A stretch of DNA of 64,000 bases from Sialis fuliginosa (Eukaryota > Arthropoda > Insecta > Megaloptera > Sialidae), in contig OY540809.1 of the NCBI GenBank assembly GCA_961205875.1, forward strand, positions 46,900,608 through 46,964,607, written 5' to 3'. Position 1 is the first letter of the stretch; the number at the start of each line of letters is the position of its first letter. The translations under genes were made by a program, and so were the position numbers. The notes beneath the pieces are model-generated. The model saw only the letters and a program-made list of their open reading frames with translations. It was not told the DNA's origin and did not search any database. Of the stretch, positions 1-64,000 are shown one piece after another.

Positions 1-597
1 TTAATTAATTTATATGAATCAACTAATGTAAAAAAATATTTTTTTCTAAAGAAAATTATAATTTATATATTTTTTTTACCTAGCTTTAGCTCCATAGCGG
101 CCCCCCCTCTCCCCCTGAAAAATCATTTATTCAACAAATTTGTACATATTTTACTAGAGGGTATCATTTTACATGTGCAGTAAAAATTTCAAGTTTCTAG
201 CTTATATATTTTGCTTTGACTGAAAAGGACGGACGGACGGACGACAAAATGAGATTAATAGGGTTTCTTCGGAACCCTAACAAAAAGCGATTGTTTTAAT
301 GTCCTTACCAACTCCTGAAAGTCTGTGAGTATATTTACGGGACAGCCTGTATATTCAAATACAGAGTAGGTACTGGTACCTGTTAGTAATTGTATTCGCG
401 ATGCAATGTTGATACAAGGTCACAATCATGGAAAACAAGGCAATACCTCTTCTACCTGTACCTAACCTTCACACATGATTGAATTTTGTTGTTATAGGTA
501 TTGTAAATTATAATTATGTGTATTGCACATGATGATTTCTGAATAAATTTCATATTAAAAAAAATTGCGGTTACGTTTATGTAAATGATCAGTAACT

Positions 598-1013
598 CAG
601 GCCCGGATTTAGAAATTTGCCACCCCTAGGCAGTTGCAAAAATTGCCGCCCCCATCCCCCCCCTCGAAACTAACAGTTTAAGACATAGATGTTAAAATAT
701 AAAACTCAGGATCTTTTTGTTTTGGTTGCGTCAGTTTCAAATTTTATAAATTTTTATAAAGTTACAACATAAAAACTGAAGACCTTTTTTTTCAGTCATG
801 CTTGAGTTACATGTATAGAGAAATTATTGCTTATGGGTTGAAATTTTTACGTCTCGATTTTCGGATGGCAAACTCATCGATAATGGAATCAAAATCAAAT
901 TCAATTCTCACGAATATAACAAGTTTTCAAAGTTTCCACCAAAATTTGCCGCCCTTTCATTCTTGCCGCCCTAGGCAGCTGCCTACTCTACCTGCATGGT
1001 AAATCCGGGCCTG
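598..1013. mobile_element. hAT-like MITE with CAGGCCCGGATTTA ends
   Basis: About 416 bp. The left end reads CAGGCCCGGATTTA and the right end is its reverse complement. The flanks are TCAGTAAC (589-596) and TCAGTAGC (1014-1021), an 8-bp target duplication with one mismatch and one extra T at the left junction. Repeated CCGCCCTAGGCAG-type segments lie just inside both ends. An 8-bp duplication and CAGG ends fit the hAT superfamily. No transposase coding is seen, so it is non-autonomous. Confidence 0.7.
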
Positions 1014-1170
1014 TCAGTAGCTACGTGTAATTGTTTACCTAAATTAAATTAATCATATTTTATAACAATAGAAAGAACACGTGTTCCAATTTCAAACAAA
1101 TGTTTTCTTTATGAATCATTCATATATTTTTACCCAGCTATTTTCTCTAAAACTGAATTAGTATGTAGAC

Positions 1171-1954
1171 CATAGACATAGAGAATGGACCAAGCATCTG
1201 ACTCGAAAACAGAGTCGTGTTAAAAGAAAGAGATAGCAACAGGTTTGGAATATACTTGTCCTTTTTTTAAACAGGAGTGTAACTATTTCATTCTTGGCCC
1301 CGAACATTAAAAATATTCATAGATAAAGAGGTTATAAAAAATTTTATTAAAAAAAACAATTATTGATTTCTAAATAATATAAGTTTCGAATTTTTTGACC
1401 CAATTTTAATATCTTGTTCTTCCTTTTTCGTAGCTTCGTAATGTAAACTAATATAAAAAAAAATATTAAAAATTTTGTCAAGTAAATCTTGTATGTGCTG
1501 TTTGTAAATGCAGCAATCCACCTCATCATTTTGTAGCAAAGCAACCACATGGGAATTGATTTAAAACTATTTTTTATTAATATATATTTAATATTTTTGG
1601 TAGCAAAAATGTTATTTTCCCGGAATATCCGTTCATAATTTTGCAAATTTCTATCAGATCAATTGATGTTTTTTTTTTAAATTTCCTCGATGAAATATGA
1701 ACCATTATAGTATGTTTATTGTTTATATTATTTACTTTTCTAATAAAAAACTTATTGCACAAAAATCACAAGATAGATATACAAAAATATATCTGACAGA
1801 AATACTACTCTGAACTATAGTAAGCTACCAATCAGATTGTTAGAAAAAGAGATAGATATATGTCCTAACTACACTGCATCTCTCTCTGACTTTTTGAACA
1901 GATGTTACACCATTGTGTTAATACAGAATGCACTGTCCATTCTCTATGTCTATG
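1171..1954 (-). mobile_element. P-element-like MITE, copy 1
   Basis: 784 bp with perfect 20-bp inverted ends CATAGACATAGAGAATGGAC. The flanks ATGTAGAC and ATATAGAC match at 7 of 8 positions. Reading leftwards it carries a decayed coding stretch (about 1646-1360) that ends with KLILFRNQ, as in copy 3, but with a frameshift. That ending, ends starting with CA and 8-bp duplications suggest the P-element/THAP9 superfamily. Class is inference; the MITE structure is directly seen. Confidence 0.7.
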
Positions 1955-2152
1955 ATATAGACTATAGACAATAAAAATAAATAAAATGGCGTTTGCAAAA
2001 CGCCATATTGTTTAAAATAAAAAGTTTTATATGAATTTATTTTAAAGGAAAAACTATATTTATTAAAAATAAATTAATCTCTACGGAATTCATTTTAAGA
2101 TTTAAGGAATGTATATTAAATAATTGATTTTATTTTCATACGTAATCGACAG

Positions 2153-3510
2153 ATCGTGATGTGAAGTCAGTCACAAAGAGAGTTCATGCGAATATTATCG
2201 GAGTGCCTTTCCCGTTCATCGGAGTCGACGGAAACTCCGCCTGTGAGAACATCTTCTCCGAAACTGGAGAAAAGGTTCCGTGTCCATTGAAGGCAAAAAC
2301 ACCTTACATCTACCGAGACTCGTTCAAAATACTCGAAATTTATCCAAAAGTAAGTCAAAATTGAATAAATACATACCCAGTGCCGGATTTAGCCAGTAGC
2401 AAATGTTATAAAGAGGCCCTGGGCAGTCACAAGAAATCGATAGTGTCACCCCACCCCCCCACCCCAAATTAGAAAGTGTAAGCTTTTGAATGAGCTTTGG
2501 ATCAAGTAAATCTAATAAATTTTCGCGGAAATATAACTGTTTGAAAAATTTTTTTTTGCTTTTTTTTAATTATCCCTTAATTTTTTTGAGGAGTGTATAA
2601 TAAAACACCACTTTTACAGACAAACAGTTATCTTGAAATTTCATGAAGTGTTTGACAATTTTCGCACACGCGTTGTAGTAAGTAAACACCAACGGTATTA
2701 AAACAGTGGTGATTTTATGAACATTATTTTGTACGGTGAAAGATGCCAACTGTGTTACAATTAGTTGAAGTGTCACTGCTCTAAATTCCATAGATACTAG
2801 TACAGAATTAATACCCTATTTGAAAGTGCTTGCTAACTAGCAAATTAGCTAGCTCCTTTTATAATATCGGACTTTACTCATTAAAAACAGTCATATTCTC
2901 TGAAATATTAATTACATATTTCAAAATTAACGTATATTTCTTTTCTGGTGTTTATTTATTTTTACATATTTTTTACATATAGTTTATTAAAATAGTGTTA
3001 AACATCTGAGTTGTTTTCAGGGTGTCTACTGGTTTTTGGAAATAAAATTCCCTGACTCGGGGAGGGGGGGGGGGGGGAGCAAGAATGTGCAAAAATAAAA
3101 TTTGAAGATTTTTTTTGGTCATAACTTGAAAATTTTACACTCGTTACTTACGTTTTCTCTTTTTTTGTTCGTCAATTAAAATTTATAAACTTTTTTCCCT
3201 GACTTTCTAAAAAAAAATTATAAATTCCCTGACTTTTCAGAAGTTTAAACAAATTCCCTGACTTTCCCTAACCACATTAAGCTTCCCTGACTCTTCCCTG
3301 ACATTCCAGAAAGTGGACAACTTATTTATCCTGAAAAACTCTGTATAGTTCAGAACTTCACAACACATATATATGTAGTTTTGATATAGAAACTTGAAAG
3401 TTTTTCTAATTTTACTTATTTTTTTCCAGTTACGACTTGTAGTCCACTACTCCCTAGTTGAGAAAAATCAAGACGTCACATGTTTCGAAGTTGCTGCAAG
3501 AATAGTTTAA
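2153..3510 (+). CDS. NPC2-like (ML domain) secreted protein, 3' part; two exons 2153-2349 and 3430-3510
   Basis: This is the C-terminal two thirds of an NPC2/MD-2-related lipid-recognition (ML) domain protein. Such proteins are small secreted carriers of sterols, fatty acids or, in insects, semiochemicals. Exon 2153-2349 follows an AG acceptor at 2151-2152, starts inside a codon (phase 1) and ends at a GTAAGT donor in phase 0. It encodes a stretch beginning RDVKSVTKRVHANIIG with the fourth and fifth family cysteines (in SACENIF and KVPCPLK). Exon 3430-3510 follows TTTTTTCCAG and encodes LRLVVHYSLVEKNQDVTCFE and the sixth cysteine, ending in TAA at 3508-3510. The two intron positions and phases equal those of the complete gene at 6275, so these are tandem paralogues. 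Signal peptide, the DCGS-type motif and cysteines 1-3 must lie on exons left of the window. Whether the gene is intact cannot be judged. Confidence 0.85.
2379..2500. mobile_element. hAT-like end fragment (CAGTGCCGGATTTAGCC) in NPC2-like intron
   Basis: The start CAGTGCCGGATTTAGCC is the type of end seen on many insect hAT MITEs, and is related to the element at 598. A C-rich block (CACCCCACCCCCCCACCCC) follows. No matching right end was found, so it is a fragment, and the right limit given here is approximate. Confidence 0.4.
2636..2873. mobile_element. Truncated copy of the 335-bp TGTCCGG Harbinger-type MITE
   Basis: Right-hand two thirds of the family complete at 12118, 32726 and 45538. 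It keeps the CGCGTTGTAGTAAGTAAACA core and the GCTAGCTCCTTTTATAATA subterminal block. The end is mutated (CGGACT, then TTA), and the left end is missing. It lies in the last intron of the partial NPC2-like gene; a copy of the same family lies in the last intron of the second gene. Confidence 0.7.
3019..3330. mobile_element. hAT-like remnant with CAGGGTGTCTACT end and repeated TTCCCTGACT motifs
   Basis: It starts CAGGGTGTCTACTGG and ends near CCAGAAAGTGGAC. Inside are a G homopolymer and several copies of TTCCCTGACTTTC. A related remnant at 52815-52960 keeps the better end CCAGAAAGTGGACACCCTG. No clean target duplication is visible. Confidence 0.45.
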
Positions 3511-4670
3511 AGATGCAGTGGTTCTTTAACAGTTTTACTGCGTGTTCTTTTAATAATAATTTTTTAAATTGAAATTATGTGAAAATTATTTCAGTGCAAT
3601 ACAAGTTACAAATTCGATGAAATCGTCATATTATTATATTTTTTGGAACACTTCAAGAACTACTGACAGAAAACGACTTAATTGTGATTTTTTTTAATTT
3701 CTAAGAAAAAATCCAGTTCTGGATTTGCCATTATTTTACAAAACATTTTCATGTCTTAAAAATGTTACTGTTTTCATTTATTTTTTGAATGGAATATTAT
3801 TGTTAGGTTTATAATACATTTTTACCATTTTAATAGTGAATACTGATTTATTTTTTTCCTTATACCTATTAATTAAGGGGGGCAGACCCAGTTGGGGCTT
3901 CCAAAAAAAGCTCTTTTTTAGGTTTTTTTTTTGGTCACTCATTAAAATAATTAATAACAAACGTTTTTCCACATGAAAGATATGTATTTACAGAAAACAT
4001 TGTAATTTTTTTATGGCAAAATATTAAAAAATAAGTGGGATACAGCAAATTTGGGAGAGGTCCAAAAAAAAGTGTTTTGCCGTGATCACTGCTGCTCGTC
4101 ACTAGATCATCTGAAATAAAAAAAAACATAAGGGATCATTAGCTAATGACATAATGCTCCGGATGAACGAAGGGATTTGAAAAATTTTGAATTTTCACAA
4201 AATGGCGGATATTGAAAGTCAAAATTCTTTATTCGACTAAAATTTCACTCGTATTTTCGGCTATAAAAAAAATAATAATCGTAAAAAAAAATCCTTCATT
4301 CATCCGGAGGACAATAATGTATAGAATATGTTAATTAAATGAGTAGTGGCGTAAAAATTGAAAGAAAATTGCAAAACATCGTATTGAAAATTTTGAAAAA
4401 TGAAGAGCCAAAAAAATCACTTACAATTAGTTGTACCCAAGAATTTTTTTCTTCAAGCTAAAAAATGGTACTCTGAAAACAGTCGGTAAAAATATTAAAA
4501 ATAATGTTTCTCGTTTTTATTGTATCATTAAAATGAAATTTTTTTAATAGTTAATAATAAATTTTATTTCTTTTTTTATAAGTAATAATACTCGGATATT
4601 ACTTTTGCTATATATAGCTACTGAAATTACCTAATAAGTCGTAGATGACAAGAAAATATCGGTATGGATG
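3511..4670. other. 3' region of the first NPC2-like gene; AT-rich, with one small MITE
   Basis: After the stop at 3510 the sequence is AT-rich with no canonical AATAAA close by (TTAATAATAAT occurs near 3550), so the polyadenylation site is not assigned. The only structured piece is the MITE at 4157-4309. I see no coding exon. Confidence 0.5.
4157..4309. mobile_element. 153-bp MITE with CTCCGGATGAA ends
   Basis: Inverted ends CTCCGGATGAACGAAGG and its near-reverse complement (CCTTCATTCATCCGGAG). The flanks ACATAATG (left) and GACAATAATG (right) look like an 8-bp duplication with a one-base indel. No coding. The superfamily is not determined. Confidence 0.5.
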
Positions 4671-5401
4671 ACTTCCATGTCCTTTCTATCTTTTTAAATA
4701 ATTTTTAAATATACATTTTTTTAAATATTTTATTTATATAACCTACTACTATGAATATACATATCGTAATACATTAAAAAAACATATATACTTACAACCG
4801 TTACAGCTCTTTTTGCCATTTGTATATAAATATTAGTTTTCTAATGTCCAAAACGTAATTTACATTCGTAGAAAAACTAATTTGACAATTTGAATTTAGT
4901 TGCATTTGTTTCCAAGGCAACATGAATTAATGACATATTAGTATTTAAAATTCAAATTTTAAGTGTGTTTTTCACCCCTTTAATGGCTGTTTAGGCACGT
5001 ACAAATAATAAATGTCCCTTAGATTCAATTGAACTGCAAATGTACCAAATCTTATCAAAATTAGTGAGATAATACTCGCAATATTCACTTTTTAGACGAA
5101 AAAAGTTACAAAATTTCGAATATTTCCAAAACCCCTGATCCGATTAGTACCAAAATCAATAGGTCTGGAGTACTCACTGAGACAAACATTTTCCCCAAAA
5201 ATAATTCAGATCGGTGCGTTTTTACAGTAGTTATCGTGAACGAAAGAAAAGTCTACATCCGCACAGACACACGCACAGCCGCCATGCGGAAATTAACTTT
5301 TCTTTACGTTTTGAAGATAGTACAATCAGAATTTGTCATTTTCTCGGACACGATTTTTCGATGGTATTACAATACTTCCATTTCCTTCGGAACATGGAAG
5401 T
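4671..5401 (-). mobile_element. ACTTCCATG-ended repeat element, full copy
   Basis: About 731 bp. Both ends carry ACTTCCATG(T) in inverted orientation. It contains the family's polypurine/pyrimidine box (CACAGACACACGCACAGCC) and the GGTCTGGAGTACTCACTGAG block. Other copies in this window are 57243-57935 (opposite orientation, full), 53812-54354, 27906-28159 and 21857-21985. The superfamily is unassigned. Confidence 0.65.
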
Positions 5402-6274
5402 AAAATGAATACTGTAATTTTCACTTGTTTGTGCATTTTTTTTGGAAGAGTATCAGGTACGTATGCAACTAAATTATTTATTAAATTAAATATCAAAAAT
5501 TCAAATAGATTTGGCAAAGTAATTATACTAGACTAGCACTAGTTGAAATACAACTGTTCTTAATTCTTAAATAAGTTTCACAAAAAAATTAATACCCCGT
5601 TCAAAGTGTCAGATAAAAAAATATTAATTTTTTTTAACATCGGACATTACAGTTAGTATTTAATTTGATGACAATCGGCCAATGGGTGTCAAAATGGTGG
5701 ACATTTAAATTAAACTAATTATTAGTATAATTTATTTATTAATTATTATATTATCACAGCAACTGCTTTACATTGTTTCAAATTTTACGATTCTTTATTT
5801 TATAACTTTTGTGTCGTAGTACTTATCATTTTGTAATCATTAACAAGTGTCCATCACTGGGTTTAATTTGTCCATTACTGGAGAAAAAAACATAAACAAA
5901 ATAAAAAACAATAATTAAAAAAAAACTAAACTTGGTAATTAAATTATAATAACAAGAGTTCATTCGAATTAAAAAAAAGCCCATCAACCCCAAAAACTGT
6001 ATACCTTGCTCTTAAAGCGACCTTATATTTTTTTAATTATTTTTATAGTAAAATAACCTTAAGGGTCGATCCAGATTATTGATTAAATCTATTCCTATGC
6101 ATTTTCCACCGATACTCAAAAATAAATATTATCAATTCGATGTTTTGTATTAATTGATAAAATATGATAAAGTTAGAATAGAAATGTATTGAATTGATTT
6201 ATCAGTTTTATTAAATCTGAGAGCTAACATAGTCTGTTTTAATCACAGATACATAATTCATTGACACTTGAACA
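5402..6274. other. Upstream region of the complete NPC2-like gene
   Basis: Low-complexity AT-rich sequence between the repeat element and the start codon at 6275. I see no convincing TATA box. The final 100 bases before the ATG (AACATAGTCTGTTTTAATCA onward) are the likely leader. A TATCAATTCGATG / ATTGAATTGATTTATCA pair forms a loose inverted repeat near 6130-6205. Confidence 0.4.
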
Positions 6275-9200
6275 ATGTATTCTACTATACTCATTGTGTT
6301 TTTTATTTTCACGTTTTCGTCAGCGGTGGATTTCCAAAATTGTGGTGAGTGAATCATGTTTGTTGTTTATATAAATGTATATTATTTAATACACATAAAT
6401 ATCTATCTATCTAGCCCCGTCCTCATTCTAATAGTTTAAAAGTATACTTTTTTCAAAAGTACAAACGAATATAATATATCTTTGTAAGGGAATATTTTAC
6501 TTCAAAAGTTGAAATCATCTTTCTTATAGAAATTTTAATGATCCATAAAAAAATGTATATTTCACATAACATGCGTCGTTTTTGATGTATTAAAAAAAAC
6601 ATCTGCCAAGTAAATGCACAGTGCTTCCTCGTGCTAAATTCACCAAAGGTAGTTAATTATTCAACAATTTAAATAAAAACCGATAGTGTTCAGATAAATT
6701 GCCTGGAATTGGTTAACCATTTAATTTTTATACAATTTTACTAAAAAATATTAGTACGAAATTTTTCTTAAAATGCACCTGAATATTTTTTCATATATTT
6801 TTAATTTTTTGGTAATTTCAATCTAAATCTAAATTTATGCAAATGACAAAATGACATTTAAATATCAATTTAGAAAAACAAAACACGAATTTTTAAAATA
6901 AATTGAGATAAATCTTTGTAAGGGAATATTTTACAACAAACGTTGTAGACCCATATTGTAGGAAATTTAATGCTCTACAAAAAATATTGTATAAAATTTT
7001 CACATAACATTTGTTGTTCTTGAGATATCTTGAAAAAATAAATATTTTGGGGTGTCACCCCTCCCCCTTACATACAATTTTGATGAAATGGGACCGTCCT
7101 CAAACCAGACCCAACCATCTGACCAAGTTTCAATAATATCGGTTCAGTGGTTCATGAGTTATGCGTGTGACAAGGATTCAGGGGACAGACGGACGAACGG
7201 ACACACGGACAGACAGACACGGAACGAAAAGTGTTTGCGTTGACGTGAAACGGATAAATCAATTTAAAATTTTGAAATCGGAGAACATTTATTTTGTCTC
7301 AATCTGAAACGATCACAAAGCTTCTCGTATCTTCGATATTGCGAGGAAGCAAAAAGATTTTTATATGTAATCATTTACCAACCAGACCCAATTATTTTTT
7401 AATTTAATTTGATCACATAGGTTCGTCAAAAAGTGTTCGTTTCCATAAGATATTTAAAAAAATAAGTTTTATACAGGGTTTATACATTATTGTTGAATCA
7501 GACATTTATTTCAGTAACTTTTGATTGTATCATAAAAGTTAAAATAAGAATTAGCAGAGAGGAAAGATATGTATATGACTTCACTCGATTTACCTTTTTT
7601 TATTAAATTTTTTATTTGTACTATGATATAGGTAATCAATAGTTACTGAAACAAATATCTGGTCTTATAATAATACTACATACCATGTAGGTATCTAATA
7701 AAAATAATGTTGCATACTGACTTTTTTATAAATAGACATATACTATCAAAATGGCAATCATCATAAAAATATTAATGGTTAAACTGAACATTAAAAATTT
7801 CAAAATCCTCACTTGAATTTAATTATTAATTTTCAAAAATTATTTTTTATAATTATGCATTCTTAAATAGTGGACATCATTTTACATGTTCAGTAAAAAT
7901 TTCAAGTTTCTAGCTTATATAGTTTACGAGTTATTTAGCTTTGACTGAAAAGGACGGACGGACTAAGTGAGATTAATAGAGTTTCTTCGGAACCCTAAAA
8001 AGTTATAGCCATTTAAAGAATTTCCGAATATTCAGACTTTTGGGTACACCACCTAAACACATACAATTATTAATATTTTTTGATGTAGTAATATTCACCC
8101 CTTATAAACACACCGTTTAGGAAATCCCCCATGCATTACACGCTTCTTGGACACTCTGTATGTATATTTCATATATCTAGGTATAATAAAGTAAAAATAT
8201 CAACTCTACATTTTATTCTAGATGTTATTTATTTAGGAGTAGCTGCTACCCGCGGCTTCGCTCGCGTGGATTTCGAAACTAATTACAACCCTCCATACGT
8301 GACATGGGCTGAAATACATATTTAATTTTTCCTTTATTTGTTTTTTATTGATTATACAAAATCGTAAATATATCGAATTAAGGATTTAATTTTGGAAAAG
8401 CTTGAAATACGTGTTTCATTGTTTGTATTGAAGAGTATTTATTATAAGTTTCAAGTAAATCTGACCAAAAAATATTTTTCTTATACAAACTTATCTACCC
8501 CCTTGCACCCCCTTAAGGAGTTAATTTTGGTAAAAGTTTGAAATACCTGTTTCATTATTTGTATTGAAGAGTATTTATTTGAAGTTTCATGTAAATCCGA
8601 CAAAAATATATTTTTCCCACACAAACTTTTGCACCCTCTTTTATCCCCTTAGGGGTTGATTATCGAAAAATCCTTTCTTAGTGGGTGGTTACGTCATAAA
8701 AGGAAGACACCCTTAAAATTTCACGTTTTTAGGACCAAAAAATATTTTTTCCATACAAACTTTTACACCCTCTTTTACTCCTTTAGGGGTTGATTATCGA
8801 AAAATTCTTTCTGAGTGGGTGGTTACGTCATGAAAGGAAGATACCCTTAAAATTTCACGTTTCTATGACCAGGGGTTTCGGCTGGGCGATGATGAATCAG
8901 TCAGGACATGTTATTATATGTACATATATAGATATAGATTAAATCTAATTTGTATTTACTTTTATAGGTTCAATATACGACCTACAAGCAGTTGATATTG
9001 AAGGCTGTTACGAAACACCTTGCGATGTTATTAGTGGAGAACAAATTAATGTTACTGTAACATTTAAGGCGAAACGTATGTATATTATATTATATATAAC
9101 CCAACCAAGTTTCATTAATATCGGTTCAGTGGTTCATGAGTTATGCGTTCTATATTGCGAGGAAGCAATATTAAAAATGTATAAAAGAGTCACAAATATA

Positions 9201-12200
9201 GCAATGATAACTATAAATGGATTTACTCACTTTTTCTTAATAAAAAAGAGTTTACAAACATATTGTATACATAATATTTATTTTTATTCCAATCTCTTCA
9301 ATTGTTTTTTGTTATCAGTAATAGCACAATCAAAAAAATTAAGTATTTTTAGAAATATTAAAAATTCTAAAGTACACTTGAATTTATACGCAGAATTCTC
9401 AATCATGATAAGATGTACAAAAAATGCGTCAATATACCTACTTATTATTTTATCTATATAATACTATAATGTTCGGTTGTACATTTTATTCAATTTAAAC
9501 AATGTATTTAGATAATATCAATGAATGATAACGGCTTCTTTGCATTGAAGAATTCAAAGACCTCCAAATTTTGAACAGGTTTTTTTTGTATGGCCTCTTA
9601 ATTTTTTATTTAATTTTGCGACGTAGGTTTCTATGGTATATACAGGGTGATTCAGTACTGTCGTGCCAAACTTGAACTGTACATTGAGAAATTTATTTTA
9701 AGCAAAAAACATTATATGAACATGTGTCCACTACAGCCCTCTAAAGATTTTATTCAAAATTAGTTTTTATTTAATATCTTGAGAACCCATTGTGTTGCAG
9801 TTATGAAATTTGGTACCGGGCTTAATATTAATAAGTGTTATCGATATTTAGTATCAACCAATAGTAATTTTGACCAAGGTTGCGTGGGTCCGTCGATTTT
9901 TATCGAGTATTTTATTGTTCTTTAACTTTTTTCTTGAGCTAGACGTTTTAATAAGATTATGTAACACAAAATACACAAAAATATACTCTGCTTATTTATC
10001 ATAGGATAAATTTAATTTACTGTTTAAGTTTGGCACGACAGTGCTGAATCATCCTGTATAGTATGTGACGTGATTTATTAAAAAAAATCATTTATGTATT
10101 ATTCTTAGTAAGCATAAGTAAAATAAAAAGTAAATGCACAGTGCTTCCTCGTGCTAAATTTACCAAAGGTAGTTAATTATTGAACAATTTAAGGGGGTAT
10201 TCTGGTCTAGAAGCCAAAATTTTAGGCATTTTTCAAACTAACATAAAAAAAAATGAAAAACATTTTTACTATACATTTTTTGGTATGATATTTATTGACA
10301 TTTTAAGAATATAAAAAAAAATTGTAAAAAAAACATCAGAAATTCGACAATTTACAGGCCGGTGAAGTGGGGGCTACAAAAAAAAACGGTGCACCCTGGT
10401 TGACATGATTCCAGCCCTTATAGTGATCTGAAACAAAAAAATTTGAAAAATTCTCAATCTGTAAAGATGTCGCTATCTCATTGACCTTAGCCAAAAAAAA
10501 ATTCACAAAATGACATCGATATGAAAAAAAATATATTTTTTTACTCCTTTTTTGACCTTTTCGAATTTTTTAAAAATACTCCAAATTGAAATTTTGTAAA
10601 ATCCAAGGCAGACGCGATAGAGAGATATATAAAAAAGATTTCCACCAAATTTCAAAGGAATCGGTGGGGTAGAACTTGAGATATCATGTCAACCACTTCA
10701 AAAAAAGTAGTTTCGAGAAAAACGCGTTTATTGTGTGATTCGTTCCACTCGGCCGGCTTAGATGCTACGTCACAAAATCCACTGTATCTCCGAAAATAAT
10801 TCGAATTTTGAAAAATCCCTTTAAGGACATATTCTTAAGGGTCTAAACTTTGAAAATATGCAAAAAAAAATTGATTTTTTCAAATTTCTAGACCAGAATA
10901 CCCCCTTAAATAAAAATCGACAAAGTATATGACTTATTTTTAGTAAGCATAAAAAAAACATTTGCCAAGTAAATGCACAGTGCTTCCTCGTGCTAAAGTT
11001 AGTTAATTATTGAACAATTTAAATAAAAATCGATAAAGTATATGATATTCTTGTTGGTTACGCCACTATATTAAATCAAATACAATTTTTTCAGAACATC
11101 ACTCACAAAAACTATCGCAGTACGTATACTTCGTGCTCCAGAAACTAGAGGTCCCAGCTAAAGCTACACCAGAGCCTTGCAATGCCTTCTCTTGTCCCAT
11201 ATACACCGGCTCACAACGAGATTCGCTTGTACGAGTAAACGTTGTTGACTATCCTTTACCGGTAAGTGTCTGTTAATATAAAATATTCATTTTAAAATGA
11301 GTGTTATACATATATATGTGTTATTAGTAGAGATTGGAAAAATAGTTGTTATTTTTAATGAAATAGTTACTATATAGTTGATTTTTTTCTGTAAAATAGT
11401 TTTTTTTAATCAAAATAGTTGGTGAAATACTTACAATTTTTTTCACAATAAATTTTTTTTTTTATTTAATCAATAACTAGTGACATTAACGTATTAGTAA
11501 AAAGTGTCAGATCTGAAATTTTTGAGGAAAACATGTTATGCGATTCTAGATAGATTTTAGAAGCTAAAAAAAAAAAGGAAAAACAAATAAATATGTAAAG
11601 ACAAAACATAAATATCTATAAAAATTTTCTAAAAATAAATAAAACTACAAAATTTTTAACGTTGGATAAAAAAAAAGGCAAATAGTTTAAAAATAGTTGG
11701 AAAGGTAAAATAGTTGATTTCAAATTGGGTTCAATCAAATCAAATAGATCGAATATTTTTAAAGATATGTTCGTTTAAACATTATCATAAAAAGTAAAAT
11801 CCAATTTTTATGATAATTTTTAAACAAACATTTCTTAAAATTTATTAGATTTTTGTATTGAGCACTTAATTCTCTACAAAATATTCCCTTGAGAAATTTA
11901 AAAAAAAAATTTTTCAACGAGATATTCACGCGTAAATAAAAAAATAATTTTTTCCATGTTAATCAAATGGGAAAAAGACTCGGTTTGCGCCGTCCACAGG
12001 TTTGATCTATGAGTTTGAAATTTTGGTACAATTAATTTTTGATCCAAAGCTAAAACATAGGCCAATGGGACCGAAAAAATAAAAATAAAAAAAACACCCT
12101 AATGTGTTATACAGTAATGTCCGGTATTATAAAGGAGCTAGCAAATTTGCTAGTTAGCAAGCACTCTCAAATGAGGTATCAAATTTATATGAAAGTTCTT

Positions 12201-12896
12201 TTGGAGTTTGTTGATGACTTTGACAAGTTTCGCGCACGCGTTGTAGTAAGTAAACACCAACGGTATTAAAACAGTGGTGATATTATGAAAATTATTTTGT
12301 ACGGTGAAAGATGCCAACTGTGTTACAATTAGTTGAAGTGTCACTGCTCTAAATTCCATAACTAATCCATAGATACTAGTACAGAATTAATACCCCATTT
12401 GAATGTAATTGCTAGCTAACAAATTTTGTTAGGTCCTTTATAATACAGGACATAAATCACTCAATTTAGGCATTTTGATGAATTGTAAATTAAAATTACA
12501 TTCAAATGATTTATAATGAAGTCATGTAACTTATCATTGGTCGCTAAATAAATTTTATGAAAAAATATACTATTAATTCAGCTTAAAAAAAAAACTTTGA
12601 GTTCAGTTTTGTTCGTTTTTATTTTGTACACCTTACTGCCCTTTACCTACTAAGCACGGCAGTATGGTTTGTGGATGTTAACCCGGGTAACACCGGGTCA
12701 AATGCGCTAGTAGCAACTATTTCATATAACTTTTCATTTAAAACAACATTAATTGAATTTTGTATTCTTTCAGACAAAAAGTACACTTGGCTGGGAAATC
12801 GAAAACGAGAAAGGAGCTGTCGTTATTTGTTTCAAAGTTCCAGTTTACTTCCGTTTATCTAATACATATAATGGAAATATTACTGATCATCGTTAG
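6275..12896 (+). CDS. NPC2-like (ML domain) secreted protein, complete; exons 6275-6344, 8968-9075, 11095-11261, 12774-12896
   Basis: The spliced product has 155 residues and is probably an extracellular sterol, fatty-acid or odorant carrier of the NPC2 family. Residues 1-17 (MYSTILIVFFIFTFSSA) form a signal peptide with likely cleavage after SSA. The mature protein opens VDFQNCGS, the family's DCGS-type motif. Six cysteines at 23, 37, 42, 88, 93 and 134 match the three conserved disulfides, and N51 (NVT) and N144 (NIT) are possible glycosylation sites. All splice sites are canonical: donors GTGAGT, GTATGT and GTAAGT, with acceptors ending TAG or CAG. The joined frame closes exactly, with introns in phases 1, 1 and 0. 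The last two phases match the upstream paralogue. Introns of 2.6, 2.0 and 1.5 kb are largely transposons. The C-terminal tail after VPVYF (about 15 residues) is slightly longer than in the neighbour. An AATAAA lies at 13074-13079. The ligand cannot be inferred. Confidence 0.92.
6600..7351 (+). mobile_element. GCTTCCTCG-ended repeat element, copy in NPC2-like intron 1
   Basis: About 750 bp. It begins CATCTGCCAAGTAAATGCAC then TGCTTCCTCG, and ends CGAGGAAGCAA, giving short inverted ends. The middle holds GTGTCACCCCTCCCCCTTAC and a GACAGACGGACG-rich tract. At least eight copies or fragments occur in the window in both orientations, making this the most abundant family here. The superfamily is not recognised. 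Confidence 0.65.
7865..8000 (+). repeat. Repeat tail with GGACGGACGG and GGAACCCTAA
   Basis: Closely matches positions 150-285 of the window (CAGTAAAAATTTCAAGTTTC, then GACTGAAAAGGACGGACGG, then TTTCTTCGGAACCCTAA). Both copies end in the same place, so it is a defined end of a dispersed element. The other end was not recognised. Confidence 0.5.
8239..8938 (-). mobile_element. Helitron family A, short copy
   Basis: On the minus strand it starts TCTATATCTATATATG near 8938, runs through CATGTCCTGACTGATTCATC and CAGCCGAAACCCC, and ends with CACGCGAGCGAAGCCGCGGG and GCAGCTAC at 8239. This matches the complete copy at 47216-48889, whose end is CTAG. Here the last base differs (CTAC). Two units each of two related 135-bp tandem repeats lie inside. 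It sits in intron 1 of the NPC2-like gene, 29 bp before exon 2. Confidence 0.75.
9099..9168 (+). repeat. Fragment of GCTTCCTCG-ended element
   Basis: Matches the family's right end: ACCAAGTTTCATTAATATCG, GTTCAGTGGTTCATGAG and GCGAGGAAGCAA, with the intervening 150 bases deleted. It starts 24 bp after the donor of NPC2-like exon 2. Confidence 0.55.
9643..10056. mobile_element. TA-flanked MITE with CAGGGTGATTCAG ends
   Basis: 414 bp in NPC2-like intron 2. The inverted ends are CAGGGTGATTCAGTACTGTC and its near-complement, about 35 bp, continuing through GTGCCAAACTT. The flanking dinucleotide is TA on both sides. TA duplication fits Tc1/mariner-type elements. No coding. Confidence 0.7.
10080..11046 (+). 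repeat. Tandem fragments of GCTTCCTCG element, interrupted by a TTAA element
   Basis: Two partial copies of the family's left end occur side by side. One runs from about 10130 and resumes after the insertion at 10906; the other is at 10959-11045. Both are preceded by TTAGTAAGCATAA, so a unit of roughly 130 bp was duplicated before the TTAA element inserted into the first copy. The intact family sequence (AACAATTTAAATAAAAA) serves as the empty site. Confidence 0.55.
10193..10905. mobile_element. TTAA-flanked MITE with GGGGGTATTCTGGTC ends (piggyBac- or Kolobok-type)
   Basis: 713 bp. Inverted ends are GGGGGTATTCTGGTCTAGAA and its reverse complement, flanked by TTAA at 10189-10192 and 10906-10909. 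The uninterrupted host sequence elsewhere has a single TTAA, proving a 4-bp duplication. TTAA specificity fits piggyBac or Kolobok; the ends do not decide between them. It lies in NPC2-like intron 2, 189 bp before exon 3. Confidence 0.75.
11745..12110. repeat. Dispersed repeat (ATCGAATATTTTTAAAGATA block), copy 1
   Basis: About 360 bp shared with 23278-23625, including TTCAACGAGATATTCACGCG, GCCGTCCACAGGTTTGATCT and the tail CCAATGGGACCGAAAAAA followed by ACACCCTAATGT. A degenerate relative lies at 30697-30900. Ends and class are not recognised. Confidence 0.5.
12118..12452. mobile_element. 335-bp Harbinger-type MITE (TGTCCGG), copy in NPC2-like intron 3
   Basis: Exactly 335 bp between direct TAA triplets (12115-12117 and 12453-12455). 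The left end is TGTCCGGTATTATAAAGGAG and the right end complements it (one change). The next bases, GCTAGCAAATTTGCTAG, form a further internal palindrome. The minus strand has an open frame starting MEFRAVTLQLIVTQLASFTV that recurs in all copies. A 3-bp TWA duplication fits PIF/Harbinger. Confidence 0.75.
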
Positions 12897-13731
12897 CTTT
12901 ACCATTAAAAACCTATTTGTATTAAAATAGAGGAGCAACCAAAGATAATTTAAGCTTTATTACATAAAACTAAAGTGGTGATTAAGTATAATTTATTTTA
13001 TTATTTTACAAGAGTGGATCGAAATTTCTTTCTTGAGTGGAAATCACTTAAATTCTTAATTCAAATGATATAAAATAAAACGGTTCCTCCCCCCCATCTC
13101 CCCTTATTTTTATTTTAAGTATAGTTATAGAAAAAAATACATTTTAGAAAAAATAAAGGAAAAAATGTTGTAAATATAAATTATGAATAATAATAAAAAT
13201 TAGATCTGTCAAAATTTGTAATATTTTTATGAATTTTTAAATTTTGTATACAAAATGTTTGTATTATAATTATATTATGCAATTTATCAATGATAAAATA
13301 TCAAATAGCATTTAAAATAAAATAATTAAAATTGTATTTTGTAGTTGTATTTTGATAAAATGGAATTTCGCTTTGGTAAGGTAAGTGCCTTTTTGAAATA
13401 AATAATAATATTTAAATAAATTTATGTAAATCTATATCAATTGAGAGAAAGTATGTGTTTGACCGAAGTAAATTCTAAAAATTACTGAACCGATTTTAGT
13501 GAAACCTGCACCAACGTGTTCGTTTAAATCTCAGAAGTGCTGTAGGTTACATAATCGTCACGCTATCACTTCAAACAGCTGAGCAATGAATATTTATATT
13601 TTTATATATCCGGGTAACTCCGGATCCTATCAGCTATAATTGCATAAAAATCAGAGTTTCTAAAAGCGTGGTACGAGGGTTGCTATTTATATTTCTGTTA
13701 TTTTGTAAATTTTCATGCATACATGGTGTCT
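12897..13731. other. 3' region of the NPC2-like gene
   Basis: After the stop at 12896 the likely 3' UTR runs to at least the AATAAA at 13074-13079 (a further AATAAA-like site lies near 13153). The rest is AT-rich, with GAACCGATTTTAGTGAAACC resembling a degraded repeat. No exon is seen. Confidence 0.5.
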
Positions 13732-14286
13732 AAATAACAGGGGGTAGTATGGGGATCTCGGAAACTATAAGAGATAGAGATTCGGTTAAATGAGAGAAAA
13801 GTTACCTTTAAGAGGGGGCAGTTCAATGGTGTATTTACATTTCACAAAAATTTCATAGCCTACTAGATATTAGCCAAAAACCATTTTAGTCCGAATTTTT
13901 CCATCGTGAATATTTCTTAAGCGACTTGAAATCTAAAAAAATGTTTCAAATAAATGCTGTAGGGTTTAGTATTGCCTATTTAGAAATATTTTTTTAATTT
14001 TCAGAAATCTCGTAGTTTTTGAGATATGAGACTAACTTATGTTTTCTTAAATAGAAGCAATATAAAATTTTGTCATTTTTGAATAGAAGATTTTATTATC
14101 TTATCAATGATATGCAATTTGATGAACTTACTTTTCAAAATATCTCAAAAAATGATTAAAAAGTATTTTTTATTTATTTAATATAATGTACGATCCAAAG
14201 ATGGCTATGACAATCAAAAATAAGATTTAAAAACGACTTGTAGTTTCCGAGATCCCCATACTGTACCCTGGTATTTAGACACCCTG
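13732..14286. mobile_element. TA-flanked MITE with CAGGGTGTCTAAATA ends
   Basis: 555 bp, flanked by TA. The inverted ends extend over about 50 bp: CATGGTGTCTAAATAACAGG on the left and the complement of CAGGGTGTCTAAATACCAGG on the right, followed by GTATGGGGATCTCGGAAACT on both arms. Non-coding; probably Tc1/mariner-type. Confidence 0.7.
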
Positions 14287-14753
14287 TATATTAACATACA
14301 TACATAATGAATTCAAGGGACTCAAACTTAAAATTTTCAATCAAAAATGCGGCGAACTAAAGTTAAATGTAGAGGTATATTTCCATGGGCATTTTTTCTT
14401 AGAATTGAGCGTACTTTCACATAGGGGGGGGGGGGGGGGGTTAGCCAAGGTTGGTCGGAGAATTGACCCACCCTAATATATATATTATATTATTTATTTA
14501 ATATTGTTATAAAACAGGATTGCACTAATTATTTGTAAGCAAGTTTGTACGAAATCAGTCTGTACATTGTTGTCTATGGTTATGGGTCAGAGTGAGAGAG
14601 AGAGGGGATGAGAGACATCGAGTGAGACAGACGTGCCCATCCTGCGTATGGATTTTCCATTCTGCGCACGGAATTGGGTCAGAGGTCACGCCAAATGCCT
14701 TTCAACCGACACTGGCGCGTATCTACAGATCGTTTACAAACTTACATTACATT

Positions 14754-15107
14754 GGTCACGTTCACGACTGACCAGTGAACAGTGAACAACGAGCTTTGAT
14801 TGGTTGATTCATGGAATTTCTGGTGGAATGTACCAGAAATTTAAACAATGTCATTTTTTAAGCGTGTAAGGAAGTGAGACAGAAATAACTAGTGTTCTGA
14901 CAGAAACGCTCAACATGAAGTGAACATAAAAGTCCTTTGGTTAGCCTGGTCACTAGTTTCTATCTCTTTCTAGTTACTTCTATCTCACTTCCTTACATGT
15001 TTAAAAAATGACATTGTTTAAATTTCTGGTACATTGCACCAGATTTTCCATGAATCAACCAATCAAAGCTCGTTGTTCACTGTTTTTGGTCAGTCGTAAA
15101 CGTGACC
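14754..15107. repeat. Long foldback (about 135-bp arms)
   Basis: The left arm (GGTCACGTTCACGACTGACC onwards through GAACAACGAGCTTTGATTGG and TTAAACAATGTCATTTTTTA) is repeated in reverse complement on the right up to 15107. About 85 bp of spacer holds ACTAGTGTTCTGACAGAAAC. No clear target duplication was found. Confidence 0.65.
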
Positions 15108-16070
15108 ATTATCTAGACGGCACAAGACTTTTTTATACATCATGATACAGATGAAAAGTTAACACTTTCTTACATTACATTAATTGTTGTTTTTGTTAAT
15201 GTTTGAGATTTAATTTAATTATATTGTGATTTTATTTCAAATGCTTTTTTTTATAAATCGTTATAATAATTTTTCCGTTTAAAAAAAATATCGTTTTGTC
15301 AATGACTTCTTATTTATTTGATATTTCAACAGTTTAAAACAGATATTATTACTTCTATACATAGATAACTAGATTATTCATATTAAAATTATTTTTAAAT
15401 AAAAACTATTATTTTTTGGTCAATTCATTTATCACTTTCTGTTGTTATAAAACAAAAACATAGGCAACCTAAATAACATTTGTGCTAGAAAGTAATATAA
15501 GTTAATTAAATCCAAATAAATGACTGCAATCTTCCTCTACAACGTAGACTTTTCGTCGTATCAAATATAAACAAACTCATAAATAAATAATATCGGTTCA
15601 GTGGTTCATGAGTTATGCGTGTAACAAGGATTCAGAGACAGACGGATACACACACAGACAGACACGGAACGAAAAGTGTTTGTCTTGACGTGAAACGGAA
15701 AGATCAATTTACAATTTTGAAACGATCACAAAGCTTCTCGTATCTTCGATATTGCGAAGAAGCAAAATAAATATGTTTAATGTTAAAAATAAAATAAATC
15801 AAAACGAAAGTATTAATATAATGAATTCATAATGATCCAATCACAGTAATAATAGGTATTCAGTATGCCACTGACATTGTCCTTATTACAAAATACGACT
15901 TTATTATCTGCGTATATTTTTTATTATGAAAACATATTATTACATGATTGAAGCCTGAATATATAATTTTATTCTAGGCTGACCTCATTTCACAAATGCA
16001 CTGAAATACATGCATATCTCTTTATATTTAATAGAAAAATTATTATATTCAGTTATTTATAGTAGATATA
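15108..16070. other. Intergenic AT-rich stretch with one repeat fragment
   Basis: No exon recognised. At 15591-15766 it contains the right-hand third of the GCTTCCTCG-ended element (TATCGGTTCAGTGGTTCATG to TTGCGAAGAAGCAAAA) on the + strand. Confidence 0.5.
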
Positions 16071-16072
16071 CA

Positions 16073-16660
16073 CAGTGCCGGCCTTAGCAAATCTGGCGCC
16101 CTGAGCGAAATTTATTTTTCCGCACTCTCAAAAAAATTCAATTAAAATTGATAAATTAACAAATAACTTGAATAAATTCATATCTCAGCTTAGCGCGATC
16201 CTACAGACTCAAACTTTGTTTTAAATATAGCTTACATTATTAACTTTAAGATTATCAAATGCCCTCCTATTATGAACAAATTAAAATTGATAAATCAACA
16301 AATAAGTTGATTAGTTAGTATCTCAGTTAATACCTTATTAAAGGTTTTCTGGGTTGCTGAATAAGTATTTGTTAGTTAGCAGCTATCAATTGATTTTGAT
16401 GTTAATCGGATTAGAGTTTTTTTATTATTTATTTTGATGTATTATCTCACCAATTTTGACTTGGTATACTAATTTTTATACGTTTCTAAAGTCATTGAAG
16501 GGAACATGGAATTCATGTATTGTTCTCCATAACTGTTAATTAATTTACGGCCATACTATGTATGAAATATAAATTATGACCTTCCCTGAATTCATTCTGA
16601 CTATTTTCGCCATGTTGTCTGTGTGTCTGTCGATCAGTAAACGCTGTGATTAATCGTTTT
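16073..16660. repeat. hAT-like end fragment, then repeat related to the ACTTCCATG family
   Basis: CAGTGCCGGCCTTAGCAAAT at 16075 is a hAT-type left end followed by GGCGCCCTGAGCG. The right end was not found. From about 16380 the sequence (GATTTTGATGTTAATCGG, CAATTTTGACTTGGTATAC, GGGAACATGGAATTCATGTA) is a diverged version of blocks in the ACTTCCATG family, repeated at 17480-17790. Confidence 0.4.
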
Positions 16661-16673
16661 ATATTTTTTAGTA

Positions 16674-17206
16674 CAGTAAAAGCTCTTTATTCGCGGGGAA
16701 TATGTTCCATAAATATGCCGCGAATACAGAAACCGTGAATACGGAATGGTAATTTATATGGGATTATAGGGGATACGTTCCTAGGTGACAAAATAAATAA
16801 ACAAATACAATATAAAAAAATCAATTTAATTGAAGTTTTTGACCATATTGATTAATTATTATCTTCAGGCTTAGGCAATGGTTTAACGAATTTTGTAATT
16901 TTTTCTTGTTTGGCAGTTTTTAAAAGCTCCTTCAATTCAGACTGATATTCAGCAGTGGCATTAATAATTTTCCTCTCAAAAATAAGACTTCGTTCCATAG
17001 ACGGATCAATTTTCATAAAGAAATCACAAAGCTCATTTGCCATTCTTAAACCTTCACTAAGATTTTTTAAATTAAATGTCACGTTTTCTGATTAGATCCG
17101 CGAATAAAGAAATCTTTAGCCGCGAATATAGGAATTGGGTCGCATTTTTTTTATCCGCGAATAGTGAAAACGCGAATGAAGGAAGCGCGAATAAGGAGCT
17201 TTTACT
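16674..17206 (-). mobile_element. Tigger/pogo-type MITE with transposase tail remnant
   Basis: 533 bp. The left end is CAGTAAAAGCTCTTTATTCG. The right end is its near-complement, reading GCGAATAAGGAGCTTTTACT. The flanks are TA, with the right edge blurred by one base. Further GCGAATA motifs cluster at both ends. The minus strand at 17082-16852 encodes the end of a Tigger-like DDE transposase, so this is an internally deleted derivative. It sits inside a tandemly repeated host sequence at its TTAATTTTCATCTGGGAAG junction. Confidence 0.75.
16852..17082 (-). pseudogene. C-terminal remnant of Tigger (pogo) transposase
   Basis: 76 codons ending in TAA. The central run DPSMERSLIFERKIINATAE and the tail segment AKQEKITKF match the C-terminal region after the DDE domain of Tigger/Jerky-like transposases, where a DP..ER....R.I..AL..Y pattern is usual. 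No catalytic DDE residues and no helix-turn-helix are present. The upstream frame is lost at the element's edge, so it cannot encode an active enzyme. It lies entirely within the MITE at 16674-17206. Confidence 0.65.
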
Positions 17207-17207
17207 T

Positions 17208-18122
17208 AATTTTCATCTGGGAAGAAAACCTGCTATTTTTTACAACCAGAAACGGATTTTTGAAAATTTTCTAATTATTTTTAAAATATAAATATGTGTA
17301 GGTGTGTATATATGTATATTTGTACAATTTGCATTGAACGTAGACAGTCTGGCGTCGTACGGCGTATTTTAACATGTACTGAACCGTAAAAACCGATATT
17401 TTTATTTCGGTTCTGTTCCGGTTTTCGTTCCGGCAAAAAATAACGATTTTTCCGGTTCAGTTCCGGTTCGAAGCCCTGGTTATCAGCTATCAATTGATTT
17501 TGATGTTAATCGGTGTAGGGATTTTGGAAATATTCGAAATTTTGTACCTATTGCGAGTATTATCTTACCAATTTTGACTTGGTACACTTATGTTTATACA
17601 TGTCTAAATAGTCATTGAAGGGGACATGGAATTCATGTATTGTTAATATACGGCCATACTATGTATGAAATATAAATTTTGACCTTCCCTGAATCCATTC
17701 TGACTATTTTCACCATGTTGTCAGTGTGTCTATCTGTTTGTCGGTCGATCAGTAGACGCTGTGATTTATCGTTTTATATTTAGTATTCATTTTCACCTCC
17801 TATTTTTTACAACCAGAAACGGATGTGAATTTTTGAAAATTTTCGTATTATTTTTAAAATATAAATATGTGTAGGTGTGTATATATGTATATTTGTACAA
17901 TTGTGACTATTTTCGCCATGTTGTCTGTGTGTCTGTCTGTTTGTCGGTAGATGCTGTGATTAATCGTTTTATATTTAGTATTAATTTTCATCTGGGAAGA
18001 AAACCTGCTATTTTTTACAACCAGAAACGGATTTTTGAAAATTTTCGTATTTTTTTAAAATATAAATATGTGTAGGTGTGTATATATGTATATTTGTACA
18101 ATTGTGACTATTTTCGCCATGT
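17208..18122 (+). repeat. Tandem modules with ACAACCAGAAACGGA core
   Basis: A module reading CTATTTTTTACAACCAGAAA, CGGATTTTTGAAAATTTTC and ATAAATATGTGTAGGTGTGT occurs at about 17233, 17800 and 18008, and again at 18439 beyond a Helitron fragment. Spacers include the TTCGCCATGTTGTCTGTGTG block. The array appears to have grown by unequal duplication, then been interrupted by Tigger and Helitron insertions. Confidence 0.55.
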
Positions 18123-18424
18123 AGAACTTTTGATTCTACACAATTCTTTAATACATTATTTTGTTCTATATTGAACGGTATAGGCAGCGTATTACAAAAC
18201 AGCGCGCCGACGACAAAATTTTTTCCGACTTGATTTACTATTATCGTCACTGCTTAGTTCTTATGTTACCTAACATAAAAAAATATAGCCTATAACCTGG
18301 CCAGAGAACGTACCTATGAATTAAAAAAAAAACACGTAAATCGGATAAGTGGTTCTCGAGTGATAAGGTAACTAACGGACAGACAGACAGACAGAGAGAC
18401 GTTGAGCTTTATATATATTAAGGA
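18123..18424 (-). mobile_element. Helitron family B, 5' end fragment
   Basis: On the minus strand it starts at 18424 with TCCTTAATATATATAAAGCT preceded by A, as expected of a Helitron 5' end. It continues through CTCTCTGTCTGTCTGTCTGT and CGAGAACCACTTATCCGATT to AGAATCAAAAGTTCTACATG. The full-length copy is 33685-34564. The 3' half with the hairpin and CTAG is missing. Confidence 0.65.
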
Positions 18425-18610
18425 TTAATTTTCACCTCCTATTTTTTACAACCAGAGACGGATTTTTGAAAATTTTCGTATTATTTTTAAAATATAAATA
18501 TGTGTAGGTGTGTATTTGTACAATTTGCATTGAACGTAGACAGTCTGGAAGCGTTCGCGTCGTACGGCGCGGCGCCATCCCGGCTGCGCGTCGATATCGA
18601 CCCACACCCG

Positions 18611-18644
<34 letters not shown>

Positions 18645-19230
18645 ATTGCAACATAACAGCCAACAGACAAACAGTGTTCCATAAACAACGGTGCACATTT
18701 TACCAAATACATATAGAATATTTTACGTGGCACTCAAATACTATTTTGAAAATATCGATGAATCAATTTATTTTGACATTTATGTATTATTTTTATAAAA
18801 TAATTTTCAAGAAAATTGAAATGTCAAGTAAAAGTAGTTATTAGATATATTTATGATGATAATATTTTAAATATCGATGCAAATGTATAAATATGTATGT
18901 AGAATTTATGAAGATGACCATTTTTTAATGATTTTTATTTTGATTTCGAGGCTTTTAGGTCATAAATAAAATAAAATAGTTATTTGAGATATAATATATT
19001 TTGATAAACGTTTCGTCTTGTTGAAGACTTCATCAGTGTCTGGTTAATAACAATTATAAATATACAAATTTCTATTTTACAATCGGAATATTTTCAAACA
19101 TTTCTCATGGAATTTATTTTATTAATCAATTACGTTTTCACGTAACACAAAAAATGTTTTATATATTTAAAATAAACCTACACGCGAAGTCACAGGGATA
19201 TTCTATCAATAAATAAAACGTACTGATTTT
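18425..19230. other. Tandem module, CpG-rich patch and (CA)n microsatellite
   Basis: The fourth tandem module (18439-18500) is followed by AACGTAGACAGTCTGGAAGC and an unusually CpG-dense patch (18545-18610; GTCGTACGGCGCGGCGCCAT). A pure CA dinucleotide run follows (about 18613-18641). The rest is AT-rich. GTTTCGTCTTGTTGAAGACT at 19010 is a small inverted repeat. No exon is supported. Confidence 0.5.
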
Positions 19231-19232
19231 TT

Positions 19233-20104
19233 ACTTTCCTATACCATGTATATGAAATATAATAAGTAAGTATAGTGAAGCCGATTTTTTTCGAACTCCG
19301 GATTTTGATGGAATTATCTATTTTGACCTTCCCTTAATCCATTCTGACTATTTTCGCCATGATGTCTGTGTGTTAGCGCTGTAATTCAAATACGACAAAT
19401 CGTAGAAGGGTGAAATTTTATATTTAAGATTAATTTTTGTCTGGGAAGAAAACGTCCTATTTTTGAAAACGATCATCTTGAATTTTTCGAATTACTTTGA
19501 AACAGTGCGAAATAGAGAAAAATGGGCAAGTTAAAAATTGTAGGTAATATCTATATCTATAATTTATGTTCTATTCATTTTTTCGTAAAAACGAATTTTT
19601 GAAAGACATTTTTTTTAATTATAATTGAAATGGTTCATAACAGAGGAGAAATATCTGGCATGAGTGTCATGGGACTTTCTTATACGTATTACAGAGATTG
19701 AACAGTGTGTGTGTTTGCCGTAGGTAACATGGGACTTTCTTATACGTAATACTGAGAGTGAACTGTGTAGGTGAATCTAAATAATTACATAAAAAATTAT
19801 TTCTGGCTAAATCATAAATGTTGGAAAAAAATGTATAGGGAATAAATTATAGATAATAACATACTCGACATTTTTTATCTTAAACAATTTTTTCTTATTT
19901 CAAAAATAATTCAAAAATCCAAAAATTTACAAGAGGAAACATCCGTTTTCAGTTATTACGTTAAAAAAATCACTTGTTATATAATGGAGAGAATAATATT
20001 ACCTATATTATTGATTTTGTTCTATCTTGTTAGTTTGTTAGAAATGTTTGAATAAACAAAGAATCACGTATACAATTCACTATTAGGACTACGTATAAGA
20101 AAGT
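19233..20104. mobile_element. ACTTTCTTATAC-ended element, copy 1
   Basis: 872 bp with inverted ends ACTTTCCTATACCATG and CGTATAAGAAAGT. Internal copies of the end (ATGGGACTTTCTTATACGTA) occur twice, near 19669 and 19728. Shared blocks include TAGTGAAGCCGATTTTTTTC and CCATGATGTCTGTGTG. The other full copy is 50743-51660. The class is unassigned. Confidence 0.65.
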
Positions 20105-21343
20105 CCCGTGGTTTCCCATTTTAATTGAGCTAAAGCAAATATGCACGATTTTATAACCGATGTTATTTCCTCAAGAAAATTGTACTCTCGCCAACAAGTA
20201 TTACTATTTCTCTTTAAACCCGTTTTCCCTCCTTGGGGATCACATTTTCCAGATTTCATATTTCCCACACAATCTTGCATAACTCATTTACACCTAAATG
20301 AAATTTCAGCATTCCCTGGTTTGAATAACTCCTAATATAGGTATATAAAGTACGGCGCACATTCTCAACATTTATTACTGCGGTAGATTAAAAACATTCC
20401 ACCCAAAAATTTATAAGAAATAATGTTACCGTAATAATGTATTCTAATTTTATATACAATATTTAGGTATCAATTGATACGTGAATTTGATATACATCAG
20501 GTGGAACAACAACAAAATATATTAGATACAAATCAATACTTCCTTGGTCTAAAATCTAAATAATCATTCATTATGTTACTGAAAATCGATAATACGTAAC
20601 TGTTTATCAAATTTCATAACTATATCATGAGTTCTGAAGAAATAGAATACAAAATTAAAAATAACCTGAAATGGAAATATTAAATAAAAATTTCGAAATC
20701 GGAGAACAACTTTTTTTTTTAAACGATCACAAAACTTCCCATATCTTCGATACTTATTCGAAATTATTAATTTTGCTTTGAAACGAGAAGCTTCGTGATC
20801 GTTTTTAAAGAGAAAAATAATTCTACTACTGAACAAAAACTTTCCAGTTGATTTCAAGGAAAAATACATATATTCAATATCTTTTTGTACAAAATATTTT
20901 TACCAGAAAATCAACCCCTTTGTGATATTTCACCGTTCCCAGACTATTGTGACATATTACATACCCCTATAAATAGGGGGTGCGTGTGTATATATACATA
21001 TATTAGAGATACTCCAGTAAGAGTTATGACAGCCACCATTTTTATCTAAATCCATCGATGACGCGACTAATTCAAAAATTAATTTTAGCTAGCATAAAAT
21101 TGAAATTGAAAATAATGTAATAATATGAAGTATATTTAATGATATTGATATTGATTCGAGCTGTCAGAACTCTTGCTATGAGTATCTCTAATATGTATAT
21201 TTATATGTCTGTGTGTGCGTGCGTCCTCGTAATAAATAAATTAAACATAGATATCGATTTAAACCCTAATAAGCATCATCAGAATGCATGGAAACTGAAC
21301 TAACGTTTATTATTTTAGAATGCGTATTACTGCGATGTACGTA
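20105..21343. other. Intergenic stretch with a 200-bp MITE-like unit
   Basis: No gene found. At about 21003-21199 inverted ends TTAGAGATACTCCAGTAAG and the complement of TTAGAGATACTCATAGCAAG flank a small unit, each followed by AGTT.TGACAGC and bordered by ATA. At 20690-20800 there is a scrambled piece of the GCTTCCTCG family (AAATCGGAGAACAAC, AACGATCACAAAACTTCCCA). Confidence 0.45.
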
Positions 21344-21741
21344 CAGTCGCCTGCAGAACTCGTCTGGCACCCTAAAGGCTAGAATCACTTACAACAGATT
21401 CCAAATTTAAAGACAAACATCATCGGTTATCTTTTTCTACCAAGTTTACTATATTTAAATACTAAAATTCGGAATATCAAATATTTATTGCCACAAAAAT
21501 TACGTAGGTATTTAATTTTCAATAGATTACATAATAATTTAATTGCACAAATATATATGAGTACCTATTATAAACGAAGAGTAGTTCTTTATCTAGCAAA
21601 TGAATTTCTAAATATCTGTCTTTGTTTGATACATGGAGAAATGATTTAAATATTATAATTGCACAAATGAGAGGAGCCTATACTAAGTTTGTGATAAACG
21701 AAAATGAATACAAACTGCAAGACCATTAATGCAGGTGACTG
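21344..21741 (-). mobile_element. CAGTCGCCTGCA mariner-type MITE, copy 1
   Basis: 398 bp flanked by TA. Ends CAGTCGCCTGCAGAACTCGT and CATTAATGCAGGTGACTG give inverted ends of about 14 bp. Five copies lie in the window (21344, 27114, 27545, 32311, 39244). They share GATACATGGAGAAATGATTT and ACAGATTCCAAATTT. TA duplication and CAGT ends fit Tc1/mariner-derived MITEs. No coding potential is seen. Confidence 0.75.
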
Positions 21742-21856
21742 TACATATACAAATTTGTTTGGACCAAACAGCAGTTCAACTATAATTAGAATTAGAATAT
21801 ATAAATTATAAAGTTGAATGTATTGGCAGGATAGGTACGTTATGACCTTTTTTTAC

Positions 21857-21985
21857 TTCCATGTCCTGAAAGAAATGGAAGTATTGTAATACCATCGTGT
21901 CCGAGATAATGACAGATTCTGAATGTACTAACTTCAAAACTTAAAGAAAAGTTAATTTCCGCATGGCGGCTGTGCGTGTGTAGAA
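21857..21985 (+). repeat. Fragment of the ACTTCCATG-ended element
   Basis: Left end ACTTCCATGTCCTGAAAGAA through GGAAGTATTGTAATACCATC to GGCGGCTGTGCGTGTGTAG, then the similarity stops. Confidence 0.55.
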
Positions 21986-22169
21986 TTTTCTTTTTTTTGA
22001 AAATATGACACGAAAGAGCGAAATAATTAAATCTTTATCCTACCAAAGTCTTGTATTTATATCTACATCTTCGTCTAAATTTTTAAAACCATTGATTTGA
22101 TATTTTTGAAAATAGAATGATATTTTTGTCAATCGTTGTTTATGTTAAAATACGGCAAACATTACTTAA

Positions 22170-22778
22170 CGTAGTTCTCGTGCTACAGTACTATCAAAAA
22201 GTTACGCTCATAATACCATAGTAAAATATCGAAAATAATTGCGTTGCTACAGAGAATTGTTGATCAAGTCTATACCCAAAGCCGTCTATACAGATTATTA
22301 TAAACACAATCATACTATGAATATATTTTCTTTATATTATGACTAAACGCTTCGACAGATTTTGATAAAAAACTACCAAACAGCAAAGGGTTATTATTCT
22401 GATATGTGATAAAAAATTAAAAAAGTTTGACCATTTTGTTTTTGAAATATAATTAAATTTCAAATACGATACGGTCAATAATTTTGTTTTTGAAATACAA
22501 GGTCAATCATTTGGAATTTTTTTATCACATATCAGAATAATAAACCTTTACTATTTGATAGTTTTTTTATCAAAATCTGTCGAAGTTTTTAGTCATGAGA
22601 ATGGACATAATACGAACTTGATATAGTGGTACAAAAGTGGCAACTTTGATGACAATTATCTTGAGTTTAAAACGGTCGATCTTTTTAAAAATTCACGATT
22701 GGATAGATATCATTATTCTTTTTATGTCCTGATTTTTTTTTTAAATTCTATCGAAATGACGTTTGCACGAGAACTACC
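22170..22778. mobile_element. TTAA-flanked MITE with GTAGTTCTCGTGC ends, containing a foldback
   Basis: 609 bp bounded by TTAA on both sides (22166-22169 and 22779-22782). The inverted ends are CGTAGTTCTCGTGC and GCACGAGAACTACC. Inside, about 22354-22586 forms an imperfect foldback whose arms carry CGACAGATTTTGATAAAAAA and ATTCTGATATGTGATAAAAA with their complements. TTAA suggests piggyBac or Kolobok. No coding. Confidence 0.65.
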
Positions 22779-22782
22779 TTAA

Positions 22783-23277
22783 GGGTTGTTTTAGCTTCAT
22801 TCTTGAACATTATTATTAATAATTAAATAAATAATTATTTTTAACAATTAAATAAATAATTATTTTTAACAATTAAATAAATAAATACCTAATTATTTTT
22901 GATTTGGGGTCTATATTTTCTGGTTACGCTACTGATCTGATGAAAGAAAATGTATGCGCATGCAGTAACGCTTCAAGACTTTTGGCGCCTATAAGAACAT
23001 TTCATTTAAACTACGCACCCTAAAATTAACATTGCATGTTGAAAAAAATTTTCATAATATTTTTCGCTGGATAGATTGAATTAAATATTCATACACTTGC
23101 ATTTTATATTTGGACTATGTTTTGCAATAATGTAACAACCCGCACATAAGAAAAATACAATTTTAATTTTATTACATTTTTTTAATTGGAAAAAAAGTCA
23201 TTTAGTTTTTTTTTTTACAGCAGTATATTATAGAGAATTAAATTTATTACAAAAAAGATCCCAAGTGCTCAATTCAT
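22783..23277. other. AT-rich intergenic stretch with short tandem repeat
   Basis: It contains three tandem copies of ACAATTAAATAAATAATTAT (about 22815-22880). Otherwise nothing recognised. Confidence 0.5.
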
Positions 23278-23625
23278 AGATCGAATATTTTTAAAGATAT
23301 GTTCGTTTAAACATTTATCATAAAAAGTAAAATCCAATTTTTATGATAATTTTTAAACAAACATTTCTTAAAATTTATGGGATTTATGAATTGAGCACTT
23401 AATTATCTACAAAATATTATCCTGAGAAATTTTCAAAAAAACATTTTTTCAACGAGATATTCACGCGTAAGTAAAAAAGTAATTTTTCCCATGTTAATCA
23501 AATTGGCTTACGCCGTCCACAGGTTTGATCTATGAGTCTGAAATTTTGGGACAATTAACTTTTGATCCAAAGCTAAAACATAGACCAATGGGACCGAAAA
23601 AAAAATAAAAAAAAACACCCTAATG
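23278..23625. repeat. Dispersed repeat (ATCGAATATTTTTAAAGATA block), copy 2
   Basis: Second copy of the repeat at 11745-12110, same orientation, with the same tail CCAATGGGACCGAAAAAA followed by ACACCCTAATGT. Confidence 0.5.
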
Positions 23626-23638
23626 TACATACGTAACC

Positions 23639-23746
23639 AACCAAACACTAAGTCTTGAGGCTTCCGCGGTGGTCTTGATATGGATCTTGGCTTCTGGGTG
23701 TAAGACGCGGCTTACACCCAGAAGCCAAGATCCAACCAAACACTAA
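23639..23746. repeat. Perfect 23-bp hairpin between 13-bp direct repeats
   Basis: Arms 23682-23704 (GGATCTTGGCTTCTGGGTGT plus AAG) and 23711-23733 are exact reverse complements with a 6-base loop ACGCGG. Direct repeats AACCAAACACTAA lie at 23639-23651 and 23734-23746. The sequence is far less AT-rich than its surroundings. It could be a young foldback or a small-RNA hairpin; the sequence does not decide. Confidence 0.7.
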
Positions 23747-23824
23747 ATTACTTTATTTTTATTATTATAGCCATAGGTATGGTTAAAATAGAATATTTAA
23801 AAATAAGTTTACAACATAACTCAC

Positions 23825-24547
23825 AAGGGGAAGCAACAGCACGGTTAATGAGAATTTCAATGAGCTTGTGGTATGTCAAACTAGAGCAAAAATAAAAAGA
23901 CACGTGTCCAACAATTTGATCTCATAGGCCTTAATTACAAAGATAATTAACATTGAAAATTTGTGTATTCAATATAACCGTGTATTATGTTCGCTCGAAA
24001 TATAAGTGTGTTGGCCCTACGGTCAACGCGCTGGCGTCTCGCCTGGTTTTAAGATTTTGATTTTAATTTTTATTTACAATTATTTTTTATTTTTTTGTAC
24101 ACATTACCTCTCCCACTTGCGTAAAAATCGATAAATTAGACATAAATAAAACATATATTATTATTGACAATAGATGTTTGTGGTTTCTTTCAAGTTTGTT
24201 TTTTATTAAAACTTTTCAATGTATTAATTAAAAACTAATGAGTTGTGTCAATAATAAATTAAATTTACTTTAAAACAAATTAATAATTATGTACTGGCGT
24301 ATATATCAATATTTTCATTGTCAATAATAATATATGTTTTATTTATGTCTAATTTATCGATTTTTACGCAAATGGGAGAGGTAATGTGTACAAAAAAATA
24401 AAAAATAATTGTAAATAAAAATTATCTTTGTAATTAAGGCCTATGAGATCAAATTGTTGGACACGTGTCTTTTTATTTTTGCTCTAGTTTGACATACCAC
24501 AAGCTCAATGAAATTCTCATTAACCGTGCTGTTGCTTCCCCTTGTCA
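23825..24547. repeat. Large interrupted foldback with tRNA-like insert
   Basis: Outer arms 23825-23952 and 24415-24547 are reverse complements (CAAGGGGAAGCAACAGCACG; AATTTGATCTCATAGGCCTT). Inner arms are about 24056-24170 and 24318-24418 (CTCTCCCACTTGCGTAAAAA). The left side alone is interrupted at 23953-24055 by sequence including GTTGGCCCTACGGTCAACGC and GCTGGCGTCTCGCC, which resembles the A-box half of a tRNA-derived SINE head. The fold is seen directly; the SINE reading is inference. Confidence 0.55.
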
Positions 24548-24802
24548 GCCATTTTTCTCTAGCAAACGGCAACATTTAATATTTTTCAAAAAACAACACT
24601 TCCTTGTCCGGTATAACGGTATTGATCCACACAGGTGCAACCGGAATGCAACTGCATTGTGTCGGATCACTAGGGGGGAATGCGGGGTGCGGGGGGTGGA
24701 CAGACGGACGGACGGGCGGTGACGGCGACGCTCGGCCGGCTAAAAAGCGCGGAAATCTGATGCAGCTCGTCGCGGGGAAACTGGAGGGAGGAGGTGGAAT
24801 CT
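24548..24802. other. CpG-rich, GC-rich stretch
   Basis: From about 24605 the base composition changes sharply: CACAGGTGCAACCGGAATGC, then GGACAGACGGACGGACGGGC and GGTGACGGCGACGCTCGGCC. It is open in more than one frame, but codon content looks repetitive rather than coding. It abuts the P-like MITE at 24803. It could be a promoter or leader, or the end of a GC-rich element. Confidence 0.35.
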
Positions 24803-24809
24803 TCTAGAC

Positions 24810-25577
24810 CATAGACATAGAGAATGGACCACGCATCTGACTCGAACACAGAGCCGTGTCAAAAGAAATAAATAGAAACAGGTTACTTGTCCTTTTTTTA
24901 AACAGGAGTGTAACTATTTCATTCTTAGTCCAGAACATTATAAATATTCATAGATATACTATATGTATATAAAGAGGTTAAAGTAATTAAACGTTATAAA
25001 AAAAAAGTTATTTAAAAAAAGAAACAATTATTGATTTCTAAATAATATAAGTTTCGAATTTTTTAACCAATTTTAATATCTTGTTCTAATATCAAAAAAA
25101 ATATTTAAAATTTTGTTAAGTAGATCTTGTATGTGCTGTTTGTAAATGTAGCAATCCACCTCATCATTTTGTAGCAAAGCAACCACGTGGGAATTGATTT
25201 AAAACTATTTTTTATTAATATATATTTAATATTTTTGGTAGTAAAAATGTTATTTTCTCGGAATATCCGTTCATAATTTTGCAAATTTCTATCAGATCAA
25301 TTGATTTTTTTTTTAATTTCCTCGATGAAATATGAACCATTATAGTATGTTTATTGTTTGTATTATTTACTTTTTTAATAAAAAACTTATTGCACAAAAA
25401 TCACAAGAATATATCTGACATAAATACTACCCTGAACTATTAGTAAGCTACCAATCAGATTGTTAGACAAAGAGATAGATATATGTCCAAACTACACTGC
25501 ATCTCTCTCTCACTTTTTGAACAGATGTTACACCATTGTGTTAATACAGAATGCACTGTCCATTCTCTATGTCTATG
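24810..25577 (-). mobile_element. P-element-like MITE, copy 2
   Basis: 768 bp with ends CATAGACATAGAGAATGGAC, flanked by TTCTAGAC (left) and GTCTAGAC (right), a 7-of-8 target duplication. Relative to copy 1 it has small internal deletions, and the coding remnant is more broken. Confidence 0.7.
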
Positions 25578-25585
25578 GTCTAGAC

Positions 25586-26089
25586 CTGAATCTCTAGTGA
25601 ATGTTATGATTTGAATATAAATAATGTAAGATATAGAAAGGGTTTTCTTGTTATTGTTGCTGTCTGTCTGTCTGATTGTTACCTTTTCACGACTAAACTA
25701 CTGAACTTGACTACAAAAATGTAATACAGTTTACCCAATCGTTTTGACATAACCATAAGTTTAGTTTTTATTATCTCACAATTTAATCGCATTATCATTG
25801 ATTTTTCTCACTTCTCTGTCGAGTTTATCCCAAGACAACTCGCAGTCAAGTTACAAACAAAAGGTTTTATTTGAAGCAAGTTGTTTGACAAAAACGCGTG
25901 ATATTCAGTTGTGCGTATTCAATCTACTATAATAATTTGTACAGGATATTACAGGATATAAAACCATGTTTACAAGATAACAAAAGATAATCGCCTCGAT
26001 TGTTTGTTTGTCTAAAATATCATAAAACTTAACGCTAATTTAATAATACATAATCGATTTTAAAAGTTTCATTTTCGGTGACAAATAAA
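25586..26089. other. Intergenic stretch, nothing recognised
   Basis: AT-rich, with a CTGTCTGTCTGTCTG run at about 25660 typical of repeat tails. No inverted ends or exon seen. Confidence 0.5.
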
Positions 26090-26778
26090 TATTTATTTTT
26101 TCAAGAAATCTCAAGAACGACACATGTTACGTGAAAATTTTAGAGAATATTTTTTGTAGAGCATTAAATTTCCTATAATATGGGTCTACAACGTTTGTTG
26201 TAAAATATTCCCTTACAAAGATTTATCTCATTTTATTTTAAAAATTCGCGTTTTGTTTTTCTAAATTGATATTTGCTTGAATATATTAAATAGTCCAGTA
26301 ATTTTAGATATTAAAACATCCAATCTGGGAAAAAAATGGCAGTTAGCTGAATTTTTGAGTCATAGGAAGCGAGATATTCGCTAATAACCGTTTTTCGTCA
26401 CGTTAGACCTTCAATATCTCGCAACGCCGACACGATATCGTTGGGGACTTTTTACACGTTATTTATAACACTGTAACGAAGGTGTATACAAAAATTCAGC
26501 TAACTGCTATTTTTTTCGCACTTGAAATCTAAAATTACTGGACTACAAATGTCATTTTGACATTTGTCAAAAAATTAAAAATATACGAAAAAATAATCAG
26601 GTGTGTTTTGAGAAAAATTTCGAACTAATATTTTTTAGTAAAATTGAATAAAAATTAAATGGTTAACCAATTCCAGGCAATTTATCTCAACATTATCGGT
26701 TTTTATTTAAATTGTTGAATAATTAACTACCTTTGGTGAATTTAGCACGAGGAAGCACTGTGCATTTACTTGGCAGAT
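26090..26778 (-). repeat. GCTTCCTCG-ended element, truncated and rearranged copy
   Basis: Minus-strand copy that keeps the ACTTGGCAGAT end near 26778 (GCACGAGGAAGCACTGTGCA) and the middle, but lacks the GGACAGACGG half. An insertion of about 270 bp at 26290-26545 separates ATTTGCTTGAATATATTAAA from AAATGTCATTTTGACATTTG. The insertion has inverted ends TAGTCCAGTAATTTTAGAT and ATCTAAAATTACTGGACTA and is therefore itself a MITE. Confidence 0.55.
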
Positions 26779-27113
26779 TTTTTTTAGATATGACAATTTC
26801 TCTCAGTTGCTGTTGTTGTTGTTGTTGCAAGCTATGGTAGGTAGTTTTTATGATAAGTTTGCAATGCAAACAGACGACTGTTAATCACGTTAATGTATTA
26901 CGACAACATGATGCTGTTAGTGACGATGATGCATCTGTTATCACTATATCAGTAATATCGCGTTAATTGCTTCTCGTTTCGAGACCTTGCTCCGATAATG
27001 TACACATTCATTTAGTATCCGTGCGTGAATCAGATCACTATATAAAGATAGCAAATATACGCCGTTTATATAAGGGCTGTTCAGACGACAATATTCATTA
27101 ACTATATGTACAA
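26779..27113. other. Non-repetitive intergenic stretch with TATA-like motifs
   Basis: Less repetitive sequence: a TGTTGTTGTTGTTGTTG run at about 26812, GATGATGCATCTGTTATCAC, and two TATA-like sites (CACTATATAAAGATAG at about 27037 and TTATATAAGGG at 27065). It could be regulatory, but no downstream coding start is seen before the MITE at 27114. Confidence 0.25.
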
Positions 27114-27504
27114 CAGTCGCCTGCAGAACTCGTCTGGCACCCTAAAGGCTAGAAGCGCTTACAACAGATTCCAAATTTTAAGACAAACATCATCGGTTAT
27201 CTTTTTCTATCAAGTTTTATATATTTAAAAACTAAAATTCGGAATATCAAATATTTATTGCCACAAAATTTACGTATACAATTTTCAATAGATTACATAA
27301 TAATTGAATTGCACAAATATATATGAGTACCTATTATAAACGAAGAGTAGTTCTTTATCTAGCAAATGAATTTCTAAATATCTGTCTTTGTTTGATACAT
27401 GGAGAAATGATTTAAATATCATAATAATCAAATGGCAGGAGCCTACTAAGTTTGTGATAAACGAAAATGAATACAAACTGCAAGACCATTAATGCAGGTG
27501 ACTG
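27114..27504 (-). mobile_element. CAGTCGCCTGCA MITE, copy 2 (left arm of an inverted pair)
   Basis: 391 bp in the same orientation as copy 1. The left flank is AA instead of TA; the right flank is TA. It is separated by 40 bp from copy 3 in the opposite orientation. Confidence 0.7.
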
Positions 27505-27544
27505 TACATGATTTAGCCATATACTTACATACATATGGTATGTA

Positions 27545-27903
27545 CAGTCGCCTGCATTAATGGTCATGCAGTTTGTATTCATTTTCGTTTATCACAAACT
27601 TAGTAGGCTCCTCCCATTTGTGCAATTATAATATTTAAATCATTTCTCCATGTATCAAACAAAGACAGATATTTAGAAATTCATTAGCTAAATAAAGAAC
27701 TACTCTTCGTTTATAATAGGTACTCATATATATTTGTGCAATTAAATTATTATGTAATCTATTGAAAATTGTATAAGTCAATTTTGTGGCAATAAATATT
27801 TGATATTCCGAATTTTAGTATTTAAATATATTAAACTTGATAGAAAAAAATAACCGATGTTTTTTGTCTTTAAATTTGGAAACTGTTGTAAGCGATTCTA
27901 GCC
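27545..27903 (+). mobile_element. CAGTCGCCTGCA MITE, copy 3 (truncated, inverted)
   Basis: It starts CAGTCGCCTGCATTAATGGT after TA and runs to GCGATTCTAGCC. There it is cut and joined directly to a partial ACTTCCATG element at 27904. The 40-bp missing tail includes the second inverted end. Confidence 0.7.
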
Positions 27904-27905
27904 AA

Positions 27906-28159
27906 TAGGTCTGGAGTACTCACTGAGACAAATATTTTCCCCAAAAATAATTCAGATCGGTGCATTTTTACAGTAGTTATCGTGAACGAAAAAAAATTCT
28001 ACATCCTGACACACAGACACACAGACACACGCACAGCCGCCATGCAGAAATTAACTTTTCTTTACGTTTTGAAGTTAGTACAATCAGAATCTATCATTTT
28101 CTCGGACACGATTTTTCGATGGTATTACAATACTTCCATTTCTTTCAGAACATGGAAGT
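27906..28159 (-). repeat. Partial ACTTCCATG-ended element
   Basis: From AGGTCTGGAGTACTCACTGA to AACATGGAAGT at 28159, the same orientation as the full copy at 4671-5401. The junction with the truncated MITE at 27903 suggests a deletion between two elements. Confidence 0.6.
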
Positions 28160-28719
28160 AAAAACACATTTCCTAGGTAAAAAGTTATTTGCATCTTACA
28201 TAGTACATCTCATTCCAAAATCCAATCGGAATAATTTATACACCCTCCTCTCTCTTCCCGTAAAATGCTGAATAATGTATACACACTACAAGCATTTAAT
28301 TTCGCTACATCCATCTAATTGCAATAATTCAACCCCCTTCACCCCCATTCGACAAACATCAAGACACACGGGCGATATCCTCTCGCAGTTCAAAGTCATT
28401 GTAGGGCAGCCCGTATATCGATTGGGTGACCCGGTTTTTCCGGACGCGTCTACATTGCTCTGGGCTCCGGGCGGTTAGCGCACGCGCGCTAAAGACAACG
28501 CCCAGATCGCGATCTGTTTATAATGACGTCTCACATAATATTTGTTGACGATATATACCTATATAATGTGTATATGGTATATATGTATAAGTATGTATAT
28601 TGAGATATTTATCTTTTTAATAGCCCGTCGGTTTTTGATGTGCTTTCAGTTAATTTAATATAAAATACTCCATACTTATGTAATTAAATATTAGTATGTT
28701 GGTTTTACAGGGCCGTATT
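28160..28719. other. Intergenic stretch with CpG-rich block at 28320-28510
   Basis: Unlike its surroundings, 28320-28510 is GC- and CpG-rich (CGTATATCGATTGGGTGACC, TTAGCGCACGCGCGCTAAAG). GCGCACGCGCGC forms a short palindrome-like run. An open frame reads through part of it, but I recognise no protein. It may be a promoter, an exon or an old element. Confidence 0.3.
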
Positions 28720-30294
28720 TATAAAAGACTGCTTCACTCGCGTGGACTACGGAATTATTGTTTAGGATTTTTGAAAAATATACACTCATCCAAACAATTA
28801 AAGGAACAAGAAATTAAACTTTTTTTTGGGTGTTTTTTGAAGTGCTGTATCTTTATGAAAAATGATCGTATCCAAATAAAACAAAAAACAATTTAAAGCT
28901 TCAAGTTTCTAGTTTTGAGATTTTTTAGCATAATTTTTTTTTAGTTACGGTTATCGCGCAATCAAAAGAAATAGTGGGATACAAAAATTTTCCAATTTTT
29001 TAAATTTTTTTACAGGTCCGCGGGCTCGGGAAATTTTTTTTCAGTTAAACCAATGCATTGGTCAGTTAACTTGTTTATTCAGCTTTAATTTGTTTTTTTT
29101 TTTTGTCTCTCTCAATTTTTTTCGCCGAGATATCTGACTTTAAATGAAAAATGATTCTTTTGTCTTCGATCATCAATATATCAGCAACTAATGATTAAAC
29201 AGTAAATTTAAGGGCAGTTTTAAAAACTTGAATAAATTTCCTAAAAGACCCTTTCATGACTTTATTAGAAAAAAAATTTTTTTTTACCCTCACCATTAGT
29301 GTGAAAAAGTACAAAAAAATGACCTTTTATGTTCTTTTAGTAAATCTATCGCTACTTTACAAATATTGATGGGAAGACTAATGTTGCCAGGTATTTTTAC
29401 AGCTTAATGTACTCCCTACAGTCCTGTAAATTTTGAAATTGATCCATCGAACCGTTTGTCCGTACCGATTGATCAAAGTTTTACAAAACAATTAAAGGAA
29501 CAAGTGTATTGTGTAACAGACTGGAACATAACATTGTGTAATCATCATCAAAATGAAAAAAACGATTTTCGATTTTTGATTTTTTTTACAGTTTTGCATT
29601 AGTTACTTGTTAAATTTGAAATGGAGAAGAAAAAAATTCCAAAAAATTAAAAAAATATTTTTTTTTCAAAATTTTTAAAACATTTCAAGAAACAATACTG
29701 ACTCATTTTTGACACGATTCGGCTTTTGCTGAATAAACAAGTTAACTGACCAATGCATTGGTTTAACTGAAAAAAAATTTCCCGAGTCCGCAGACCCTTA
29801 AAAAATATTTTTTAAATTGGAAAATTTTTGTGTCCCACTATTTCTTTTGATTGCGCAATAACCGTAACTCAAAAAAAATTATGCTAAAAAATCTCAAAAC
29901 TAGAAACTTGAAGCTTTAAAATGCTTTTTGTTTTATTTTTTCACAAAGATACAGCACTTCAAAAAACACCCAAAAAAAAGTTTAATTTCTTGTTCCTTTA
30001 ATTGTTTGGATGAATGTAGTTTTTTTAATTTTAGATCTTTTAATTCTACACAGTTCTATATTTAATGATTTAGGCAGCGATTTGCAAAAAAGCATAAACT
30101 TTTTTCCGACTTGATTTACTATTATCGTCACTGCTTATTCCTTATGTTACCTAGCGTAACAAAATATACACTAAAACCTGGACAAAGAACATATTATATA
30201 TATGAATTTAAAAAAAACACGTAAATCGAATTAGTGGTTCTCGAGTTATAAGCGCATTAACGGACAGACAGTCGCGTTTTATAATATGTAAGGA
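28720..30294 (-). mobile_element. Helitron family B copy interrupted by a foldback
   Basis: The minus-strand 5' end is TCCTTACATATTATAAAACG at 30294, preceded by A. Homology to the full copy (33685-34564) runs to about 30019 and resumes at 28782-28735 (GGAATTATTGTTTAGGATTT, CACTCGCGTGGACTACGG). The hairpin is degraded and no CTAG remains. Between them sits the TA-flanked foldback at 28783-30016. Confidence 0.6.
28783..30016. mobile_element. 1.23-kb TA-flanked foldback transposon (CATTCATCCAAACAATTAAA)
   Basis: Arms of about 290 bp: the left begins CACTCATCCAAACAATTAAA, the right is the complement of CATTCATCCAAACAATTAAA, and both run through GGAACAAGAAATTAAAC to TAACTGACCAATGCATTGG, GAATAAACAAG. 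Flanking TA is duplicated. The uninterrupted Helitron copy (AAAAATATAGTTT, complement of 34489-34501) has one TA, proving the insertion. The interior (about 29080-29735) has no long frame. Probably Tc1/mariner-derived. Confidence 0.75.
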
Positions 30295-30298
30295 TATA

Positions 30299-30656
30299 CA
30301 GTGGCGTAGAGAGCTTTTTGCGATGGGGGGGGGGGGGGGGATATGAGTGGTGGCTGAGGGGCCTCTAAAATATGAGAAATTAAAAAAACTATTATTGTAA
30401 TTTTGAATTTTTTTTGATCATATAAACTGCCTTTAGTCTACTTCTTATTACTAAAAAAAAAGTCATACAAAATTGAAAAATAACTGGACCTTTTTTTTTA
30501 CTCTTAATTTACCAAATTTTCCCTATTTACTTGTACTATTTTGTTCATACAATAAAGGAGTTTAAAAAATGTCTTTAAATTTTCTCATGAAGTAAACTCA
30601 TGGGGGGTGATTGATCATCTTAACCCCCCCCCCCCCCCCCCCTATCTACGCCACTG
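30299..30656. mobile_element. hAT MITE, CAGTGGCGTAGA ends, perfect 8-bp duplication
   Basis: 358 bp. The left end is CAGTGGCGTAGA and the right TCTACGCCACTG. Target duplication AGGATATA at 30291-30298 and 30657-30664 is exact. Just inside lie a G homopolymer on the left and a C homopolymer on the right. It inserted across the 5' terminus of the neighbouring Helitron, so it is younger. Confidence 0.85.
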
Positions 30657-30664
30657 AGGATATA

Positions 30665-32310
30665 GATATTACTTAGTAACTAATTGCGTTACTAATGTCC
30701 AGTATATTTTTTTCGGTCCCATTGGCCTATATGTTTTAGATTTAAATCTAAAGAAAATTTTCCCAAAATTATTAATATTACCATTTAATAAACATGGGAA
30801 AAATGATTTATGGACGCGTGAAGAGCTCGTTTAAAAAATTAATTTCTCACATAAAAATTTTGTAGAGAATTAAATTTCCTACAAAAAAGATTAATAATAA
30901 TATGTAAGTTATGCTTTAAACATGTATATGTATATTAAAGCTCACTAGCTCACACATCTACATATATATGTCTATAAAGAAAGATGTCCTGAGTGACTGA
31001 CTCACCAACGCACAGTAGTATTGTTACTTTTCAATAAAATTCAAAAACAAACATATTCTATTTTTACATCAATTTCTTTCAGAATTTCGAACTAATTTTC
31101 TGCCTATTTTTTTTTAGACATTCGTATTTTCGTGAATTTTTAGAAACATTTTTTACGCGATTTTCGGTCTATTTTAATTTAATTAACTCTATTTAATATT
31201 ACAATGTCTTTTTTAAGCTATTTGCTATGGAACTTATCTACCGTGTAAAGAGACCCTACTCAGCCCTACTGTATACTTAAATATTTTCCTACGTGACAAA
31301 TTATTGTGTAATTATTGTATGTATAAAATGTATACCTTTAGATACACAACTACACAAGTACTTAAAGAGTATGACAGTAATCCTAATTACTTATTCAGAA
31401 CAAAACATTAAATAATGATCATTCACAACATGTATTTATAAGTAACAACAGAAACATTAACAACATTATATTCTATGTGAATTTAATGAATAAAAATAAT
31501 TAATACTCAATATAAAGGAGTGTTTTAAATTGTATACATTGTATGTATATGAGTTAGAAAATATCTTTCTGAACAACAAACAATCAGGTTAAATAAATGA
31601 GAACATATTTTACATTATATTATATAGGGTAAGTGGGGGTGAATAGGTGTGAGGGGTAATTGGGTGGTATGCTTTTTATTTTCATTTACTTGATATGCAT
31701 TTTAGAGCTGTAACAATGTGATGTGACCAAACTCAAGACCAGATCGAAACCGAGAAGTCTTGTGATTTTTTTCTAAAAAAATAGTTTTACTATTTATTCT
31801 TACGTAATTAATTTTAGAAATTTTGAAATATAGTGAAACTTATATTTTATGTTAATTATTAGGTATTTATTTTTATTATTAATATTAATATCAAATATTA
31901 ATCAATTATTATTCATTACCTACTCAAAGCACCAAATTAAAAAAAAAAGTTTTTATTTATTTTAAATAAAAATGTTTTTTTGGGGGATTTTTAATTAGAT
32001 CAAGAATTTATTAATTAACTTTCTTTAAAAATCGTCAAAAAACATTTTTTTTTATTTAGATGTAATTTTGAATATACATCAAAAATATTTGCTCACTCCT
32101 AAAATTATAAATTTTATCCACATGTCCTCTTTTTGTCTGTTTATTGACCCCAAAAAAATGGTACACATATTCTTAAAAATTAAATAATTTATTTTTAAAT
32201 ATATTTTACGATATCGTACGATTTCTCGTTTTTTATAGTTGTAACAAAAATCAATTAAACACTTACTTATACGGTTTCAGAAGTGGATCAACGTTGACCT
32301 TTCTATTGTA
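30665..32310. other. AT-rich intergenic stretch
   Basis: No exon, inverted ends or long repeat recognised, apart from a degenerate piece of the CCAATGGGACC repeat near 30697-30900. GTAAGTGGGGGTGAATAGGT at 31629 begins a short G-rich patch. Confidence 0.5.
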
Positions 32311-32704
32311 CAGTCACCTGCATTAATGGTCTTGCAGTTTGTATTCATTTTCGTTTATCACAAACTTAGTAGGCTCCTCCCATTTGTGCAATTATAATAT
32401 TTAAATCATTTCTCCATGTATCAAACAAAGACAGATATTTTGAAATTCATTTGCTAGATAAAGAACTACTATTCGTTTATAATAGGTATTCATATTTATA
32501 TTGGTGTAATTAAATTATTATGTAATCTATTGAAAATTGTATAAGTAAATTTTGTGGCAATAAATATTTGATATTCCGAATTTTGGTATTTAAATATATT
32601 AAACTTGATAGAAAAAGATAACCGATGATGTTTGTCTTTAAATTTGGAATCTGTTGTAAGCGCTTCTAGCCTTTAGGGCGCCAGACGAGTTCTGCAGGCG
32701 ACTG
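32311..32704 (+). mobile_element. CAGTCGCCTGCA MITE, copy 4
   Basis: 394 bp flanked by TA on both sides. Ends CAGTCACCTGCATTAATGGT and TCTGCAGGCGACTG. Confidence 0.75.
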
Positions 32705-32725
32705 TACATACATATAGTATAATAA

Positions 32726-33060
32726 TGCCCGGTATTATAAAAGACCTAACAAAATTTGTTAGCTAGCAATTACATTCAAATGGGGTATTAATTCTGTACT
32801 AGTATCTATGGATTAGTTATGGAATTTAGAGCAGTGACACTTCAACTAATTGTAACACAGTTGGCATCTTTCACCGTACAAAATAATTTTCATAACATCA
32901 TCACTGTTTTAATACCGTTTGTATTTACTTACTACAACGCGTGCGCGAAACTTGTCAAAGTCATCAACAAACTCCAAAAGAACTGTCATATAAGTTTGAT
33001 ATCTCAGTTGAAAGCGTTTGTTAGCTAACAAATTTGTTACGTCCTTTATGATACCGGGCA
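32726..33060. mobile_element. 335-bp Harbinger-type MITE, copy 3 (inverted)
   Basis: Exactly 335 bp between TAA triplets (32723-32725 and 33061-33063). Ends TGCCCGGTATTATAAAAGAC and TATGATACCGGGCA; the C at position 3 is compensated in both ends. The plus strand carries the family's open frame from 32819 (MEFRAVTLQLIVTQLASFTV). Confidence 0.75.
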
Positions 33061-33626
33061 TAAGAGTAAATGTTAGGCAGAAAAAAACATCTGCCAAGTA
33101 AATGCACAGTGCTTCCTCGTACTAAATTCACCAAAGGTAGTTTTCCCATAAGAACACATGTTAAATTTAAATCAATATAATTCCTAAAGGGCTTAGTGAG
33201 TGAATTTAATATTTTGTCTATTGCATAAGAATGCTAATGGGAACATTCCAACCAATTTTTATGTATTTGGTAGCATTTTGAAATACATACCATACATCCT
33301 TAAGTACCTGGCAGACCTAATTAAATTTTGTAACAATTTATATAACAATAGACGCATTTAAAGTGTTAAACGCGAATATATGCGTATACATCTACCAATA
33401 AGTAAGCATTAATTCCTATCTGTATGTGTTTATATCCGCTAGTGGCCACCGCCATTGCCGCGCGTCGAGACCGGCCCCACGCAAAATCATATAGCGCTAC
33501 GTAAAACTACAGGATGTCACAAATTAGGCGCAATCAGGCGAATTTGATATCCTCTTGCGAAACGTACGCTCACACACACACACACAGCATCAGCAAAGAT
33601 GTCCACTACAGCCGTATGACCTAGTA
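33061..33626. other. Intergenic; repeat fragment and CpG-rich patch
   Basis: 33087-33140 is the left end of the GCTTCCTCG family. 33440-33490 is CpG-rich (CCGCCATTGCCGCGCGTCGA, GACCGGCCCCACGC). A CA run lies near 33570. GACCTAGTA at 33618-33626 is the left target duplication of the next element. Confidence 0.5.
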
Positions 33627-33684
33627 TCAACAGCAGTTCTTAAACTTATGTAATCTAAGGACTCCCGGGGTTCCGTCAAACATA

Positions 33685-34564
33685 TCCTTAATATATATAA
33701 AGCTCAACGTCTCTCTGTCTGTCTGTCTGTCTGTCCGTTAGTTACCTTATCACTCGAGAACCACTTATCCGATTTACGAGTTTTTTTTTTTAATTCATAG
33801 GTACGTTCTCTGGCCAGGTTATAGGCTATATTTTTTTACGTTAGGTAACATAACAACAAAGCAGTGACGATAATAGTAAATCAAGTCGGAAAAAATTTTG
33901 CCGTCGGCGCGCTGTTTTGTAATACGCTGCCTAAACCGTTCAATATAGAACAAAATAATGTATTAAAGAATTGTGTAGAATCAAAAGTTCTACAATTAAG
34001 TCAGCGACACGATATGTCTAACTTTTATATTTAAGCCACAATGACTGCTTTTATGTTACAAAGAAAACATAAAATATTTGGGTTTTGTTTACATGGACTT
34101 ATGACCTGCAAAACATTAATCCTTATCGAAATAAATGATTTCATCGTCATAAGTACTTAATGTAGATATAGTTTGCCATTTACAGCATCCAATTTGGTCG
34201 TATAGTTTAGAAAATATCTTAAAATATATTTATAAAGATAATATCTTAAATGTATGGTGTCGTGCCGCATCGAAGCGAGTACATCAGACTGGATTCGCTT
34301 ACGTTCGGTAGATATTCGGAGTCCCTCGGCTGATCGTTTGTGTTTATTTTGTTTTCAATAATTAACATTTAAATTTAAACAGAACACAAATTATTTGTAC
34401 TTTTTTCTTCTGATTCGTTTTTGTTAGGTAATTTAGGTATTGATTAGTTATTATTACAATAATAACTAATCGTGTTTGTACTTAATTAATTAAACTATAT
34501 TTTTCAAAAATCCTAAACAATAATTCCGTAGTCTACGCGAGCGAAGCCGCGTGGGCCCAGCTAG
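33685..34564 (+). mobile_element. Helitron family B, full copy
   Basis: 880 bp. It starts TCCTTAATATATATAAAGCT right after A and ends ACGCGAGCGAAGCCGCGTGG, GCCCAGCTAG right before T. These are the Helitron hallmarks: 5' TC, a 3' hairpin (ACGCG stem with CGCGT), CTAG, and insertion between A and T without duplication. No Rep/helicase coding, so non-autonomous. It inserted in the hAT-like element just inside its left end. Confidence 0.8.
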
Positions 34565-34686
34565 TTTACCATAAATTAAACTACTTTTACATTTCTATTT
34601 ACCAGTGATTAATTACTATCTAACGACCTTCTTTTTTTTCTATCAGAGAGGCAAAGAGTTATTTTAGTGCAAGGTTAGTATATGTA

Positions 34687-35178
34687 TAGGTTGCCTCATA
34701 ACTTTTTGACCAATCAGCGGCTGCGTGCGATGACGTCACCCTGAGGAACCTTTAAACGTTGTTTCATATATTAAGTTTTTTTTCAAATTATTTCGAATTT
34801 TTGGATATTTGTATTTAAAAAAAGTAAATATTATTGTTTATTACAGAAGCACAAATTATTACATATAATATTTTTTCATAAAAACTTTAAAATGATGTCA
34901 GAAATCAATGCTTAAAGAAAATACATTTGTTGGTTACACATAAAAAACACTTGTTTAAAACTATAATTTATAATAATAAAATAATAAAAATTTAGATTTA
35001 AAACTCAGTACATTATCAATATCAAATGAAAATATTTAAAAACAAGTTACAATAAATCAGCTTAACTAAAATAAAGAGTAAATATAGTTTGACAGCCATT
35101 TATAATGTCAAAGAGTTCCTCACGATGACGCGTTCTCCCCTCTCATGCCACTCCCCGCCAGAGTTATGAGGCAACCTA
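34687..35178. mobile_element. MITE with TAGGTTGCCTCATAACT ends
   Basis: 492 bp. TAGGTTGCCTCATAACTTT on the left, AGTTATGAGGCAACCTA on the right. GCGATGACGTCACCCTGAGG lies inside the left end and CCTCACGATGACGCG inside the right. No coding; the flanks do not give a clear duplication beyond TA. Confidence 0.6.
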
Positions 35179-35208
35179 TTACTTTACTAACCTTGATTTT
35201 AGTGAGTA

Positions 35209-35906
35209 TCCGGGAAAAAATTTCAGATCTGAAGTGATCTCGGTTGATCTTCATTTTGAAACAAATCAGATCTTTGTAAATAAATAAACTTTTGTCTAAC
35301 TTAAATAACAAATACACATATACTATCTATATAGAAACCTTGTTTATAATTTAATCAATTAAAAAAAAATTGTACAGAAACATATTGAATGATATTTGAG
35401 GCCCGTGTATTAAATTAATAAATAAATTCACAACTCACCCCCTGTCACAGATGAAGGGTTGTAATTGGTCTCATTCGATCCAGTTGTAAAAAATACTTCG
35501 GGATACTTGGGGTGTGGGGGGCAAAACAACCCTCTATCTAGCACAGGAGTCGAGATATTTACGATTTTCTATAATGAATACCATAAGTAGCGAAACAGAG
35601 AAAAATTCACCTAGTATCCCGAAGTATTTTTCCCGCTGGATCGAATGAGACCAATTACAACCCTTCATCTGTGACAGGGGGTGTGTTGTGAATTTATTTA
35701 TTAATTTAATACACGGGCCTCAAATATCAATCAATACGTTTCTGTACAATTTTTTTTTAATTGATTCAATTATAAACAAGGTTTCTATATAGTATATGTG
35801 TATTTGTTATTTAAGGTAGACAAAAGTTTATTTATCTACAAAGATCTGATTTGTTCCAAAATAAAGATCAACCGAGATCACTTCAGATCTGAAATTTTTT
35901 CCCGGG
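35209..35906. mobile_element. TA-flanked foldback element with about 300-bp arms
   Basis: 698 bp. The left arm begins TCCGGGAAAAAATTTCAGAT and the right arm ends with the complement of CCCGGGAAAAAATTTCAGAT. The arms stay complementary through CAGATGAAGGGTTGTAATTG and CTCATTCGATCCAG to a centre near 35545. Flanking TA on both sides. Confidence 0.75.
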
Positions 35907-35908
35907 TA

Positions 35909-36110
35909 GCTTATTTCTGCAGTTGTAAAAATGAAAAGTGCAGTAATAAAAGCTAATTTGTGTAGTGCAAAAAATTGAAACAATGTTTAATAAATAAATA
36001 AAATAATAAAATCTTTGGAGAAAGGTCATTGCAGTTGTAAAAGCAAAAAATGTAAGAAATGTAGAGCAAAAAAAGGTCATTACAATTGTAAAAACGAAAA
36101 AAATGTAAGA
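35909..36110 (+). pseudogene. Decayed Cys-rich coding repeats
   Basis: Repeated units read FCSCKNEKCSNKS (about 35912), KGHCSCKSKKCKKCRAKKG (about 36024) and GHYNCKNEKN, with stops and frame changes between. The C.CK...C pattern is reminiscent of CXC-type zinc-binding tails of some transposon proteins. Decay is advanced, and it lies inside the right part of the interrupted hAT-like element. Confidence 0.3.
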
Positions 36111-36276
36111 AATTTAATGCAAAAAACAAAGGTCATTGCAGTTGATAAGCAAAAAATAAGGTCTTGGAGTTTTAAAATTTTCTTAAAATAACCCCTGCAG
36201 GGAGGGGGTCCCTGAGAAATAATTGCTCAAAAGAGGGTCCCTAGACTACATAAGTTTTAGAACCGCTGACCTAGTA

Positions 36277-36896
36277 CATAGGTGTCCAACCTTTTGAACC
36301 TTTTGGGCCGCATAAACGCAATCTACCAAGGGCCGCACATGACACCCCCTCCCTCCCCCCCCCGGAATTTTCAGTGTGAGAAAATATTTCAAAATATTTT
36401 CTGTTCAATGTATTTACCCCCCTCCCCAGAATTTTTTTCTTACTAGGCTACTGGAATCTGACCATGGACTTCGAAGATACGGCACTCAAAAGAGAAAAAT
36501 AACAATTAAATTTAACAGTTTTTGAAATCGGTGCCACGCCAATAAAAAACATTTTAATAAACAAAAAAGAAAACCGACTTCAAAAACTGTTAAATTTAAT
36601 TATTAAGTTTACATTTCAGTGTTTCTGGTTTTTTTTTTAAATCTATTTTATTTTTGTTTATTTTTTAAGTTTTGAAAGTTAAATCTGCCAACGAATTAAA
36701 ATCTTCCAAATAAGGTACCTCTAGTTTTTCTTTTTGATTCAAAAAACATTGCATTTTATTTTTTAAATCGTAAAAACCATTTTAGCGTTGTGTTTTGTGT
36801 TATATTCATTATTTTATTATTATAAGATTTTTTTTTTTTAATTATCCGATGAGGGCTGCACCAAAGATACTCGCGGGCCGCGGGTTGGACAAGCTT
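36277..36896. mobile_element. hAT MITE with AGGTGTCCAACC ends
   Basis: 620 bp. The left end is CATAGGTGTCCAACCTTTTG, then GGGCCGCA. The right end is GCGGGCCGCGGGTTGGACAA. GACCTAGTA flanks both sides (36268-36276 and 36897-36905), covering an 8-bp hAT duplication. The left copy is shared with the adjacent interrupted hAT-like element. Confidence 0.75.
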
Positions 36897-36928
36897 GACC
36901 TAGTAGACGATTTAACAACACTGCTCCG

Positions 36929-37079
36929 CATTGGCGCACCCATAGGAGAAAGTTAGGGGTTAGACCACCCCCAAATCCGTCAATATACATTAGTAATATA
37001 ATAGATAGACAAAAAAAATAACATATATACTTTTTTTAAAAGTTGCCCCCTCCCGGATTTTGTTCTGGGTGCGCCACTG
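36929..37079. mobile_element. 151-bp hAT MITE (TGGCGCACCCA ends)
   Basis: Ends CATTGGCGCACCCATA and the complement of CAGTGGCGCACCCAGA. The flanks CTGCTCCG and CTGGTCCG match at 7 of 8 bases. Confidence 0.7.
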
Positions 37080-37311
37080 CTGGTCCGAATGATGCTAATA
37101 TATCATCATTCCGCTGCTATAAAGATAAGAGCATTGTTATAGTTGAGTGTTATTGCGCCTCTGCTGGAATCCCTGTGCTAGATTTGTTTGGAAGCGAGTG
37201 CATAGGAATATACCTAATTGCATAAGAGAGCTCATTCCAACTACGCGGACGTGAAGGTTCAATTCCTGTGATCGTTAGATAATTGCTGGTTATCTGCATG
37301 ACCAGGTTATA

Positions 37312-38216
37312 CAGTGTATTCCAAGTTCATTAAGGCGGCTATTACACTATCAAATAAATATGTCAAAGATCTTTGACAAAGATTTGATCATATTTCTTTG
37401 ATAAAATACGAGATTTTGTTCTATTACACTACATAAAATATTTGATAATATTTTCTCAATATTATCTAGGGATAGTTTCTTCTTTTTTGGTGCCTTTTGA
37501 ATATCAGTGCGTGGATGTTCGTCAATTGACGCGATCGAGGTTTGAATTTACAACCGTGTATTGTGGTTTTTATAATCAATAAGAAGATTATCATATAATA
37601 CTGGATTTTGTTGATATTCATATATTAATAATTATGTAACTGTAACTGTCAGTGATAACTTGGTAGTCGCCATTTTGTTTTTAACGTCAAAAAACTTTGA
37701 TCAAATATAAGAGACTGTCATTATCTATGATCATAGAAATATTATGAAGGTAAATATTATAAAAGTTGACTTATTACACTGTCATATTTCTTTGATTAAA
37801 GAAATTTTATCATATTTCTTTGATAGTGTAATAGCCGCCTAAGACATAGGAAATTTAACATGGCGGGCAATTAGAAGTGTTGTATTAGCCTTTGGTCAAA
37901 TTTAACGATGTGTGATTGGTGCATTTTGAAATGCCGCCACAAAATTTAATAAAATAGTCATTAGTATTTTGTTTTCAAATTTATATCTGCCAAAAAATAT
38001 TATTATAATTTTATCTAGGATGCTTACTTTAATTTATTGTTGAAAACAAAATACTGTTGATTAATTTAAAATTTATCAGTTAGTTTCGAGGCGGCATTTC
38101 AAAATGCACCAATCACACATCGTTAAATTTGACCAAAGGCTACTACAACATTTCTTATTGTCCCCATGTTAAATTTCCTATGTCTTAATCAACTTGGAAT
38201 ACACTGTATAATGCTG
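37312..38216. mobile_element. TA-flanked MITE (CAGTGTATTCCAAGTT) interrupted by a Harbinger MITE
   Basis: The ends CAGTGTATTCCAAGTTCATT (left) and its near-complement (right) extend over more than 40 bp, including AAGACATAGGAAATTTAACA. TA flanks both sides. The left inverted repeat is split at CATTAA by the element at 37334-37839; the right repeat (complement reads GATTAAGACATAGG) serves as empty site. CAGTG ends and TA suit mariner/pogo types. Confidence 0.8.
37334..37839. mobile_element. PIF/Harbinger-type MITE (GGCGGCTATTACACTATCAA), intact copy
   Basis: 506 bp. Inverted ends GGCGGCTATTACACTATCAA flanked by TAA triplets (37331-37333 and 37840-37842). The host has one TAA, proving a 3-bp duplication typical of PIF/Harbinger. 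The GTCGCCATTTTGTTTTTAAC and TCAATTGACGCGATCGAGG blocks recur in the interrupted copy at 46230-49187. Confidence 0.85.
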
Positions 38217-39243
38217 CAATCAGGGCCGGAGAAGTTAGAGAATAATGGTAGCATGGACACCGGCAGAATTTCTTTTAGGGGGGGGGGGAGGTGTATCTAT
38301 AAAATACACTGAAAAGTAATAAATAAATTTTCAGCTATCACAAAATTTTCAGGTTTGTGCTATGAAGGCAAATGTATGGAAAAAGTATCTTGTGTAAAAT
38401 AAGAAATGAAATATTAATTGATAAAATTTAAAAAAACTAAAACATTTCCTCATTTTTTAAAATTAAAAGCTTTACATTTTTCTGTCTGAAAATTTTGTGA
38501 TAGCTGAAAATTTATTTTTTACTTTTCAGTGTATTTTTAATTTTTAATAAAAAAAAAGATTTTTTATTAATTTTCTTTCCCTAGTTGAGTCTATTTCCAA
38601 AAAACTACAGAAGCAACTAATTATTATTTCTATCATTGTACATTCAAAACCTCATTAATTACCCTAATCAATATCCAATTTAAAAATCTATAAGTTGTAA
38701 TATAATCAATTTAAACAATTACATAACTTAATTAAACAAAGAAAACAATAGCTAAATTAACTATTTAAAATAATACAAAACAAATACCTAAATACAACCA
38801 CCAACTTAATCAAATAACATTGTACTCAATTATGTATATTTTACCCAATTCAGTTTACAAAACCGCCCCTACACACTTTACCCCTCCCTTGTTTTCGTTA
38901 CTACACACATCTATAGATTCGACAGCAAGTATTGATCCGATGAATAAATAATATTTTAATTTTATCCTTTTTGTATTTTAGATTAGACTATATGTATTAT
39001 AAGATATACCACACACAACAATTTACATACATATGTATGTTATGTATAGAGATATATTGATTTTGTTCTATTGCGTGTTGTTTGGGCTGTAACAGAACCT
39101 ATTTTTGTCCCATGTTGTTCCATAAGTAATTAGCTAACATTATACGTAAATGCCCGTGTTGGTTTTTTGCTCCAACATGAACTGTACCAATGTTTGTTAT
39201 GTTTTGTGAATGCCCACTAACACTATAGGTGAGAATATATGTA
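38217..39243. other. AT-rich intergenic stretch with a small foldback
   Basis: At 38305-38540 arms AATACACTGAAAAGTAATAA / TTTTTACTTTTCAGTGTATT, with TTTTCAGCTATCACAAAATT between, form a foldback with about 55-bp arms and a G homopolymer to its left. No exon recognised. Confidence 0.5.
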
Positions 39244-39586
39244 CAGTCACCTGCATTAATGGTCTTGCAGTTTGTATTCATTTTCGTTTATCACAAACTT
39301 AGTAGGCTCCTCCCATGTATCAAACAATGACAGATATTTAGAAATTCATTTGCTAGATAAAGAACTACTCTTCGTTTATATATTTGTGCAATTCAATTAT
39401 TATGTAATCTATTGAAAATTGTATACGTAAATTTTGTGGCAATAAATATTTAATATTCCGAATTTTAGTATTTAAATATATTAAACTTGATAGAAAAAGA
39501 TAATCGATGATGTTTGTCTTTAAATTTGGAATCTGTTGTAAGCGATTCTAGCCTTTAGGGTGCCAGACGAGTTCTGCAGGCGACTG
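39244..39586 (+). mobile_element. CAGTCGCCTGCA MITE, copy 5 (internally deleted)
   Basis: 343 bp flanked by TA. It lacks the ATTTGTGCAATTATAATATT segment found in the longer copies but keeps both ends. Confidence 0.75.
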
Positions 39587-39691
39587 TATATTGTATATAT
39601 ACAGTGTAGTACAATAGTGCATCCGACTTGCCTAGCGCACTTCCCGTAAGAAATAAAAAAAAAGTTCTATTTGTTTAATATATGGTAAGAT

Positions 39692-40472
39692 CATAGATAT
39701 AGAGAATGGACAGTGCATTCTGTATTAACACAATGGTGTACATCTGTTCAAAAAGTGTGAGAGAGATGCAGTGTAGTTTGGACATATATCTATCTCTTTT
39801 TCTAACAATCTGATTGGTAGCTTACTACAGTTCAGGGTAGTATTTCTGTCCGATATATCTATCTCGTGATTTTTGTGCAATAAGTTTTTTATTAGAAAAG
39901 TAAATAATATAAACAATAAACATACTATAATGGTTCATATTTCATCGAGAACATTTAAAAAAAAACATCAATTGATCTGATAGAAATTTACAAAATTATG
40001 AACGGATATTCCGGGAAAATAACATTTTTGCTACTAAAAATATTAAGTATATATTAATAAAAAATTCCCACGTGGTTGCTTTGCTACAATATGATGAGGT
40101 GGATTGCTGCATTTACAAACAGCACATACAAGATTTACTGAACAAAATTTTAAATATTTTTTTTTATATTAAGTTACATTACGAAGCTACGAAAAAGGAA
40201 GAACAAGATATTAAAATTGGGTCAAAAAATTCGAAACTTATATTATTTAGAAATCAATAATTGTTTTTTTTTCTAATAAAATTTTTTTATAACGTTAATT
40301 ATTTTTTGTTTTTTAACCTCTATATGAATATTTTTAATGTTCGGGGCCAAGAATGAAATAGTTACACTCCTGTTTAAAAAAGGACAAGTATATTCCAAAC
40401 CTGTTTCTATCTCTTTCTTTTGACACGGCTCTGTGTTCGAGTCAGATGCGTGGTCCATTCTCTATGTCTATG
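39692..40472 (+). mobile_element. P-element-like MITE, copy 3, with best coding remnant
   Basis: 781 bp, opposite orientation to copies 1, 2 and 4. Ends CATAGATATAGAGAATGGAC and GTCCATTCTCTATGTCTATG. The flanks GGTAAGAT and GGTAAAAT match at 7 of 8 bases. The plus strand from about 39977 to 40260 is open to a TAA and encodes the P-like transposase tail. Confidence 0.75.
39977..40260 (+). pseudogene. C-terminal remnant of a P-element-like transposase
   Basis: About 94 codons without an internal stop, entering after TGA near 39975 and ending TAA at 40258-40260. It reads SDRNLQNYERIFRENNIFAT near its start, HVVALLQYDEVDCCIYKQHI in the middle, and ends LHYEATKKEEQDIKIGSKN then SKLILFRNQ. From memory, P-element/THAP9-like transposases finish with a helical RLH..A....... 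segment and a K.KLILF.NQ tail. The THAP zinc finger and catalytic core are absent. Copy 1 (1646-1360, minus) has the same peptide with a frameshift. Inference of moderate strength; no database was consulted. Confidence 0.5.
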
Positions 40473-40493
40473 GGTAAAATACATACAACCTTA

Positions 40494-40632
40494 TGTCGTG
40501 TTCAGACCGAAAAAACAAAACAGCAACATCGTGTCTTTTTGACAAAAGTGCAATAAAGCCTATGCATTTTTAAATACGACGTGTTTTCAAACACCGTGTT
40601 GCTGTTTTATTTTCTTTGGTGTGAACACCGCA
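40494..40632. mobile_element. 139-bp Harbinger-type MITE (GTGTTCACACC ends)
   Basis: Left TGTCGTGTTCAGACCGAAAA and right complement of TGCGGTGTTCACACCAAAGA. AACAGCAACA occurs on both arms. TTA triplets flank at 40491-40493 and 40633-40635. Confidence 0.7.
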
Positions 40633-41170
40633 TTAGAATAGAAGAAAGATGAAATGGTGGCTGAATACGACGCTGGAAAGACACGCATCGCAGAAATTGA
40701 GACACATGACTCGTTTATGCTCAACGTCCCAAGAACACGGACCAACTGAAGGGCGAAATTCAATCTACCGATCAGACCAAATCTGACGAGATGTTTACGG
40801 CTATCCATTTCATCGTCGTTTATTAATTCAAAACCAGTCAACTTATGTAGGTACCACCTGTAAATGGATCACAACTATAGTCTGCTTTAAAAACCGATGG
40901 CACCCTTGATCGTGTATTAGATTGGTAACAGCACAAATTATGCCAAACGCGTTGCATTTTTATTTATGTTTATTATGTGTGAAAGTTAAATATATAATAT
41001 TTGTATAGGTGTTATGTATTAAAAAAATACTTTTATAATTATTGGTCTCCATCTCCATAGACAACCCTTACCACCTTTTTATTATGTTCATAACAAAAGT
41101 AACAAACATTACAGTGCTATACATACGTTACAATTATGTCATAAAATATCTTCTAAAAGTTGGAAATAAA
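40633..41170. other. Possible decayed coding segment, unrecognised
   Basis: 40630-40850 is less AT-rich (GGTGGCTGAATACGACGCTG, CAACGTCCCAAGAACACGGA). A minus-strand frame (40841-40587) and a plus-strand frame starting RKMKWWLNTTLERH are both open for short distances. The plus frame has a transposase-like aromatic pair but soon breaks. I cannot assign it. The remainder to 41170 is AT-rich. Confidence 0.25.
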
Positions 41171-41990
41171 CATAGACATAGAGAATGGACCACGCATCTG
41201 ACTCGAACACAGAGCCGTGTCAAAAGAAAGAAATAGAAACAGGTTTGGAATATACTTGTCGTTTTTTTAAACAGGAGTGTAACTATTTCATTCTTGGCCC
41301 CGAACATTAAAAATATTCATAGATATTATCATATATTAATCTACTGTTGATTAATATATGATATAATTATACTATATGTATATAAAGAGGTTAAAATAAT
41401 TAACGTTATAAAAAAATTGTATTTAAAAAAAGAAACAATTATTGATTTCTAAATAATATAAGTTTCGAATTTTTTTAACCAATTTTAATATCTTGTTCTA
41501 ATATCAAAAAAAATATTTAAAATTTTGTTAAGTAAATCTTGTATGTGCTGTTTGTAAATGTAGCAATCCACCTCATCATTTTGTAGCAAAGCAACCACAT
41601 GGGAATTGATTTAAAACTATTTTTTATTAATATATATTAAATATTTTTGGTAGCAAAAATGTTATTTCCCCGGAATATCCGTTCATAATTTTGCAAATTT
41701 CTATCAGATCAATTGATGTTTTTTTTTATCATCCTCGATGAAATATGAACCATTATAGTATGTTTATTGTTTATATTATTTACTTTTCTAATAAAAAACT
41801 TATTGCACAAAAATCACAAGATAGATATACAAAAATATATCTGACAGAAATACTACCCTGAACTATAGTAAGCTACCAATCAGATTCATAGAAAAAGAGA
41901 TAGATATATGTCCAAACTACACTGCATCTCTCTCTCACTGTTTTGAACAGATGTTACACCATTGTGTTAATACAGAATGCACTGTCCATT
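41171..41990 (-). mobile_element. P-element-like MITE, copy 4 (right end truncated)
   Basis: It starts CATAGACATAGAGAATGGAC. The right end stops after GTCCATT, so most of the second inverted end is missing. An extra 60 bp near 41320-41380 contains the palindrome TATCATATATTAATCTACTG...ATTAATATATGATA. Confidence 0.7.
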
Positions 41991-42466
41991 CACGGTAATT
42001 GTGTCGTTTTGAAATCAAATAGTAAGTTTTTCACGATAAATAGGGCTCCGATATGAAAACTTTGAGTGCAAAACCCAAAGAACTGACCATTTTTCTGACC
42101 GGGTTATAAAAAACTGATATAAATATTTATATATATATATAAACTGTTAAGGACCACTGGATAAAGTACTTAATTAACATTTGAGGTATTATTTGATGAA
42201 TCATACAGTAGCACAGTATTGTCAATTAACGCCAAAGATGTTTCTTCCTTCTAGCAGTTTGATATCTGTCGTATTTCATAACGATGCGCCACATGCAAAT
42301 GAAAATACTTATTGTTAGTTAAATGTTGTCTTTATCTTCCTGCAGCTTGTTTGGAAACATTTCATGAACAGAGATGAAAGAATGTCTCATCTTCCATTAC
42401 ATATTGTCTAGAAGTGTTGGAAGTCATTCGGGTAATGGGATAAGAAAAATATCAATTACAAAAAAA
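41991..42466. other. Intergenic stretch, nothing recognised
   Basis: Moderately AT-rich, apparently non-repetitive. TCTTCCTGCAG at about 42337 resembles a splice acceptor, but the sequence after it does not give a convincing coding frame. Confidence 0.4.
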
Positions 42467-43116
42467 CATCTGCCAAGTAAATGCACAGTGCTTCCTCGTG
42501 CTAAATTCACTAAAACCGATAGTGTTCAGATAAATTGCCTGGTATTGGTTAACCATTTTATTTTTAATTTTTTGACAATTTCATGTTAAATCTAAATTTA
42601 TGCAAATGTCAAAATGACATTTAATATATCCAAGCAAATATCAAAAAAAAAAACAAAACACGAATTTTTAAAATAAATTGAGATAAATCTTTGTAAGTGA
42701 ATATTTTACAGCAAACCATATTATAGGAAATTTAATGCTCTACAAAAAATATTCTATAAAATTTTCTCGTAACATGTGTCATTCTTGAGATATCTTGAAA
42801 AAATAAATATTTTGGGGTGACATCAAATCACGATTTTGATGATTTTGAAATGGGATCGTCCTCAAACCAAACCCAACCATCCGACCAAGTTTTAATAATA
42901 TCGGTTCAGTGGTTCATGAGTTATGCGTGTGACAAGGATTCAGGGGACAGACGGACGGACGGACAGACAGACAGACAGACACGGAACGAAAAGTGTTTGT
43001 CTTGACGTGAAACGGATAAATCAATTTAAAATTTTGAAATTGGAGAACTTTTTTTTTTGTCTTAATCTGAAACGATCACATAGCTTCTCGTATCTTCGAT
43101 ATTGCGAGGAAGCAAA
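42467..43116 (+). mobile_element. GCTTCCTCG-ended element, plus copy of an inverted pair
   Basis: It starts CATCTGCCAAGTAAATGCAC and ends TTGCGAGGAAGCAAAA, with the GGACAGACGGACGGACGGAC tract. Compared with 6600-7351 it has a 40-bp deletion after TTCCTCGTGCTAAATTCAC. Confidence 0.65.
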
Positions 43117-43380
43117 ATGTTCTGAGAGGGAAATGTTTAGGGGAGTTTTTAAATAAATTGTCCTGACAAAAGTTGGTTTGTCCAGTTTTTCTAAACAATA
43201 TTTATTTATATACTTTTTCGTGACAAAATTTCCTCCCAGAATATTTATTTTTGTTTACTTTACAAATCAATAATTTTCCGAAAATTTAATAAAAATTCAA
43301 TCTACAAAAAGAACATAAAAGTAGAGATTTAAATATTTGAATATTGCTCACAATCAATTTATCTAGAAACATTTTGATAA

Positions 43381-44091
43381 TTGCTTCCTCGCAATATCGA
43401 AGATACGAGAAGTTTTGTGGTCGTTTTAGATTGAAACAACAAAAGTGATCTCCGATTTCAAAACTTTAAATTGATTTTTCCGTTTCACGCCAAGACAAAC
43501 ACTTTTTATTCCGTGTCTGTCTGTCTGTCCGTCCACTGAACCGATATTGTTGAAACTTGGTCGAATGATTTGGTCTGGCTTGAGGACGGTCTCATTTCAA
43601 TATCATCAAAATCATGTGTAAGGGGGAGGGGTGACACCCTAAAATATTTATTTTTTCAAGATATCTCAAGAACGACACATGTTACGTGAAAATTTTATAG
43701 AATTTTTTTTTAGAGCATTAAATTTCCTATAATATGGGTCTACAACGTTTGTTGTAAAATATTCCCTTACAAAGATTTATCTCAATTTATTTTTAAAATG
43801 TTTTGTTTTTCTAAATTGATATTTGCTTGGACATATTAAATGTCATTTTGACATTTGCTTAAATTTAGATTGAAATTGTAAAAAAATTAAAAATATACGA
43901 AAAAATAATCAGGTGCGTTTTAAGAAAAATTTCGAACTAATAGTTTTTAGTAAAATTGTATAAAAATTAAATGGTTAACCAATTCTAGGTAATTTATCTA
44001 AACACTATCGGTTTTTATTTAAATTGTTGAATAATGAACTACCTTTGGTGAATTTAGTACGAGGAAGCAATGTGCATTTACTTGGCAGATG
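43381..44091 (-). mobile_element. GCTTCCTCG-ended element, minus copy of an inverted pair
   Basis: It starts TTGCTTCCTCGCAATATCGA and ends GTGCATTTACTTGGCAGATG. It faces the preceding copy tail to tail across 264 bp of unrelated sequence, giving a 1.6-kb interrupted palindrome. The GTTCATGAGTTATGCGTG block is deleted. Confidence 0.65.
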
Positions 44092-44182
44092 TTTTAGTTC
44101 GTCGTTAGTGAAACGGTTGAAGGACGTATTTGGTTATAATTTGGATTAAAGACAGACTGACGAATTATTAAAATTACGTTCA

Positions 44183-44290
44183 ATGCCACGGGACCATTTA
44201 ACGGAAGTAGACGTTATTCTTCATTTCCTTTTAGTTATAATACTATTATTCATTACTTTTGCGTTCTTGTTCATTATTATGACATTCTGA
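44183..44290 (+). CDS. Unrecognised 35-residue hydrophobic ORF
   Basis: ATG at 44183, TGA at 44288. The peptide opens MPRDHLTEVDVILHFLLVII and is followed by a continuous hydrophobic run (LLFITFAFLFIIM), a plausible single membrane span. The frame is open for a further 30 codons or so upstream, so it could instead be the end of a longer exon. No homology is recognised. In AT-rich DNA such runs arise by chance, so real coding status is doubtful. Confidence 0.15.
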   Translation: MPRDHLTEVDVILHFLLVIILLFITFAFLFIIMTF

Positions 44291-44519
44291 ACACTCTTTG
44301 TTTCGAAATTTTAAATTTAAGTACCAAGGGTTTTCTTTTTACATGCAAATAATATCAGTCGAATCTCGCTTGTATAAAATTGGAGTAAATAATTAAACGG
44401 TATGGAAAATTTTGGATTATTTTATATATTTAAGTAGGTACTTTAACAAATCATGAGATTGTTGTAAAATCTAAAGCTCGATTTACACTAGAATTAACAG
44501 AACATACAGGGTGTCCAGA

Positions 44520-45227
44520 TTAGAGCTGGGCGCGGGCCGTGAATTTTTCGGGTCACGTTGGGTCACGGCCGTGACCCAACGTGACGTGAGCGATTTTCAA
44601 ATATTGAATCGTGAGCGGGCGTGAGTCAAATTAAAACAGTCGGGCGTAACCGTGCGTGAGTACATTTTTCTCGTGCGTGAGTTCGTGAGTATATTTTGAA
44701 GATAATTTTTTTATAAACTTATTTGATATTTTTTATTATATCTGAACTAATAATGCATAAATATAATAATGTTTTAAAACGAATTTTAACATTAAAACAT
44801 ATAGTATGAAAAATAAATGTTATTTTAGGAAGCATTTTCACATGGTCAGTATTGCCAACTATATCAGAACACCAAAAAAAGATTTAAAAATGCATTGTAG
44901 CTTTATTTTATTATTGTTTTGTTTGTAATTTCTTTTACTAGAATGCAGTTTAGAAGAAATAATATGAATATAAAATACACACAATATATTGCACGTAAAA
45001 ACATAAATTTTCATCATTTCAAAATTTAATTTACAACAATTACATTAAATCGGGTCACGCGCGTGACCCGTCGTGCGTGATCGGGCGTGAGTAAAAAAAT
45101 AGTATTCGTGAGCGTGCGTGATCGTGAATACTTTTTTTGTAACCGTGAGTGAGCGGGCGTGACTAAAAAATTTTCTCTCGTAAACGTGCGTGATCGTGAG
45201 CAAAAATTACTCACGCGCCCAGCTCTA
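44520..45227. mobile_element. hAT element with CGTGAG/CGTGCG subterminal arrays
   Basis: 708 bp. Ends TAGAGCTGGGCGCG and CGCGCCCAGCTCTA. Exact 8-bp duplication GTCCAGAT at 44512-44519 and 45228-45235. Within about 180 bp of each end lie many CGTGA, CGTGCGTGA and GGGCGTGA motifs, plus the palindrome GGGTCACGGCCGTGACCC at 44560-44577. Such clustered subterminal motifs are the usual hAT transposase binding sites. The middle is AT-rich and non-coding. Confidence 0.85.
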
Positions 45228-45282
45228 GTCCAGATCGACTGGGTTTACTCACAAACACGAGATTTCACAAAAATCTCAATTA

Positions 45283-46056
45283 CAGGGATGAAAGTCTCTT
45301 TTTTTCAAAAAAGAGGAAAAGAAGAATTTTTTCTTGAAAAAAGAGACCAAAAATAGGAACTTTCTAGCTCTTGAATAGGTTATCTAAAGATATATTTTTT
45401 AACTTTTAATCTAGAAATATATTTTTTTACGTTTTTGCGATATTATTTCTTACTATTAAGGACAAAAAACAATCTAGAAAATATTAAGGACCTAAAAGAC
45501 AACAATTTCTGGGTATTTTATAAGAAAAAATCATTTATGTCCGGTATTATAAAGGATCTAGCAAATTTGCTAGCAAACAAGCACTTTCAAATGAGATATC
45601 AAACTTATATTACAGTTATTTTGGAGTTTGTTGAAGACTTTGACAAGTTTCGCGCACGCGTTGTAGTAAGTAAATACCAACGGTATTAAAACAGTGGTGA
45701 TATTATGAAAATTATTTTGTACAGTGAAAGATGCCAACTGTGTTACAATTAGTTGAAGTGTCACTGCTCTAAATTCCATAACTAATCCATAGATACTAGT
45801 AAAGAATTAATACCACATTTGAAAGTGCTTGCTAGCTAGCAAATTTTGCTAGCTGCTTTATAATACCGGACATTAATAAAACTAGAAACTATATTTTACC
45901 ATTATGTCCGGTATTATAATTTTGAAGTAACCCGCAGCGAAAGGATACTTTGAAATCAGTCAAAAAAGAGGAAAAAGAGAAGATTTTTTGAAAAAAGGGT
46001 ACTTTAGGGCCGACTTCCCAAAAAAAGAGGAGAAAAGAGGAGCGCTAGCATCCCTG
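45283..46056. mobile_element. CAGGGATG-ended element carrying a Harbinger MITE
   Basis: Left CAGGGATGAAAGTCTCTTTT and right complement of CAGGGATGCTAGCGCTCCTC, both followed by A/G-rich AAAAAAGAGGAAAA arrays. The flanks are CTCAATTA and CAATTAAA, sharing CAATTA. Probably hAT-type, but the duplication is not clean. The 335-bp MITE at 45538 is inserted inside. Confidence 0.5.
45538..45872. mobile_element. 335-bp Harbinger-type MITE, copy 4
   Basis: Exactly 335 bp between TTA triplets (45535-45537 and 45873-45875). Ends TGTCCGGTATTATAAAGGAT and GCTTTATAATACCGGACA. The minus strand holds the recurring frame starting at 45779. A lone extra end (ATGTCCGGTATTATAA) lies at 45904, probably another degraded copy. 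Confidence 0.8.
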
Positions 46057-46426
46057 CAATTAAATGTGTACCGGAATTCCGACCGGAACTCACGATGTAG
46101 AATTAAAGTAAATATTTTAACGTCACTATTATTATGTTAAATGTTTAATACATTACATAGATTATTACCTTAAATTAATATAATATTATTTTATATAATA
46201 CATATCCTGTAATTTTTACAGCTTCGTAAGGCGGCTATTACACTATCAAAGAAATATGATAAAATTTCTTTGATCAAAGAAATATGACAGTGTAATAAGT
46301 CAACTTTTATAATATTTACCTTCATAATATTTCTATGATCATAGTTAATGCCAGTCTCTTATATTTGATCAAAGTTTTTTGACGTCAAAAACAAAATGGC
46401 GACTACCAAGTTATCACTGACAGTTA

Positions 46427-47201
46427 AGCTACGGTTTCCTAGGAAAGCGGTGCCGTTATCTAACGGCCGTAATGAAGCAGTGAGTGACGTCACCAAAACG
46501 TTGTCTAGGAAAACCATTGGTGTTGGTTTCCTAGAAAACGTTGAGTGCTACCGTAACGTCAAATAGCGGTGCCGTTATTTATATGACGGTCGCCATAGCG
46601 GTGACAAACAGTTTTCGAACGTTTTTTCGCGTGTAGCGGTGAACATTTCATTAAAAATAATGAGTATAAACGTGATTTGGACTAGTGAAAATAACATTTT
46701 TTTCAAAAATCATCAACATTAAATGCAAAGGGTATAGACAAGCCCAGTTTCAACAAAAATACATATATGGAACAATATTAGAATTATACTTCAAAATCAG
46801 AATTTGTATAATACTAAAAATAAAAAATTACTTCACAAGTATACACAACTTTTCTTTTGAGAATATGGGATTTTTGTAATTTTTCATCAATGCACTGTAG
46901 ACAGCGACACTTTATTATTTGAAATGTACCCTCAGTAGCACGATTTTAAACATCACACTCCTCCAAACGAAAGTTTTCTTCTTCGGTTTAACTCCTCATC
47001 TTCCAAATATGCTAATAATGCTATGTCTAAATCGTCCATTTACCACTGCTATACTGAGTGACTACGATTGAGTACGGTTACTAGATACTAGCACCGCTTT
47101 CTAGGAAACCATAGCTTCGTCACCGTTAAGACGGCCGTTAAAAACGCCCGCCATATCACGGCCGTTAGATAACGGTACCGCTTTCCTAGGAAACCGTAGC
47201 T
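46427..47201 (-). mobile_element. PIF/Harbinger element with long inverted ends and transposase remnant
   Basis: 775 bp. Both ends read AGCTACGGTTTCCTAGGAAA inwards and continue GCGGT.CCGTTATCTAACGG. TTA is duplicated at 46424-46426 and 47202-47204. The host copy (complement of ACTGTAACTGTCAGTGATAA) has a single TTA. The minus strand encodes a short N-terminal transposase remnant at 47039-46953. Confidence 0.85.
46953..47039 (-). pseudogene. N-terminal remnant of Harbinger-type transposase
   Basis: 28 residues from ATG to TGA: MDDLDIALLAYLEDEELNRR then RKLSFGGV. An acidic, leucine-rich start followed by an Arg cluster is the usual opening of PIF/Harbinger transposases before the aromatic-rich segment. 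The frame stops soon after the cluster, and the DDE core is absent. Assignment rests on this pattern plus the TTA duplication of the surrounding element. Confidence 0.45.
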
Positions 47202-47215
47202 TTACAGTTACATAA

Positions 47216-48889
47216 TCTATATACATATAATAACATGTCCTGACTGATTCATCATCGCCCAGCCGAAACCCCTGGTCCTAGAAACGTGAAATTTTAAGGG
47301 TATCTTCCTTTTATGACGTAACCACCCACTAAGAAGGGATTTTTCGATAATCAACCCCTAAGGGAGTAAAAGAGGGTGTAAAAGTTTGTATGAAAAAAAT
47401 ATTTTTTGGTCCTAGAAACGTGAAATTTTAAGGGTGTCTTCCCTTTATGACGTAATCACACACTAAGAAAGGATTTTTCGATAATCAACCCCTAAGGGGA
47501 TATAGAGGGTGTAAAAGTTTGTATGGGAAAAACATTTTTTGATCGGATGTACTTGAAACTTAAAATAAATACTCTTCAATACAAACAATGAAACACGTAT
47601 TTCAAGCTTTTCCAAAATTAACTCTTTAAGGGGGTGCAAGGGGGTGGATAAGTTTGTATGGGAAAAATATTTTTTGGTCAGATTTACCTGAAACTTAAAA
47701 TATATACTTTTCAATACAAACAATGAAACACATGTTTCAGCTTTTTCCAAAATTAAACCCTTAAATGGGGTAAGAGGGTGTAAAAGTTTGTATGGGAAAA
47801 ATATTTTTTGGTCGGATTTAATTCAAACTTTAAATAAATACTCTTCAATACAAACAATGAAACACGTATCTCAAGCTTTTCCAAAATTAAATCATTAAGG
47901 GGGTGCAAGGGGGTGGATAAGTTTGTATAGGAAAAATATTTTTTGGTCAGATTTACTTGAAACTTAAAATAAATACTCTTCAATACAAACAATGAAACAC
48001 GTATTTCAACATTTCCCAAAATTAAACCCTTAAGGGGGTGTAAGGGGGTGGATATGTTTGCATAGGAAAATATTTTTTGATCGGATTTACTTTAAACTTA
48101 AAATAAATACTCTTCAATACAAATAATGAAACACGTTTTTCAGCATTTACCAAAATTCATCCCTTAAGGGGTTGCAAGGGGGTGATAAAGTTTGTTGAGA
48201 TTTTTTTTGCACTCACTCAAATGAAACTTTGCACAAATAATCTATCAGACAAATAACATTTTCGAAAATTCAACCCCTAAGGGATGACGGAGGTGTAAGG
48301 TGTAAGGTAAATTTGGACAAAATAATATTCAATAAAATTACAAATTTCGTCAATCAACCCCTAATAGCGTAAGAGGGGGACGAGGATGGATTTTTGATAT
48401 GTTTACTGCATAGCTGCTTATGTTATAAAGGTGAATTCCGGCAAAACAGTCTTCAATAAAAATAAAAAATTCGACATTCAACTCCTAATGGAGGGGGTCT
48501 ACAAGGGGTGGGTTTCTGCAATTTTTAACTAACAATAAGTTCCGAGATATTTACGATTTTTTATAGGTAATGAATAAAAATAAATAATTATTTAATATGT
48601 CATCCTCTGTCACGCGTGGAGGGTTGTAATACAGCGGGAAAATATTACGGGGGAGGGAGTTTTAGGGGGGAAAGCAACCTCCTATCTAGCATTGGAGCCG
48701 AGATATTTTGTATAGGAAAAATATTTTTGACCGGATTTATTTGAAACTTAAAATAAATACTCTTCAATACAAACAAATAATCAATAAAAAAACAAATAAA
48801 GGAAATTTAAATATTTCACCCCATGCCACGTATGGAGGGTTGTATTTAGTTTCTAAATCAACGCGAGCGAAGCCGCGGGTAGCAGCTAG
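47216..48889 (+). mobile_element. Helitron family A, complete non-autonomous copy (1,674 bp)
   Basis: It starts TCTATATACATATAATAACA and ends ACGCGAGCGAAGCCGCGGGT, AGCAGCTAG. The left neighbour is A and the right T. The uninterrupted MITE copy at 37334 reads, in complement, CAGTTACATAATTATTAATA, so the Helitron sits exactly between CATAA and TTATTAAT with no target duplication. Inside are conserved blocks (CATGTCCTGACTGATTCATC, TATGACGTAACCACCCACTA, TCAACCCCTAAGGG) and about five 135-bp tandem repeats. No Rep/helicase coding. Confidence 0.9.
47490..48200 (-). repeat. 135-bp minisatellite inside the Helitron
   Basis: About five units of 134-135 bp, spaced by the recurrent CCAAAATTAA at 47612, 47747, 47881, 48015 and 48150. 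Units contain AGTTTGTATGGGAAAAATAT and AACAATGAAACACG. Read leftwards, units keep a partly open frame with a repeating SLFVLKSIYFKFQVNLTKKY peptide. A two-unit version lies in the shorter copy at 8239-8938. Confidence 0.75.
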
Positions 48890-49384
48890 TTATTAATATA
48901 TGAATATCAACAAAATCCAGTATTATATGATAATCTTCTTATTGATTATAAAAACCACAATACACGGTTGTAAATTCAAACCTCGATCGCGTCAATTGAC
49001 GAACATCCACGCACTGATATTCAAAAGGCACCAAAAAAGAAGAAAATATCCCTAGATAATATTGAGAAAATATTATCAAATATTTTATGTAATGTAATAG
49101 AACAAAATCTTGTATTTTATCAAAGAAATATGATCAAATCTTTGTCAAAGATCTTTGACATATTTATTTGATAGTGTAATAGCCGCCTAGGTCGATCGTT
49201 TCAAATAGTTTGTATAGCAAACGTTCTTTTCGATCGAATGGAATTACATTTCTAATGTCAAATTATAAATGTGATAAATCACAAACAGCATTTTTACAAA
49301 TATTCACATCGTGAGTTCCGGCCGGAATTCCGGTATACCTCTAATCTCAATAGATTCAGATATCTGAGAATTTAGGTAACATCC

Positions 49385-50007
49385 CTACAGCCGAGTCTAT
49401 GAAGCTCGAAAATCGCCAAAACTTCAAAACCCTCAGAAACAGCATCGATTTTGATGAATTTTTATTAAATGTTATATTTGAAATCAGAAACATTTCAGCC
49501 GTCTGACTTAATTTTGAAATTTTTTATAATGTACTGATTTCATATATTAAGTCCTATTTTCGACGAAAAATTTTACCTGGGGGGTTATGGGGGTCGCTGA
49601 TTAAGAATACGTTGTCAAACTAAGGATTTTCCGGAAATTTTCCTAAAGTTAATTTACATTTTTTTGTAAATGTAATGATATTTTTACTAGAAATGTGTAT
49701 TGGAGGTGTTTCTTTGATTAAATCATTACAAAAAGAGTTGAGTTTACAAAAGTTTTTTTTTAATTTGTGATTAATAACATTGTATTATTGAAAAAAAAAA
49801 TCCTAGAGGTAAAACTTTCAGGAACGTTAGGTAAATATGTCTCAAATAAGCATACATGTACATTTTTTATCAAGAATGAATATTTATTTGCAAAAGGGCA
49901 AACGTTTTTTATCATATACGCGGTGGATACCAAATTTCGAAGCAAAACTAGTTGTAAAATGAAAAATAATGCATTTAAAAAATAATTTCATTGACTCGGC
50001 TACTAGT
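49385..50007. mobile_element. MITE with AGCCGAGTC ends
   Basis: The left end is CAGCCGAGTCTATGAAGC and the right the complement of TAGCCGAGTCAATGAA. CTA borders both sides (left CCCTA, right CTAG), so a CTA duplication is possible. About 620 bp, with no coherent coding. Moderately diverged. Confidence 0.45.
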
Positions 50008-50009
50008 AA

Positions 50010-50742
50010 TAAGTTGTGTAAATCAGGTTTTATACAAAAACAAACCTCTTGACAACCAGGCCAAAATACTCAAAAATTGATGTACAACGTTAAACGTTCA
50101 ACTTGAAATCAAGCAAAAGTAAATATTGTTATCAACATTTCAAGTGTTTTATTTTTCCTTATCAATGCCAGAAATTAATCCATAGCTGGTATTTATCTAA
50201 TACTAATAATGCAATAGGTAAACAGTGTCGCTACCTGTAACAAGTTACCGATATACTTTATCTAATTGTAAAAGTACAAACGGCGTCAGAAGTATACTGC
50301 TATCAGCTATCAAATAAAATTATTATCATTTCTTACGTAATGATCTTAAAAAACTTCCAAAAATATTATATAGATTTCAATTCTAACATTGCAGTAGAAC
50401 ATCCGCAGAAAATTTTCCAGGGGAGAGGGCAAAATGTGATAATAAAATAATATGATAATATAAAAATTAATAAATAGATTACACTAATAATTAGTTTAAT
50501 TAAATGATCCCCATTTTCATACCTATTAGCCGATTGTCATCAGTTAATTGTCTATAGATTATAATTCAATAATAGCAGTTATCAAATATTTCTAATTTAG
50601 TACATTCAATTAAACAAGAGTCGAATACTGGGATATACATCATTCAAGACTGGTGCCAGTATTTTTGAAAAAGTGAAAAACAAAAAAAAACTCATTCAGT
50701 TGCACCTGAGAATTTTGAATTTGAAAACAATTGGTAATTTTT
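50010..50742. other. Intergenic stretch, nothing recognised
   Basis: AT-rich, with no inverted ends or exon that I can support. Confidence 0.5.
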
Positions 50743-51660
50743 ACTTTCTTATACCATGTATATGAAATATACATATAGTATAAGTAAGTATAGTGAAGCC
50801 GATTTTTTTCGAACCTTGGATTTTGATGGAATTATCTATTTTGACCTTCCCTGAATCCATTCTGACTATTTTCGCCATGATGTCTGTCTGTCTGTAAGCG
50901 CTGTAACTCAAATACGACAAATCGTAGAAGGGTGAAATTTTATATTTAAGATTAATTTTTGTCTGGGAAGAAAACGTCCTATTTTTGAAAACGATCTTTC
51001 AACCGGATACGGATGTTTACCTACGTCGATTTTTTAATTTTTCGAATTACTCTGAAACAGTGCAAAATAGAGAAAAATGGTCAAGTTAAAAAATGTAGGT
51101 AATTTTTATATCTATAATTTATGTTCTATTCATTTTTTCGTAAAAACGAATTTTTGAAAAAAATAAATGTTTATTATAATTCAAATGGTTCATAACAGAG
51201 GAGAAATATCTGCCATGAGTGTCATGGGACTTTCTTATACGTATTACATATATTGAACAGTGTGTGTGTTTGCCGTAGGTACCATGGGACTTTCTTATAC
51301 GTAATACTGAGAGTGAACAGTGTAGGTGAATCTAAATAATTACATCAAAAAATTCTTTCTGGCTAAATCATAAATGTTGGAAAAAATGTATGGGGAATAA
51401 ATTATAGATAATAACATACTCGACATTTTTTATCTAAAACATTTTTTTCTTATTTCAAAAATAATTCAAAAATCCAAAAATTTACAAGAGTAAACATCCG
51501 TTTTCAGTTATTACGTTAAAAAAAATCACTTGTTATATAATGGAGAGAATTATATTACCTATATTATTCATTTTTTTCTATCTTGTTAGTTTGTTAGAAA
51601 TGTTTTAATGAAATAAGAATCACGTATACTATTCGCTGTTAAGATTACGTATAAGAAAGT
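50743..51660. mobile_element. ACTTTCTTATAC-ended element, copy 2 (longest)
   Basis: 918 bp. Ends ACTTTCTTATACCATGTATA and TTACGTATAAGAAAGT. Internal repeats of the end (ATGGGACTTTCTTATACGTA) lie near 51226 and 51283. It contains TTCGCCATGATGTCTGTCTG and CAACCGGATACGGATGTTTA. Confidence 0.65.
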
Positions 51661-51806
51661 CCCGTGGTTCCCAAGGCAGATATTTTTTAAAGACTGGTAA
51701 ATTTTTAACCCCCCCCCCCCCAAAAAAAAAAGACCTCGTCACACGATTGATACCGGTGTTAGTATAATAGACAAGTAGATACCCAATGAAGTACTTAGGT
51801 GAGCAC

Positions 51807-51906
51807 CAGTGGCGTAGTAACGGGGGGGGGGGGAGACGAAACACCTTAAAAAATTAACTCATATTTATTATCCCCCCCCAAAAAAAAATTTCTTACTACG
51901 CCACTG
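51807..51906. mobile_element. 100-bp hAT micro-element (CAGTGGCGTAGTA ends)
   Basis: Ends CAGTGGCGTAGTAACGGGGG and CCCCAAAAAAAAATTTCTTA, CTACGCCACTG. The flanks GTGAGCAC (51799-51806) and GTGAGCGC (51907-51914) match at 7 of 8 bases. It shares the CAGTGGCGTAG end and inner G/C homopolymers with the larger element at 30299, so they are the same family. Confidence 0.75.
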
Positions 51907-51914
51907 GTGAGCGC

Positions 51915-52235
51915 TGTTTAGTGTCCGAACGAGTCGTGCAATAGTTTGTTTGCAAAGTCCCAGCGGCGACGACACTGGTCACCACGGCACCAACACGTGT
52001 GACTAGGGCCGGGGGGGCGGTGCGGTGCGGGACGTACGCCGCTCGCCCGAGTGCGGCCGAGCGCTGCCGCCGAACACCGCTCTCGGTGACGCAGTGTGAC
52101 GTCACACGGCACATCTACACCAGCGCGATACCAGCGCTCCGTGCGGCCATTTCTACACTTCAACAGGAGCACTCAAAATGTCAGATTAACTGTGTACTTG
52201 TGATTCAAATTTTATTATTTTACTTTTGATGGATT
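51915..52235. other. CpG-rich block, possible promoter or exon
   Basis: A strong shift to GC and CpG (GTGCGGGACGTACGCCGCTC, GCCGAGCGCTGCCGCC), then TGACGTCACACGGCACATCT, which contains a CRE-like TGACGTCA. Open frames exist on both strands, as expected of GC-rich DNA. No protein is recognised. An ATG at 52178 is followed at once by a stop (ATG TCA GAT TAA). Confidence 0.35.
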
Positions 52236-52239
52236 CATA

Positions 52240-52722
52240 CAGGGTGAGTCGGGAGGAATCTGTAATAGTCCAGGAATGTATTGTACACGTGAAAATAATA
52301 ACAAAAACCCCAAATTTTATTATCCGATTTTCATTTGTTTTCATACATAATTACTAAAAATTAATAAATTAACAAACACCATATTTGCATATTATACTAG
52401 ATTTGAATAAATGTGTGGCATTTTGTAACTCTTTAATCGTACAAACTCAAGAAATAACCGTACTTAAATCAGGTTAGATTAAGTTACGTACTTAAATCAG
52501 TTTGACAATACAAAAATGATCAAATGTTTTCGAGCCTGGAACATAGCATACTACTTTATCCATTATTAGTACTTCAATAATTACTGAAATTTATTTAATT
52601 TTTAATTACGCTATAACTTAAAAACAAATGAAAATCGGATAATAAAATTTGGGGTTTTTGCTTTTATTTTCACGTGTACAATACATTCCTGGAGTATTAC
52701 AGATTCCTCCCGACTCACCCTG
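52240..52722. mobile_element. TA-flanked foldback MITE (CAGGGTGAGTCGGGAGG)
   Basis: 483 bp with arms over 110 bp: CAGGGTGAGTCGGGAGGAAT, then GTAATA, GTATTGTACACGTGAAAATA and CCAAATTTTATTATCCGATT, each present in complement at the right. TA flanks. Probably Tc1/mariner-derived. Confidence 0.75.
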
Positions 52723-52814
52723 TATATTTTTTAATTGATCGTACGAATAACAGGAGTCTAGATATTTTTATGCAGAAAAAAAAATTATATATTTCTATTT
52801 AAAAAATTGTACCT

Positions 52815-52960
52815 ACAGGGTGCAACTTGAAAATTTTACACTTATTACTTACTTTCAATTCAATGACCTTTTTCTTTTTTCCCTGAATTTCTAAAAAAAA
52901 ATTAATAAATTCCCTGACCACTTTAAGCTTCCCTGACTTTCCAGAAAGTGGACACCCTGA
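52815..52960. repeat. hAT-like remnant with TTCCCTGACT motifs
   Basis: Related to 3019-3330: ACTTGAAAATTTTACACTTA, AAATTCCCTGAC and the end CCAGAAAGTGGACACCCTG. The left end is degraded. Confidence 0.45.
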
Positions 52961-52974
52961 CGGTAGGTAGTAGG

Positions 52975-53616
52975 GGGCCATCCATAAATTACGTCACACG
53001 AATTTTATGATTTTTTTACCCCCCCCCCCCCTCGTCCTTGTCACAACTAGTCACATTTGTGAGACCCCTCCCTACCTAATGTGACATCACATATTTTGCA
53101 ATTTTACTCCTTAAAATTATTAAAATGTTTAAAATGTCTACAAAAAAGCTAGTATATTATATTTTGAAATGTGATGTCACGAAATTTAGGACCCCTTCCC
53201 ACCCCTTGTCACACTTCATCGACCCCCTCCCCCCCATCTTATTTATAAGTATAATAGGCATGGTGTCTAATTTTTTAAAACTATTTTATGATGATCTTAC
53301 GTGTCTCCTATTTCCAAAAAAATACTTATTTCTGCAGAAAATAAAAGTTTATTCACTAAAATTGACTCTTTTAAAACTAATTAATAATAATATACTATCT
53401 TTTTTGTAGACATTTTAAAGCTCTACAACTTTTCAATACAAATTATTCATGTATTTCGGAACTGCTGTTTTAATTTTATAATTTTAAGGTGTAAAATTGC
53501 AAAATATGTGACGTCACACTAGGTAGGGGGGGGTCTCATAAATGTGACCAACTGTGACAAGGGCGTGGGGGGGGGGATAAAAAAATCATGAAATTCGTGT
53601 GACGTAACGATGGCCA
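52975..53616. mobile_element. MITE with GGCCATCCATAAATTACGTC ends
   Basis: Left GGGGGCCATCCATAAATTAC then GTCACACGAATTTTATG. The right complement reads GGCCATCGTTACGTCACACG, with a 7-bp deletion. C and G homopolymers lie inside the ends, followed by GTGAGACCCCTCCCTACCTA and its complement. This type of end is widespread in arthropod genomes; I do not assign a superfamily. Confidence 0.65.
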
Positions 53617-53675
53617 CTAAATGAATTTTGAATAGATCGCATCACCGCCGATTTGTTTTAAAATGGCGACACTTA

Positions 53676-54456
53676 CCTCGGGTTGCATAAAGCAAAATTA
53701 ACCACAATTAGTTAATCAGTTGTTTTCAAACCATGATTAATGTTAATTCTAAACTTTATCTGAATTTGTAAATGAACAATTCACTAAATATGATATTTTT
53801 TACCTGACAAATTCTGATTGTACTAACTTCAAAACTTAAACAAAAGTTAATTTCCGCATGGCGGCTGTGCGTGTGGCTGTGTGTCAGGATGTAGAATTTG
53901 GGGAAAATATTTGTCTCAGTGAATACTCCAGACCTATTGATTTTGGTGCTATTTTCGTCTAAAAAGCGAACATTGCGAGTATTATCTCACTAATTTTGAT
54001 AAGACTTATTATTATTATTATTATTTGTACGTGCCTAAACAGCCATTGAAGGGGTGAAAAACACCCTCAAAATTTGAATTTTAAATACTAATTAATATGT
54101 CATTAATTCATGTTGACTTGGAAACAAATGCAACTAAATTCAAATTGTCAAATTAGTTGTTCTACGAATGTGTATTATGTTTTTGACATTATAAATTTAT
54201 ATACAAATGGCAATAACTGCTGTAACCGTCGTAAGTTTATATGTTTTTTATGTATTACGAAATTTATATTCATAGTAGTAGGTTATATAAATAAAATATT
54301 TTTTTTTAATTCATATTTAAAAATTATTTAAAAAGATAGAAATAACATGGAAGTCATGTATGGTTCTCCATACCGATATTTTATAATTGACGTAATAATG
54401 GTTTTAAAACAACTGATTAACTAACTGTGATTAATTTTGCTTTATGCAACCCAAGG
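53676..54456. mobile_element. PIF/Harbinger-type MITE (CCTCGGGTTGCATAAAGC) carrying an ACTTCCATG element
   Basis: 781 bp in total. The inverted ends CCTCGGGTTGCATAAAGCAA and CCTTGGGTTGCATAAAGCAA run more than 55 bp. TTA duplicated at 53673-53675 and 54457-54459. The middle (53812-54354) is a later partial ACTTCCATG element. Confidence 0.75.
53812..54354 (+). repeat. Partial ACTTCCATG-ended element inside a Harbinger MITE
   Basis: It begins within the family at ATTCTGATTGTACTAACTTC and ends AATAACATGGAAGT. Two internal segments (CACGATAACTACTGTAAAAA and the region before AAAAGCGAACATTGCGAG) are deleted, and an (ATT)n expansion lies at about 54005. Confidence 0.6.
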
Positions 54457-54479
54457 TTACTGTTTGAGGACCACTGTCT

Positions 54480-54632
54480 AGCGAGCTGTTCTCGGCGTTT
54501 GGCGGGGGGGGGGGTTTGCTCGTTACAGCCGCGCGGTCGCATGACGTTCCACTAGTTCAATAAAATGTTCACCAGTCTGGCCGAGTACAACGCGTGAGGT
54601 GGATTTACTTCACCAAATCGCGCTTTTATTTT
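54480..54632. other. CpG-rich upstream region of a candidate gene
   Basis: GAGCTGTTCTCGGCGTTTGG, a G homopolymer, GCTCGTTACAGCCGCGCGGT and CGCATGACGTTCCACTAG. It lies just upstream of the TATA box at 54633 and has no repeat signature. Confidence 0.4.
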
Positions 54633-54862
54633 TATAAATATACACCACATCTCCTCAGCAGTGTTGTGCCGAACAGTCTAGCCAGTGATACAAGTGTCCC
54701 GTTTCAGTTTATTTAGTTTAAAGACCCGTCAAATTCACATGACAGTGCATCAAGCATCAGTTAGATAACACGGAATTTTTTTTATAATATTTAAATTCAA
54801 AAGAGAGAAGGCAGCGTTGTCGATCCTCCAAGTTCCACGGCGGCCAATCTATCGTTAAAACC
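54633..54862 (+). promoter_or_regulatory. Candidate TATA promoter and 5' leader
   Basis: TATAAATA at 54633-54640 is followed by initiator-like CTCAGCAGTG (54655-54664), about 25-28 bp downstream as expected. A leader of roughly 200 bases ends with TTAAAACC before the ATG at 54863. The leader is less AT-rich and not repetitive. Supported by spacing only. Confidence 0.45.
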
Positions 54863-54871
54863 ATGGCAGAG
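54863..54871 (+). CDS. Candidate first coding exon (Met-Ala-Glu) of an unidentified gene
   Basis: AAAACCATGGCAGAG followed by GTAGGT: a good initiation context (A at -4, G at +4), three codons and a strong donor at 54872, in phase 0. Very short first coding exons after a long leader are common in insect genes. Downstream exons were not found in the next 9 kb, so the intron may be long or the reading wrong. Product unknown. Confidence 0.35.
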
Positions 54872-55725
54872 GTAGGTCATTCTAATTCAATATCTCAGAC
54901 ACGCCCTTTTTATACTGTTTTATTTCCACTTGGAAAATGAGGCTTTTCCATAAATGCTAACGTCTTCTACAAGATTCGCAAGGTAAGGCGGGGCAGATAC
55001 CTCTATCTTTGTTATTGATTTATTTGTTATATTATTTTGCGTGCATCTTTAACCGTTTAATATATTCCAATCAGATTACATCTGAATTCAATCAATATCT
55101 GTATGATTTTTGCTTCCTATTGTTTATTTTGTTTGTGAGTAATTACGTTTGAATCATTATTTCACCCTCACCTGAACTTTAGGGTAGCTGTTGACCACCT
55201 GTTCGTATGATTTTTGCCCTTCCCTATTTTTAATTGTACAAATGTACTATGGCTTAAACGTATTACGTATAGAGGTACTATTGATTTTAAATATTAGTAA
55301 CTGCCTATGAAACGTTTATGCTAAATGTATACATATACAGTAGAGATCGGTCGTTTCGAACACGAATTCAAGATTATGGTGTATCGATTCGTTAAATAAT
55401 AATAAATTATACAATACTATATATTATTTCACGACTGGCTATATATATTACAAAAAAAATATAAATAAAATCAATGTTCCTATTTCGTCACCTAGACTAA
55501 ATAGAATATATCACCTCTATGGAATTTTTTTCTTTTCCGTCCAGATCTAGATATTTTTAAATTAGGTTATTTTAGTAATTTACTATGCATACAATATATT
55601 GATTCAATATTTTATCATCGTAGCATCAATGTTTAATGTAGCAATTAACATACGAAGTAAAAATAGATTATTTCATAATGGTATTAAATCATTTTATCAT
55701 TTATAAATTTGTAATGTAACGAAAT
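54872..55725. other. Possible first intron, non-repetitive
   Basis: AT-rich with no inverted ends. No second exon could be supported. Confidence 0.4.
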
Positions 55726-55729
55726 ATAG

Positions 55730-56035
55730 TATGGAAAAATATATATGCAATAAAACCGTTATCGATTTTGACTGTACTTTTTATTCTATTTGCGCCATGA
55801 TGTCTGTCAGTCGGTCGGTCTGGAGACTCTGTAACTCAAAAACGGCATGTAACCGGAAACGGATGTTTAATTTTTTTAATATTTTTGAAACGGAAAAAAA
55901 AAGTTTTGTAGAATATTATTTTCAATAATTTATACCTCATTCATTTTTTCTATCTTTGATCAGTTATCCAGGAAGATTTGTTTTATATAGACATACGTAT
56001 GTGTACTGTAGTACTATGTATGAGAAAGTCCCGTG
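55730..56035 (+). repeat. Degenerate ACTTTCTTATAC-family segment
   Basis: Blocks ATCGATTTTGACTGTACTTT, GCGCCATGATGTCTGTCAG and ACCGGAAACGGATGTTTAAT followed by TATGAGAAAGTCCCGTGG, in family order but strongly diverged. Confidence 0.45.
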
Positions 56036-56505
56036 GTACCTATGGCAAACACACACACTGTACAATCTCTACAATACGTAAAGAAAGTCCCATCACACTC
56101 TGGCAGATATTTCTTCTCTGTAATGAACCATTTAAAAAAAAAACGAATAGAACATAAATTGTAGATAATAATATTAGGTACCTACAATTTTTAACTTAAC
56201 CATTTTTCTCTAAGCCGCACTGTTTCAAAGTAATTCGAAAAATTCAAAAATCGATCTCGGTAAACATCCGTATCCGGTTGAAAAATCGTTTTCAAAAATT
56301 AATCTTAAATATAAAATATCACCCTTCTACGATTTGTCGAATTTGAGCTACAGCGCTTACAGACAGACAGACACAAGTGAAAATAGTCAGAATGGATTCA
56401 GGGAAGGTCAAAATCGATAATTCCATCAAAATACGGATTTAGAAAAAAAATCGGCTTAACTATACCTACTTATACTATATGTATATTTCATATACATATA
56501 AGAAA
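56016..56505 (-). repeat. ACTTTCTTATAC-family, truncated minus copy
   Basis: It runs from GAGAAAGTCCCGTGGTACCT to ATACATATAAGAAAGT. It includes CGACAGACA-type repeats and GGTCAAAATCGATAATTCC. It overlaps the preceding plus-oriented segment at its end. Confidence 0.5.
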
Positions 56506-56605
56506 GTAAAAATATCATGTAACTTAAATGAATTAATGTCTACTATACCTGAATTATTATTAAGGAGTTACTCAAGAAATACGATTTCTCCTTAACCGGC
56601 TTTTT

Positions 56606-56743
56606 ACTTTCTTATACAATATGTATATTTCATATACATATAGTATAAGTAAGTATAGTGAAGCCGATTTTTTTCAAACCTCGGATTTTGATGGAATTAT
56701 CTATGTCACGTATACAATTGACTGTTAGGATTACGTATAAGAA
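56606..56743 (+). repeat. ACTTTCTTATAC-family, 138-bp internally deleted copy
   Basis: Both ends are present (ACTTTCTTATACAATATGTA and GATTACGTATAAGAAAGT). The interior is deleted from GGAATTATCTATG to TCACGTATACAATTGACTG, leaving a MITE-sized remnant. Confidence 0.6.
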
Positions 56744-57242
56744 AGTCCCGTGGTTCCCAAGGCAGATATTTTCAATAATACAGACTTCTATATGTATTTA
56801 TTTATTTCTGATTTGGAATTTTAAAGCTTTCATATTTATCTTCCTAAACCAGTTTATATGCGTGTATATTTCATCCTAAATTTACATACTTTTAGATTTT
56901 ATGTAAGCAAAAAAACCCGTTAACTTACATTATTTTTGCACAACTTTTCAATAGTTTAATATTTGCAATTTCTATTATTCGTATATTTCACAGGAATTCC
57001 TTATCTATAATTCATAACATACATATTTAACACATGCTTGTATGTATAATTACTTTAGTTTTAATTGAAGTCAACTCAGGAAATTACATTTGATATAAAA
57101 TATATTTACGTATGTAACTGATAAAGTATGGGTACTTTTATATCAACAGTGTTTTAATCGTATTAATTTTAAAAAATCATTATCAATTGCATAACATTTT
57201 ATAATACACCTTGGTCAAATATACAATGAAATATAACATTTT

Positions 57243-57935
57243 ACTTCCATGTTCCGAAGGAAATGGAAGTATTGTAATACCATCGAAAAATCGTGTCCGA
57301 GAAAATGACAAATTCTGATTGTACTAACTTCAAAACGTAAAGAAAAGTTAATTTTCGCATGGCGGCTGTGCGTGTGTCTGTGTGTCTGTCTGTCAGGATG
57401 TAGATTTTTTTTTCGTTCACGATAACTACTGTAAAAATGCACCGATCTGAATTATTTTTGGGGAAAATATTTGTCTCAGTGAGTACTCCAGACCTATTGA
57501 TTTTGGTGCTAATCGGATCAGGGGTTTTGGAAATATTCGAAATTTTGTAACTTTTTTCGTCTAAAAAGTGAACATTGCGAGTATTATCTCACTAATTTTG
57601 ATAAGACTTGGTACATTTGCAGTTCAATTGAATCTGAGGGACATTTATTATTTGTACGTGCCCAAACAGCCATTAAAGTAGTGAAAACACACTTAAAATT
57701 TGAATTTTAAATACTAAATTCAGATTGTCAAATTAGTTGTTCTACGAATGTGTATTATGTTTTTGACATTATATATTTATATAAAAATGGCAATAACAGC
57801 TGTAACCGTCGTAAGTATATATGTGTTTTATGTATTACGAAATTTATATTCATAGTAGTAGGTTATATTAATAAAATATTTTTCAAAAAATTTATATTTA
57901 AAAATTATTTAAAAAGATGGAAATAACATGGAAGT
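57243..57935 (+). mobile_element. ACTTCCATG-ended element, full copy
   Basis: 693 bp from ACTTCCATGTTCCGAAGGAA to AATAACATGGAAGT. It contains GGCGGCTGTGCGTGTGTCTG, GGTGCTAATCGGATCAGGGG and CTGTAACCGTCGTAAG. It is the opposite orientation of 4671-5401. Confidence 0.65.
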
Positions 57936-58920
57936 CATGTATGGTTCTCCATACCGATATTTAAATATTTAATTGCAATAATCAATGTATTTCTGAAATG
58001 AATAATACATGTTCGTTTAATTAATACAGTGTTTCCCAAACTTAAAACATGCGGCTTCCTCGTCAAGTTTGTCAAAATTCTTATAACATATGATATTCAC
58101 ATCTTTGAGAAATACTGATCTACATAAATAGATAATACTAGAAAGCATGGTTTACAATTCAACATTTATTTTTAATGAAATATAAACATATTGAGGACTT
58201 CTGCTCTAGAAAACAAACAGATAAAGTGATTAACATATTTAACTAGAATTTTGAGTACGGATAATAATTTGTTCTTAGAAAAATAAATATGTATTGTTCT
58301 AGGAAAGATAGAGTTGGTTAAAATTAGGACATGTTTACGATAATGTTTTGAAATATTTTCAAGGAAAGTGAAATAGAAAATAAACATTTTATGATAAAAA
58401 CTAAACGTATCTCTTTTTTTCCTAGAAAATTCATCTGGAATCTTTTGGCATAAATGTAAAGAATATAACTGACAGTAAATTTTTATTTGAATCTTAAAAT
58501 AATTGTTAAACCTATTGATTTCGACAGGGTCGTATTTATGCACAGATTACCTAGGTTGCAGCCTATGGGTTGTAAATTGTGCCATGACATATTAAAAAAT
58601 AAAGATTCAATTTTTAATATAATTTAAAAAAATAAATAAAACAGAAAATCCAATTAAATTAATTACGTTGTCTGAACTACTATAAGTTTAAATGCTACAC
58701 CATCGAGGCCTCCTGAATACAGTACTATGTATTTACTTACGTGTCCTTATAAATCGTATCTATATTTAAAATCATTAAAACACAAAATGTTAAGTATTTT
58801 ATGGAATTAAGAAATAATACAGGTACTTACCTACTTTTGGGTGACTGAAGAAGTCTTTCAAGCACTGAAATAAATAACCAGAAGGTAATGTCTTTATGAC
58901 ATACCTTCGGTATTACAATT
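57936..58920. other. Intergenic stretch, one hAT-like end
   Basis: CAGTGTTTCCCAAACTTAAA at 58027 looks like a hAT end, without a visible partner. A minus-strand frame of 123 codons (58543-58172) is open, but its composition is that of AT-rich non-coding DNA, and I do not call it. Confidence 0.4.
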
Positions 58921-59472
58921 GAAGGGTTTGCAGCAACAAGGAGTTAACTCCAGTTTTTATAATTTTTAGGAAAATAGAAAAAACTGTTAAAAAAATGGAG
59001 AATGTATTTAATCGCATTTGTCTTCGTCCAATTATTATTTGTCATCTACCACTTCATGTTTTGGCCAAATTCCATTGAGAAATTTGTCAAATTCGCAATT
59101 CTAGAGTCAATTTTATTCTGGAGTTAACTCCTTTTTGGCCCAAATAGTTGAAAATTATTTTCTTTTTAAAGTAAGGAAGCATTGAATAAGAACAATTTTC
59201 AAGAAAATTGGTTTATTTCAAGAAAGAACACAGTAACGAGTGTACTAACTAAATTCTAAGCCCAAAAACAAGAGTCAGCTCCTGGAGTTAACTCCATTTT
59301 GACCCAAGCGAGTGAAGCAGCTAACTTATTCTAGCGAATACCTTGAGAACTATTAACGGCAGGTAACTCTTTGTTGAACCAAAAGAAAATATGATTTTTT
59401 TCCCCCAAGAAACGGTTGTTAACCCTGTTTGGCCTAAAAATGGAGTTAACTCGTTGTTGCTGCAAGCCCCTC
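58921..59472. mobile_element. MITE with repeated GGAGTTAACTCC palindromes
   Basis: 552 bp. The left end is GAAGGGTTTGCAGCAACAAG and the right the complement of GAGGGGCTTGCAGCAACAAC. The 12-bp palindrome GGAGTTAACTCC occurs at 58940-58951, 59120-59131 and 59284-59295, and as GGAGTTAACTCG at 59442-59453, once next to each end and twice inside. AATT borders both sides. Class unknown. Confidence 0.6.
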
Positions 59473-59748
59473 AATTATAGTTGTGTGTATTTTTTATTTA
59501 TTTTTATTTATTACTGCTGTGTTGACTTTTTGTATACTTGTACTGGTCTTTGTCAAATAAAATATTATTATTATTTTTACAATTTTATCTTACATATTTT
59601 CAAAATCATATAACAAATAATAGATATTTGATTTTTTTCAAATTCGGAAGAATCGTGAACGGCCAAAGAATATAATGTTTCAGAGAGAAACGGTGGTGAT
59701 TTGTGTCCTCTGTTGTTTCTGTTTTTGGAATCTGAAAAATGGTTGAAT

Positions 59749-60474
59749 TGCTTCCTCGCAATATCGAAGATACGAGAAGCTTTGCGATCGTTTCAGAATG
59801 AGACAAAATAAATGTTCTCCGATTTCAAAATTTTAAATTGATTTATCTGTTTTACGTCAACGCAAACACTTTTCGTTCCGTGTCTGTCTGTCTGTCCGTC
59901 CGTGTGTCCGTCTGTCCCCTGACACGCATAATTTATGAATCACTGAACCGATATTATTGAAACTTGGTCGGATGGTTGGGTCTGACTTGAAGACGGTCCC
60001 ATTTCAAAATCATCAAAATCGTATGTAAGGGGGAGGGGTGACACCCCAAAATATTTATTTTTTCAAGATATTTCAATAACGACACATGTTACGTGAAAAT
60101 TTTATAGAATATTTTTTGTAGAGCATTAAATTTCTTATAATATGGGTCTACAACGTTTGTTGTAAAATATTCCCTTACAAAGATTTATCTCAATTTATAT
60201 TAAAAATTCTTAAATATCATTTTGACATAATTTGCAAAAATTTTGATTTAGATTGATATTGTCAAAAAATTAAAAATATATGAAAAAATATTCAGGTGCG
60301 TTTTAAGAAAAATTTCGAACTAATATTTTTTAGTAAAATTGTATGAAAATTAAATGGTTAACCAATTTTAGGCAATTTATATAAACACTATCGGTTTTTA
60401 TTTAAATTGTTGAATAATTAACTACCTTTGGTGAATTTAGCACGAGGAAGCACTGTGCATTTACTTGGCAGATG
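59749..60474 (-). mobile_element. GCTTCCTCG-ended element, full minus copy
   Basis: It runs from TTGCTTCCTCGCAATATCGA to GTGCATTTACTTGGCAGATG, with the complete GTCTGTCCGTCCGTGTGTCC tract and both inverted ends. One of the best copies of the family. Confidence 0.7.
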
Positions 60475-60519
60475 TTTTTTTTTTGTGTAATAGAATGAAG
60501 TCAATGTATTTTAAATATT

Positions 60520-61140
60520 TTTTTACCCCTCTGGGTCTTTTTCGTAGTTTTGACTTTTTTACGTTTGATATTATAGCAGTCACATTTAGAATTTTGAAAT
60601 CTGGAAAATGGTTGAATTTTTTTATATGAATTTGAAGCTGATGTATTTTAAATAAATTTTTACCTCGGGGTCTTTTTCGTAATTTTTACTTCTACGTTTC
60701 TGGATTCAACAAAGTTGTCAAAGCGCTGAATAGTGGTTCTTATATCAGGGGATTCACTTCTTCCATTGTTATTTGATATTCACTTTACTTCCTTAAGCAG
60801 ATTATTTTAATTTAATTTGCATGTGAAAACCTAACCTAACATAATAAGTTTTTTTTTGTATTTTTAACTTCTACGTTTCTGGATTCACCAAAGTTGTCAA
60901 AGCGAGTTTTTATGTCAGGGGATTCACCTCTTCCATTGTTATAACACTGATTATTTTAATTTTAATTGCATGTAAAAACCTAAGCTAACATAATAACATT
61001 TTTTCGTAGTTTTGACTTCTGTGTTTCTGGATTCACCAAAGTTGGCAAAGCGTCTTTCATTGTTATATGATATTGACTTCCTTACGATTATTATTTTATT
61101 TTTAATTGGATGTAACCTAACCTAACCTTACAATATTTAA
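60520..61140. repeat. Tandem array, three units of about 150-185 bp, with CCTAACC motifs
   Basis: Units share TTTCTGGATTCACCAAAGTT (at about 60697, 60878 and 61024), TCAGGGGATTCAC, CTTCCATTGTTAT and TGCATGT.AAAACCTAA. CCTAACCTAAC at 60830 and 61110 resembles degenerate (TTAGG)n but is only two or three units. Confidence 0.6.
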
Positions 61141-61239
61141 TTGAACTAAACTAACTAAACTTGTCATATTTTACTGTCGCTGATACAAACGTATTCTCGT
61201 TGAAAATCATAACTAAACAGTAGTTAAATTCAGATTTAT

Positions 61240-61740
61240 TATATCATTGTTATTTCAGTGGTTCTCTTAAAAATAGACGAAAGTTTCACTGTACATTACA
61301 GGGATTCGAACCCTTTCATTTTTTGTACTTATTTAATATCGTCAAAGTTAACTAACTTGTATATTTTATAAATGACCTAATGTTTAAATAAATATATCGA
61401 AGTGTTTTGTTTTCAATAATCAGAGAATCGAACCCTGTTCTGTTGTCTTTTATTGTTTTTTCCATTTATATATCGATAAGAAATATATATAATCTGTAAC
61501 CTATACTCATTAATACATATCGAAATGCATTATGTACTGTATAAATGACCTTATATTGAAATCTATCAAAGTATTTTGTTTTCAATAATCAGGGAACCGA
61601 ACCCTTTAATTTTTTGTACTTATTTAATATCGTCAAAGTTAACTAACTTGTATATTTTATAAATGACCTTATGTTTAAATATAATTGAAGTGTTTTGTTT
61701 TCAATTATCAGGGAATCGAACCCTATTCTATTGTTTTGTC
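61240..61740. repeat. Tandem array with B-box-like GGGATTCGAACCC motifs
   Basis: Four units are marked by GGGATTCGAACCCT (61311), GAGAATCGAACCCT (61423), GGGAACCGAACCCT (61592) and GGGAATCGAACCCT (61711). Between them CGTCAAAGTTAACTAACTTG and GTGTTTTGTTTTCAATAATC recur. In complement the motif reads GGTTCGATTCCC, like the B box of tRNA-type pol III promoters. No complete tRNA fold is seen. Confidence 0.6.
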
Positions 61741-61744
61741 CAAT

Positions 61745-62180
61745 CCACATAGAACTCCTGTAAAAAAGAGGTCGTTTAGTTAGTCAGTTGACGAGTTTAT
61801 GTCGGTAACTAGTGCACGAACTCTTCACCAGGTCCATCGTGCACAAATTCCCCAGTCAACCTAGACCCAAAACACACAATGCTAATAACGGATCATTCCT
61901 AAGAGCTTTGTGGACAACGAGTGATTACAGCATAGACGTAACTTTATTTAGCAACCGTAGCCAGTCACAGCAGAAGGGCACAGGAGTACTGAAAGTTTTC
62001 TATGGAATTTCAGAGCCCACACAGATTAGTCACCGCTACTGCATTGTTTGTTAAGGGCCAAGTGACCAGTTATAAGTGACTTCTCCCTGGTACGTCGCAG
62101 TGACAGGCAGCTAGCTTTGGGTCTACGGGCCGGTCAGTTATTGTGTTTTGTCTGTCGTATTTGTTTATTGAAAATGTGGT
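61745..62180 (+). other. Less AT-rich stretch, possible exon; unrecognised frame 61812-62054
   Basis: An open frame of 80 codons starts at 61812 (MHELFTRSIVHKFPSQPRPK) and stops at 62054. The composition is more balanced than its surroundings, and the sequence is not repeated elsewhere in the window. TTAGTCAGTTGACGAG near 61782 resembles an initiator. It may be a transcribed leader or non-coding exon. I recognise no protein family. Confidence 0.25.
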
Positions 62181-62529
62181 TGTAGATTATTATGATCTAA
62201 CTAGGAAATAAAAATAGATGATATTGGAAAATAAGGTCAACAGATAAAATTATTATATCAATAATAAATTAATTAATTTATAAATCATACCTGAAATAAC
62301 ATGAATGAAGTATTTTTATTTGTCAATAAATTATATTTCATCACATAAATATCCTGTAATAAAAATGTTATAAAATTTTATAATAAATTTAAAATTTGAG
62401 AACCGCTGATTGAAACTGATACAATAAAAATTACATTACAATCAATGCATAGGTCAGGTAGAGAAGAAAAACTTCATAATATATACAATTAAAAATAATA
62501 TAATTTTTGTAGAAAATCTTTTGAAAAAA
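62181..62529. other. AT-rich stretch, nothing recognised
   Basis: AT-rich. TGAGAACCGCTGATTGAAAC near 62398 resembles a hAT end fragment. Confidence 0.45.
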
Positions 62530-63067
62530 CATCTGCCAAGTAAATGCACAGTGCTTCCTCGTCAAAATGACATTTAATATATCCAAGCAAATATCAATTT
62601 AGAAAAACAAAACACGAATTTTTTAAATAAATTGAGATAAATCTTTGTAAGGGAATATTTTACAATAAACGTTGTAGACCCATATTATAGGAAATATAAT
62701 GCTCTAAAAAAATATTCTATAAAATTTTCACGTAACATGTGTCATTCTTGAGATATCTTGAAAAAATAAATATTTTGGGATGTCACCCCTCCCCCTTACA
62801 CACGATTTTAAAATTGGACCGTCCTCAAGCCAGACCCAACCATCCGACCAAGTTTCAATAATATCGGTTCAGTGGTTCATGAGTTATGCGTGTGACAAGG
62901 ATTCAGGGGACAGACGGACGGACGGACACGGAACGAAAAGTGTTTGCCTTGACGTGAAACGGATAAATCAATTTAAAATTTTGAAATCGGAGAACATTTC
63001 TTTTGTCTCACAATCAATCTGAAACGATCACAAAACTTCTCGTATCTTCGATATTGCGAGGAAGCAA
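62530..63067 (+). mobile_element. GCTTCCTCG-ended element, internally deleted plus copy
   Basis: It starts CATCTGCCAAGTAAATGCAC and ends TTGCGAGGAAGCAA. About 170 bp after TTCCTCG are deleted (it continues TCAAAATGACATTTAATATA), and the GACAGACGGACG tract is shortened. Confidence 0.65.
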
Positions 63068-64000
63068 AAAATATTCACATAAACTATACGGAAACAATAA
63101 ATAATCAGTATTCAAGTATTTATAATCAACTGTGTTGGGAAGTTGATTGTGTGTGGATCTGAAGGGTCTCACCCCACCCCAAGCTTGTATTATTTGTTTT
63201 TAAGTATTTTAATTGATTTAGCGCATTAATCACGAAGATAAATATACATTCCTTTAGTACAGATGCTGTATTTATTATTTATAGAATAGTTCATTTTAAT
63301 TTGAGGGGTTTGAGATAGAAAATGAATTATTTAACCATCAAAACTTGTCTTTATGATTATTTGATTATTGTTAAAGATAATGGACTAAGCCGTTACATGA
63401 ATATTCTTAGACTTGATAGAAACACTTCACTAAGTAAATAACACAAAACATCCAATTTTTATTATAGAACAATGCAATAAAACTGAAAATATAACATTTT
63501 ACCTTACTGACATTTGGCGCCATACGATCTTCACACTTAGTTTTGAGATTATAAGAAAAAAAGAATTAAACACGTACACATGTATTTCATCACTTAAAAT
63601 ACACAATATATTAGATCAATAACACATCATTTCTTATTAATAATCACATAAAATTGTAAAAATATACAAGTGTCATTATTCCCGCCATTTTCTTATGATT
63701 TATTATTGTAAAATTAATCACAAATTAAGAAGTGATCACCTAATAAAACACCTTCACACTATTACACGGACATTATAGTTTACGAATCAAGTATAGAAAA
63801 TATATATAAACTTTGTAAACTTTAAAAAAGGATAACTGAAAACCGACGCCATAGTCTGCATTCTACACGCGATTTGTTTTCGATATATTAACAAATCAAA
63901 AAGCACTGAACACGTTTTAAAGTATTCCAACATTTAATACACACATTAAATTAAGTTGAAAACACAATGTCATTGAATATTATAACGGGATTAACAGGAT
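63068..64000. other. Right flank; weak minus-strand first-exon candidate
   Basis: No repeat ends seen. On the minus strand ATGGCGCCAAATGTCAGTAA, then G and GTAAAAT (63523-63503), gives a seven-codon frame MAPNVSK before a possible donor. Upstream AATGGCGGGAATAATGACAC (about 63690) is leader-like. Evidence is weak, and partner exons were not found. Confidence 0.2.

Follow-up and report, generated by a model that had tools for sequence, protein, structure and literature searches.

What kind of element is the 1674 bp insert at 47216-48889 of this locus, and what does it recognise in the DNA into which it goes? The window (the whole stretch of 64,000 nucleotides that was analysed) holds the insert within a MITE with GGCGGCTATTACACTATCA termini and TAA/TAG flanks (46230-49187, forward strand), which is broken by two insertions. 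The initial annotation had pointed to an uninterrupted copy of the same MITE in the window, and this was confirmed: the copy at 37334-37839 (reverse strand, 506 bp, TAA at both sides) serves as a paralogous empty site, its reverse complement agreeing by Blast with 46230-46432 at 198 of 204 positions and with 48887-49187 at 297 of 301. The description of the host as a Harbinger-type MITE with an empty site held; the Harbinger label is presumptive and drawn from the terminal inverted repeats and the TAA duplication, which we take to be marks of that group. An inverted repeat (89% over 45 bp, 46059-46103 and 49302-49345) brackets the host MITE and perhaps belongs to a further nested element outside it.

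For the comparison with the empty site, the insert was set aside together with the second insertion of the host MITE, an element with terminal inverted repeats at 46427-47201 (forward strand) whose termini agree at 39 of their first 40 bases, and one copy of its TTA target duplication. In the empty copy the sequence ...TTACATAA meets TTATTAATATATG... with neither loss nor duplication, so that the join CATAA^TTATTAAT is seamless, as the initial annotation had stated. The statement that this alignment fixes both termini to the base was found to be too strong: T is the first base of both the element and the right flank, which leaves a one-base ambiguity in the single empty site, and 47217-48890 fits as well. 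It is the ends of other copies that settle the termini as TC...CTAG and therefore favour 47216-48889.

With these termini the insert (forward strand) starts with TCTATATACA and ends in the hairpin CGCGAGCGAAGCCGCG followed by GGTAGCAGCTAG (48862-48889), with A as left and T as right neighbour. This is in accordance with the initial reading of a Helitron running from TC to a hairpin and CTAG, between A and T inside the MITE. The left terminal sequence TCTATATACATATAATAACATGTCC (47216-47240) is microsatellite-like in its first part, which varies in length between copies. The TC at 47216 and the CTAG at 48886-48889 are both common to the relatives and correspond to the 5' TC and 3' CTRR of canonical Helitrons (Helitron1). 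The hairpin of the insert is GC-rich, stops 12 nt before the 3' end and has one bulged base, within the 10-15 nt at which the GC-rich hairpin of canonical elements lies; 48841-48889 folds with an energy of -11.3 kcal/mol (RNA parameters). Insertion occurs between A and T with no target duplication at the empty sites, as in canonical elements, with one relative (L005, G^T) as exception. This A^T insertion together with TC...CTAG departs from the T/T site of Helentrons and HINEs, and no terminal inverted repeats are apparent in the insert's ends as read. No long reading frame is present in 47216-48889, and 134/135-bp tandem repeats occupy 47273-48195 in an amount that differs among the family members. 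Given these two features and the ends of the relatives, the insert is a non-autonomous canonical Helitron, ordinary in kind.

The relatives, called family A here, were collected by a search of the insect's own genome, which gave 83 matches; 40 of 4490 first-look candidates were scored. The comparison covered 41 sequences, namely these loci (L001-L040), chosen by similarity to 47216-48889, and a second copy in the window. The 5' base aligned in 33 loci and the 3' base in 33 loci, so that with the second window copy the 3' end is kept in 34 of 41. Family-A ends read TCTATATACATA...GTAGCAGCTAG. Most compared copies start at TC with a slightly length-variable 5' end (TCTATATACA, TCTTCTATATACA and others), and L004 and L016 start unlike the rest. 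The second window copy (8239-8938, reverse strand, 5' boundary placed by eye) has a 3' end mutated to CTAC, and its flank tcctaaATA fits the target motif described below. The genome search for further copies ending in the same CTAG hairpin, proposed in the initial annotation, yielded 336 exact ends of family-A type and 1030 with at most one mismatch over 27 bases; the reversed control yielded 0. Homology running past the termini, which had been named as a sign against them, was also looked for. The nearest relative, L002, is 99% identical (13 differences in 1674), and its similarity stops 11 bp beyond the 3' end, with no common flank further on. This overlap is the shared target motif. L038 and L040 have identical 30-base 5' flanks, with the 3' end found for neither, and are probably duplicated DNA.

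Comparison of the flanks revealed a feature that was absent from the initial annotation. On the 3' side of 33 ends, position +1 is T in 33, +7 is A in 33, +8 is T in 32 and +9 is A in 32, and the bases from +2 to +6 are mixed, G and C included. On the left side, -1 is A in 30 of 33 and -3 is T in 31 of 33; the exceptions at -1 are two 5' length variants (L002, L007) and the G of L005. In the window copy the motif is split by the insert into an upstream half TAA (47213-47215, consensus T-W-A) and a downstream half T-TATTA-ATA (48890-48898, consensus T-N5-ATA), both on the forward strand. After L034 and L032, whose hosts are shared with other rows, were dropped, 32 independent flanks remained, and 31 of them carry ATA at +7 to +9, the sole miss being L004. 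As background, these flanks contain 1074 AT dinucleotides, of which 52 have ATA at the same distance. Across offsets 10 to 290 it occurs in 1.3 of 32 flanks on average and 7 at most, and offset +9 has 10; offsets +6 and +8 are no neutral controls, since neither can hold ATA when it stands at +7. The group thus lands at a far more specific site than the usual A/T pair, with T-W-A^T-N5-ATA as the preferred site.

Genome counts were made by pattern, free of selection by similarity to the insert. T-N5-ATA follows 230 of the 336 exact family-A-type ends, duplicated DNA included, leaving 106 misfits. At least 34 of these misfits carry ATA at +6 (prefix one base longer), so the spacing of the motif is not fixed; ATA at +6 exceeds chance, which points to some tolerance of a spacer shorter by one base. 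Taken in genome order, the first 100 such ends comprise 72 that fit, 7 with ATA at +6 and 21 with neither. A second group, family B, is represented in the window by a Helitron at 33685-34564 (forward strand, TCCTTAATATATATAAAGC...GCGAGCGAAGCCGCGTGGGCCCAGCTAG, flank tttaccATA), and its exact ends fit T-N5-ATA in 629 of 1124 cases with 495 misfits, again with duplicated DNA included. For the misfitting ends, the motif may be a strong preference, or the flanks may have decayed, or other routes may place ends there.

The motif was found in occupied and in empty sites alike and is part of the target. Among the sequences compared, the paralogous empty sites of four copies (L005, L034, L036, L039) are seamless and already hold ATA at +7 to +9. 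The empty site of L005 reads G^T with the ATA nonetheless present, so ATA can persist where the A is lost. Three other readings were weighed against this result. That the ATA belongs to the element, whose true 3' end would lie nine bases past CTAG, could be suggested by its near invariance among similar copies, but the N5 spacer varies freely and the four empty sites hold T-N5-ATA with no Helitron; the reading is barely credible and was rejected on those sites. The insert could also be another kind of element, or an indel with TC and CTAG ends by chance, and its want of a long coding frame would agree with that. Against it are the exact and near-exact genome copies of the 3' end with their empty reversed control, the recurring TC starts and the existence of seamless empty sites, which make it highly improbable. 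A mere preference for DNA that is rich in AT and melts easily, as for Helraiser, gains something from the 70% A+T of the window and from the AT-richness reported as greatest on the 3' side in the available text of Grabundzija 2016 (PMC4778049). It is nevertheless very unlikely to be the whole of the motif, since a single offset carries ATA in nearly every independent flank, far above the other offsets, and the bases +2 to +6 between are mixed with G and C.

In the portions of published text available, Helitron targets are described as AT dinucleotides with AT- or T-rich flanks (AT-rich on the 3' side), as TNAT in Fusarium and as TT for DINE-1 (PMC4778049, PMC5876387, PMC13286980, PMC4344730, PMC3789558, PMC6544945, PMC4038834, PMC5148889, PMC2374699). 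An ATA at +7 to +9 or an extended ATA motif was not found in those portions, and the sequence logos of the same papers could show it. As far as the portions describe them, Hel-2/BmHel-2 (PMC4344730), Lep1 (PMC4038834), silkworm Helitrons (PMC3789558) and Hel1 (PMC6544945) resemble the present element in their 5'-TC, 3' hairpin, CTAG or CTRR/CTRY end, A/T flanks and lack of duplication, and Hel-2 has internal tandem arrays as well. These elements of Lepidoptera and other insects, compared by description, are presented there with no extended target motif. Helibat1/Helraiser (PMC4778049, PMC5876387) is likewise described in part as TC...CTAG with A^T insertion, an AT-rich flank strongest at 3' and some non-AT targets; it differs in that a broad AT-richness is put in words, with no fixed ATA at +7 to +9. 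For FoHeli1/2 of Fusarium (PMC5148889), the upstream TNAT resembles the T-W-A^T found here and a similar ambiguity of one base at the ends is noted, but these elements are non-canonical and Helitron2-like, and the text available describes no downstream motif. Compared with targets described in such sources as little beyond AT, a near-fixed ATA at +7 to +9 is a concrete and testable recognition rule, which would aid the calling of exact ends and empty sites. The element itself being an ordinary Helitron, this extended rule is the part worth following.

The rule would also explain why one base of a repeat is used more than once, a second feature beyond the initial annotation. The host MITE has 74 AT dinucleotides but only 3 T-W-AT-N5-ATA sites on both strands, and one of these is occupied at the same base of the MITE type in the window copy, L034 and L065, the last seen from its 3' side only. 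The same site is empty at 958 places in the genome (at most one mismatch). A tree of 31 rows, built on 241 columns and with a bootstrap that had not settled, puts the window copy among eight sequences (100/99) and L034 outside them; L034 pairs with L021 from another host (98/96). The window copy is thus probably independent of at least one MITE-borne copy, L034, on a well-supported branch. The alternative, that a single Helitron-bearing MITE transposed and so filled the base three times, has in its favour that L034 and L065 are alike in internal structure; L065 is known from one side, and for L019 and L032, which lie in a common repeat of another type, shared ancestry is possible. The branching of the window copy and of L034 opposes this, as does L065, whose identity is 94.4% over 909 bp to L039, a copy elsewhere, and 93.2% to L034 over 1082 bp that include the MITE flank. 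Transposition of one loaded MITE is accordingly judged improbable, and repeated insertion at the preferred site is the reading kept here. L019/L032 were dropped as a clear case of repeated insertion, host and element having diverged alike. Their candidate empty site at 38183-37911 was also rejected as an exact one, a segment being missing there.

The 5' end of family B, TCCTTAATA, is itself T-N5-ATA (three copies), and the common 5' end of family A has its ATA one base earlier. CTAG|TCCTTAATA occurs at 7 of the 100 places listed, and at 4 of these 7 the next exact B end follows 896 to 920 bp on. Among the ends listed, one of family-A type (C1:35375006) directly abuts these nine bases. Apparent head-to-tail tandems, with B ends joined to TCCTTAATA, were noted at C1:5019828/5020724, C1:17617855/17616959, C1:38043945/38044842 and C1:45795433/45794513. 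The junctions may be read either as rolling-circle concatemers or as the outcome of insertion at the left end of copies already in place; they fit both. A tentative and rather doubtful extension is that T-W-A^T-N5-ATA is a true sequence-specific target read by the same surface as the transposon's own left end, so that Helitrons would hit the precise 5' edge of a resident B copy and form head-to-tail tandems without rolling-circle read-through. The target rule may in this way give a second route to tandem Helitron arrays.

Taken together, the insert is very probably a canonical Helitron of the non-autonomous kind with T-W-A^T-N5-ATA as preferred target, and a RepHel would move it in trans. In the proposed mechanism, a RepHel protein would act on 47216-48889 in trans and nick the target between A and T, and the transposase, or a target-binding part of it, would read the ATA at +7 to +9 on the 3' side, tolerating a one-base shorter spacer to some extent. 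TC would then be linked with the A flank and CTAG with the T flank, presumably by single-strand transfer, leaving no duplication. The initial annotation took the junction as proof of rolling-circle type insertion; this goes too far, as the A^T join fits a Helitron and shows neither a circle nor single-strand transfer.

As for the source of the protein, which for canonical Helitrons is a RepHel combining HUH and PIF1 helicase parts, the genome gave 30 matches to Pfam PF14214, one of them within a frame of 1675 residues that carries Helitron_like_N and PIF1 domains. The surroundings of 12 of the 30 matches (L041-L052) and 12 longer stretches were covered, and element ends may lie outside these. 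None of the stretches fetched around the Rep loci showed an autonomous element with family-A ends, and a family-B end stood beside L049 only. A further hairpin scan of ten stretches gave nothing; it required seven perfect pairs and would miss the family-A hairpin. The 3' hairpin was found 0 times in viral contigs. Three stretches, L053/L054, L055/L056 and L057 (C9:1.08 Mb, C12:0.95 Mb and C9:0.56 Mb), surround a RepHel frame that matches OTU weakly. Their main aligned pieces are more than 99.5% identical over the greater part of the fetched 9.9 to 13.9 kb, so that they are either duplicates, large and recent, or a Helitron-like element of great length. At C3:36.034-36.054 Mb, L061 and L062 form an inverted duplication of about 9 kb with 99.96% identity around a 1987-residue RepHel frame.
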